A DNA stretch of 40,113 nt from Erysipelotrichia bacterium (GTDB lineage: Bacteria > Bacillota_I > Bacilli_A > Erysipelotrichales > Erysipelotrichaceae), in NCBI GenBank assembly GCA_018333955.1, contig JAGXSD010000057.1:1-40113 (forward strand), in the 5' to 3' direction. This document shows positions 1 through 40,113 of this stretch, one piece after another (positions within the stretch are counted from its first letter, which is position 1; every line of letters starts with the position of its first letter). The position numbers and the translations under genes were made by a program. The notes below the pieces were generated by a model. It saw only the letters and a list, made by a program, of their open reading frames with translations, did no database searches and had not been told where the DNA came from.

Positions 1-306
1 CATTCAAAGTTCTACAGTTTAGTCATATCGCTATTAATCACCTCTTAAGGACATGACAAGCAAGAGATGATTGACTCAATGGGATTGTCGGGAACACGCG
101 GTGAGTCGCCTTATGAACCTTATTCTTTGTTTGTGATACACGTTTATAAGCCAAAGACCAACCTATAAGGTGCACGCTGATAGCAGTATTTAGCTAATTA
201 AGCAGCGAAAGAAAGTCTGTTTCCAGATATTTTTTGTTGGCTTTTAAGGTAGCCACACCACTGCCCTTTGAATCAAACATCGACCTGTCGAAACCATGAC
301 ATCCCC
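1..306 (-). ncRNA. ssrA: tmRNA (ssrA), 5' part, runs off the window
   Basis: Transfer-messenger RNA rescues stalled ribosomes together with SmpB and tags the unfinished protein for degradation. Read on the minus strand, the sequence starts at 306 with GGGGATGTCATGGTTTCGAC, the hallmark 5' end that forms the tRNA-like acceptor and D-like region. The tag reading frame ends at about 204-230 with codons for L-S-F-A-A followed by TAA, like the -ALAA ends of known tags. The resume codon is not certain; the open frame upstream reads K-S-Q-Q-K-I-S-G-N-R. About 300 nt are present, so the 3' tRNA-like half lies outside the window. The partner gene smpB is 3 kb away on the same strand, with a plus-strand operon in between. 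Confidence 0.93.
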
Positions 307-318
307 GTTTGCATGCAC

Positions 319-324
319 ATTATA
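319..324 (-). promoter_or_regulatory. extended -10 promoter of tmRNA
   Basis: On the minus strand, TGGTATAAT (a TGn-extended -10) lies 12 nt upstream of the mature GGGG 5' end of tmRNA. There is no good -35 box, which is usual for extended -10 promoters. The short leader between this site and 306 would be removed by 5' processing. Confidence 0.6.
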
Positions 325-408
325 CCATAAATGTTGTAAGTTTCACTCCTCTTTAACATACTTACATAAAAACAGTGATATAATACATTCAAAAGAGAGG
401 TATGATCA

Positions 409-960
409 ATGGAAATTCTTGTTTTATTAGGTGTGGTCGTCGTACTGGGACTATTCTTAGCCTCAGCCTACAATAATTTTGTTTTACTTCGTAACCGTGT
501 TGAAGAAGCATTTTCGACCATGGATGTCTTCATGATGAAGCGCTATGATTTAATTCCAAATCTTGTGGAAACTGTCAAAGGTTACGCAAAACATGAAAGC
601 GAAACCTTAGAGCGTGTCATTCAAGCTAGAAACATGGCTGTCAATGCATCAAGTCCTGAAGATAAGATGAAAGCTGAAGGAGAGTTTAGTGGTGTGTTAT
701 CTCGCTTATTCGCTTTATCCGAAGCTTATCCAGATTTAAAAGCTAACCAACAATTCCTAGACCTTCAAAACCAATTAAAACTTATTGAAGATGATATTGC
801 ACAATCTCGTAAGTTCTACAATGGTACCACTCGTCAATATAACACCACGATTGAAACATTCCCTAATAATATCGTAGCGGGATTCTTCAAGTTTACTCGC
901 AAGCCACTCTTTGAAGTTGAAGATGCAAGTCAACGTCAAAATGTGAAGGTGCAATTCTAA
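409..960 (+). CDS. lemA: LemA family protein
   Basis: LemA-type protein of 183 residues, the usual family length. One N-terminal membrane segment (about residues 3-22) is followed by a long helical domain with the family signature around residues 27-55 (NNFVLLRNRVEEAFSTMDV, then RYDLIPNLVETVKGYA). The C-terminal domain is thought to face the cell exterior. Its biochemical function is not established. It starts a plus-strand operon with a small membrane protein and a DUF2207 protein, a common LemA partnership. AGAGAGG precedes the ATG, and a TATAAT at about 379 is a likely -10. Confidence 0.93.
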   Translation: MEILVLLGVVVVLGLFLASAYNNFVLLRNRVEEAFSTMDVFMMKRYDLIPNLVETVKGYAKHESETLERVIQARNMAVNASSPEDKMKAEGEFSGVLSRLFALSEAYPDLKANQQFLDLQNQLKLIEDDIAQSRKFYNGTTRQYNTTIETFPNNIVAGFFKFTRKPLFEVEDASQRQNVKVQF

Positions 961-1000
961 GAAAGGGGACTACCCTTTCTTTGTTCAATAAGGAGCAATT

Positions 1001-1390
1001 ATGACACAATTATTCAATAAAAAGAATGCTTTAGGCATTGCCTTAGCATCCCTAATCGTCTCATTTCTAGTCTTCTTCCTCGCTAATTTTGTACTCCTTG
1101 GCTATGAGCGTGATCTTAGTGTGGTTTTAGAATTATCACCATTTGCCCTCTATGCCGCGATTGTTTTCTTTGGACTCATTAAAACAGGTCGTTTTATTGG
1201 AGTGAGTTTGTTCTTTGTCACCTTCTTCGCTGCATGCGCACTTTATCTTTATATCTTTGCGGATCGCAATAACGCCTTCGCATCCTTATCTGGCTCATTA
1301 ATGTATATTTATATCATTCTCATTGGATCCATTGCTAGCTTAGTCATTGACTTAGTGATTACGTGGACTCAGAAAAAGAAGGTAAACTAG
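1001..1390 (+). CDS. small four-helix membrane protein of the LemA operon
   Basis: 129 residues with about four hydrophobic segments (near 13-32, 43-60, 66-88 and 100-121) and a lysine-rich cytoplasmic tail. I do not recognise a family. It lies 40 nt after lemA, has a clear AAGGAG site before its ATG, and ends 4 nt before the DUF2207 gene, so the three are almost certainly co-transcribed. A structural or accessory role for the LemA/DUF2207 pair is inference from context only. Confidence 0.8.
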   Translation: MTQLFNKKNALGIALASLIVSFLVFFLANFVLLGYERDLSVVLELSPFALYAAIVFFGLIKTGRFIGVSLFFVTFFAACALYLYIFADRNNAFASLSGSLMYIYIILIGSIASLVIDLVITWTQKKKVN

Positions 1391-1394
1391 ACCA

Positions 1395-3263
1395 ATGAAG
1401 TGGAAGATTATTCTACTGTCTTTGTTTTGGCTGTTTTTATGGACTCGTCCGCTTCACGCCAATCAAGACATCATCATTAACCAACATCATATCGATATCT
1501 TGGTCCGTGAAAACGGCGAATATGATTTTAAGCATACCCTCAATGTAACTTTTTCTTCTCCCTATTATGGAATCTATGTGAATATCCCTCAAGCTTATCA
1601 AATGACTTGGGAAATCGATGGCCAAAATCAAGTAAGAGAGTATTTGTTTCCACTTACAAATATTAAAATCTTAAACACTCCAGGCATTATCGAGCGCTAT
1701 CGCGAGGGTGTACAACTTAAACTCGGTGAAGAAGGCATTTATGTTACTGGAGCACAAACCTATATTTATTCTTACACGATGAATACTCGCGATTTACGCT
1801 TAGATGGTCGTCAACGCTTTTATTTAAATTTCATTGGTAGTGGTTGGGAAGTCCCAACCGAGAAAGTGACATTTAATGTCGAGTTTGAAGGAAGTATTAT
1901 TGGCTTAACTCCACGCTTTTATGCAGGAAGTTCTTCAAATAGCACACCAGTTTACCCATCTAATTTGCTAATCACTTCCAATTCCATTTCAGGTACCTTT
2001 GATCGATATCTCAATCCGTTTGAAGCGTTCACCATCGATATGGACCTTCCACGTGGATTCTTTGATTTTCCACCTCGCGTTGATTATACCTATATCTCTT
2101 TAGTATTAAGCTTAGCTGTCTTAGTCTATTTACTTCTCATGTATCAAAAACATGGTAAAGATGATCCTGTGACTGAAGTCGCAGGATGGAATCCTCCAAA
2201 AGGATTATCTTCAGCCATGGTGGGTTATGTCTTTGATGGTTTTGTGGATACCAAAGATGTCTTATCACTCATCATCTATTGGGCAAGCCAAGGATATATG
2301 ACTATCGAGGAAATCGACAAGAATACTGTGAAGTTTACTAAACTAAGAGAACTTGATCAAGGCATTAAAGCTGAAATGATGTTATTTAATGATTTGTTTA
2401 GAAATCGAGATCATGTCACAACAGCGCAACTTAAGTATAAATTCTCTGAATCAATTACTGCCGCACAAAGTAACATCGCGGCACACTTCAAACATAATCC
2501 TAGTATGCGTATCTATTCTAAAGAATCGGTATTCTTTCAAGGATTGTTTGCCTTCTTATGTTCAATTCCACTAGCATTGAACGTGATGATTAGTGTCTAT
2601 CAAACCACATTATCGTTTGAAGCGTTTATATTTGGTGGATTCTTCTTTGTGATTGCAATAGTTCTTCATATTGTAAATATCGTGGTATCACGACGTAATC
2701 CAAGCTTTAAGACATCAAGCAAATTCCTCACTGCACTGATATTCTTCATCTTAAGTGGTGTTCTTGTTTTCTTTGCATTAGTGGCGATCTCGATGCATGA
2801 AGGAGCGTTATTTGTCATTATGATGAATGGTCTCATCTTTATCTTTGGAGTATGGTTGAATGCGAAGATGGATAAACGCTCAGCCCAAGGGAATGCTTGG
2901 CTTGGGGAGATCTTAGGATTTAGACACTTTATTGAAGTTGCCGAGAAATCACGTCTAGAAATGCTTGTGAGAGAAAATCCAGCCTACTTCTACCATATTC
3001 TTCCATTCGCATATGTCCTTAATGTGTCTGATGTCTGGTCTAAGCAATTTGAATCCATTGCGATTGATGCCCCATCATGGTACATTGGTCCATCGTATAC
3101 TAATTCCTATGTCATGATGCGCTCACTTAATCGCACCTTGACCACCATGAATCAAACCATGACAGTTCCAGCCCCTTCTAAAGGCAAAGGCGGAGGTGGA
3201 TTTGGTGGCGGAGGATTCTCCGGTGGTGGATTTGGCGGCGGCGGTGGCGGCGGCTGGAAATAA
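1395..3263 (+). CDS. DUF2207 domain membrane protein
   Basis: A 622-residue predicted membrane protein. A signal peptide or anchor (about 1-22) leads into an extracellular beta-rich DUF2207 domain (about 25-225). A membrane segment near 233-250, a cytoplasmic part starting with a GWNPPKGLSSAMVGYVFDG stretch, two to four more helices (about 380-490), and a glycine-rich tail (GGGGFGGGGFSGGG) ending in W-K follow. This layout is typical of DUF2207 proteins encoded next to LemA. No enzyme activity is established for the family. The ribosome binding site is weak (AAGG 12 nt upstream), so translation may be coupled to the preceding gene 4 nt away. Confidence 0.88.
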   Translation: MKWKIILLSLFWLFLWTRPLHANQDIIINQHHIDILVRENGEYDFKHTLNVTFSSPYYGIYVNIPQAYQMTWEIDGQNQVREYLFPLTNIKILNTPGIIERYREGVQLKLGEEGIYVTGAQTYIYSYTMNTRDLRLDGRQRFYLNFIGSGWEVPTEKVTFNVEFEGSIIGLTPRFYAGSSSNSTPVYPSNLLITSNSISGTFDRYLNPFEAFTIDMDLPRGFFDFPPRVDYTYISLVLSLAVLVYLLLMYQKHGKDDPVTEVAGWNPPKGLSSAMVGYVFDGFVDTKDVLSLIIYWASQGYMTIEEIDKNTVKFTKLRELDQGIKAEMMLFNDLFRNRDHVTTAQLKYKFSESITAAQSNIAAHFKHNPSMRIYSKESVFFQGLFAFLCSIPLALNVMISVYQTTLSFEAFIFGGFFFVIAIVLHIVNIVVSRRNPSFKTSSKFLTALIFFILSGVLVFFALVAISMHEGALFVIMMNGLIFIFGVWLNAKMDKRSAQGNAWLGEILGFRHFIEVAEKSRLEMLVRENPAYFYHILPFAYVLNVSDVWSKQFESIAIDAPSWYIGPSYTNSYVMMRSLNRTLTTMNQTMTVPAPSKGKGGGGFGGGGFSGGGFGGGGGGGWK

Positions 3264-3275
3264 ATATTTAAACAG

Positions 3276-3302
3276 AAAGAGCACTTAACGTGCTCTTTGT
3301 TT
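3276..3302 (+). terminator. bidirectional terminator shared by DUF2207 gene and smpB
   Basis: Nine-base arms AAAGAGCAC and GTGCTCTTT around the loop TTAAC, followed by GTTTTA on the plus strand. On the minus strand the same hairpin contains the last codons of smpB, with the stop codon in the loop. It separates two convergent operons. Confidence 0.8.
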
Positions 3303-3737
3303 TATAGCCTTGGCAATCATTCGCTTATCATCTCGCTCTTTTTCAACTTGTCGTTTATCATGAGCCGCTTTACCTAATGCTAAGCCAATTTCTACTTTAG
3401 CCAAGCCTTTAGATAAATACATTGATAAAGGAATAATCGTATATCCTTTAAGTTGGACTTTTTTACCCCATTTACGTATTTCAGATTTATGAAGTAATAG
3501 CCGACGATCTCGCTCTTCTTCATGATTAAAGCGATTTCCAAATTCATATGGCGCAATATTCATATTCTTAAGTATGGCTTGTCCTTCTTTGATTTGAATG
3601 AAAGCATCTTTAAACTGGACTTTACCTAAGCGAACTGATTTGATTTCAGTTCCTGTGAGTTCAATCCCTGCTTCAAGCTTTTCTTCAATAAAATAATCAT
3701 GATAAGCTCGTTTATTATTCGCAATAATTTTATTCAT
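3285..3737 (-). CDS. smpB: SsrA-binding protein SmpB
   Basis: SmpB binds tmRNA and takes it to stalled ribosomes for trans-translation. The 150-residue length is standard. Visible family landmarks are the N-terminal NKRAYHDYFIEEKLEAGIELTGTE region (RNA-binding core, beta strand with GTE), SVRLGKVQFKDAF, and the basic C-terminal tail after LGKAAHDKRQ with KERDDKR, which in the family folds in the decoding channel. The gene overlaps the end of rnr by 8 nt and is the last gene of secG-rnr-smpB. Confidence 0.97.
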   Translation of the reverse strand: MNKIIANNKRAYHDYFIEEKLEAGIELTGTEIKSVRLGKVQFKDAFIQIKEGQAILKNMNIAPYEFGNRFNHEEERDRRLLLHKSEIRKWGKKVQLKGYTIIPLSMYLSKGLAKVEIGLALGKAAHDKRQVEKERDDKRMIAKAIKQRAR

Positions 3738-5823
3738 GAGTTTTCACTCCATGTTTTAAATATTTAAAGTCAATCGTTCTGGTATCTTTGTTTGCGCTGG
3801 TGACACTTACTTTGATTTCATCTCCTAACGAGAATACTTTTCGTTTACGCTCACCGACCAGTCTCATATTAAGTTGATCAAAGATGTAATAATCATCATG
3901 AAGTGTACTCATGTGCACAAGTCCTTCAATACTATTAGGAAGCATCACAAAGAAACCAAAGGATGTAATTCCACTAATGATCCCATCATACACATCATGA
4001 ATATGATTCATCATAAATTCAGCTTTCTTCATATCTTCAACTGCACGCTCTGCGTCCACAGCTCTACGCTCAGTCATTGAAGCTTGCGCCGCAATCACAC
4101 GCATGAGACTTAAATCATTCTTATAGGCTTTTTGATCAAGTTTATTTTCAAAGACATACTTTCTTAACATCCGATGCACCACAAGATCAGGATAACGGCG
4201 AATTGGAGAAGTGAAGTGAGTGTAGTCGTGTAGAGCTAAACCAAAGTGACCAATCGGTTCATCACTATACACTGCTTTCTTCATACTTCTTAACATGAGC
4301 GTTGAGATGGCTGGAAACATTGGTGAATCTTCAAATGCTTTAAGTGCTTTTTGAAGTGATGTTTGATGAACTCCACTTTGATGAATTTTTAAAGTCACCC
4401 CATGTAAAGCACATAACTTGGCAATCGATTCAATCTTATCTGGATCTGGATTCTCGTGAATGCGATACAATCCAGGAAGTTGCATGGTCCTCAATGTGTA
4501 CGCAACCGCTTCATTTGCCGCGACCATAAAGTCTTCAATTAAACGCTCAGATCGCCCACTAGTGCGGGCCACCACATCGACAATCTTCCCATCATTCATA
4601 ATGAATTTAGATTCAATGGTATTAAAATCAAGTTGGCCCTTAAGTGCTTTTCTTTGATTTAAAACGTCAGAACAAGCCAAGGCATCTTTTAAGAACGTTT
4701 TGAAATCATCATCTTCTTCATTGAGTAGTGTTTCATCCTCAAAACATGCATTCACATACGTATAGGAAAGTCTACGTTTTGAATGAATCATTGAAGGATG
4801 AATCTGAATATCTTCAATGTGACCTGATGATGTGATTAACATCGATGCAGTTAAGGTATAACGATCGACTTCAGGATGAAGTGAACATACACCATTGGAT
4901 AACACTTCAGGAAGCATCGGCACAACCGTATTGGCTGCATACACCGAAGTTCCTCTTTGGTATGCATCTTGATCTAATGCACTTCCCTCTTTCACATAAT
5001 ACGATACATCCGCAATATGCACTTGAAGTCTAAAGTTGTCTTGTTCTCTTTGGATGCTTATCGCATCATCAAGATCTTTCGCATCTTCACCATCAATGGT
5101 CACTACGTAATGTGAGCGATAATCCGTGCGGTTGGATTCAGTGACAATGTTTTCATTGATACTTTTAATTTCTTGTTTTGTTTTATCTGAAAATTCAATG
5201 GGCACTTTATTTTCAATAAGAAGCGCTAAGATATCCATCCCTACAGTTTTAGATGATCCTAAAACTTCTTTGAGTTTGAACTTTAAAGGTTTATAGGAGG
5301 TTATGGAGGCAATAACCATATCCAGTGATTTTAGTTTAATATGTTTATCAATAGTGATAGGATAGCGTTTTTGAAGTTTCACATCGACTGGAAAGAATTC
5401 CCAACCACGCTTTGTAAGGGTGCACGTTCCTACCATTTGTGTGGTGGCACGCTCAATGATATTAACGACTTTCGCAAATCGCTCACCATGATCAAAATTG
5501 GCTTCCACTTGCACAATATCCTTATGCATTGCATCACCAATATAACTTGCGGAGACAAAAATATCCTCTTCAAGTCCATCGACACTCACATACCCATGTC
5601 CTTTTGAGTTAATAAAGATTGAGCCTTTATATAAATCAAATTCATGGGGATGCATGACTTTCCCTTTTTTACTTAATACAAGTTCTCCCAATGCAATCTT
5701 TTCTTTAATAAAAGCATTCATGTCTTTTTCAGACACACCAAAATCCTGCGACCATTCAAGAGAGGTTTTCTTCGCAGCATGTGGATTAGTGATATTGTCT
5801 AAGATGGTTTGAAAGTCGATCAT
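3730..5823 (-). CDS. rnr: ribonuclease R
   Basis: A 3'-5' exoribonuclease of the RNB family (697 residues) that degrades structured RNA and works with tmRNA-SmpB in clearing non-stop mRNA. An N-terminal helix-turn-helix-like part and cold-shock OB domains (GSIFINSKGHGYVSVDG) come first. The RNB catalytic core follows at about residues 235-560, with the acidic metal-binding motif TIDGEDAKDLDDAIS, HIADVSYYV, and the HFTSPIRRYPDLVVHR motif. A C-terminal S1 domain (GIISGITSFGFFVMLPNSIEG) closes the protein. The start has AAGGAG 7 nt upstream. It sits between secG and smpB, the common Bacillota order. Confidence 0.97.
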   Translation of the reverse strand: MIDFQTILDNITNPHAAKKTSLEWSQDFGVSEKDMNAFIKEKIALGELVLSKKGKVMHPHEFDLYKGSIFINSKGHGYVSVDGLEEDIFVSASYIGDAMHKDIVQVEANFDHGERFAKVVNIIERATTQMVGTCTLTKRGWEFFPVDVKLQKRYPITIDKHIKLKSLDMVIASITSYKPLKFKLKEVLGSSKTVGMDILALLIENKVPIEFSDKTKQEIKSINENIVTESNRTDYRSHYVVTIDGEDAKDLDDAISIQREQDNFRLQVHIADVSYYVKEGSALDQDAYQRGTSVYAANTVVPMLPEVLSNGVCSLHPEVDRYTLTASMLITSSGHIEDIQIHPSMIHSKRRLSYTYVNACFEDETLLNEEDDDFKTFLKDALACSDVLNQRKALKGQLDFNTIESKFIMNDGKIVDVVARTSGRSERLIEDFMVAANEAVAYTLRTMQLPGLYRIHENPDPDKIESIAKLCALHGVTLKIHQSGVHQTSLQKALKAFEDSPMFPAISTLMLRSMKKAVYSDEPIGHFGLALHDYTHFTSPIRRYPDLVVHRMLRKYVFENKLDQKAYKNDLSLMRVIAAQASMTERRAVDAERAVEDMKKAEFMMNHIHDVYDGIISGITSFGFFVMLPNSIEGLVHMSTLHDDYYIFDQLNMRLVGERKRKVFSLGDEIKVSVTSANKDTRTIDFKYLKHGVKTHE

Positions 5824-5836
5824 GGTTCTCCTTAAA

Positions 5837-5857
5837 GAAAAAAGGCCTTAGGCCTTA
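5837..5857 (-). terminator. weak hairpin between secG and rnr
   Basis: On the minus strand AAGGCC-TAA-GGCCTT is followed by a T-rich stretch, overlapping the secG stop codon. The stem is only six pairs with a tight loop, so it may attenuate rather than stop transcription into rnr. Confidence 0.45.
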
Positions 5858-6082
5858 AATCACACGAATTAAAATGACAAGCGCAAAGAATACGAGTCCA
5901 AGAACCAGTGTGATGTTTGCGATCACTTTTTCAGGTCCTCTTTCTTTTGCGTTGGCGAATAAATTCAATCCACCACTACCGGTAAAGGCACTGGAGATTC
6001 CTTCGGATTTTCCACTTTGAAGTAAGGCTAGGATAATGAGTAATCCTGAGACTAGCATTAATATGACATCGAGAATGAGCAT
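5855..6082 (-). CDS. secG: preprotein translocase subunit SecG
   Basis: Small integral membrane subunit of the SecYEG channel, 75 residues. Two membrane helices (about 1-20 and 52-72) flank the family loop with LLQSGKSEGISSAFTGSG. The open frame runs further upstream, but ATG 6082 is chosen because AAAGGAG lies just before it and the resulting length fits the family. A promoter is visible directly upstream. First gene of secG-rnr-smpB. Confidence 0.95.
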   Translation of the reverse strand: MLILDVILMLVSGLLIILALLQSGKSEGISSAFTGSGGLNLFANAKERGPEKVIANITLVLGLVFFALVILIRVI

Positions 6083-6107
6083 AACGTTCTCCTTTAATTG
6101 CCATAAC

Positions 6108-6136
6108 ATTGTATCACTTAGCACTATGAAAATCAA
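6108..6136 (-). promoter_or_regulatory. promoter of secG-rnr-smpB
   Basis: On the minus strand TTGATT (6131-6136) and TACAAT (6108-6113) are separated by 17 nt, a good sigma-A-type promoter ending about 25 nt before the secG start. Confidence 0.7.
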
Positions 6137-6195
6137 ATAGTTCGTAAAGTGAGTGTGAAGCAAACCATAACCACTTGATTAATAGTGAAAATGAC

Positions 6196-6921
6196 TTAAA
6201 AGAGTTCTTTCATCTTTACACGGGAGTCAATCATTCGATCATCTCTTTGAAAAGAAGTGGTCTCTTTAATATTCCAATCGGTGTGGTATTTGTCCTTAAG
6301 AAAACTCACAATTTCAAAGAAAGAATACTTTCTATTTGAGTTGGCCATGTATAGTCCAGGATGAAAATGTAGTGCACAATCTACTAAAACTCTCGCACTT
6401 TCATCAAGAAAACTACAGGAAGGAAACCATTTTGAACTTGCCTCAATATATCCTTGAGTCTTGTGTTGATGTGATACATAGTGAAACATATTATTAGTTC
6501 TTGCGTGAGCTCCAATTTGCCATCCAAGTCTTACAATCACCGCATTGTGATGATGATTAGTGATGAGTTGTTCACACATGATTTTATAGCGACCATAATC
6601 TTCTTCACTATTTGGAATACTCGTGATATCATAGGGACCACTTCCTTTTTCAGAGAATACAGAAACAGTGCTGGTGAATAGTAATCTAATGTTAAGTTCA
6701 TCAGTAGATTTCACAATCGCTTCAAGCCACTCTATCGGTCCTGTCGCAAGATGAAAGAAGATATCAGGTTGATGAAGTGAAATAAAGTTATGGACACTCT
6801 CAAATGAATGGATATCCACTTGGCTTCGATCCCATATTATAACTTCAAAATCATGATTGAGTAGCTCCTCATAGACATAAGGAGCGACCGTTCCATTCAT
6901 GCCGGTAATAATCGCTTTCAT
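6196..6921 (-). CDS. NAD(P)-dependent sugar epimerase/reductase-like protein
   Basis: A 241-residue short-chain dehydrogenase of the extended type, similar to RmlD/dTDP-4-dehydrorhamnose reductase-like proteins. The nucleotide-binding motif is MKAIITGMNGTVAPYVYEEL (Gly-x-x-Gly-x-x variant GMNGTVA), followed by IIWDRSQVDIH. An active-site-like Y-x-x-x-K occurs in DYGRYKIMCEQ, and a Ser/Thr-rich LLFTSTVSVF strand precedes it. Substrate is unknown. ATG 6921 is chosen for its GGAAGGAAAAGAG site; it lies 1 nt from the stop of the XRE regulator, so it belongs to that operon. Confidence 0.8.
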   Translation of the reverse strand: MKAIITGMNGTVAPYVYEELLNHDFEVIIWDRSQVDIHSFESVHNFISLHQPDIFFHLATGPIEWLEAIVKSTDELNIRLLFTSTVSVFSEKGSGPYDITSIPNSEEDYGRYKIMCEQLITNHHHNAVIVRLGWQIGAHARTNNMFHYVSHQHKTQGYIEASSKWFPSCSFLDESARVLVDCALHFHPGLYMANSNRKYSFFEIVSFLKDKYHTDWNIKETTSFQRDDRMIDSRVKMKELF

Positions 6922-6922
6922 A

Positions 6923-7147
6923 TTACTCTTTTCCTTCCACTTCCACTTCAAAGACTTCCCCAATCTTTACATTGAATGCTTCCGCAATTCTAAAAGCTAG
7001 TTCTAATGAGGGGGTATATTTTCCAGCTTCAACCGAAACAATGGTTTGGCGTGATGCCCCTACTTTTTCCGCAAGTTGTTGTTGGGTCATTTCATTCGCA
7101 AAGAAGCGAAGCTTGCGAATATGATTTGTTATTTTTATTTTTTTCAA
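6923..7147 (-). CDS. XRE-family HTH transcriptional regulator
   Basis: A small Cro/C1-type regulator of 74 residues that is almost only the DNA-binding domain: MTQQQLAEKVGASRQTIVSVEAGKY contains the helix-turn-helix, then PSLELAFRIAEAF. The likely start is TTG 7147, because AAAGGAG lies 9 nt upstream and the protein then begins with the typical KKIKITNHIRKLR. It follows the membrane protein gene with a 1-nt gap. A palindrome over the operon promoter suggests autoregulation, which is inference. Confidence 0.9.
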   Translation of the reverse strand: MKKIKITNHIRKLRFFANEMTQQQLAEKVGASRQTIVSVEAGKYTPSLELAFRIAEAFNVKIGEVFEVEVEGKE

Positions 7148-7148
7148 A

Positions 7149-7649
7149 TTATTGGACTCCTTTTCTGTAATAAAGGAATTGTTGAAAGCCTTCAAGAATT
7201 GATCCTAGACTAAAGGATGCAAACACCATATTTAACATCACCACAGGTGAATAATTTAAGGCTAAGGCAATTAATCCACATACAAATCCGATTCCTGAAA
7301 AGATAAATCCAACTCGCATGGATTTGAGCTCAATGAGCTTATCCATTTCATCACTCATCATTTCAGTATTAATAATCTTTTCAACTTCTTCATTACTTGT
7401 GTCTTGATTGATCATCTTTTCTTTGATTGCAATCATAATTGCACTTACGATATGAAATATGATTTGGGTTATGATACTCACCACAATGCCAATTCCAATA
7501 AATAAAAGCATCGCGTTGGCCCAAAACTTAATGTCTTCACTATCAACAGATCCAGACTGAAGTTTTCCAATGACATAGATACCATAAGCCATAAGTAATA
7601 TAATTCCCGTAATCACAGAAAACAATGATCTCTTTTCTTGAAGTGACAT
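7149..7649 (-). CDS. four-helix membrane protein paired with the XRE regulator
   Basis: 166 residues with four predicted membrane helices (about 9-27, 40-72, 108-130 and 133-152) and a charged cytoplasmic stretch near 75-105. This resembles the unnamed membrane proteins often encoded directly upstream of minimal XRE regulators in Bacillota. The ATG has GGAG 8 nt upstream. Function is unknown. Confidence 0.8.
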   Translation of the reverse strand: MSLQEKRSLFSVITGIILLMAYGIYVIGKLQSGSVDSEDIKFWANAMLLFIGIGIVVSIITQIIFHIVSAIMIAIKEKMINQDTSNEEVEKIINTEMMSDEMDKLIELKSMRVGFIFSGIGFVCGLIALALNYSPVVMLNMVFASFSLGSILEGFQQFLYYRKGVQ

Positions 7650-7681
7650 GATTTTTCTCCTTTGTCATGTTTTATATCCAT

Positions 7682-7710
7682 ATAGTAAACTATTATAATC
7701 ACAATGTCAA
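7682..7710 (-). promoter_or_regulatory. promoter and likely operator of the XRE operon
   Basis: On the minus strand TTGACA (7705-7710), a 17-nt spacer and TACTAT (7682-7687) form a strong promoter. The -10 is part of the 12-nt palindrome ATAGTTTACTAT (7682-7693), a plausible binding site for the encoded XRE regulator. Confidence 0.65.
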
Positions 7711-7753
7711 ATATATTTTACTTTTAATGTATTTTTTGGGTATCACTTCCACC

Positions 7754-7784
7754 ACAAATAAAAAGATGTCGATGTCGACATCTT
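7754..7784 (-). terminator. terminator of the multicopper oxidase gene
   Basis: AAAGATGTCGA and TCGACATCTTT are perfect inverted arms around a 2-nt centre; on the minus strand they are followed by TTTTTATTTG. Confidence 0.75.
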
Positions 7785-7816
7785 TAAACATGATACACAT
7801 CACAGCTTTATATGCT

Positions 7817-9238
7817 TTACTCCACAATGAGTTGTCCCATCATCCCTGCTTCTTCATGTTCGAGAATATGACAATGATACATGAATATTCCTCGATATTT
7901 AAACTGAACAAGTATCTTTACAGTCTCTCCACTTCCGACAAAGACTGTATCTTTCCAACCATGTTCATTAGCTTCTGGTTCTTGTCCATTTCGACTTAGG
8001 ATTTGAAATTGAGTCCCATGGATATGGAAAGGATGTCCTAAACTTCCCATCATCATGGATCTTATGCTCGTGATTTCCCACATTTCTAAATCATTGAGTT
8101 TTACACGCTCATCAATTCGATGCATATCAAATTGACGTCCGTTGATGGTGACCATGTGTCCCATCCCATCAAGTTCAATGGTTCTGATGGTCTTGACAAG
8201 ACTTTCATCAAATCGCTCAATGGAGGCAAGTTCATTAGGTATCATTGTTTCATCAAGTCCGTCATCGGACACCACGAAACTCATCATCACTTTCTTATTA
8301 CTTAAAAGTCTGACTTTCTGACCTTTTTGATAAGTTGAAAAATCAATGATGATTTCAGCTCGCTCACCAGGAGAAATAAAGAGTGAATTCATAAGTACAG
8401 GTTTTTCTAGGAATCCACCATCTGATGCAATTTGAACAAACTCATGATTATCTTCAAGTCTAACATTAAAATGACTTGCATTGGCACCATTGAGAATTCT
8501 AAATCTCATTTTTATGCTTGAAACATTAAGTGTTGGGGTTATCGCACCATTCACCAAAATATACTGGCCAGTAGCCCCATCCATCATATTGTTTGTGTAT
8601 CGTAATGATCCATCTTGATTAAAACTTCGATCTTGAATGATAAGTGGAATATCATTGACTCCATACTCATCTGGTAGGTTTAATGATTTTGAATGGTCAT
8701 CTTCCACTATAATCATGCCTGCCAAACCATAATACACTTGCGTTGCGGTTCTTCCTATGACGTGAGGATGAAACCATAACGTGGATGCAGGTTGGTTGAT
8801 GGTGAATGTAGGTTGCCACGTCGATCCTGCTGAAATCACTTGGTGTGGACCGCCATCACTTGATCCTTCAACTTCTAAGCCATGCCAGTGGATGGAAGTG
8901 TCCACACTGAGATTGTTTTTCACTTGCATGGTGACTTCTTCACCTCGACTTAACTTAATGACAGGACCAAGATAACTTCCATTGTATCCTAAGGTTGGTG
9001 TTTGTAGCTCTTTGATAAAATTGGTCGTTCCTCTTTGAACGGTAATGTGGTATGTACTTGATTGTCCATCCGAAACTGAGGGTTCCAATAGGATTGGAAT
9101 AGGCAGTAATCGCACTTCACTTGCAGGAGGATTGATCCTATTTTGAATGCTTGAAATCAATGTGAAAACAAGATAGCTTATTCCTATCACAATGATGAAG
9201 AAAAGAATGAATCCTTTATGGCTGATGTGATGTCTCAT
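7817..9238 (-). CDS. membrane-anchored multicopper oxidase (CotA/SufI type)
   Basis: A 473-residue three-cupredoxin oxidase that couples one-electron oxidation of a substrate (phenolic, metal ion or bilirubin-like) to reduction of oxygen to water. All four copper motifs are present: HWHG (117-120), WFHPH (155-159), HPFHIHG, and HCHILEHEEAGMM near the C-terminus with the type 1 Cys and axial Met. An N-terminal hydrophobic anchor (about 9-30) lacks a twin-arginine motif, so it is probably tethered outside the membrane via Sec. ATG 9238 is chosen for the GAAGGA site; the open frame runs 45 codons further upstream without such a site. It stands alone with its own terminator. Confidence 0.92.
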   Translation of the reverse strand: MRHHISHKGFILFFIIVIGISYLVFTLISSIQNRINPPASEVRLLPIPILLEPSVSDGQSSTYHITVQRGTTNFIKELQTPTLGYNGSYLGPVIKLSRGEEVTMQVKNNLSVDTSIHWHGLEVEGSSDGGPHQVISAGSTWQPTFTINQPASTLWFHPHVIGRTATQVYYGLAGMIIVEDDHSKSLNLPDEYGVNDIPLIIQDRSFNQDGSLRYTNNMMDGATGQYILVNGAITPTLNVSSIKMRFRILNGANASHFNVRLEDNHEFVQIASDGGFLEKPVLMNSLFISPGERAEIIIDFSTYQKGQKVRLLSNKKVMMSFVVSDDGLDETMIPNELASIERFDESLVKTIRTIELDGMGHMVTINGRQFDMHRIDERVKLNDLEMWEITSIRSMMMGSLGHPFHIHGTQFQILSRNGQEPEANEHGWKDTVFVGSGETVKILVQFKYRGIFMYHCHILEHEEAGMMGQLIVE

Positions 9239-9440
9239 GGTACGTCCTTCTTCATACAACACAATGATGGTGGTATGAATCCTATGGTTTAAGTGTTTCC
9301 TCCCCAATGAGTCGATAAACAAACCCTTAGAACGGTATATTCTTGATAAGCCTATTGTTGCACAAAGATACAAAAATTTAAATGATTATAACTGAAGGTT
9401 TAATCGAAAAATAGAATGCTGTATTGAAAAGTGAGATTAA

Positions 9441-9467
9441 AAAACATGTCTTACGACATGTTCTTTA
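9441..9467 (-). terminator. terminator after eno
   Basis: On the minus strand AACATGTC-GTAA-GACATGTT is followed by TTTTAATC, just downstream of the eno stop codon. Confidence 0.8.
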
Positions 9468-9469
9468 AA

Positions 9470-11525
<2,056 letters not shown>

Positions 11526-11529
<4 letters not shown>

Positions 11530-12725
11530 GCTTTTTCCTTAATGACCGCAATGCCCGGTAGGACTTTGCCTTCCATGAATTCTAAGCTTGCTCCTCCACC
11601 TGTGGAGATATGAGAGAACTCATCTTTAAATCCTAATTGAATCGCTGCAGCTGCACTATCACCACCACCAATGACGGTCATCGCGCCCTTTTGAGCCGCA
11701 ATCGCTTTACATACTTCTAAGGTTCCATTCGCAAATGGCGCAAGTTCAAAGACTCCCATTGGACCATTCCATACAACTGTTTTAGCCCCATCAAGCACAG
11801 AACTAAAGAGTTTCACAGTTTCAGGTCCAATATCAAGACCCATCCAACCATCTTCAATGCCTTCATTCGAAACAACTTTGGTGTTCGCATCAACACTGAA
11901 TGCATCCGCCACAATGTGATCCACAGGAAGCACAAGTTTACCATGGGATTTATCTAAGAATTCTTTCGCAAGTTCAACTTTATCAGCTTCTAATAAAGAT
12001 GAACCAATGTTATGCCCTAAAGCTTTAAGGAAGGTATAAGCCATACCACCCCCAATAAGCACTTTATCCGCAATATTGAGTAGGTTTTCAATGACCGCAA
12101 TCTTATCAGAAACTTTCGCTCCCCCAACAATCGCCACAAACGGCTTCGCAGGATTTAAGATTGCTTTTTCAAGCGCAACCACTTCTTTTTCAACTAAGAA
12201 ACCTAAACCACTTGGTAAGATCTCCGCAATACCATAGGTGGTCGCATGCGCACGATGAGATGAACCAAAGGCATCAAACACAAATACTTCTCCAAGACTT
12301 GCCCAATAAGCCGCAAGTTCAGGATCGTTTTTGGATTCCCCTTTTTCATATCGAGTGTTTTGAACCACCACGATATCACCACCTTGAAGAGCATTCACAG
12401 CTGCTTCTAAAGCAGGACCACGAGTTTCACTCACAAATGTTACAGGAGCATCCACAAGTTCACCTAAACGAACTGCGACCGGAGCCATATTGTTTTTGGC
12501 TTTATCTGACGCGGTTTTCTCTGGATCTTTATGATCCACTTTTCCTAAGTGAGACATAATGATTAATTTCGCTTTTCGCTCAAGCAAATAATTAATCGTT
12601 GGTAAGGCTTGCACAATACGGTTATCGTCCGTAATGACGCCGTTCTTGATTGGTACGTTAAAGTCAACCCGTACAATCACTTTCTTATTCGACACATCCA
12701 AATCTCTGAGTGTCAATTTTGACAT
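11526..12725 (-). CDS. pgk: phosphoglycerate kinase
   Basis: ATP-forming glycolytic kinase, 399 residues. Motifs: [12 protein letters not shown] near the N-terminus, [16 protein letters not shown], the nucleotide site [25 protein letters not shown], and GGGDSAAA. First gene of a pgk-tpiA-eno operon; neither gapA nor a phosphoglycerate mutase gene is in this cluster, unlike the longer operon of many Bacillota. AGGAGGAAAACACT precedes the ATG, with a strong promoter and a cre-like site upstream. Confidence 0.98.
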
Positions 12726-12749
12726 AGTGTTTTCCTCCTAAGCGTGTAA

Positions 12750-12778
12750 ATTATACCATTTTAGCCATTTTCATACAA
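12750..12778 (-). promoter_or_regulatory. promoter of pgk-tpiA-eno
   Basis: On the minus strand TTGTAT (12773-12778), a 17-nt spacer and TGGTATAAT (-10 at 12750-12755, TGn-extended) lie about 25 nt before the pgk start. Confidence 0.8.
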
Positions 12779-12822
12779 TGAAAGTGGTGTGAATCTTTTC
12801 ACATTGTCGCAATTTATCGTGA

Positions 12823-12837
12823 ATGAAAGCGCTTAAA
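12823..12837. promoter_or_regulatory. cre-like site (CcpA operator)
   Basis: ATGAAAGCGCTTAAA matches the catabolite-response consensus WTGAAARCGYTTWNN, with the central palindrome GAAAGCGCTT. It lies 45-60 nt upstream of the pgk -35, a position usual for CcpA activation of glycolytic operons. It abuts the T-run of the terminator of the preceding transcript. Confidence 0.6.
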
Positions 12838-12857
12838 AAGAGCACATTCGTGCTCTG
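12834..12857 (-). terminator. terminator of the AbgT/peptidase operon
   Basis: On the minus strand AGAGCAC-GAAT-GTGCTCT is followed by TTTTTAAG, just downstream of the M24 peptidase stop. Confidence 0.85.
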
Positions 12858-12877
12858 TGCATTGTTGGTGAAATTTA

Positions 12878-14056
12878 TTAACGATACTTAGCTTCACTTG
12901 GTAAATAATGAGGTGTCAGTGGGGTTAAGATTTCAATACCATCACGTGTGACTAACACCATATCTTCAATATTAAAACCATTATACCCTGTAATATACAT
13001 CGGGTTTTCAACACTTAAAATCATTCCTTCTTCAAGAACACCTTCTTGATTTGATGAGATAAAAGGAACTTCTGCTGTTTGTGGTCCCATCGAAATACTA
13101 TGACCTAAATGACCTCGCACATAAAATGGGTACTTTGCTAAGGTGTGTTGATACCCAATGTTAAACAACTCTTTAAAGGATAATCCTGGTTTCATTGCTC
13201 TAAGCATGAGTTCATGAGCTTCCATTAAATTTCGCTTCACTTCAACTAACCAAGGATCCACTTCAGACATCAACCAACTGCGTGAGAAATCAGTGGTATA
13301 AAATGAAGTCCCACCATGCACTCCCCCATCAAACTTCACCACATCACGGGATGTAATGATCTTATCCGAGGAGTACCCTAGTTTTCCACCATTGACTCCT
13401 GATCCAAAACTAGACCACGTCGAAGGATACGCTACGTTTGATTTCATGACTTCAGTGGTATAGATATGATACAAATCAAGTTCACTCATCCCTTCTTGAA
13501 GTGTATTCGCCACCACATTTAAAGCGTGATCACTGATTGAAATCAGTGTTTTAAACCACTGTATTTCATCCACTTCCTTAATCATTCTTGCCTTAATAAA
13601 GTCTTGCGATACATTCACAAACTCTGCTTGGGGCCATCGCTTGTTCATCAGTTCAAAATACGATTGGGGAAGATAATCCAACTCCACCCCAATGCGGGAT
13701 GCACTGAGGTGTGAGGATTGAATGAGATGATCAAGATGATCTAGAAGGGTAATCATCTCCTTTTTAAAATGCAAATTGTGAAGCTCTTCTTGGGTACGAT
13801 TACCTACCCAAGTGGTAAAGCTTAAGACATGAAAGTCTTCGTGATTAAAGGAAGGTGTTTCAAAATCCATGCCGATGAGTGTCGACTTTCCCTCAGGGAG
13901 GACAAATGCTGCCGCAAACTGAGGATGTCTTGACACCGTGTGTTGATGAGAGGAGAAACCACTCACATACGCAAAGTTTTCTGGAGATTGGGCTAAGAGA
14001 ACATCCACCCCAAGTTCCTTCATTAATCTTTGTATTTTCTTAACTTTAGGAAGCAT
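12878..14056 (-). CDS. M24-family metallopeptidase (Xaa-Pro aminopeptidase-like)
   Basis: A 392-residue creatinase/aminopeptidase-fold enzyme that likely removes N-terminal residues from small peptides. A creatinase-like N-terminal domain (about 1-145) is followed by the pita-bread catalytic domain. Metal-ligand positions are visible in KFDGGVHGGTSFYTTDFSRSW (two Asp), GHLGHSISMGPQ (His) and the Glu in LSVENPMYITG and NIEDMVLV. AAAGGAGG precedes the ATG, 12 nt after the AbgT gene. It shares the T-box leader, so processing of imported peptides or conjugates is a reasonable inference; exact substrate unknown. Confidence 0.9.
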   Translation of the reverse strand: MLPKVKKIQRLMKELGVDVLLAQSPENFAYVSGFSSHQHTVSRHPQFAAAFVLPEGKSTLIGMDFETPSFNHEDFHVLSFTTWVGNRTQEELHNLHFKKEMITLLDHLDHLIQSSHLSASRIGVELDYLPQSYFELMNKRWPQAEFVNVSQDFIKARMIKEVDEIQWFKTLISISDHALNVVANTLQEGMSELDLYHIYTTEVMKSNVAYPSTWSSFGSGVNGGKLGYSSDKIITSRDVVKFDGGVHGGTSFYTTDFSRSWLMSEVDPWLVEVKRNLMEAHELMLRAMKPGLSFKELFNIGYQHTLAKYPFYVRGHLGHSISMGPQTAEVPFISSNQEGVLEEGMILSVENPMYITGYNGFNIEDMVLVTRDGIEILTPLTPHYLPSEAKYR

Positions 14057-14068
14057 ACATCCTCCTTT

Positions 14069-15595
14069 CTAATAGAGTAATCCTGCTCCTGGTCCTAATG
14101 GGAGTCCAAGTAAGAACCAAACGATAAAGAGTAAAGTCCATCCCACTAAGAATGCCAATGAATATGGAGCCATGGTCGTAATCAGTGATCCCACCCCAAA
14201 TTTCTTATCATATTTTTGTGAGAATGCCACGGCTAGTGGGAAGAAAGGCATAAGTGGCGAAATAATGTTGGTTGAAGAATCTCCAATGCGATACACAGCT
14301 TGCGCAAGCTCAGGAGATAATCCTAATCGCATAAACAGAGGCACAAAGATAGGAGCCATAATAATCCATTTCGCAGAGTCGACCGCAATAAAGATATTGA
14401 TGAAAGCTGTTAAGATAATAAATGCAATAATTAATGGTAAACCGATAAAGCCAATGTTTTGTAGGAAATTTGCACCTGAAACAGATAGAATAATGCCTAA
14501 GTTCGAATAGTTGAATGCACTCACAAACTGAGCCGCAAAGAAGACTAAAACTAAGAATGAAGCGATGCCAGTAATTCCTTTTACCATCATCTCCACGACA
14601 TCACTATCTTTTTGAATTGTTTTCGCACCAATACCGTACATTAAGCCTGGTACTAAGAAAGTTAAACTCATCACCGCAATGATGGAGGACATAAATGGAG
14701 AAACGAGTAAGTTACCATTAGGATTTAAGATGGCATTTTCAGGTAAGATAAGCATTAAGATAAGACCGACAACTCCAACTAGTCCCACTAGCGCAAAACG
14801 TAAACCACGTTTTTCAAGTTGGGCAATATCTTCAACTTTGTCTTCACTATCAAATTCATAATGACCTAGTCTTGGAATCACAATCTTCTCTGTAATCCAT
14901 GTTCCAATGAGGGTAATCAGTAGTGTTGAAACCACCATAAAATACCAGTTGGCAGTTGGTAAGACTGTATAGTTCGCATCAATAAAACGTGCAGCTTGAG
15001 TACTAATTCCCGCAAACATAGGATCATTAGATCCAATAAGGATATTTGCACTCCATCCTCCAGAGACCCCCGCAAAGGCTGCCGCAAGTCCCGCAATCGG
15101 ATGTTTCTTAAAGCTTTTGAAGATAATCGCTCCTAAAGGTACTAAGACGACATACCCGGTAGAAGAAGCCACATTAGATAGTACCCCTAAGAAAACTACG
15201 GTAGCACTCACAAGATAGCGAGGTGTCATCACGACAATCTTTCTCATTAAGGCACTAATAAGACCTGATCCTTCCGCAACACTCACCGCCACAATGATAG
15301 TGAATACGGTTCCTAAAGCAAAGAATCCGGTGAAGTTAGAAATAAGGGTTGTAAATAAATGACGAATGCCATCCGCATCAAGTAAGCTTCTGGCGGCGAC
15401 GGTATTGATGATGACTTCTTGAGTTTGAGTGTTAATGGTTTCATAGGTCACACTTAAACCAAGTGATGCAAAGACTGCGGATAGGACCATAATGATTCCC
15501 GCAAGAATCACAAATAAGGTCACTGGATGTGGAAGGCGGTTTCCAGCCTGTTCGATTTTATCGAGTAGGGAAACTTTCCCTTTAGATTTTGACAT
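14069..15595 (-). CDS. AbgT-family transporter
   Basis: A 508-residue integral membrane protein of the AbgT (p-aminobenzoyl-glutamate transporter) family, with about 11-13 helices. Family-like stretches are NRLPHPVTLFVILAGIIM at the N-terminus, AGVSGGWSANILIGSNDP, and RIGDSSTNIISPLMPFFPLA near the C-terminus. Known members import p-aminobenzoyl-glutamate or export sulfonamides. Here the gene sits behind a T-box with an apparent cysteine specifier and before an M24 peptidase, so a cysteine-containing peptide or related amino-acid derivative is a possible substrate (inference). AAAGGAG precedes the ATG. Confidence 0.92.
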   Translation of the reverse strand: MSKSKGKVSLLDKIEQAGNRLPHPVTLFVILAGIIMVLSAVFASLGLSVTYETINTQTQEVIINTVAARSLLDADGIRHLFTTLISNFTGFFALGTVFTIIVAVSVAEGSGLISALMRKIVVMTPRYLVSATVVFLGVLSNVASSTGYVVLVPLGAIIFKSFKKHPIAGLAAAFAGVSGGWSANILIGSNDPMFAGISTQAARFIDANYTVLPTANWYFMVVSTLLITLIGTWITEKIVIPRLGHYEFDSEDKVEDIAQLEKRGLRFALVGLVGVVGLILMLILPENAILNPNGNLLVSPFMSSIIAVMSLTFLVPGLMYGIGAKTIQKDSDVVEMMVKGITGIASFLVLVFFAAQFVSAFNYSNLGIILSVSGANFLQNIGFIGLPLIIAFIILTAFINIFIAVDSAKWIIMAPIFVPLFMRLGLSPELAQAVYRIGDSSTNIISPLMPFFPLAVAFSQKYDKKFGVGSLITTMAPYSLAFLVGWTLLFIVWFLLGLPLGPGAGLLY

Positions 15596-15625
15596 ATTTT
15601 TCTCCTTTGTGTGTTAAATGATGGT

Positions 15626-15697
15626 TCAATGAATGTTTAGGCTACATCGATCTCCAATATTCCACCAAAGAAATGGTTTTTTAAACAACGACTTCAT
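15626..15697 (-). CDS. 23-residue ORF between T-box and transporter gene
   Basis: A short reading frame with the best ribosome binding site of the operon (AAGGAGG, 7 nt before the ATG). The peptide starts MKSLFKKPF and contains WWNIGDRC; it has one Cys codon and ends 30 nt before the AbgT start. It lies downstream of the T-box terminator, so it is only transcribed when the switch is on. It could be a small protein or a leader peptide; I know no homologue. Confidence 0.5.
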   Translation of the reverse strand: MKSLFKKPFLWWNIGDRCSLNIH

Positions 15698-15728
15698 GGT
15701 CTTTCCTCCTTAAGGCTGTGAAGAAATA

Positions 15729-15762
15729 AAAAAGACTATCCCTCTAAAAAGAGGCGATAGTC
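15729..15762 (-). terminator. T-box terminator
   Basis: On the minus strand AGACTATCGCCTCT and AGAGGGATAGTCT pair around TTTT and are followed by TTTTTTATTT. The upstream arm overlaps the T-box sequence region, as expected for a terminator/antiterminator switch. Confidence 0.88.
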
Positions 15763-15978
15763 TCGCGGTTCCACTCTTGTTTGACCAATATTAACTATTG
15801 ATCCTCACTCGGATACATTCATATCCTAACGCTATAACAGGCGTACCTGCACCCCTCTACATTTTCGAAGGGTTTGCTCCAAGATGCATTCGCAGTGCTT
15901 TCACTAAAGATTCTTTCACCAATTGAATCTCTCTCTAATAGCTTCACCACTGTTACTATTTCTTATCAGTGCATTTCA
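15735..15978 (-). promoter_or_regulatory. T-box riboswitch, apparent specifier UGC (cysteine)
   Basis: This leader RNA senses uncharged tRNA. The T-box core AAGAGTGGAACCGCG (15765-15779) is nearly canonical. Stem I begins with the conserved GATAAGAAATAGTA (K-turn/AGUA region). The 3' side of stem I reads GCGAA-UGC-A-UCUUGGAGC, which aligns with the known glyQS element (GGC-A-UUCUUGAGC) and places UGC at 15886-15888 as specifier. Low charging of tRNA-Cys should therefore turn on the AbgT transporter and M24 peptidase. The specifier is read by eye and should be confirmed by folding. Confidence 0.88.
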
Positions 15979-15989
15979 TTCACGGATGA

Positions 15990-16018
15990 ATAATACAATG
16001 AAAATATGACGTTGTCAA
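15990..16018 (-). promoter_or_regulatory. promoter of the T-box transcript
   Basis: On the minus strand TTGACA (16013-16018), a 17-nt spacer and TATTAT (15990-15995) form a near-consensus promoter just upstream of the T-box stem I. No terminator is seen between glgA and this promoter, so glg transcripts may read into the T-box and stop at its terminator. Confidence 0.8.
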
Positions 16019-16043
16019 ACATAACGTTTTAATATTTGATTTC

Positions 16044-17468
16044 TTAGAGTGAATCATACACCTTAGCATACTGCTCACTTGATAAAGCCCAACTAAAATC
16101 GACACTCATGGCATTACGCTGTGTTTGTTCAAATTCAATAGGATAGTGATAATACAAGTACACCGCCATCCGTAAGACATGGTATAAATCTGAGGTGGTA
16201 AACTCTTTAAAGCTGAAGCCAGTGCCTTCTTGGGTTTCACTATTATAAGGCATCACACTATCTCTTAACCCACCCACTTCACGCACCACTGGAAGTGTGC
16301 CATAGCGCATCGCAATCATTTGTGAGAGTCCACATGGTTCAAATAAGCTTGGCATAAGAAGCAAGTCACATCCTGCATATATTTCATGCGCAAGGGGTTC
16401 ATTGTATCCTGCGACATAGGCTAAGCGACCATAGTATTTCTCTACCATATGACGGAAACCATGTTCTAAGTGTGCTTCTCCTGAACCTAAGACAATGAGC
16501 TGGACATCAAGACCCATAATATCAGCCATTTGATCTAGGATGAGATGAATGCCCTTTTGCCACGTTAAGCGAGAGACAACGCCTAGAAGTAACGTATTCT
16601 CAGTGGGCTTAAGTCCACATTTGCGTTGTAGTTCAAGTTTGTTTTTAACCTTATTATCGAGTGTTTCAACATCATAGTGGTGTTTAATGAGTGGATCACT
16701 TGAAGGATCCCAAAACTTAGTGTCAATGCCATTAAGGATGCCATAAAGATCATATTGACGAAGTCTTAACACTTCATGAAGTCGCTCTCCAAAGGATAAA
16801 CCTAAAATTTCTTGGGCATAGCTTGGTGAGACTGTGGTGACTTTATGCGCATACACAATGGCTGATTTCATAAAGTTAATGCCATCATCAAAGCGAATTG
16901 ACCCATCATTAATGATTTGATCACTGAGTCCTAAGCAATCTTTCGCCACTGAAAGTGGAAATTGACCTTGATAGGCTAAGTTGTGGATGGTGAATACATG
17001 TTTAATGTTTTTATGATTTGGATGATGTTTAAAGACAACGCGTGATAATAATGGAATCATCCCCGCATGCCAGTCATGAGAGTGAATAATATCCACACTT
17101 AAATTCACTTTTTCAATAAACATGGCACATGCTAAGTTAAAGAATGAAAAACGTTCTCCATCATCAGGATATCCATACAACCCATCACGCTCAAAGTATC
17201 CTTGGTGTTGTAGGAAATAGAAGTCAATGCCATCATGAGTTTGTTTGAGAATGGTTGCGACTTGATTGATGCATGGGGTATTGACTGTAAAGGTCACGAC
17301 AGGTTTCGCATCTTTAAGCTTCGCAATCACACTTTGGTACAGTGGAATAAACACACTGACGCGGTTTTTAGAAGATAGCGCTTGAGGTAGTGAACCGACC
17401 ACATCCGCTAATCCTCCAGTCTTCACAAATGGTAAACTTTCAGATGCCACAAACAGAATGTGTTTCAT
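16044..17468 (-). CDS. glgA: glycogen synthase (ADP-glucose, GT5)
   Basis: Transfers glucose from ADP-glucose to growing alpha-1,4-glucan; 474 residues as in bacterial GlgA. The N-terminal KTGGLADVVGSLPQAL motif binds ADP-glucose. HSHDWHAGMIPLL, the SRLTWQKGIHLIL start of the second Rossmann domain, and the LMPSLFEPCGLSQMIAMRYG motif with its catalytic Glu are all present. AAGGAGG precedes the ATG. Last gene of glgC-glgD-glgA; no branching enzyme gene is in the window. Confidence 0.97.
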   Translation of the reverse strand: MKHILFVASESLPFVKTGGLADVVGSLPQALSSKNRVSVFIPLYQSVIAKLKDAKPVVTFTVNTPCINQVATILKQTHDGIDFYFLQHQGYFERDGLYGYPDDGERFSFFNLACAMFIEKVNLSVDIIHSHDWHAGMIPLLSRVVFKHHPNHKNIKHVFTIHNLAYQGQFPLSVAKDCLGLSDQIINDGSIRFDDGINFMKSAIVYAHKVTTVSPSYAQEILGLSFGERLHEVLRLRQYDLYGILNGIDTKFWDPSSDPLIKHHYDVETLDNKVKNKLELQRKCGLKPTENTLLLGVVSRLTWQKGIHLILDQMADIMGLDVQLIVLGSGEAHLEHGFRHMVEKYYGRLAYVAGYNEPLAHEIYAGCDLLLMPSLFEPCGLSQMIAMRYGTLPVVREVGGLRDSVMPYNSETQEGTGFSFKEFTTSDLYHVLRMAVYLYYHYPIEFEQTQRNAMSVDFSWALSSEQYAKVYDSL

Positions 17469-17478
17469 GGTGTCCTCC

Positions 17479-18594
17479 TTATATGGAATCGCGTTTCGTC
17501 ACATAGAGTGGGTTTACTTTTGATCCCTTGAGTTCTTTTACGTGTTGGATACTTGAATACTTATCTAAAACAACATGCTCGACATGGATGCCTGGACCGA
17601 TAGTAGTTTGATGAAGGAGAATGGAGTTCACCACCACGGCTCCTTCTTCGACCACCACACCACGTCCTAATACGCTATTAATGACGGTTCCAGAAATCTT
17701 ACATCCATTCGCAATAATACTATTTGAGACAATGGCCTTATCACAATAGGTTGTGGGTTCAGAGTCATTAGTACGAGTTAGAATTGGCCAATTGGAGTTA
17801 AACAAATCACGAAGTAAGACTGGATTTAAGAATTCCATATGAGCTTGATGATACGCTTGCAGTGAATTAATCGCAAAAACATGTCCACGATGAGGAATGA
17901 CACGAATATTGAGGTGATCAAGTTCATCTCGAATGACATTATTAAACCAGTATAAGGATGAAGTTTGATATCCTTTTTTAATGAGTTTTAATAGTAATGA
18001 TTTCTTCAAAATATACGTATCTAATGAAATGGTTCGTGTTTTCACTTTTCCAAGATTTAAACCAAGTCCTGTGACGCGTTTATCTTTATCAAGTGTTAAG
18101 GTATCACAATGTAGAAATTTATCTTTGGCTTGATCAGTACTATGAGAAATGATACTGATATCGGCTCCACTGCCAATATGAGTATGAAGTAAATCTTCAA
18201 AGTTTGCGGTATACACCATGTATGATGAACTCACAATCACATATTCATTTTTATCTTCTTCTAAAAATGAAATATTAGACATCATGGAGAATATATCCGT
18301 GTTGTAGACTTTATTAAGTGTTTCGACTTCACCATAAAGCACTCTAATCTTGCCTTTTTTAGAGTTGATATTGTAGTGACGACCAGTTCCTAAATGTTCA
18401 TACACTGGACGTGGTTTTTCTTTCACATGGACATGAATATGATTAATTCCTGAATTTGAAAAATTCGAAATCATGAAGTCGACTAAGCGATAACGACCAA
18501 GAAATGAAAGCGCAGGCATTGGACGATGTGCTGTTAAGCCCGCTACATCAACACTTGGATTCTCAAATAAAATGATTCCTAATGCATTAGCCAT
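17479..18594 (-). CDS. glgD: glucose-1-phosphate adenylyltransferase, GlgD subunit
   Basis: A GlgC paralogue of 371 residues that acts as the non-catalytic or regulatory subunit of ADP-glucose pyrophosphorylase. The N-terminal loop reads [15 protein letters not shown] instead of the catalytic LAGGRGTRL, as expected for Glg[17 protein letters not shown] is retained, and left-handed beta-helix repeats follow at the C-terminus. ATG 18594 has GGAGGGG upstream and overlaps the glgC stop by 8 nt. Confidence 0.95.
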
Positions 18595-19723
18595 GGTGTT
18601 CCCCTCCATTCGCAATGAGTTGAATTGGTTCATTCGCCTTCACAACTTTACTGAGTTGTGGGGTGACCTCTGAATGAGGTCCGACAATCACACGCTCAAG
18701 TTTTGCTCCTGAGCGAATCACAGCTTCAGGCATGATGACACAATCCTTCACCACAGCCCCTTCTTCAATCGTCACATTGGTAAATAAGACACTGTTATGG
18801 ACTTGACCTAAGACCACACATCCTTGATTCACATAAGCATTTTTCACATCAGCGCTTTCTCCAATGATTTGTGGGAAAGCATTCACATCTTGAGTATAGA
18901 TCTTCCAACTTGGATCACTTAAATCTAGTTCATTGCGAGTAGAGAGTAAATCCATATTAGCTTCCCATAAACTATCAATGGTTCCTACATCCTTCCAATA
19001 CCCTTTAAAGCGATAGGCAAATAAACGTTTACCATCATTGATCAGTGCAGGAATAATATCTTTCCCAAAGTCATGACTTGATTTCTCAAGGGTTAAATCA
19101 TCCAATAGGGTTTTACGAAGGAGTTTCCAGTTAAAAATATAGACTCCCATTGAAGCTAAATTTGATTTAGGTTGTTTTGGTTTTTCTTCAAATTCCACGA
19201 TTTGATCATGTTGATCAGTATTCATAATGCCAAAGCGACTTGCTTCTTTTAAAGTAACTTCAAGAACCGCAATCGAGACATCCGCACGATTGTTTTTATG
19301 GAAACGATACATCGCATCATAATCCATTTTATAGATGTGATCCCCTGATAGAATGAGGACCGTTTCAGGATCGAAGCTATCAATGAAGTCGATATTCTGA
19401 GTAATCGCATCCGCAGTTCCGCGATATAAACCAAATCCGTCAGACTTTTCGCGCGGTGGTAAAACATAGACGCCAGATTCTTTGGTGTCTAACCCCCAGA
19501 TATGATCTTGGGCCACGTACGAATTAAGTAAGACGGATTCATATTGGGTGAGAACACCCACAATTTTTATGCCTGAGTTAGCACAATTAGACAACGGAAA
19601 ATCAATGATTCGATATTTTCCACCATAATGGACGGCTGGTTTAGCAATCTTGCCCGTCAAATCTTCAAGTCGGGTGCCACGTCCCCCAGCAAGTATCATG
19701 GCGACCATATTATTTTTTTTCAT
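18587..19723 (-). CDS. glgC: glucose-1-phosphate adenylyltransferase, GlgC
   Basis: Makes ADP-glucose from glucose 1-phosphate and ATP, the committed step of glycogen synthesis; 378 residues. The catalytic loop [15 protein letters not shown] and [17 protein letters not shown] are intact, as are [11 protein letters not shown] and VEFEEKP. Hexapeptide-repeat C-terminus. ATG 19723 is chosen for its AGGAG site; the open frame extends 57 codons further upstream without a good site and through the promoter. First gene of glgCDA. Confidence 0.96.
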
Positions 19724-19744
19724 AGCGCGTCTCCTGTTAGATTT

Positions 19745-19753
19745 ATTGTACCA
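19745..19753 (-). promoter_or_regulatory. extended -10 promoter of glgCDA
   Basis: On the minus strand TGGTACAAT (-10 at 19745-19750) lies 21 nt before the glgC ATG; no convincing -35 is visible. Confidence 0.5.
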
Positions 19754-19806
19754 TGAAGAGCGTGTTTGATTTTGATGAGTTATCACTTTTTGGCAATATT
19801 CTCTAG

Positions 19807-19838
19807 TAAAAAAGCCATATTTCCAAGGAAATATGGCT
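19807..19838 (-). terminator. terminator after the FolT-like gene
   Basis: On the minus strand AGCCATATTTCC-TTGG-AAATATGGCT is followed by TTTTTTAC, directly after the stop codon. Confidence 0.85.
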
Positions 19839-20666
19839 TTATTTGAAGATGGTTTGTCGTATGACTTTTGAAGAAGCATTGATAAGTCCTTCAAGTAGTA
19901 AGGCTGTAATAGGAATCATAAAAGCCGCCTTGATGACTCTCACAATAAAGGAAAGAAATACTGGGATATTATACATCGTGACAAGCCATAGTGGTGTGAG
20001 CGCAAGTGATACCACAAGCTCGACCACAATCGCACTTAATAGCGCAAAGACACGAATTTTACTCACACTTTTATTCATAAGTAAGCCATGAAGTGTAATC
20101 ATTAATCCAAGCAATAACGCGATCACTATCAGTTTTGTTTCATACCCTAATTCAATAAGACTTCCGGATATTGTAAGTGATGGAGTTACCCATAAGTAAC
20201 CAATCGAAGCAGCTGTCATACTAAGTAACGTGATATGAGCCACTCGGATGCCACTTTTTAGTGAAATCTTTCTTAGTAGTAACACCATGATGGCTGGAAT
20301 AAATCCCATCAGCACTTTATTAAGCATGAACCCAAAGAATGGATATTCAGTGGGTGTGATAATAAGACCTACTAAATCCGCCACCACGCCCGCAATCACC
20401 GCAAAGAAAGGTCCAAAGAAAGCTCCCACTAAAATCAAGGGGATATGCAAGAAATCAATGCGAAAACTTGGGAACCCAAAAAGTGGAATCATAATCCCAA
20501 AGCGTTGCAGAGTCACGGATAAAACCACCAGTAAACTTAAGCTCACCATCACTTTGGTCGTCCACACCGGTTTCTCAATCTTATAACCTATCAGACCACA
20601 CAGCACAATTGTGATTATTGCGCTAGCCTGAACAATATTGCCAAATAGTAGTTCAACTAAATTCAT
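19839..20666 (-). CDS. folT: ECF transporter S component, FolT-like (folate)
   Basis: A 275-residue membrane protein with a core of about six helices plus extra hydrophobic segments. It binds a vitamin and docks with the shared EcfT-EcfA module (not in this window). Characteristic stretches are [37 protein letters not shown] and [16 protein letters not shown]. It follows folC by 10 nt, which supports folate as substrate. It is longer than a minimal S component, with additional helices at both ends. GAGGAG precedes the ATG. Confidence 0.85.
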
Positions 20667-20675
20667 AGCTCCTCC

Positions 20676-21917
20676 TCATTCCCCGGTCTTTATTATATAC
20701 TTTAACATATACGATAAAAAGTATAATGAGCCACAAATAATCCCCGATCCATCGTGAACTTCACTTAAAAGGGTCTCATACGCAGACTTTGGATCGTCAT
20801 TGATACGAATATCATCATCAATGGCTAACACAGACGCCGATTGTTTGCGATAGAAATCAAATTCTGTGACCGTAATGGAGTCCACATGAGGTTTAAGTAC
20901 TCTTAACATCCCGGCGTGATCTTTCCCTTGAATGGCTGAGAATAAGACATGGATTGGTCGAGGTAAAATGCTTAATGATTCCACTAAAGCTTCCATCCCA
21001 TTGATGTTATGAGCACCATCAATGATAATGAGGGGTTTCTCACTGATCTTTTGAAAGCGGCCAAACCACACCGTATTCTTTAATCCTTCATGAATGGCAG
21101 TTTCACTGATGTTAGGAAAATGCTTTTGTAACTCATGGGCACACTCAATGGCTAAGGAAGCATTAATACATTGATACTTCGCATTCATGGATAAGGTATA
21201 CTGTACTCCCTCTTTCTCAATGACTTGCGAGAATAAATCGACGGATACCTGATTTGCCACTGAAGTCTGAATAAATGGAGAATTTCTTTCTTCACTCACT
21301 CTTTGAAACACATCATCCACAAGAGGTCCTTGAGGATAAGAAATAATGGGAACATGAGGTTTAATAATACCTGCCTTCTCAAAGGCAATTAAATCTAAGG
21401 TATCCCCTAAAAAATCCATATGATCATAGCCAATGGTTGTAATCACACTCACCAAAGGCAAGATGACATTGGTCGCATCCAAGCGACCTCCTAACCCAAC
21501 TTCAAAGACAGCCACATCCACCTTCTGATCCATAAAATACCAAATCGCAATGAGGGTATCAATTTCAAACATCGTTAAGTTGTAGCGGTCCCATAAATGC
21601 GTCGTCATATTGATATAACGCAGTAAATCACTATCACTCATATCTTGCCCATTTACTCTAAAGCGATCATTATGATGCATTAAATATGGTGAAGTATACA
21701 GTCCTACCTTAACTCCACTGGCTTGCAAGATATTCGCAATGAAGCTAGAAGTGCTCCCTTTCCCATTGGTCCCCGCCACATGAACACATTGTAGTTTGAG
21801 TTGAGGATTTCCTAGATCTTCCATGCATTGTTTAAACATCTTCAGTCCAAACATTGCGGACGAAGTTCGCTTACTTATGGTTTCAAGTGCTAATTCTAAT
21901 GAAGTAAAGTAAATCAT
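20676..21917 (-). CDS. folC: folylpolyglutamate synthase / dihydrofolate synthase
   Basis: Adds glutamate residues to folates, retaining them in the cell; Mur-ligase fold, 413 residues. Motifs: VAGTNGKGSTSSFIANIL (ATP-binding P-loop), GLYTSPYLMHHNDRFRVNG, VFEVGLGGRLDATNV, ISYDH-type TTIGYDHMDFLGDT and IDGAHNINGM. It overlaps ung by 4 nt and is followed by the FolT-like transporter, an uptake-and-retention pair. Confidence 0.96.
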   Translation of the reverse strand: MIYFTSLELALETISKRTSSAMFGLKMFKQCMEDLGNPQLKLQCVHVAGTNGKGSTSSFIANILQASGVKVGLYTSPYLMHHNDRFRVNGQDMSDSDLLRYINMTTHLWDRYNLTMFEIDTLIAIWYFMDQKVDVAVFEVGLGGRLDATNVILPLVSVITTIGYDHMDFLGDTLDLIAFEKAGIIKPHVPIISYPQGPLVDDVFQRVSEERNSPFIQTSVANQVSVDLFSQVIEKEGVQYTLSMNAKYQCINASLAIECAHELQKHFPNISETAIHEGLKNTVWFGRFQKISEKPLIIIDGAHNINGMEALVESLSILPRPIHVLFSAIQGKDHAGMLRVLKPHVDSITVTEFDFYRKQSASVLAIDDDIRINDDPKSAYETLLSEVHDGSGIICGSLYFLSYMLKYIIKTGE

Positions 21918-22567
21918 AAAGCATCGCTCCAGTGGATGGTGGTGTTGAAATGAGTTTGTGTAAAGGCATTAATCTTTGAAAATGGTTTTGAATTAAAGAA
22001 GCCTTGATACGCTGATAATGGTGATGGGTGGGCACTTTTAAGAACCAAATGCCTTGGATCTTTAATAAGAGATTCAAATTTCTGCGCATGATTCCCCCAT
22101 AGCACAAAACAGACTGGGTTCACTGAATCATTACAGTTTTGAATCACTTCTTTCACCCATTCTTCCCATCCTAAGTCACGATGAGAATGCGCATGATGAG
22201 CACGAACACTTAAGGTGGTGTTAAGTAGTAACACCCCTTGACTTGCCCAATCACTTAAATCACTACTTAAGCGAATCACTTTGATATCTTCCAATAACTC
22301 TTTGAAAATATTTTTAAGTGATGGGGGTTGTTTAACGCCATGGGGGACTGAAAAAGCTAACCCATGCGCACAGCCAGGCGTATGATAGGGGTCTTGTCCT
22401 AAGATGACCACCTTTAATGCATCATAAGAACACAACTTAAAGGCATTAAAAAGATCATCATCACTAGGGAACACAGTATACTTGGCTCGCTCAATTTTAA
22501 GTTGATTTAAGATTGATTTTAAGTGCTCATTTGCACTAGGTTGTGAAAAAACTGGCCACTTGTTCAT
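21914..22567 (-). CDS. ung: uracil-DNA glycosylase
   Basis: Family-1 UNG, 217 residues, removing uracil from DNA to start base-excision repair. VVILGQDPYHTPGCAHGLAFS contains the catalytic Asp and water-activating loop, LLLNTTLSVR is the uracil-binding segment, and SAHPSPLSAYQGFF is the DNA-intercalating Leu/His loop. The ATG has only AAGG 2 nt upstream, while a TATAAT ends 6 nt before it, so a leaderless transcript is possible. Confidence 0.97.
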   Translation of the reverse strand: MNKWPVFSQPSANEHLKSILNQLKIERAKYTVFPSDDDLFNAFKLCSYDALKVVILGQDPYHTPGCAHGLAFSVPHGVKQPPSLKNIFKELLEDIKVIRLSSDLSDWASQGVLLLNTTLSVRAHHAHSHRDLGWEEWVKEVIQNCNDSVNPVCFVLWGNHAQKFESLIKDPRHLVLKSAHPSPLSAYQGFFNSKPFSKINAFTQTHFNTTIHWSDAL

Positions 22568-22573
22568 GACCTT

Positions 22574-22602
22574 ATTATAGCACAGTCACACTCTTTTGTC
22601 TT
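22574..22602 (-). promoter_or_regulatory. possible promoter giving leaderless ung mRNA
   Basis: On the minus strand AAGACA (22597-22602, weak -35), 17 nt and TATAAT (22574-22579). Transcription would start about at the A of the ung ATG (22567). The -10 overlaps the stop codon of the MFS gene. Confidence 0.45.
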
Positions 22603-23786
22603 AAAACATGGGATGAGATTAGGGTTAATAAGAGTGGGAACACTGAAAGCACACTGACCGCAATGATAATAAAGTGTTGTGGGAAGAAAAGTGATAATCC
22701 CACCACAAAAATCATGCCCCCCACTCGTCCACTGGTGAGTGATATCTCACGCGCAATGACCAAACTAAACATATTGGTTTTCCCCATATGTTCCCCAATG
22801 GCTTTCATTGAAATGGTTTGTAAAGGCACGACATAAAAGGGTCCTGCCCATGAAGCAAGGAGTCCATAGGTGGCAGCTCCTAGTAAAGTTGGCACATAGA
22901 CAAGAAGTGGTAAACTAAAGGTCATGATAGCCCCTCCAAAGATAAAGTATGACATCATGGTCTTTGGAGTATTAAAGCGACGCACTACCTCAAAGGCAAT
23001 GATATTCACTAAGGCAAATAAAGCCAGTAATCGTGAATACACACTACCAGAACCACCCGTCGCATTATAAATGAGTAATCCTGTAGTGACTAACACTAAG
23101 GAATCACGTAAACCAAACATAAAATGCGTTAAGTGTACAAGATTTAGATCTTTATGTGGTGTAAATAGTTTGATTTCACGCACTTTAAAGCGCGTAGGCA
23201 GTGAAGGCGATGAAATCTTAAACCCCACAAAGATAATCAGAATCATAAAGACAATCACCATCTGGAATATAAAAGTATACCCTTGATCATCGGTATTGGT
23301 TAAGGTAAGAATAAGTGTCGCAAGTAGAGGCGCAACAATCTGTGCCAATCCGTTGACCATCCCCATCACACTTAAGTAGGTGTTGCGTGTTTGCTCATTA
23401 CTAACAAGCTGATTTAATGCGTTCATCGAGAACCAGAATAATCCCTCCCCTAAGCCAAAGACTAAAGCTAAAACATAAATCATAAACCAAAGTGATTCAA
23501 GTAAATGCTCCGCAAAAAGTACTCCTAAAAAACCTAAGGTGAGTAGGATTAACCCCGCAATGAGGGAGAAAACAATTTTTGTATGATTGGAAAGTTTGGC
23601 CCCAAGCATGAAGGCAATGGGGAATAAACCAAATCGAATGATGGTATATAAAGTCATAGTCACTATGGAGCCACTTATGACATATAAGACGACATTGACG
23701 AAGACGCTGGCTAAGGACATCACAAAGATAAACAAGCCATTGATGATCATCATCGCTTGTTCATTACGGGTTAGTGTTATTTTCAT
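22575..23786 (-). CDS. MFS transporter
   Basis: A 403-residue major-facilitator-type protein with about 12 hydrophobic helices. Features include an MFS-like LFGLGEGLFWFSMNALNQL segment in helix 4-5 and a charged central loop with KVREIKLFTPHKD. Substrate unknown. ATG 23786 is taken over an upstream TTG because the protein then starts MKITLTRNEQ; the ribosome binding site is poor. It overlaps the 3' end of the solute-binding protein gene by 23 nt, so translation is probably coupled. Confidence 0.85.
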   Translation of the reverse strand: MKITLTRNEQAMMIINGLFIFVMSLASVFVNVVLYVISGSIVTMTLYTIIRFGLFPIAFMLGAKLSNHTKIVFSLIAGLILLTLGFLGVLFAEHLLESLWFMIYVLALVFGLGEGLFWFSMNALNQLVSNEQTRNTYLSVMGMVNGLAQIVAPLLATLILTLTNTDDQGYTFIFQMVIVFMILIIFVGFKISSPSLPTRFKVREIKLFTPHKDLNLVHLTHFMFGLRDSLVLVTTGLLIYNATGGSGSVYSRLLALFALVNIIAFEVVRRFNTPKTMMSYFIFGGAIMTFSLPLLVYVPTLLGAATYGLLASWAGPFYVVPLQTISMKAIGEHMGKTNMFSLVIAREISLTSGRVGGMIFVVGLSLFFPQHFIIIAVSVLSVFPLLLTLISSHVLRQKSVTVL

Positions 23787-25131
23787 AATACGTTCTTTCA
23801 ATCACCCAACGATTATAAGCTTGAAGAATTTGGTCTTGAAGCTCATCGGGTGAAATATTTTGATTTTGAAGTTGTTTTAAAAATGGAATGAGTGTGCCAT
23901 CAGTATAGAAGTCAAAGCCTAACACTGAAGGATAATGCGGTAAAGCCAATAATGGTGGCGACTGTGTGAATTGTGATGCGAGGATCTTCTGTTTTTGAAG
24001 TTCACTCATTTTAAACTCATTTAAACGCTGGGCGTCAATCATAACAGCTTCATTGTCTTCAAGAAGCAGTAATTGGGTAAAGTTATAGGAGGTGAGTTTC
24101 TCCATGACTAAAGCTCGGAGTGCAGGAGAAGCACTGTCTTTAAAGACCCATCCTTTAACTTGCGCTAAAGTATACGGTTGTAACCCATTAATGGTTGGCA
24201 TAATGGTGACGACATAGTCTTGTTTTGTGACTTTGGAGATGGCTTCTAAGTTTAACCAAGGCACTTTAATGGCGAATGGGGTCGTGTTATTTAAGAATTC
24301 TTGTTCATAACGCCACTGCCTTTGTTTTGACCCTGTTAAGTCCCATTCATGCGCTAAGATGGGTTGCATGAGTTCTAAGGCTTCTAAAAACTGGGGTGAA
24401 TCAAGTCCTGTTTCATAAGCATCATTGGTTGGATACATGTGCCAACCATTCATTGTAAAGAAGGTATAGAGTGACCAAGGTTCCACTAAGGTAAGTGGAA
24501 ACATGGAGGTTAAGCGTCGATTATTAATGAGAGGGCGTGAACTTCTAAAGCGATCACTAGCTTCCATAATCGCTTCAAAAGATGAAAGCTCATTGAGGCG
24601 ACCATATTCATCCACATCATGAATATCAAATCCAAGCTTTTCTAAAAGGGTGGTGTTCATGACAAATAAAGGACCATCAATGCTCATAGGAATAAATCGT
24701 ACCCCATCATGATTGATTTCATCTAAATGTTGGGATGCATAATGGATGAAGTAAGGATTCACTTCTTCTAAATCAAAACGATGAAGGTAAGGATATAAGG
24801 TTCCTGCCGCTTGTTTATCCACCATCGCAACATCAATAGTGGAGTTCATAAAGGTGAAGGCCGAAGTACTTTCTCGCACGATAATACTGATGATGGCATT
24901 TGAGTTTTCTAGATAAGGTGCAAGTTGAGCTTGTAACCAATCTTTTTGATTTTGAGTTTCCACCGCAATCACAATCGATTGATCATCAATGTTATAGGAT
25001 CCATCTTCATTAAGACAAATCATGGTTTCAACTTGACATAAGAACGTATGTTGTGTGAATGAAGAAAAGAGCACCCCTACAAGGGTGAGTGTTAAAACTC
25101 CCGCAATCAAACCACCTACATATTTTTTCAT
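23764..25131 (-). CDS. extracellular solute-binding protein, sugar-binding type
   Basis: About 455 residues resembling MalE-type family 1 binding proteins. An N-terminal anchor (about 4-26) is followed by a mature domain with FVMNTTLLEKLGFD, a characteristic hinge-side segment, and GSKQRQWRYEQEFLNNTTPFAIKVPW. There is no clear lipobox Cys, so it may be held by the uncleaved helix. No ABC permease or ATPase gene is adjacent; instead it overlaps an MFS gene. The start (ATG 25131 or GTG 25134) lies immediately behind a promoter, suggesting a leaderless mRNA. Confidence 0.8.
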   Translation of the reverse strand: MKKYVGGLIAGVLTLTLVGVLFSSFTQHTFLCQVETMICLNEDGSYNIDDQSIVIAVETQNQKDWLQAQLAPYLENSNAIISIIVRESTSAFTFMNSTIDVAMVDKQAAGTLYPYLHRFDLEEVNPYFIHYASQHLDEINHDGVRFIPMSIDGPLFVMNTTLLEKLGFDIHDVDEYGRLNELSSFEAIMEASDRFRSSRPLINNRRLTSMFPLTLVEPWSLYTFFTMNGWHMYPTNDAYETGLDSPQFLEALELMQPILAHEWDLTGSKQRQWRYEQEFLNNTTPFAIKVPWLNLEAISKVTKQDYVVTIMPTINGLQPYTLAQVKGWVFKDSASPALRALVMEKLTSYNFTQLLLLEDNEAVMIDAQRLNEFKMSELQKQKILASQFTQSPPLLALPHYPSVLGFDFYTDGTLIPFLKQLQNQNISPDELQDQILQAYNRWVIERTYYENNTNP

Positions 25132-25139
25132 CACTCACT

Positions 25140-25168
25140 ATAATATAGGTTTATTGAGTATGTTTCAA
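25140..25168 (-). promoter_or_regulatory. promoter of the solute-binding protein gene
   Basis: On the minus strand TTGAAA (25163-25168), a 17-nt spacer and TATTAT (25140-25145). The expected transcription start falls on or within a few bases of the start codon. Confidence 0.6.
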
Positions 25169-25238
25169 ATATTTGTTGGTGTGAAGTCATGTGAAGTGTG
25201 ACAAATGCAGCTTTTTAGTGCATTGAATCATCTTATGG

Positions 25239-25244
25239 TAGAAT
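25239..25244 (+). promoter_or_regulatory. extended -10 promoter of the 165-residue membrane protein gene
   Basis: TGGTAGAAT (-10 at 25239-25244) precedes the ATG at 25261 with only a short leader; no clear -35. It is divergent from the solute-binding protein promoter. Confidence 0.45.
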
Positions 25245-25260
25245 TGATTTAGAGATCGTT

Positions 25261-25758
25261 ATGAAAACAAATCTCATCAAAGGTAAGCCCATATCCCTCA
25301 AAAGATGGATTTTAATCGCTATTTCACTAATCCTAATCATTATTAGTATATCCGTGAATTCCATGGTTGATTTTTCAACTGTTGAATTAAGTAGTGTGTT
25401 GATGTCAATTTCATTTGCACTAATTTTAAGTGCCCTCTATGATCTTTTACCGTCCACATCAAACTTTGATTTTTATAGTTTGATCCTATCGCTGATTAGC
25501 AGTCTTTTCTCAACAGTCTTTGTCTTAGTGCTGCTAACTTTCTTTGATCTTGAAGTCCCACCACTGTTCATGATTGCACTTGCTTGTGTGAGTGGTACCT
25601 TCCTTGGATCTGCATTCATCTTCTTTCAGAAACGGCAAGTTTCTATCCCTTCAAGTCATCCTTCATCAGTCATGATGTGGTATTGTCCAACATGTGGTTA
25701 TAAGAGTGTAAACAAGTTTAAAAGATGTCCTGAATGCAGAACAAAAACCCACTACTAA
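25261..25758 (+). CDS. membrane protein with C-terminal zinc ribbon
   Basis: 165 residues: four hydrophobic helices (about 15-32, 40-58, 70-97 and 98-122), then a cytoplasmic zinc ribbon WYCPTCGYKSVNKFKRCPEC with two C-x2-C pairs. No known function. The next gene downstream has a similar end (WYCPSCG ... RCPKC), so the two may be distant relatives or share the ribbon. Confidence 0.8.
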   Translation: MKTNLIKGKPISLKRWILIAISLILIIISISVNSMVDFSTVELSSVLMSISFALILSALYDLLPSTSNFDFYSLILSLISSLFSTVFVLVLLTFFDLEVPPLFMIALACVSGTFLGSAFIFFQKRQVSIPSSHPSSVMMWYCPTCGYKSVNKFKRCPECRTKTHY

Positions 25759-25825
25759 ACTAAGTATCTCTCATCAATGTTCCAGCAATCTGATATACTA
25801 TACTTAGCATTAAATGAGGACCTGT

Positions 25826-26440
25826 ATGAAACGATATTTAAGAAACTTTGTTCACCTTGATAAAACAACTCGACAAACACAAATTGTTGCCTTACTGATC
25901 GCATTATTTGTGGTGAGTATCTTCAATGATGTCATGTTTAATCGCTTCATGTTTCCATTTGGTTTTATTCGCTTAATTCTTGGATTCTTCTTTTATGTCT
26001 TCTTTGCGCTTCATGTGTATTTGATTCTTAAAGAGCGTCAAAACATGGAGAACTCTGCAAAGTGGATCGGGATTGGATTATCATTTGTGGTCTATCAGTG
26101 GGTTGGAAATTTTGGAAGTTTTTCCGTTGGTTTCCCCTTCGATTTCTTTGTGAATAATGGATTACCTCAGTTATTAGTCATTGGTTATGGTGCAGTACTT
26201 GTCAACCAAGTCATTGCAGAGGAAAGTGAGAAACCTAGAATGAAAGATGATCGTTATACCCCACCAGAATTTAGATCTGCGAAACAACAAAACATGGATA
26301 TGACTCCCAAGGTTCATCGTGTTAATGCGACTGAAGCTTCGACAACATCCCCTACAAAATGGTATTGTCCATCATGTGGTGAAGCTATTCCTCAGAACTC
26401 AAAACGTTGTCCAAAATGTAAAGAGAAAATTGATTTCTAA
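25826..26440 (+). CDS. membrane protein with C-terminal zinc ribbon
   Basis: 204 residues with about four helices in the first 130 residues, a charged linker, and a zinc ribbon KWYCPSCGEAIPQNSKRCPK at the C-terminus. ATG 25826 is chosen because GAGG lies 7 nt upstream; an in-frame ATG at 25814 overlaps that site. TATACT near 25794-25801 may be its -10. Function unknown. Confidence 0.8.
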   Translation: MKRYLRNFVHLDKTTRQTQIVALLIALFVVSIFNDVMFNRFMFPFGFIRLILGFFFYVFFALHVYLILKERQNMENSAKWIGIGLSFVVYQWVGNFGSFSVGFPFDFFVNNGLPQLLVIGYGAVLVNQVIAEESEKPRMKDDRYTPPEFRSAKQQNMDMTPKVHRVNATEASTTSPTKWYCPSCGEAIPQNSKRCPKCKEKIDF

Positions 26441-26463
26441 TCCATCCTAGGATGGATTTTTTT
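26439..26463 (+). terminator. terminator of the zinc-ribbon membrane protein gene
   Basis: AATCCATCC and GGATGGATT pair around a short centre and are followed by TTTTTG on the plus strand. The stop codon of the convergent serine hydrolase lies inside the hairpin. Confidence 0.8.
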
Positions 26464-27511
26464 GTGTCTTCTTTTCCAGTGACTTCATCATCTGAAGTAT
26501 TGTAATAAGGACTTGAAAGCTTTTTCCCATATCTTTATTATTACCTACATTCATCACAATACTTGTCTTTGATTGTGGTTCAATCCATGCATGAACCCCA
26601 GTAACACCAAGATGTCCAATCATGGGTGGTAATCCTTTTAATAAAAAGAAGAAATCTTTTGGCTGCATCATCATGCACCCTAAACCATAATATAGACCAT
26701 TTCTAAACTTATGATCAAAACGTGTCATACGATCTAAAGAAGTTTTTGATATCAATGTTTCATCAATTAAGGCATGAAGAAACTTGGTTAAGTCAGAAGC
26801 GGTGGTATGTAAGCCACCTCCTGAGAAATCACAACTTAATGAAGTGAACTGACTCACTTCCACCTTATTCATCCATAACGGTGCAAGATGCTGCGCATTA
26901 AAGCGATCATCATAGAAACAAAGATAGGTGTCACTTAACCCACACGGTATCGCAATCTTTTCTTGAATGAGTGTATTTAAAGGTGTGTTGTACAGTGACT
27001 CACAAATAAGTCCTAATAAAATATACCCGGTATCAGAATAATGAAACTTTTGATCTGGGGCCGAAATGGCTTTTTGTTTTGTTTGGGTGAAATGAATCAG
27101 TTCTTGAGGAGTATAAAAATGGTGTGGTTGTTTTAAAACTTCATCAATAAAGGATGATCCATCAATGGTTTTACTTTCAAAATAGTCATTGACTCCTGAG
27201 GTATGTGAGAGTAAATGCTTTAAAGTAACTTCAGTGCGATAATCAACTCCTTGAAAGATAAAAAGTTTATCAAGAAGCTTTGCTTCCAGCATGGAGTCTA
27301 TTTTTGATTCAAGTGTGCAGCGACCTTCTTCAAGTGCTTTAAAAATCAACACAGCTGTAAAGAGCTTACCGACACTTGCACTATGAAATGCCTGATTTAC
27401 ATGAGTTGAAGAGTGCGAAACTTCTAGATTGAGTTCAGCTGATTTAATCATACATTGAAAGGTTTTAAATGGTTTTGCGGCTTTAATTAGATAGGTTTGA
27501 ATTGGGTTCAT
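26447..27511 (-). CDS. serine hydrolase, beta-lactamase/class C-like
   Basis: A 354-residue penicillin-binding-protein-like esterase or peptidase. The catalytic S-x-x-K is SVGK (residues 46-49) and the second motif is Y-S-D in FHYSDTGYILLGLI, followed by HTSGVNDYF-type and HLGVTGVHAW segments (the H-x-G motif region). There is no signal peptide, so it may act in the cytoplasm. Substrate unknown. Its AAAGGAG site is part of the hairpin that terminates the upstream TM2 gene. Confidence 0.85.
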   Translation of the reverse strand: MNPIQTYLIKAAKPFKTFQCMIKSAELNLEVSHSSTHVNQAFHSASVGKLFTAVLIFKALEEGRCTLESKIDSMLEAKLLDKLFIFQGVDYRTEVTLKHLLSHTSGVNDYFESKTIDGSSFIDEVLKQPHHFYTPQELIHFTQTKQKAISAPDQKFHYSDTGYILLGLICESLYNTPLNTLIQEKIAIPCGLSDTYLCFYDDRFNAQHLAPLWMNKVEVSQFTSLSCDFSGGGLHTTASDLTKFLHALIDETLISKTSLDRMTRFDHKFRNGLYYGLGCMMMQPKDFFFLLKGLPPMIGHLGVTGVHAWIEPQSKTSIVMNVGNNKDMGKSFQVLITILQMMKSLEKKTQKNPS

Positions 27512-27519
27512 CGTAAAAA

Positions 27520-27558
27520 AACTCCTTTCTTCTATTATAGTGGAAGAAAGGAGTTTTA
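27520..27558 (-). terminator. terminator of the TM2 gene; overlaps hydrolase RBS
   Basis: On the minus strand AACTCCTTTCTTC and GAAGAAAGGAGTT pair around CACTATAATA and are followed by TTTTT. The 3' arm contains the AAAGGAG site of the serine hydrolase, and the loop contains TATAAT. Confidence 0.75.
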
Positions 27559-27575
27559 ACGTTAAGAATTGGTTA

Positions 27576-27923
27576 TTAAAGATAGTATTCAGTCGGTTTT
27601 AATAAGATCGCAAAGAAATCAAAGAGTAAACCGATTCCAAAAAAACCTAATGTGAATAAGTAAAGAATTCCCATGAAAATCTTTCCCTCATAAAACTTAT
27701 GCGCACCAAATGGACCTAAGAATAAAAGTAGAAGTAAGGCAAGCCATTTATTAAAAGGCCCACGTCCCACATGAACATGTGTATGATGGTGGACATGACT
27801 GGTGTTGGAAACGACTTGTTTCTCTTTTCTTTCTAATACTTCTCCACAACTTGGACAAAAGCGAGCTGTCTCTTTTAGATTTGAGACATTCACGCCACAG
27901 TTTGAACAATACATATCTGCCAT
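27576..27923 (-). CDS. TM2 domain protein with N-terminal zinc ribbon
   Basis: 115 residues: a zinc ribbon (MYCSNCGVNVSN ... RFCPSCGE), a His-rich linker (HVHHHTHVHV), and a TM2 domain (KWLALLLLLFLGPFGAHKFY, then a second helix with GFFGIGLLFDFFAI). TM2 proteins are small two-helix membrane proteins of unclear function. The His-rich linker could bind metal (inference). Confidence 0.93.
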   Translation of the reverse strand: MADMYCSNCGVNVSNLKETARFCPSCGEVLERKEKQVVSNTSHVHHHTHVHVGRGPFNKWLALLLLLFLGPFGAHKFYEGKIFMGILYLFTLGFFGIGLLFDFFAILLKPTEYYL

Positions 27924-27961
27924 ACATAATCTCCTTACATGTATTCTATCATACCTTTAAC

Positions 27962-27999
27962 AATCAAATAAAGCGAGCCAATGACTCGCTTGTTTGATT
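27962..27999 (-). terminator. terminator after the 160-residue membrane protein gene
   Basis: AAGCGAG and CTCGCTT arms with flanking AATCAAA/TTTGATT pairing form a long hairpin; on the minus strand TTTATTTG follows the inner stem. Confidence 0.7.
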
Positions 28000-28481
28000 C
28001 ATACTGTTAAGGCTTCTTCAACTTCTTCAGGAAGTTTTTTAAGTTTATTAACCGCTAAGACCCCATTAATGAGGTAGTAGAGAACCCATGCATGGAATAA
28101 GATATCTAAAATCATGGATCCATCAAATATGAATACGGAGGTGTATAAGAATACCATCACGATGGTATCAAAGATATACAGCGCTAACATGGCGGTTAAC
28201 CATCCAGGTTTATTCTTTGATAAGAAGTATCCTAAGAAATAAAGAAGTAGTACTAATGCGGATAAAGCGATTCCTGCGATAAATAGGCTTGGATCCCCTA
28301 GTTCAATGGAGAAGAAATATCCAAAATCAAAGATGGTGAAGGGTAAAAACGCTGAGAAAGGAAGCATAAAATTTAATTCAAACCAATACGAAGCAATGTT
28401 GACAATCGTTAAGATTGTCATAAGTAGTAGGTTACCGCGAGAAATCGCAATGCGGCGTAGAAGGGTCTCTTTGTGTGTCAT
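27999..28481 (-). CDS. membrane protein of unknown function
   Basis: 160 residues with about five hydrophobic segments (near 15-34, 38-54, 64-87, 95-118 and 120-140) and a short acidic tail ending EEVEEALTV. No family recognised. It stands alone between terminators; TGAGGAC precedes the ATG. Confidence 0.75.
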   Translation of the reverse strand: MTHKETLLRRIAISRGNLLLMTILTIVNIASYWFELNFMLPFSAFLPFTIFDFGYFFSIELGDPSLFIAGIALSALVLLLYFLGYFLSKNKPGWLTAMLALYIFDTIVMVFLYTSVFIFDGSMILDILFHAWVLYYLINGVLAVNKLKKLPEEVEEALTV

Positions 28482-28567
28482 AATGTCCTCAACTTGAATG
28501 GTTTTGTTTCTGGTTACATCTTACCATATTAAGTTGATGATTCATTCACAAAGTTGACTTTAATCCA

Positions 28568-28596
28568 CTAAAAAACCTTGCTTGATGCAAGGTTTA
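28568..28596 (-). terminator. terminator of the DUF937 gene
   Basis: On the minus strand AAACCTTGC-ATCAA-GCAAGGTTT is followed by TTTAGTGG, shortly after the stop codon. Confidence 0.8.
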
Positions 28597-28605
28597 AATG
28601 AACAC

Positions 28606-29184
28606 TTATTTCTTAAAGAAATTTCCTAAAGTTTTACCTAAGTCATCCATGATGTCGCCATCACCATCCGCATCTAAAAACTTAGACGCCATTCCCATGA
28701 GATCTTTAGATTGAGCTCCACCTAAGAGTGATGCGAGCCCACCCATAAGATTATCATCAGATTTCACTTCCTTAGCTTTTTGTTTGCCAAGTTGAGCCAA
28801 AACTAGAGGAGCAAGTTGGGCAAGTAAAGTGTTGACTTGAGTGGTGTTTAATCCACTACTTGCCCCTAACTTGCTTTCTACCTTCTCTGTTTTATTTCCT
28901 AAAATATGCCCTAAGATTTTTTCTCCATCCTTAGTATCCACTCCTTTTAGAAAGGAGTGTATATCTGAAATATTATCATCTTTATGTTGGTCTAAGGCTT
29001 TACTGAGTGATAGCGCACCTTGTGGAGTTGAAGCATTTTGTGATAAAGCGGTTAGTAAAGTGGGTAAGCCTTCTTGAGTAAGTTTTTTCACTTGCTCAGG
29101 TTTCGCATGAATGCTTTTTCCTAACTGATTGAGTATGTCTTTTTGATCAACTTGTTCGAGTATGAGTTTTAAGATATCCATCAT
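28606..29184 (-). CDS. DUF937 domain protein
   Basis: 192 residues, helical and soluble, with the DUF937 pattern of repeats: LPTLLTALSQNASTPQGALSL, then LAPLVLAQLGKQKAK. A C-terminal FLDADGDGDIMDDLGKTLGN resembles a calcium-binding D-x-D-x-D loop common in this family. Function unknown. GGAG precedes two adjacent ATG codons. It follows the DUF4332 gene by 15 nt and is co-transcribed with it. Confidence 0.88.
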   Translation of the reverse strand: MMDILKLILEQVDQKDILNQLGKSIHAKPEQVKKLTQEGLPTLLTALSQNASTPQGALSLSKALDQHKDDNISDIHSFLKGVDTKDGEKILGHILGNKTEKVESKLGASSGLNTTQVNTLLAQLAPLVLAQLGKQKAKEVKSDDNLMGGLASLLGGAQSKDLMGMASKFLDADGDGDIMDDLGKTLGNFFKK

Positions 29185-29199
29185 CGTCTCCGATCTAGG

Positions 29200-29604
29200 T
29201 TAGTATTCTATGCCTCGTGGTAGTGTTTTTGCTTGTGCAATCCATTTTTCAACCATCTTAAGCGATGGAAGTAATCGAACTAATTGCTTCTGAGCATTCA
29301 CTTCTTCCATCTTCTTAAGAAGATTATCTGCTCTTCGTCCTGCTAGTTCAGCAACCGTATCAACTCCTGCTTCTTCAAGTAAATCAGCATATTCTGAACC
29401 AACCCCTTTAATGCGATACAAGTCAATCATGTTGGTCCATTCTAGAATCAGTTTTTCACTAATTCCAGATTTTTCTGCGAGTTCTTGTCGGCCTTTTTTG
29501 GTGGCGGCTAATTCAAAGAATTTCTCTGTAGTCTTGATTCCTAATGCATTTAACTTCTCTTCGTATGCTGGTCCAATTCCTTCAACAAAACTTAGCTTTG
29601 GCAT
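29200..29604 (-). CDS. DUF4332 (helix-hairpin-helix) protein
   Basis: 134 residues with two helix-hairpin-helix-like units: FVEGIGPAYEEKLNALGIKT and RIKGVGSEYADLLEEAGVDT. Such folds often bind nucleic acid without sequence preference; the cellular role of DUF4332 proteins is not known. GGAGG lies upstream of the ATG. Forms a two-gene unit with the DUF937 gene. Confidence 0.88.
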   Translation of the reverse strand: MPKLSFVEGIGPAYEEKLNALGIKTTEKFFELAATKKGRQELAEKSGISEKLILEWTNMIDLYRIKGVGSEYADLLEEAGVDTVAELAGRRADNLLKKMEEVNAQKQLVRLLPSLKMVEKWIAQAKTLPRGIEY

Positions 29605-29723
29605 AGTATATTCGCCTCCTTTAATACCAATATACTCCTATTTTTATGGAATTGAACATGAAAATGTTTTCTATTTGTGAATATTGAAAGATATTTGAGG
29701 GTTAAACGATTAATTAGGGAGGT

Positions 29724-30134
29724 TTATTCTAAGAAGAAGGATTTTAAGAGCGTGAAGTTGGATTGAATCCAGACATTGTTTTGAAAGAATGGTAGTGAGG
29801 ATGTATCTATTGGATAAAGGAGTGAAGGGTTACAATCCAGATCAATAAACGAAAGAGACTGTAACGTTGAATGCAGTGGATGATCCTTTTCTAAGCACAG
29901 TGTTGGGGCAAGATAACATAAGGCTTGGTTAAGATCGTCTTGTGATCGTAGTGGATGTGGAGGGATTAAGCGAGTGAATGATGAAAGATGAATGTTAGGT
30001 TGAGGATAAAGACATCTTAAAACATCACGATGGCCACGCTCCACTAGGATTAAAGCATGGAGTTGTTTGAATTCTAGGGGTTCATTAAGACGTGGTTTTG
30101 AGACTAAAGCATAAATAGTTTCATAATGTGACAT
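29724..30134 (-). CDS. hypothetical protein in the SAM-riboswitch gene group
   Basis: 136 residues, soluble, rich in Leu, His and Pro, no family recognised. An AAGGAGG site 6 nt before the ATG supports it as a real gene, and it follows the 82-residue gene by 11 nt. Possibly part of the transcript that begins at the SAM-I-clan riboswitch, if transcription reads through the hairpin at 30424. Confidence 0.65.
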   Translation of the reverse strand: MSHYETIYALVSKPRLNEPLEFKQLHALILVERGHRDVLRCLYPQPNIHLSSFTRLIPPHPLRSQDDLNQALCYLAPTLCLEKDHPLHSTLQSLSFIDLDCNPSLLYPIDTSSLPFFQNNVWIQSNFTLLKSFFLE

Positions 30135-30145
30135 AGTGGTCCTCC

Positions 30146-30394
30146 TTAGTGTTTTGAGAAGCGTTGCAAAGGAAGGTAAAGAGGTTGAAATCCCTCAAAA
30201 AGGGTTCCATCATCATTAAAAATGATTTGATTGAGTAATCGTGATGGGTCTTTCTTCAAAATCTTTGCATACTTTATAAATTGATAGTCAAACTGATAAG
30301 AGTAATGAAGTTGTACTAAATCATTGAGAAACTCTAAAGCGTTAGCCAATGCAATAGCTTTGGTTTTTGAATCAAATTTCGAATAGGTTTTCAT
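30146..30394 (-). CDS. small hypothetical protein
   Basis: 82 residues, mostly helical by appearance (KAIALANALEFLNDLVQLHYS), no family recognised. ATG 30394 is chosen because GGAGG lies 9 nt upstream; an in-frame GTG five codons earlier overlaps that site. The gene begins about 30 nt after an intrinsic terminator and no separate promoter is evident, so it may depend on read-through from the riboswitch-controlled gene. Confidence 0.65.
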   Translation of the reverse strand: MKTYSKFDSKTKAIALANALEFLNDLVQLHYSYQFDYQFIKYAKILKKDPSRLLNQIIFNDDGTLFEGFQPLYLPLQRFSKH

Positions 30395-30423
30395 GCTGGG
30401 TACCTCCACTTTTAATGTAATGA

Positions 30424-30455
30424 AAAGATGTTGAAAACGACATTTTCAACATCTT
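30424..30455 (-). terminator. terminator after the riboswitch-controlled gene
   Basis: On the minus strand AAGATGTTGAAAA-TGTCG-TTTTCAACATCTT is followed by TTCATT, a long stable hairpin with a short T-run. Confidence 0.75.
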
Positions 30456-30496
30456 TCTACTTTTATTACACGAAACTCATCATAACGTCACTGAGT

Positions 30497-30892
30497 TTAA
30501 ATCGAATTAAAAGATTTTTGGGCACATTCATCAATGATTTTGCATTGTTCTGGAGTGAGTGGGGTCATTTTTGAGTATCCAAGATGAAACAAGAGATGAT
30601 GTTTCATAAGGTTTCTATATCCAATATACTGTTCATCATGAATGGTATATAAATCATTCTCTACAGTAATGAACCCTTCTTGAATCAATGTTTGAATAAG
30701 ATGATTGGCTTGCCACTCTAAATTGAGATTATAGAGAATTCCTTTATAGAATCCCCATCCATAATTTCTTGACATAATGTAGAATGTGGTTAAGACATGG
30801 CGATAATGATAAGGTGGTGTTCTTTTGAGTTGGTAATGTTGTGGAATACAGCGATGTTGGTTTTCTAAGTGATTAAAGTTTCCTTGTGTCAT
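30497..30892 (-). CDS. hypothetical protein under SAM-I-clan riboswitch
   Basis: 131 residues with many aromatic and His residues (PPYHYRHVLTTFYIMSRNYG) and a helical C-terminus with TPLTPEQCKIIDECAQ. No family recognised. AAAGGAG lies 5 nt before the ATG. It is the first full-length gene behind a SAM-type riboswitch and terminator, so it should be made when S-adenosylmethionine is low. Such control normally marks genes for methionine, cysteine or SAM metabolism or uptake, but nothing in the protein sequence shows this. Confidence 0.7.
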   Translation of the reverse strand: MTQGNFNHLENQHRCIPQHYQLKRTPPYHYRHVLTTFYIMSRNYGWGFYKGILYNLNLEWQANHLIQTLIQEGFITVENDLYTIHDEQYIGYRNLMKHHLLFHLGYSKMTPLTPEQCKIIDECAQKSFNSI

Positions 30893-30907
30893 AATTCTCC
30901 TTTTCTT

Positions 30908-30937
30908 TCACACTAGCGTCTTAAAGAATAGGAGCAT
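30908..30937 (-). CDS. 9-residue upstream ORF after the riboswitch terminator
   Basis: ATG with a very strong site (GAAAGGAGG, 6 nt upstream) opens the peptide MLLFFKTLV, which ends 15 nt before the start of the 131-residue gene. It may set up translational coupling or be a decoy site. Short frames this size arise by chance, but the strong site does not look accidental. Confidence 0.35.
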   Translation of the reverse strand: MLLFFKTLV

Positions 30938-30949
30938 ATATAACCTCCT

Positions 30950-30981
30950 TTCAAAAATAAAAACACCAAAATAGGTGTTTC
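30950..30981 (-). terminator. riboswitch terminator
   Basis: On the minus strand AAACACC-TATTTT-GGTGTTT is followed by TTATTTTTG. Its 5' arm ACACCTAT can instead pair with ATAGGT in the 3' strand of the aptamer P1 helix, the classic switch between termination and antitermination. Confidence 0.8.
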
Positions 30982-31085
30982 TAAGTTCGACCTATCCTTC
31001 AAGGATTAGCACCTTCCATGGTATGGGGTTGCTGTGGAGTCATAGAGCTTGTCTCTCGTCCACTCGTGATAGTGATATACTCTAA
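30982..31085 (-). promoter_or_regulatory. SAM-I-clan riboswitch, short or missing P4
   Basis: On the minus strand the aptamer starts with CTATCACGAG (P1 5' strand), then P2 GTGGA...TCCAC enclosing the kink-turn-like CTCTATGA. It continues with CAGCAACC, a P3 closed by GGTGCTAATCC, and the P1 3' strand GATAG in GAAGGATAGG. GCAACC and GGTGCTAAT are the conserved SAM-I core. Between the core and P1 only a few bases remain, so the P4 hairpin is missing or tiny, as in SAM-I/IV-variant RNAs. It controls the minus-strand genes of unknown function starting at 30892. Confidence 0.8.
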
Positions 31086-31282
31086 ATTAACATACTTCAG
31101 AAAAATATACTATTAAACTCTTATTTATTACCAAATTAACTCTTTGATTTTTTCAATATTAATCATTTTCTTTACTATTCTAATATTTATGTGAAATTAT
31201 TCGGTCACTACTTATAATCAAGATAGAGTTATAAACCGCAACTGATTCCATTCTTTTTCTTGTCAAATTTTTCGATTGAATA
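31086..31282. other. AT-rich intergenic region at the edge of the accessory island
   Basis: About 200 nt, very AT-rich, between the riboswitch (minus strand) and the plus-strand helicase operon. It must hold promoters for both sides, but I see no pair of boxes that stands out. Base composition shifts here from about 40 percent GC to visibly lower. Confidence 0.5.
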
Positions 31283-33187
31283 ATGCTCCAATTTAAAATA
31301 AAATTTATACAAATGAACAATTCAAATAAAGACTTTCAAAAATTAATGGAAGAGCTCAAAGTGGCGATACTTTATAGTCTCGTGAAAAGTCATCCAAGAA
31401 GATTAGGATCAGATTATGTCAGAATTCTAATAATGCGAGGTTTCATTAATGTTGAGAAGAAAAATATCAACAAAATACTTTATGATAACAAACATATTTT
31501 TAATCCGAATCTAAATGAAAAAAAAGTGCCTGCTTGGACAATCATTGATGAAAACGAAAATAATAAAAATGCAAATCCTTCTAAGCACAATAAAATAGAT
31601 GAGGTCTTAAAGAAGGCTATATCTCTCAGCAAAATCAATGAAGTAATCGCCAACAAATGGATTAACAATGATTATAAAGGTACAGCAAATGTATATTTCA
31701 AAAAAACATCTAGAAGTTTGATTCTATACTTAGTACTCCAATCTTTACAGAAAGTAAAAGTAACATATATTTACTTTGAAAGAAAAGAAACGAGTATTGC
31801 TTTTGAGAAGTTATTCACACAGTTTGTTAAAGATAATGAACTTGATGTTGCTTTATTGAAGTTTCATGAAGTAAAAAAACTTAGTTCAAAGTTTGTTTGT
31901 ATACTCAATAACCTAAATGAAATTAGTAAAATCAAAGATAAAGAATTTTCCGGACTTATTTCCTTCACTTCTTCAAGAAACAATTATGATTTGTCGAAAT
32001 TCAAATCCTATTTGCACATTAAACAATTGAGTTTCACACTTGATACTTCTGATACAGATGATGATTTGATCTTTGAGTACCAATTTATTGATTATTTGAA
32101 AGATGAAAACAAATACTCGTTTAATTGTCTTTTCTTCGATTACTCGAAAATTGAAAGAAAAGACTACTCGGTAACCTGTATTAACTTAATTGAAATGGGT
32201 TGTATAAAAAGTAATACGGATTGGTTCGACTTTTGGCTAGAAATTGAAAATGAAGAAAAGAGAAATTTAAAGACAAACCGAGCTTTGACTTACTATAAAA
32301 ATCAGTATACTAAGATAATTAATAACCAGATAAAGTTTGATTTTCTAATTAATTACTTATCAAAGAATAAAATAGCCGATCAAATCCTTATATATAATGA
32401 AAGTGCAGTTCAAGTCTTACTATTAATTGATGAGTTAGTTTCTTTAGGTCTGAACTATGAACTCTTTTCTAAAAAGGAGGATTTACAAGCTTATCATCTA
32501 AATGGTAATATAAATTCCCTTATTACAATCATTGATGAATCTGTAATTGAATCTAAAATAACTATTCAACCAACAGAGAATATCTTTGTATTTGGTATGT
32601 TAGGTAGTTCTAAAAAACTAATGACGTTGATTTCATTTTTAGACAATAATCCTAATCAAAAGCAAGCAAATATTAATCTACTCCTCACGAATAACACTTT
32701 TGATGATTTTAGAATTTATCCTCAATCATACAATTCATTAAGAGACCTGTTACTATCAAATTATGAAAAGCAAGATAATAGTTCAACGACTGAGAAAGAA
32801 ATAAATGAAAATGACTATTCCACTAGATATTCTAATGAACTAATGATAATTGGTTCTATATCAAACCTTAGTGATAAACATTATCAATTGCTTAGGAAAT
32901 CTTTACATTCAAATATCAAGAATATTGTTTTCTTAAATGTTGATAAATTAGAATTTGCTGAAATTATTAATGAGATATTTAACTTGAACTCAAAGTATAT
33001 TTACTTCCAACATGATTTTTCTGATACAGAAATCAATCATCTTGGCTCAAAACTTTTCTATGAACAAAATCAACGTTATATTCGACTTGAAAAGTCAAGA
33101 TCATTTTCGATTGCACATATTCTCTCGTTTATTGTCGAAATAAGCAATCAATTTAAGGAAACTCATGAAGTTAATAATAAGTCGTAA
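31283..33187 (+). CDS. degenerate SF2-helicase-like protein, first gene of putative defence operon
   Basis: 634 residues, no recognised family. Residues about 10-75 look like a winged-helix region (LVKSHPRRLGSDYVRILIMRG). At about 124-155 the stretch IANKWINNDYKGTANVYFKK fits the pattern found at motif I of DEAD/DEAH helicases (W-x-x-x-x-K-G-x-x), but the Walker A Gly-Lys-Thr is replaced by FKKTS. A DExH box is not visible either. A second Rossmann-like half (about 360-480, with QILIYNESAVQVLLLIDELV) resembles a helicase C-terminal domain. It may be an inactive scaffold or DNA-binding partner (inference). An alternative start is ATG 31313; neither start has a good site. It overlaps the next gene by 23 nt. 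Confidence 0.75.
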   Translation: MLQFKIKFIQMNNSNKDFQKLMEELKVAILYSLVKSHPRRLGSDYVRILIMRGFINVEKKNINKILYDNKHIFNPNLNEKKVPAWTIIDENENNKNANPSKHNKIDEVLKKAISLSKINEVIANKWINNDYKGTANVYFKKTSRSLILYLVLQSLQKVKVTYIYFERKETSIAFEKLFTQFVKDNELDVALLKFHEVKKLSSKFVCILNNLNEISKIKDKEFSGLISFTSSRNNYDLSKFKSYLHIKQLSFTLDTSDTDDDLIFEYQFIDYLKDENKYSFNCLFFDYSKIERKDYSVTCINLIEMGCIKSNTDWFDFWLEIENEEKRNLKTNRALTYYKNQYTKIINNQIKFDFLINYLSKNKIADQILIYNESAVQVLLLIDELVSLGLNYELFSKKEDLQAYHLNGNINSLITIIDESVIESKITIQPTENIFVFGMLGSSKKLMTLISFLDNNPNQKQANINLLLTNNTFDDFRIYPQSYNSLRDLLLSNYEKQDNSSTTEKEINENDYSTRYSNELMIIGSISNLSDKHYQLLRKSLHSNIKNIVFLNVDKLEFAEIINEIFNLNSKYIYFQHDFSDTEINHLGSKLFYEQNQRYIRLEKSRSFSIAHILSFIVEISNQFKETHEVNNKS

Positions 33188-35438
33188 TTTCGAAAAAAAG
33201 TTAAAGAAGTTCAATCAATCCCAAGATAATTGGTATGATTTTTTTAATGAACTTTCAAAACTTACATTTCATGATATTTATAATCAAAAGAAATATGGTG
33301 TAAAAAAATACAAAGGCAATAGTGACATTCCAATCTATGGAATAGATTTCAATATCAGGAGTGCAGAAAGAATCATCGCTACTGTTCTTGGTCAATATAC
33401 AAAAGAAAAACAAGAACAGTTTAAAGTTAAAACTGGCTTAGAAACAGTTGATGTCTTAATTTTGCATGATATATCTGAACACGATTCTCAAAATGATTCG
33501 GTTTTAAACATAAGTAAAAATGATTTGAATATAGACGATCTACTGCCCTTTATCAGTAATTCTGTCCAACTTAATGATTTATATTCTTATTTGACAGGAA
33601 GAAAAATATCAAAAATACTTAGCGAAGACAAGAATGAAATTGTTCGAACCTTTGTCACTAGCAACACAGCACCAACAATACTTCAAGGCATTGCTGGAAG
33701 TGGTAAAACTGAAGTATTAAAAGGGATTTTATCAGAATGGAATATTCATTATCCAGATAGTAAAATTTTATTTCTAACTTCCTCAATGAGGTTAATTGAA
33801 GAAATAATTAGAGAAATGAATCTTAATAATCCAAATATTGATATAACCACTCTTGCTTCATTGATAAACAATCTGAATAATCAAACGCGAACTCCTCTAT
33901 CTTTACCTCAATTTAAAGCATTTTTAAGTAATGGTTCAATTAATGATTACAATATTTCAAATAGTATTATCAATATTTCAAATAAACACGGAATCAAAAA
34001 AGTGTTTGCTGAAATCACTGCAGTTATTTTTGGGAAAGCAAATCCTTCGATAAATGATGTTTTATCTAGAAACGAATATTCAAATAGCATTAATCAATCA
34101 AGTATTGATCTTAATGAAAAAGAAAAAGAAGTGATCTTCAACATTGCATATTTATTTATCAAATATTACGAAAAATCATATATGGAGCTTAGTTATGAAT
34201 GTAATAAACTTCTTAAAAAAGGAACTAGTACATATGATTTAGTTCTAGTTGATGAAGTACAAGATTATACAGAAATACAGTTCATGTTTATTTATAGTTT
34301 AGTTAAGAATAAACAGAATATTTTCATCTCAGGTGACATAAATCAAACAATTAATCCTACATTGTTTAAATTCGGAAATATAACAAAATTATTACATCAT
34401 AAAGGGAAAAACTGGATACCGGCAGGACCATTAATTAGCAACTATCGAAATTCATCTGAAGTAACTCAACTTATTAATATCTTGAATGAACTAAGAAATG
34501 AGAAACTTCCGACAAGAAAACAAATTCACAGTCAAAACGAGCATAACATGAGCCATGAAAATGGAAGGATTTACTTATATTATGGTGATGTAAATGAAGA
34601 TAATCCACTTTTCAGCAATTCTAAACTTAATATCATAAAGTCTGAACTTTCAAATTTCAATCCCAATATTTCTTTAACAGTGCATGATATAAAAGGTCTA
34701 GAATTTGAATACGTCGCAACGATAGATATAATATCTGATTACTGCGATCTGCTAGATGAGATTTTTGAGGAATCATATAAAAAGAATGAATCAATGCATT
34801 ATTTCTTCAATTTGTTTTATGTTGCAATAAGTCGTGTAATGAAAAACTTAGTTATTATTGAATCTAAACCAAGTAAACTACTCGATTATATTAGGTCTAA
34901 ACTTAACCAAGCTTTTATTCTTACAGAAGTAACATCATTAGAAAAGATTGATATTGAAGGGGAAGAATCACTTGATAATCTATTCTATAACGGTATAGAA
35001 TCAATCAAGACGCAACACTTCCAAGTGGCTAGGAGAAACTTTAGTCTTATTAAAAACAGGTTTGAAAAATATCCTCACGTTGAAGATTTATTAGTTTTCA
35101 TTAATATGTGTGAGGAAAACCAACCTTACGTGAATATTGCTGATTACTGCTTTACTTGTGGTTTATACAATCTTGCATCAATTTATTATAAACAAGCAAA
35201 TAAAAAGATTGAGCAATGTATCATGGTCTTCCTTCAAGATCAAAATCATGAACTTGAAATACTACTCGAAACATATCAATTAGATTTCATTGATTTATCA
35301 TATTGTGGATCATTGCCTGCTTGGATAAGCGATCTAGTTGAACTAGCTTTAGAAGAACAATTAGATTTAGTACAACTAAATTTTGAAGACATTGACTTAA
35401 AAATACTGTCATTGAAGGAGGTAAACAATGGAAGGTAA
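33165..35438 (+). CDS. SF1 (UvrD-like) helicase with N-terminal RelE-like domain
   Basis: 757 residues. Residues 1-105 resemble a RelE/ParE-type toxin fold (ISRNFEKKLKKF, then IYGIDFNIRSAERIIATV and VDVLILHDISEHD). The helicase core has Walker A GIAGSGKT (about 175-182), Walker B LVDEVQD (about 361-367), a GDINQTINP motif III-like stretch, SNYRNS (about 424), VHDIKGLEFE (motif V region, about 505) and FYVAISR (motif VI, about 551). From about 600 on, TPR-like helices follow; no nuclease domain is seen. AAGGA precedes the ATG. Middle gene of a coupled three-gene operon. Anti-phage defence is a reasonable but unproven role. Confidence 0.85.
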   Translation: MKLIISRNFEKKLKKFNQSQDNWYDFFNELSKLTFHDIYNQKKYGVKKYKGNSDIPIYGIDFNIRSAERIIATVLGQYTKEKQEQFKVKTGLETVDVLILHDISEHDSQNDSVLNISKNDLNIDDLLPFISNSVQLNDLYSYLTGRKISKILSEDKNEIVRTFVTSNTAPTILQGIAGSGKTEVLKGILSEWNIHYPDSKILFLTSSMRLIEEIIREMNLNNPNIDITTLASLINNLNNQTRTPLSLPQFKAFLSNGSINDYNISNSIINISNKHGIKKVFAEITAVIFGKANPSINDVLSRNEYSNSINQSSIDLNEKEKEVIFNIAYLFIKYYEKSYMELSYECNKLLKKGTSTYDLVLVDEVQDYTEIQFMFIYSLVKNKQNIFISGDINQTINPTLFKFGNITKLLHHKGKNWIPAGPLISNYRNSSEVTQLINILNELRNEKLPTRKQIHSQNEHNMSHENGRIYLYYGDVNEDNPLFSNSKLNIIKSELSNFNPNISLTVHDIKGLEFEYVATIDIISDYCDLLDEIFEESYKKNESMHYFFNLFYVAISRVMKNLVIIESKPSKLLDYIRSKLNQAFILTEVTSLEKIDIEGEESLDNLFYNGIESIKTQHFQVARRNFSLIKNRFEKYPHVEDLLVFINMCEENQPYVNIADYCFTCGLYNLASIYYKQANKKIEQCIMVFLQDQNHELEILLETYQLDFIDLSYCGSLPAWISDLVELALEEQLDLVQLNFEDIDLKILSLKEVNNGR

Positions 35439-35742
35439 AAGTAAAGTTATTGAGAAATTAATACAAAGTCAAAATGCAACAATTGAAGATTTAAGTAAAC
35501 TCGCAAATTCTTTTGAGAAACTTAACACAACAATCAACAGTCTCAAGGATTCTATTATTAGTGAAGATATATTGAGTTCAATAGTTGAAAAGTTATCCAA
35601 GCTTGAAGAAATCAGTATGAAAATTAACGAAATTGAAGAAAGGATGAGGATTCTTGATACCATCAGAGAAAGCATCGATAGAGTTGAAGATATAAGTGAG
35701 AAATTGACACAACCCATCGAATCTGCAAATTCAAAGGAATAA
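35428..35742 (+). CDS. small coiled-coil protein of the helicase operon
   Basis: 104 residues, almost entirely heptad-like and charged (IEKLIQSQNATIEDLSKLA; KLEEISMKINEIEERMRIL). No family recognised. AAGGAGG lies 6 nt before the ATG, and the gene overlaps the helicase gene by 11 nt, so it is a real third member of the operon. Its length and coiled-coil form suggest an oligomerisation or adaptor subunit, or an antitoxin for the RelE-like domain (inference). Confidence 0.75.
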   Translation: MEGKSKVIEKLIQSQNATIEDLSKLANSFEKLNTTINSLKDSIISEDILSSIVEKLSKLEEISMKINEIEERMRILDTIRESIDRVEDISEKLTQPIESANSKE

Positions 35743-35754
35743 GTTGATGAGTTT

Positions 35755-36753
35755 TCAAAGTTCACTTTGCACTACATATATTGAGAAATCTCTACCTGAT
35801 AGAAATTTCAAGTAAGTAATATCTTCTTTCCACTTTTCAATTGCTTTTCTATTATCTTTGCTTCTAATAGCTCTTTTATTGCTAATTTGATTATTGATAA
35901 AATGAATCATGTGATTTATGTTAGATTTTGAAATACTAACTATTCCGTTTATTATTTCTTTCCTTTGTCTATGTGATAAATTGTCATTTGCATTTACAGT
36001 ATACTTAAGTTTCCTAAAGTATGATTCCTCTGGCATATTACTATAATCACTTGTTGAAACATTTTCATAAGTAATATTTAAAAGCAAAGTGCCTCTATGA
36101 TTAATACTATTAAATTCTTCAATGTGCGTGAAGTATTTCTTACACGTAGAACAATAAAAAGCATCAAGCTTATCCACTTCAACATGATCATTACTTAATA
36201 GTCTGATGAAATTAATAATTCCTGACCGCGTGTTGTGTTTTCTGCATCCTGTGAGCCCTACATAAACTGTTAATTCAAACTTAACATTGTTGTGTTTGGC
36301 TATATTATGGATTTTACCTATATAAGCAGAAACAGGCAGTTCCAACAGTTCTTCTTTGATTGTTTGTTTTTTCTTTTCTCTTAAGATTTCTACACAGCAA
36401 ATTAGATAATCTTTTTTTATTGATTTAAACTCAGTTATTTTATAACTTTTGTTAGATATTTGAACCGATTGCTCACTTTTAATAAGAAAATCTAAAAAAT
36501 CAGACATACTATAATAATCAGAATACCAGGAATCTTGATTCATCCTGTGAATCAACTTAAAATTATACATTTTATTTTGTGTATACTTTAAAACCTCAAA
36601 AGTTGATTCAAGGTAATGCGATAAATTATCATAAGCCAAGAAGGTCTCATAATATAATAATGACTCTAGAATAAAGTCATCTGACATATTTCCTAATTCA
36701 TATACGAGATTATCATCTAAATGCTCACCTATAGAATTGAGGAATATCTTCAC
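35755..36753 (-). CDS. C-terminal part of a frameshifted gene
   Basis: 332 codons from a GTG without a ribosome binding site. The same frame stays open upstream to about 36831 and reads DAIYDPLSKVSYVFLNDPYN before this point, so this is not a true start. Features: possible zinc ligands GCRKHNTRSG and YCSTCKKYF (about 168-212), otherwise helical. No family recognised. It converges on the coiled-coil gene with a 12-nt gap and no terminator. With the preceding fragment the intact protein would have about 488 residues. Confidence 0.65.
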   Translation of the reverse strand: MKIFLNSIGEHLDDNLVYELGNMSDDFILESLLYYETFLAYDNLSHYLESTFEVLKYTQNKMYNFKLIHRMNQDSWYSDYYSMSDFLDFLIKSEQSVQISNKSYKITEFKSIKKDYLICCVEILREKKKQTIKEELLELPVSAYIGKIHNIAKHNNVKFELTVYVGLTGCRKHNTRSGIINFIRLLSNDHVEVDKLDAFYCSTCKKYFTHIEEFNSINHRGTLLLNITYENVSTSDYSNMPEESYFRKLKYTVNANDNLSHRQRKEIINGIVSISKSNINHMIHFINNQISNKRAIRSKDNRKAIEKWKEDITYLKFLSGRDFSIYVVQSEL

Positions 36754-36785
36754 TTTTTCTATTCTATCTAAATTATAAGGATCAT

Positions 36786-37220
36786 TTAAAAAAACATAAG
36801 ATACTTTGGATAGAGGATCATAAATAGCATCCTAACCCCACTGCTAGATTGATTAAAAAGTGATCTAATCAACCTAAGATCATCTGATTCTTCAGCTAGT
36901 TTGCACATTTTCTCAATCTCAGATAGTACTGTATTAGCTCTCAAATTGCATTCATTGTCCGATATCTTCATGCTTCCAACATAATAATGTGATGAATTAT
37001 TATCATAATTTATCCCAAAAGAAATCTTCCCTTTTATCAAACTTAAGGTATTATTCAATTCTGATAAAGTGTCAATTAGAATAAAATAATCACTATCTTC
37101 AATATTACATCCGAAAAAATTAAACACTAAGTGATCTTGATCTAATTCTAATAGCGAACTAGCATTAAAATTAACCCTAATCTTGTGTATCACTTCTAAA
37201 AATTTCAAACTCTTTTTCAT
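36786..37220 (-). CDS. N-terminal part of a frameshifted gene
   Basis: 144 codons; GAGGGGGG before the ATG is a strong site. Residues 1-130 look like normal protein (KFLEVIHKIRVNFNASSLLE ... SSSGVR). The last 14 (MLFMILYPKY...) are probably out of frame, because the -1 frame from 36831 on continues into the downstream fragment with sensible sequence. Adding one base near 36831 (for example G in TTAGGATG) joins them as SSGVR-D-AIYDPLSKV. It lies downstream of the darG-like gene and could belong to the same defence unit. Confidence 0.65.
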   Translation of the reverse strand: MKKSLKFLEVIHKIRVNFNASSLLELDQDHLVFNFFGCNIEDSDYFILIDTLSELNNTLSLIKGKISFGINYDNNSSHYYVGSMKISDNECNLRANTVLSEIEKMCKLAEESDDLRLIRSLFNQSSSGVRMLFMILYPKYLMFF

Positions 37221-37315
37221 TATACCCCCCTCTTTTATAATGTGTTAAAGCCTAGATATTACTACTTAAAGCTGTAATATTTTTGTATCAGAAATTCAGA
37301 AATGAAATATCTTGA

Positions 37316-38005
37316 TTAACTTAAATCGAACTCTATCTCTATATACTCGTCATCATGATTTTCATTGAAAAAATATCTGAATAAATTCTCATATGATTTT
37401 GCCCCAATAGAATTTACACTTAGCAATTCTCTAAATCGGGTGATTGGTCTACTGTCATTTAGCTTCATAATTTGCTTTTTAGTTAGATTGATTTTTTTGC
37501 ATGTGTTTTCTAGATTAATTTTATTAAATGCGGTTACCATATCTAATTCTTTACCACTTGCTTTTTTATCCTCGTCTAAACAAATAATAACCTCCAATTC
37601 AATATCATTTAAATACATCTCCATTAATCTTTTTACATCTATCCAATCCAACTCACCGTTGCCCACCCCTAATTTGGGAAAGGCAACTCTATTGATATTT
37701 AATGTTTTGTAGGTATCTAGAAAATCAATCAATCCATATTCTATCCATTTTAATTCTGACGGGTAACGAAAATCATATTTCGTCGGAAAATTAACAATTA
37801 TTTCTTGATTAGTAGACCAATAATCAACTTTTCCGAGTTTAATAAACTTTTTAAGGCATTTTTCTTTATATTCTTCAAACATCTCAGGATATCTTAACTT
37901 ATACTCAAGTGCTATACCTGCTCCCATCACCCCTAAGCAATTTACGGTATTTACTCTTGCATCACATTCAACATTAAATACTGTACCCGTTGAATATTTA
38001 ATCAT
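37316..38005 (-). CDS. darG: DarG-like macrodomain protein, putative antitoxin
   Basis: 229 residues. Residues 1-150 form a macrodomain of the DarG type: VNTVNCLGVMGAGIALEYKL (ADP-ribose binding), VNFPTKYDFRYPSE, and FPKLGVGNGELDWIDV. DarG enzymes remove ADP-ribose from DNA bases and so neutralise DarT. The C-terminal 80 residues are helical and differ from the longer domain of classical DarG. The gene overlaps the end of the darT-like gene by 8 nt, so both proteins are made together. Confidence 0.87.
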   Translation of the reverse strand: MIKYSTGTVFNVECDARVNTVNCLGVMGAGIALEYKLRYPEMFEEYKEKCLKKFIKLGKVDYWSTNQEIIVNFPTKYDFRYPSELKWIEYGLIDFLDTYKTLNINRVAFPKLGVGNGELDWIDVKRLMEMYLNDIELEVIICLDEDKKASGKELDMVTAFNKINLENTCKKINLTKKQIMKLNDSRPITRFRELLSVNSIGAKSYENLFRYFFNENHDDEYIEIEFDLS

Positions 38006-39956
38006 TGTCTTTCCTCCAAATCAACCATTTAATTTTCTCTATTTCAATTTCAATTGAGTATATCTTCTCGAATATATCAATATCAATCCTACCATAAAAA
38101 TCAAACTTTTCCATAGATTCGGGAATTGGTTGCATTGAAACTAATGAGTTATTGTTATTTTGTCTAATGTTTTCTGTCAAGCAAATACCTGAAGCAAATG
38201 TAATTAAAATATTATGATTAAAATCTTCTAAAAAACGATAAAACATTAAGCCAACAAAAGCACTGTCCTTTTTTACTTCAATTTTAAAGTCGTAAAGATA
38301 GTCACAATCCACTCGATTATTGAATGAACTATTATCAACAATAGAAGTTATTTGCAAACTTGCATCTTTTATGAGTTCAAACATCTTTAACTCTGCGGGG
38401 GATCTAAATATTAGTTTGTTCATTTTATCGATAGAAACACTATCATAAATTAAGAACTCAGAATTCTTCTTACTAGTCAATAGTCTACCATCATTAATAT
38501 TAAAAACTTCAGTTAAATCGTTATTCCCGTTAGGGACAGGACCTTTATAAAATATTAGCTCCCAAGGGAAATTTAACGCAACTTGAGCTGATTTCGTCGA
38601 TCTAGATCTTGAGTTTGCAGCACCACCATTATAGAAAAGCTTATTTGGATGATAGATTAGAGATTCATCGAAAATGAGCAACACTGGTATTGGCATATGA
38701 GGTTCATCCATAGTCTTTTTAACACCTTCATTGGCATAAAGAGTTGGTGTTTTGTCTCTGTAGAAAAAACGAACACTGTTTAAAATAACATCTGGTGTAT
38801 TCCTAATGATTTCCTTGTCTGCTGCATCAACAACGATATATCTCTTGGCATTATGCCTTGAAAACAATTTTTTATGAAAAAATATCGAGTTCAAATTCAA
38901 AATGTCAGTACAATGAATAAAACCTCGAAATGAATAATTGCTTTTAAGTGTATTTAAAAGCAAATCTTCATAATAATATTTCTTACTGTTAAATCTTAGT
39001 TCCTGTGATTCATTTAAATAGACTGCGAAACTATTTAGATCACTATGTTCGCCATCACGAATATAACTCCAAAACAGTTGAATCTCATCATTAGTTAACC
39101 ATGTATTCTCTAACCCAAATTTATCTGATTCAAATATTGATTTGATCGGTGTAGAGTTCATTGTGGAAAGTTTCTTTACCAGAAAAGAAACATTTAAATC
39201 TCCCGAATCATATTCATTTTGTTCAAATTGAATAAAATAACCATTTCTATTCGTTGTTTCCTTTAATAACTGTAATATTCTGATGTTTTCGGTGAAACTC
39301 GTGCACTTACTATTAAACAATTCATAATTATCATTCACAAGAAAATCTATCAATGCCTCTGATATCTCATGCCAATAGTTAAACAAATAGTGATAATAAA
39401 TAAAGCTCATGTTATATTCATTTACATCTTTAAGCATTTCGTAAAACACACCATCAAATAATTGGCTAGTTTTGAGTTTCTCAATTTTGCTTGATAATCT
39501 TCTGTCTAGTACACATAGTAACATTATATGAGTGATAATTATCGTTGAAGTTTCAGTTTTACCTAAGTGTTTAAAATAATACTTTGTGATTTTTTCTAGC
39601 AGCTCTTCAAGTATATTTTCAGTTGCCAAAGAATTAATTGATTTATATAACCTTTTAATCAGATTTATAGAACCAAATGCTACCTCTATTTCAATAGTAT
39701 CATTCGACTCTAAACTCGCTATTCTCTCTAAAAAAACGTCAGCACTTTCTGCCCTTAGTAATTCTGAATTGATTCCTAGATTATGAGTTAAAGCATCTAA
39801 TTTCTCGTTTTCAGAATCAACAAAGAAATCACTAACAGATATAATTTGATTTTCAATGAAAAATTCAAGCAAATTAATAGAGTTTGTAACGTTATAATTA
39901 AAAGGCAAATTGTAAAATGAAGTCGTCCACCCAATAGAATAAAAGAAAAGCACCAT
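37998..39956 (-). CDS. darT: DarT-like DNA ADP-ribosyltransferase with long N-terminal extension
   Basis: 652 residues. The DarT (DUF4433) domain lies at about 340-520: GFIHCTDILNLNSIF with the NAD-binding His, a VRFFYRDKTPTLY strand, and the catalytic Glu at about 500 in KKNSEFLIYDSVSI. DarT enzymes modify thymidine or guanosine in single-stranded DNA and act in phage defence. Known DarTs are about 200-230 residues, so the 340-residue helical N-terminus and 130-residue C-terminus are extra. The start ATG has no ribosome binding site and lies next to an IS30-type transposase gene, so the true N-terminus was probably lost. Confidence 0.83.
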   Translation of the reverse strand: MVLFFYSIGWTTSFYNLPFNYNVTNSINLLEFFIENQIISVSDFFVDSENEKLDALTHNLGINSELLRAESADVFLERIASLESNDTIEIEVAFGSINLIKRLYKSINSLATENILEELLEKITKYYFKHLGKTETSTIIITHIMLLCVLDRRLSSKIEKLKTSQLFDGVFYEMLKDVNEYNMSFIYYHYLFNYWHEISEALIDFLVNDNYELFNSKCTSFTENIRILQLLKETTNRNGYFIQFEQNEYDSGDLNVSFLVKKLSTMNSTPIKSIFESDKFGLENTWLTNDEIQLFWSYIRDGEHSDLNSFAVYLNESQELRFNSKKYYYEDLLLNTLKSNYSFRGFIHCTDILNLNSIFFHKKLFSRHNAKRYIVVDAADKEIIRNTPDVILNSVRFFYRDKTPTLYANEGVKKTMDEPHMPIPVLLIFDESLIYHPNKLFYNGGAANSRSRSTKSAQVALNFPWELIFYKGPVPNGNNDLTEVFNINDGRLLTSKKNSEFLIYDSVSIDKMNKLIFRSPAELKMFELIKDASLQITSIVDNSSFNNRVDCDYLYDFKIEVKKDSAFVGLMFYRFLEDFNHNILITFASGICLTENIRQNNNNSLVSMQPIPESMEKFDFYGRIDIDIFEKIYSIEIEIEKIKWLIWRKDND

Positions 39957-40113
39957 TTAAAGAAACCGAGTATCATAGAGTTGCGAAACACATGAGAAAG
40001 GATCATTAAATGATGCCCTTAAATGATACAACGACTTTACACAAAGGACAACACCTAGCCCTTACTGAGCGAATTGAAATTCAAACACTTAAACGTCAAG
40101 GTCTCTCGAATCG
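39920..40113 (+). mobile_element. left end of an IS30-family insertion sequence
   Basis: Transposase start at 40010 with a short leader. The terminal inverted repeat should lie within about 39915-39970, where the composition changes, but without the other end it cannot be placed exactly. It reaches or crosses the 5' end of the darT-like gene. Confidence 0.55.
40010..40113 (+). CDS. IS30-family transposase, 5' fragment
   Basis: Thirty-four codons up to the window end, with AGAAAGGA before the ATG. The start LHKGQHLALTERIEIQTLKR followed by QGLSNR is the typical N-terminal HTH entry of IS30-family DDE transposases (LT-x-x-ERIEIQ-x-x-x-x-Q-G-x-S-N-R). The rest of the element lies outside the window. 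Confidence 0.85.
   Translation, partial: MMPLNDTTTLHKGQHLALTERIEIQTLKRQGLSN

Follow-up and report, generated by a model that had tools for sequence, protein, structure and literature searches.

SAM-I elements are among the best-studied RNA switches and are mostly found before methionine or SAM genes. The locus described here raises the question of what such an element controls when the gene behind it encodes a 131-aa protein that resembles neither. We analysed a 40,113-nt stretch of DNA from an Erysipelotrichia bacterium (contig JAGXSD010000057.1 of assembly GCA_018333955.1), which is called the window throughout, and compared it with related genomes. We propose, with a probability of about 0.8, that a SAM-OFF SAM-I riboswitch terminates transcription ahead of the gene for a small protein of a new family. 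The features of the window are collected in Table 1.

Table 1. Features of the window, numbered from its first base; G004 is the sister genome described in the text
Feature	Position	Strand	Basis or remark
SAM-I riboswitch aptamer without P4	30989..31075	(-)	cmscan RF00162, 61.5 bits, gathering cut-off 44.4
Pseudoknot strand in P2 loop, CAAG	31048..31051	(-)	pairs with 31003-31000
Pseudoknot strand in J3/4, CTTG	31000..31003	(-)	register covaries in family aptamers
Antiterminator 5' strand AGGATAGGT, which overlaps the 3' strand of P1	30990..30998	(-)	minimum-energy fold
Antiterminator 3' strand ACCTATTTT, which overlaps the 5' arm of the terminator	30968..30976	(-)	minimum-energy fold
Intrinsic terminator: stem of 10 pairs, then a T run	30958..30983	(-)	counterpart TGCACCTATTTTAGGTGCATTTTATTTT in G004
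9-codon leader ORF, MLLFFKTLV and stop, with its own strong Shine-Dalgarno	30908..30937	(-)	sequence
131-aa protein on a divergent branch of the SAM-I-associated family	30497..30892	(-)	51% orthologue, same riboswitch
87-aa protein, second gene, conserved	30146..30409	(-)	51% identity in G004; no Pfam match
634-aa protein (no Pfam match), 757-aa UvrD-like helicase and 104-aa ORF	31283-35742	(+)	
Macro-domain protein (PF01661, 2e-10)	37316-38005	(-)	DarTG-like pair with the DarT protein
652-aa protein, DarT domain at residues 348-529 (PF14487, 1.8e-11), long toxin gene	37998-39956	(-)	
T-box leader	15978-15747	(-)	117.3 bits
tmRNA gene, cut by the window edge	306-1	(-)	

The original prediction had recognized a SAM-I core with P1 and P2 and had described P4 as missing or minimal, naming RF00162 and RF01725 as the covariance models to be compared. 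From the covariance scan, we observed that RF00162 matches at 17 bits over its gathering cut-off (E 5e-12 in a scan of the whole window, 1.1e-13 in a 900-nt stretch), and that this aptamer is the sole RF00162 match of the Erysipelotrichaceae-type genome of 1.81 Mb, estimated to be 99% complete. The RF00162 alignment shows the core GCAACC...GGTGCTAA, P1 (CTATC/GATAG), P3 and a P2 that contains the kink-turn GA...TGA, whereas P4 is absent and represented by 17 gaps; only a few bases separate the pseudoknot strand from the 3' strand of P1. We also identified a feature that had not been predicted, the pseudoknot CAAG/CTTG, which consists of four Watson-Crick pairs in the canonical SAM-I register. 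Judged by its sequence, the element is a SAM-I class riboswitch in a variant form without P4. It has in common with the SAM-I (S-box, RF00162) elements the core, P1, a kink-turned P2, P3, the pseudoknot between L2 and J3/4 and the terminator exchange, but it lacks P4, and its target is a protein family of no known domain instead of methionine or SAM genes.

Other members of the clan were considered as well. SAM-I/IV (RF01725) belongs to the same clan as SAM-I; no RF01725 match was found at E ≤ 10 across the 1.81-Mb genome, and this identity was rejected. An identity with SAM-IV is not favoured either, as RF00162 scores best among the clan models both on the aptamer of the window and on that of the sister genome G004 (Erysipelotrichaceae bacterium UBA6182), which is placed in the same GTDB genus. 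SAM-IV (RF00634) is similar to the element in lacking P4 and in having a pseudoknot of the PK-1 type, but it differs in possessing P5, PK-2 and a four-nucleotide turn that replaces the six-nucleotide kink-turn, according to PMC6890682. By eye, the ACC of the P3 loop in the window could pair with the GGT of the P1 tail; this is impossible in G004, where the ACC is absent. The distribution of SAM-I and its kink-turn are treated in PMC2258182.

Is the absence of P4 peculiar to this gene? We searched 195 genomes of the Erysipelotrichaceae-type family, found SAM-I in 152 of them, and read the downstream gene at the first 149 of the sites listed. These sites precede metK (110), a component of an ECF transporter (8) or other genes (31). 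The last group includes G060 (metK with a slightly different motif), G068 (metK 1.6 kb further on) and G143 (contig end), and the remaining 28 aptamers, in 26 loci, have no metK within the downstream stretch examined. Judged from the length of the 3' part, P4 is absent in at least 122 of the 149 listed sites; by target, the lower bounds are 91 of 110 for metK, 8 of 8 for the ECF-type transporter and 23 of 31 for the others. Hence, the absence of P4 in the window was rightly predicted, but it is not special to the 131-aa gene, and since most sites of the family share it, we rejected the idea that it marks a new riboswitch class.

The rest of the fold behaves differently. Parsing of the pseudoknot succeeded for 147 of the 149 aptamers, and its canonical register, which we take to be that of the Thermoanaerobacter structure, pairs in 577 of 588 cells, while registers slid by one to four positions pair in 81-280 of the 588. 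When the 42 distinct pseudoknot combinations were shuffled, none of 2000 shuffles reached the observed 157/168. The G004 aptamer fell outside this parse owing to one P2 pair, and its loop and J3/4 still read CAAG/CTTG. Because P4 is missing from so many sites while the pseudoknot covaries, we concluded that the P4-less SAM-I is a trait of the family and that the remaining SAM-I fold is under selection. A lineage in which P4 is mostly absent and the pseudoknot retained is a natural experiment on what SAM-I needs in order to work. In the same survey, many aptamers were seen to carry CCAACC...GGTGG, where the P3 pair GC...GC is changed to CC...GG; this covarying swap in the core occurs mostly before metK.

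Downstream of the aptamer, the claimed exchange between a terminator and an antiterminator proved to be real. In the window, the 9-bp pairing of AGGATAGGT with ACCTATTTT is the minimum-energy fold prior to synthesis of the 3' strand of the terminator, and in G004 an equivalent antiterminator, again using the 3' strand of P1, is the best fold at the corresponding stage. The order on the minus strand is aptamer, terminator, a Shine-Dalgarno sequence with the 9-codon ORF, and then the 131-aa ORF, which has a separate ribosome-binding site. The Shine-Dalgarno-like GAAAGGAG is retained in G004; the 9-codon ORF is not conserved there. When SAM is ample, the aptamer would hold the 3' strand of P1, so that the terminator would form and transcription would stop before the 131-aa gene. 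When SAM is low, AGGATAGGT would pair with ACCTATTTT, the polymerase would read through and the 131-aa protein would be made. The parts of this mechanism were recognized by sequence and covariation, and we infer SAM binding and switching from the riboswitch class.

We compared the locus with its counterpart in G004, where the orthologue of the 131-aa protein (51% identity) is preceded by a P4-less SAM-I element of 62.8 bits. The two aptamers agree at 77 of 87 aligned bases (88.5% identity), where shuffled sequences reach at most 73.6%, whereas the similarity of the 150 nt upstream of the aptamer is at the level of the shuffles. The conservation of the aptamer is therefore not due to chance. 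Between the two coding sequences, dN is 0.44 and dS is 1.94. Clear orthologues of the gene are rare, being found in 2 of 272 genomes of the family. The 87-aa gene adjoins the 131-aa orthologue in G004 too; because a hairpin lies between the two ORFs in the window, their co-transcription is regarded only as a possibility. Farther along the window there are genes for DUF4332 and DUF937 proteins with look-alikes in G004 (the DUF4332 protein is 81% identical), and the locus is therefore syntenic. The original prediction had placed a 131-residue protein of unknown function, and perhaps two more unknowns, behind the riboswitch. The first of these stands, with no significant match in Pfam, PHROG or PDB sequences; of the other two, the 87-aa ORF is sustained by its conservation in G004, and the 136-aa ORF has no counterpart that we could find among the G004 ORFs.

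We then asked how far the association between the riboswitch and the protein extends. Two look-alike groups of small proteins stand behind SAM-I in other genomes, namely those of G162 and G184, which have tandem aptamers, and those of G063 and G105. A profile (A6) built from the proteins of the window, G004, G162 and G184 was run against 395 genomes of the class and, besides the window, had its sole match at E ≤ 0.001 in a genome of another bacterial family (G364, E 4.1e-4). An Rfam scan made after this protein match revealed a SAM-I element of 55.8 bits, 67 nt ahead of the ORF. In support of homology within the family, a comparison of A3 with G364 gave a probability of 80% (E 1.4e-5). A widened profile (A12), searched in 49 genomes of the second family (f14) and in a sample of the class, matched G502 (E 4.1e-10) and G651 (E 1.2e-9) in f14, and both have SAM-I above the cut-off, 60 and 62 nt upstream of the ORF, respectively. 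In total, nine members from six genera (window, G004, G162, G184, G063, G105, G364, G502 and G651) all have a SAM-I leader, four of them (G162, G184, G063 and G105) having been picked through that leader.

Among the relatives found by protein similarity, all four convincing ones (G004, G364, G502 and G651) carry the riboswitch, or four of five if G044 is counted. The G044 match comes from the class sample and is marginal (E 8.9e-4); its frame contains one stop, it overlaps an ORF that we take to be acylphosphatase-like and no riboswitch is present, and we treated it as false. Weak profile matches in G265, G086 and G068 (E 3e-4 to 6e-3) have no SAM-I at their loci, and in our reading the weaker matches of the earlier profiles are noise; the riboswitch scan covered these three loci and G044, with 8 + 3 further weak matches lying outside it. 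The window and G004 proteins form a divergent branch that lacks the N..W and LNL motifs of the family, and the direct comparison with this branch is weak (hhalign 35%, E 3.9e-4). When a profile of the seven other members was ranked against 5,569 ORF segments, which included loci gathered by earlier related searches, the window protein came first among the non-members (E 5.4e-4) and the G004 protein second (E 0.07), the next non-member being at 0.49.

These data indicate that a SAM-I riboswitch is very probably tied to a protein family that had not been described before. The search for homologues and their leaders that had been proposed thus turned up leaders upstream of the G004 orthologue and of the profile-found G364, G502 and G651. 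The prediction of a new SAM-repressed function is well supported in so far as it concerns regulation. Among the papers listed, we found no description of the 131-aa family and no paper on a SAM riboswitch in the Erysipelotrich- group; these searches covered open-licence papers, and hence neither result proves that such a description is absent from print. A SAM-I-tied family that occurs in two bacterial families and contains no known domain would mean that the response to SAM includes a player not recognized so far, and the riboswitch would name the inducing signal of this family ahead of any experiment.

Two further arrangements were noticed during the survey. Tandem SAM-I elements precede one small gene in G162 (L047, ~919-1167) and in G184 (L048), and P4 is absent from the first aptamer but present in the second. 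A separate family of small proteins (WFYLKD, 94-105 aa; L190, L195, L196, L204 and the remote L201) also lies directly behind SAM-I; its profile matched six genomes, five with SAM-I upstream, all five of which had been met via the riboswitch and four of which had built the profile, and a sixth, G092 (E 4.1e-5), without it. Common ancestry of the WFYLKD and 131-aa proteins is not supported (hhalign 0.1%).

What might the protein do? Its best Pfam match is the winged-helix domain HTH_45 (PF14947) at residues 52-84, with an E of 0.012 and 16.0 bits against a Pfam cut-off of 25.5. AlphaFold gave poor models (pLDDT 54 and 49), and a Foldseek search against the PDB gave nothing at E ≤ 0.001; the helix-helix-helix-strand-strand core in the poor model has a helix and strand order similar to that of HTH_45. 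The protein is thus like a winged helix in this weak match and in this order of elements, but it stays below the cut-off and has no structural match. The shared domain of the G364 protein is preceded by a zinc-ribbon-like part with CxxC pairs, whose best Pfam match (E 1.6e-4) narrowly misses the cut-off. These signs are weak but agree in direction. From the sequence and the models, we tentatively suggest, as the likeliest role though at less than even odds, that the protein may be a small nucleic-acid-binding regulator repressed by SAM. Such a regulator would act in trans and inform other genes that SAM is low. The metK of the window genome, which directly follows a speB-like gene that is presumably speB, has no Rfam match upstream and hence no riboswitch leader; because of this, a relay that acts in trans would be of use to this genome.

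The dominance of supply targets among the SAM-I sites, with at least 110 of the 149 listed ones before metK and 8 before the ECF transporter component, makes it conceivable that the protein is instead an unannotated enzyme or carrier of the methionine/SAM economy, such as a salvage enzyme or a transport accessory, and the SAM-OFF logic would suit supply genes. We consider this somewhat unlikely, since no enzyme or transporter domain reaches the Pfam cut-off in the proteins of the window, G162, G184, G063, G105, G502, G651 or G364 (zinc-ribbon scores only in the last), the best match of the window protein is to a winged helix, and the family proteins are small (110-130 aa). It would be very improbable that the riboswitch is a passenger, a metK leader that was duplicated or decayed and came to lie before a small gene by chance. 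SAM-I with metK is common in the family and the metK of the window genome is leaderless; however, the aptamer and the terminator exchange are kept in G004 while the upstream flank is not, and the same arrangement recurs in remote homologues of another bacterial family.

The neighbourhood of the gene brings phage defence into consideration. If infection lowered SAM, through SAM-degrading phage enzymes or SAM consumption, termination would be lifted and a defence or anti-defence factor would be made. Beyond the riboswitch, the window encodes a DarT protein, a macro-domain protein and the UvrD-like helicase, which is GajB-like in PADLOC (1.8e-20); the 634-aa, 757-aa and 104-aa genes possibly constitute an unknown defence operon. 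Upstream of the G162 gene there are DarT, a NADAR-DarT1 antitoxin (2.2e-85) and AbiH, restriction-type proteins are neighbours in G184, and in G003 the same spot is occupied by a D12 methyltransferase and a DndB-like protein, the riboswitch and the 131-aa gene being absent. PADLOC nevertheless revealed no clear enrichment when 27 non-met SAM-I sites were compared with control sites: strong matches occurred on both sides, with generic ATPase models first. The input comprised 238 of 263 ORFs at the non-met SAM-I sites, including the window, and 220 of 344 at the control sites, near-duplicate loci and some control loci being left out and the best 25 families listed per run. Moreover, the genes around the G502 and G651 members appear metabolic on inspection by eye, and no relative of the 131-aa protein was found in phage records, plasmid records or viral contigs, so that we rejected phages and plasmids as the source of the gene. 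Among the matches listed from the open-licence literature on SAM riboswitches and defence, no paper named 'SAM riboswitch'. A role in defence thus appears distinctly unlikely. A broader idea, also unlikely, is that the nine proteins may form a family of SAM-starvation effectors that relay low SAM, some of them standing beside phage-defence loci as an infection alarm.

Termination by SAM-I ahead of a small protein gene remains our preferred reading of the window. Other targets were also seen in the survey. In L194 (G186:C242), SAM-I lies directly before a sigma-70-type gene (Sigma70_r2, 7.6e-17), with an unusually long match of 119 nt. In L192 (G119:C9), it precedes a gene resembling isocitrate/isopropylmalate dehydrogenases, and the downstream gene set contains one match each to Iso_dh (9e-101) and Aconitase.

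What the first reader, a model, noticed from the sequence alone, without database searches (positions are those of the whole stretch)
31283..35742. Three-gene operon: Walker-less SF2-like protein, RelE-like/SF1 helicase fusion, coiled-coil protein
The three plus-strand genes overlap by 23 and 11 nt and the second and third have strong ribosome binding sites, so they are one functional unit. The first protein keeps the outline of an SF2 helicase but lacks the ATP-binding lysine; the second joins a RelE/ParE-like fold to an active-looking SF1 helicase and TPR-like tail; the third is a small coiled coil. It sits in an AT-rich island next to a DarTG-type system and an IS element, as defence systems often do. 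I do not recognise this combination among named systems.
Basis: partly seen in the sequence, partly recalled or inferred. Interest (0 to 1): 0.78.

Follow-up and report, generated by a model that had tools for sequence, protein, structure and literature searches.

The report
RelE-helicase with coiled-coil partner, plus orphan
Genes two and three of this operon form a widespread but apparently unnamed bacterial pair, a DNA-unwinding enzyme with a RelE-like domain at its front and a small coiled-coil partner, probably used against phages, while the first gene has no detectable relative and cannot be called a dead helicase.

Summary
The three ORFs are real, overlap by 23 and 11 nt, and lie in a low-GC island. 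[quoted passage not shown] sequence profiles and a model support this. It belongs to a broad family: 42 of 46 homologues of similar size are followed directly by a small coiled-coil gene like gene 3 (7 of 314 background genes; 2 of 36 longer homologues). Genes 2 and 3 are therefore a conserved pair. Gene 1 is not part of that conserved unit: no relative was found in plasmids, phages, IMG/VR, GTDB contigs (pattern scan) or about 560 genomes searched by alignment, nor beside any gene-2 homologue. The "dead SF2" label has no support, since profile scores equal shuffled controls. Function is inferred: probably counter-invader, because the nearest described protein, ArmD of ARMADA type II, has the same domain layout and is required for phage defence. 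Homologues at fixed chromosomal sites (all 5 Turicibacter species carry one) leave a genome-maintenance role open. It is not ARMADA or Gabija, as their partner genes are absent. DarT/DarG relatives next door are confirmed; no adjacent IS was found. Verdict: new variant of a known kind.

The parts
31283..33187 (+). gene 1, 634 aa, orphan protein of unknown fold, translationally overlapping gene 2
   Evidence: no relatives; no family; AF2 pLDDT 37
33165..35438 (+). gene 2, 757 aa: RelE/ParE-like domain (about 1-108), SF1A UvrD-type helicase (about 150-575), helical repeats (about 600-712), long C-terminal helix (719-756)
33165..33488 (+). part of gene 2 encoding the RelE-like N-terminal domain (residues 1-108) with invariant R69 and H106
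   Evidence: secondary structure
35428..35742 (+). gene 3, 104 aa, small coiled-coil partner
   Evidence: phmmer to the downstream gene of Elusimicrobia homologues E 5e-5; conserved position in 42 of 46 short homologues
37316..38005 (-). DarG-like macro-domain protein (neighbouring system, not part of the unit)
   Evidence: PF01661 2e-10; PADLOC DarG 8e-51
37998..39956 (-). DarT-like ADP-ribosyltransferase in residues 348-529 of a 652-aa protein (neighbouring system)
   Evidence: PF14487 1.8e-11; PADLOC DarT 3.6e-7
30989..31075 (-). SAM riboswitch just left of the GC drop; marks the native side of the island border
   Evidence: RF00162, 61.5 bits; terminator-like hairpin at 30983-30958

Best explanation
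[quoted passage not shown] Most likely it acts against invading DNA. The helicase would engage ssDNA or DNA-RNA intermediates of the invader. ATP-driven movement or a stalled state would deploy the RelE-like domain on RNA (mRNA at the ribosome, or nascent transcript). The coiled-coil protein would dock on the long C-terminal helix and control assembly or restraint. Gene 1 is a lineage-specific addition, translationally linked to gene 2, possibly a sensor or regulator. Shown: architecture, intact helicase motifs, conserved pairing with a coiled-coil gene, the RelE relationship of the family's N-terminal domain. Inferred: defence role, RNA as target, docking site, any role of gene 1.
For: Helicase: AAA_19 2e-10, UvrD-helicase 4.5e-8; GajB 2e-20; AF2 model pLDDT 78.6, Foldseek best hits UvrD/PcrA/Rep, E 3.5e-13; Walker A, DExQ box, R428 and R557 invariant in 45 sequences. 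RelE-like domain: family profile finds RelE3 (3bpq) as best PDB hit, E 4.5e-4; one member matches Pfam ParE_like at 1.4e-5; R69 and H106 invariant in 26 of 26. Pairing: 42 of 46 short homologues have an adjacent coiled-coil gene against 7 of 314 background genes; gene 3 itself matches the partner genes of Elusimicrobia. Defence link: ArmD of ARMADA type II, a RelE-like + GajB-like UvrD helicase, is needed for phage defence and its Walker A lysine is essential (PMC12458937); low-GC island beside DarT/DarG relatives; absent from 59 relatives including 5 of the same genus; some homologues sit in defence-like contexts (HsdR-like and WYL-like neighbours at L054 by inspection; tandem dynamin-like GTPases in L044 and L053).
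Against: Homologues are present in all 5 Turicibacter species searched and lie between ordinary chromosomal genes in Elusimicrobia and others, which suggests vertical, maintenance-like roles in those lineages. Gene 2 is remote from them (best identity 31% in the helicase core, end branch 2.5). Gene 2 alone gives no Pfam RelE hit. Gene 1 has no evidence for any function.
Confidence: 0.5

Rival explanations
1. Genome-maintenance module: a UvrD/PcrA/HelD-like helicase that clears stalled RNA polymerase, ribosomes or R-loops, with the RelE-like domain as an RNA or ribosome-binding module and the coiled coil as an adaptor; here carried on a mobile island by chance.
For: All 5 Turicibacter species carry it, with the same flanking genes in the four regions read; Elusimicrobia homologues sit beside metG and ftsW/mrdB-like genes; two Clostridia loci appear to have a release-factor gene directly upstream (RF-1 domain in two flanking ORFs); HelD-RNA polymerase complexes are among the Foldseek matches.
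Against: Absent from 59 relatives of this genome; patchy over phyla; sits with DarT/DarG relatives; the described relative ArmD is a defence protein.
Confidence: 0.27
2. Toxin-antitoxin-like unit: the RelE-like domain is a toxin activated by the helicase, and gene 3 (or gene 1) is the antitoxin; maintenance of the island rather than phage defence is the main role.
For: RelE/YoeB-like invariant residues; small partner gene overlapping or abutting the large one in most homologues.
Against: Partner genes vary from about 100 to over 400 aa of plain coiled coil, and gene 3 has no DNA-binding antitoxin domain; long homologues exist mostly without any partner (2 of 36 have one), so a partner is not obligatory for survival.
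Confidence: 0.13
3. One reading: a three-component system in which gene 1 is a catalytically dead SF2 helicase acting as an essential DNA-sensing subunit.
For: Gene 1 is translationally overlapped with gene 2 and lacks a Walker A motif; low-confidence secondary structure is alternating alpha/beta.
Against: No SF2 similarity in Pfam, PADLOC, NCBIfam or PDB sequence; hhalign to three SF2 profiles no better than shuffles; AF2 without alignment gives pLDDT 37; no counterpart of gene 1 by sequence in any homologous locus.
Confidence: 0.1

Closest known systems
ArmD of ARMADA type II (PMC12458937)
   Same: N-terminal RelE-like domain fused to a GajB-like UvrD helicase; similar spacing of Walker A and Walker B (K266/D454 in ArmD, K181/D363 here)
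   Different: ArmD works with ArmA (BrxHII-like), ArmB (PglX-like methylase) and ArmC (YprA-like), none of which was found here; no coiled-coil partner is described there; the ArmD sequence was not compared directly
GajB of Gabija
   Same: UvrD-like SF1 helicase, best PADLOC match (2e-20)
   Different: GajB, from general knowledge, lacks the RelE-like domain and pairs with the OLD nuclease GajA, absent here
RelE/YoeB/ParE toxins
   Same: N-terminal domain of gene 2: family profile matches RelE3; invariant Arg and His at YoeB-like positions
   Different: fused to a helicase; no cognate antitoxin of a known type; His-Asp where YoeB has His-Tyr
Elusimicrobia homologues L024-L028 (Ruminimicrobiellum and relatives)
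   Same: nearest full-length relatives of gene 2 (26-27% identity), followed by an overlapping coiled-coil gene to which gene 3 is similar
   Different: no gene 1; in L024, L025, L027 and L028 at one chromosomal site beside metG
UvrD/PcrA/Rep
   Same: SF1A core fold and motifs
   Different: RelE-like N-terminal extension and helical-repeat tail absent in UvrD

Membership tests
SF1A (UvrD-like) helicase | Walker A, DExQ box, conserved motif arginines, UvrD-like fold | tested here: met
RelE/ParE superfamily (gene 2 N-terminal domain) | sequence/profile similarity to RelE-type toxins | tested here: met
   for the family profile: RelE3, 4.5e-4; ParE_like in one member; gene 2 alone gives no Pfam hit
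RelE/ParE superfamily (gene 2 N-terminal domain) | BECR fold confirmed by structure comparison of the domain | tested here: inconclusive
   predicted strand/helix order fits; Foldseek on the whole chain lists helicases, the domain could not be submitted alone
RelE/ParE superfamily (gene 2 N-terminal domain) | RNase or gyrase-inhibiting toxicity | not testable with these tools
   needs an assay
ARMADA type II | ArmA, ArmB, ArmC homologues in the operon | tested here: not met
   none of the island ORFs matches such families
Gabija | GajA (OLD nuclease) next to GajB | tested here: not met
   genes 1 and 3 and neighbours have no such match
SF2 helicase (gene 1) | detectable similarity to SF2 profiles | tested here: not met
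SF2 helicase (gene 1) | two RecA-like domains in the structure | tested here: inconclusive
   model without alignment, pLDDT 37
RelE-helicase + coiled-coil two-gene module (defined here) | short RelE-SF1 helicase followed within 60 nt by a small coiled-coil gene | tested here: met
Named anti-phage system | demonstrated protection against phage | not testable with these tools
   needs plating assays

The most novel reading that the evidence does not exclude
The RelE-SF1 helicase plus coiled-coil pair is a stand-alone, undescribed two-component immune module spread over Bacillota, Elusimicrobiota, Mycoplasmatota and others, from which ARMADA recruited its ArmD subunit, and which picks up lineage-specific extra subunits such as gene 1 here or tandem dynamin-like GTPases in some Clostridia.
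Probability: 0.4. Interest if true: 0.65.

Novelty: new variant of a known kind. Interest (0 to 1): 0.48.

Why it matters
It identifies a conserved helicase and coiled-coil gene pair that the annotation libraries searched do not recognise, and ties it to the RelE-helicase subunit of a recently described defence system. If the pair works alone, it gives a minimal system in which to test how a RelE-like domain is controlled by an SF1 helicase.

Tried and rejected
Gene 1 relatives: tblastn of plasmids and phages, pattern scans of IMG/VR and GTDB contigs (15, 23), 247 class genomes (8), 16 genomes carrying gene-2 homologues (47), 299 genomes of the phylum of L033 (63), all ORFs beside gene-2 homologues (41). 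Three weak hits were set aside: two as chance, because one lies in a DnaX-like protein and one in an unrelated 308-aa ORF (68), and a 69-residue match at E 0.02 with an internal stop was not pursued (47). Gene 1 as SF2: rejected as unproven after hhalign against three SF2 sets with shuffle controls (95). One slightly raised score against the SF1 set (26 against a shuffle maximum of 23) was not pursued, since it is short and out of register. ArmD homology: a Pseudomonadota search gave no locus that I could assign to ARMADA, so a direct comparison with ArmD was not made. Gabija, ARMADA and a plain type II TA were considered and rejected as memberships.

Full report
OBSERVATION. The three + strand ORFs are as described: 31283-33187 (634 aa), 33165-35438 (757 aa), 35428-35742 (104 aa), overlapping by 23 and 11 nt. 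Genes 2 and 3 have good Shine-Dalgarno sequences (AAGGAA, AAGGAGG); gene 1 does not. A random 634-codon open frame at this composition has probability about 4e-26, and codon-position GC resembles the other island genes. GC falls to 27-31% from about 31.1 kb to the end of the contig at 40.1 kb, against 36-43% to the left. A SAM riboswitch on the minus strand at 30989-31075 marks the native side. The right border is not visible because the contig ends.

GENE 2, HELICASE. Pfam gives AAA_19 (2e-10) and UvrD-helicase (4.5e-8); PADLOC gives GajB (2e-20). With 45 homologues aligned, residues of Walker A (G175-K181), the DExQ box (D363, E364, Q366), D391/Q394, R428, K510/G511 and R557 are invariant. 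The AF2 model on that alignment has mean pLDDT 78.6, and Foldseek ranks UvrD, PcrA and Rep first (E down to 3.5e-13). The C-terminal third is helical pairs (603-712) followed by a long helix (719-756). The helicase is therefore probably active; this was not assayed.

GENE 2, RelE-LIKE DOMAIN. The N-terminal domain of the family (26 diverse sequences, alignment A4) has Arg69 and His106 in all sequences. A profile of it finds RelE3 (PDB 3bpq) as best solved structure at E 4.5e-4, the next hit being 0.27. One member matches Pfam ParE_like at 1.4e-5. The window protein alone gives no Pfam RelE hit, so the assignment rests on the family. A YoeB homologue from a related genome (L120) has Arg and His at what look like the same places (DRLIY ... 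RYHY against DRILF ... YxxHD). The automatic profile alignment covers the Arg region only (probability 40%), so the His match is by eye. From general knowledge these are the catalytic Arg65 and His83 of YoeB. RNase activity is thus plausible but unproved.

GENE 3 AND THE CONSERVED PAIR. A scan of GTDB species genomes with the gene-2 alignment gave 162 relatives, 80 kept. The best, full-length ones are Elusimicrobia (L024-L028). There the helicase gene is followed by an overlapping coiled-coil gene, and gene 3 matches those genes (phmmer 5e-5 to 2e-4; coiled coils inflate such scores, so position matters more). Over all loci, 42 of 46 helicases of 700-930 aa have a small coiled-coil ORF starting within 60 nt of their stop, against 7 of 314 other genes in the same loci and 2 of 36 longer family members (the coiled-coil score is a crude heptad count of my own). 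The pair is therefore a conserved module.

GENE 1. No relative was found in plasmids or phages by tblastn, in pattern scans of IMG/VR and GTDB contigs (these find close relatives only), in 247 genomes of the class, in 299 genomes of another phylum sample (its two weak hits are chance), in 16 genomes carrying gene-2 homologues, or among the ORFs beside gene-2 homologues. It has no Pfam, PADLOC, NCBIfam or convincing PDB sequence match. hhalign scores to three SF2 profiles lie within shuffled controls, and AF2 without an alignment gives pLDDT 37. Gene 1 lacks a G-K-[ST] motif, but the "SF2 outline" is not supported. A wrong fold has not been shown either; the question is open.

CONTEXT. The island also carries a DarT-like domain at the C-terminus of a 652-aa protein and a DarG-like macro protein, plus two minus-strand genes without family. 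Gene 2 is absent from 59 relatives including 5 of the same genus, some of them incomplete. Elsewhere the family has mixed surroundings. It is in all 5 Turicibacter species searched (the genus name is inferred from the Turicibacter titles of L051 and L068, which group with them) and, in the four read, between the same genes; in Elusimicrobia it is beside metG and ftsW-like genes. In L044 and L053 it is preceded by two dynamin-like GTPase genes and an unknown gene. PADLOC matches among 121 flanking ORFs are scattered, the most frequent (mad3) in 6, so no general defence-island association was shown.

TREE. The helicase core of gene 2 has a very long end branch (2.5 changes per column) and is nearest to the Elusimicrobia sequences by path, with unsure placement. 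It is a fast-evolving, remote member.

COMPARISON WITH KNOWN SYSTEMS. [quoted passage not shown] In E. [quoted passage not shown] The ARMADA partners are absent here, so this is not ARMADA. I did not compare the ArmD sequence itself, so common descent of the fusion is likely but untested. Gabija is excluded by the lack of GajA. The RelE/ParE toxin survey in mBio 2025 (PMC11980606) does not mention helicases. Text searches found no description of the pair with a coiled-coil gene; the library is open-access papers only.

MECHANISM. I favour a counter-invader role (about 0.5): the helicase engages invader DNA intermediates, the RelE-like domain attacks or binds RNA, the coiled coil controls assembly through the C-terminal helix, and gene 1 is an accessory sensor or regulator. 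A maintenance role near RNA polymerase, ribosomes or R-loops is the main rival (0.27), supported by fixed chromosomal positions in several lineages.

Noticed in passing
window 37998-39956 (-) and 37316-38005 (-): DarT-like toxin domain sits at the C-terminus of a 652-aa protein with about 345 extra N-terminal residues of no known family; the DarG-like partner is a 229-aa protein matching only the macro domain. The sizes differ from standard DarTG.
   Followed up: partly
L044:917-9435 and L053:1124-9613: Two Clostridia loci have an unknown gene, two dynamin-like GTPase genes, the RelE-helicase and a 396/444-aa coiled-coil gene in a row on one strand: a possible larger operon of unknown function.
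   Followed up: partly
L033:4273-11104: A helicase and coiled-coil pair is followed directly by a second large gene (1132 aa) and a second coiled-coil gene (166 aa): an apparent tandem.
   Followed up: no
L062:2436-3455 and L078:5080-6084: In a Clostridia group whose N-terminal domain no longer looks RelE-like, the gene directly upstream looks like a peptide chain release factor; two flanking ORFs of the set carry the RF-1 domain.
   Followed up: no
window 35755-36753 (-) and 36786-37220 (-): Two island genes without any family match (332 aa with a C-x2-C type motif, and 144 aa) between the operon and the DarG-like gene.
   Followed up: no
window 1-306 (-) and 15747-15978 (-): tmRNA gene cut by the window edge, and a T-box leader.
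   Followed up: no
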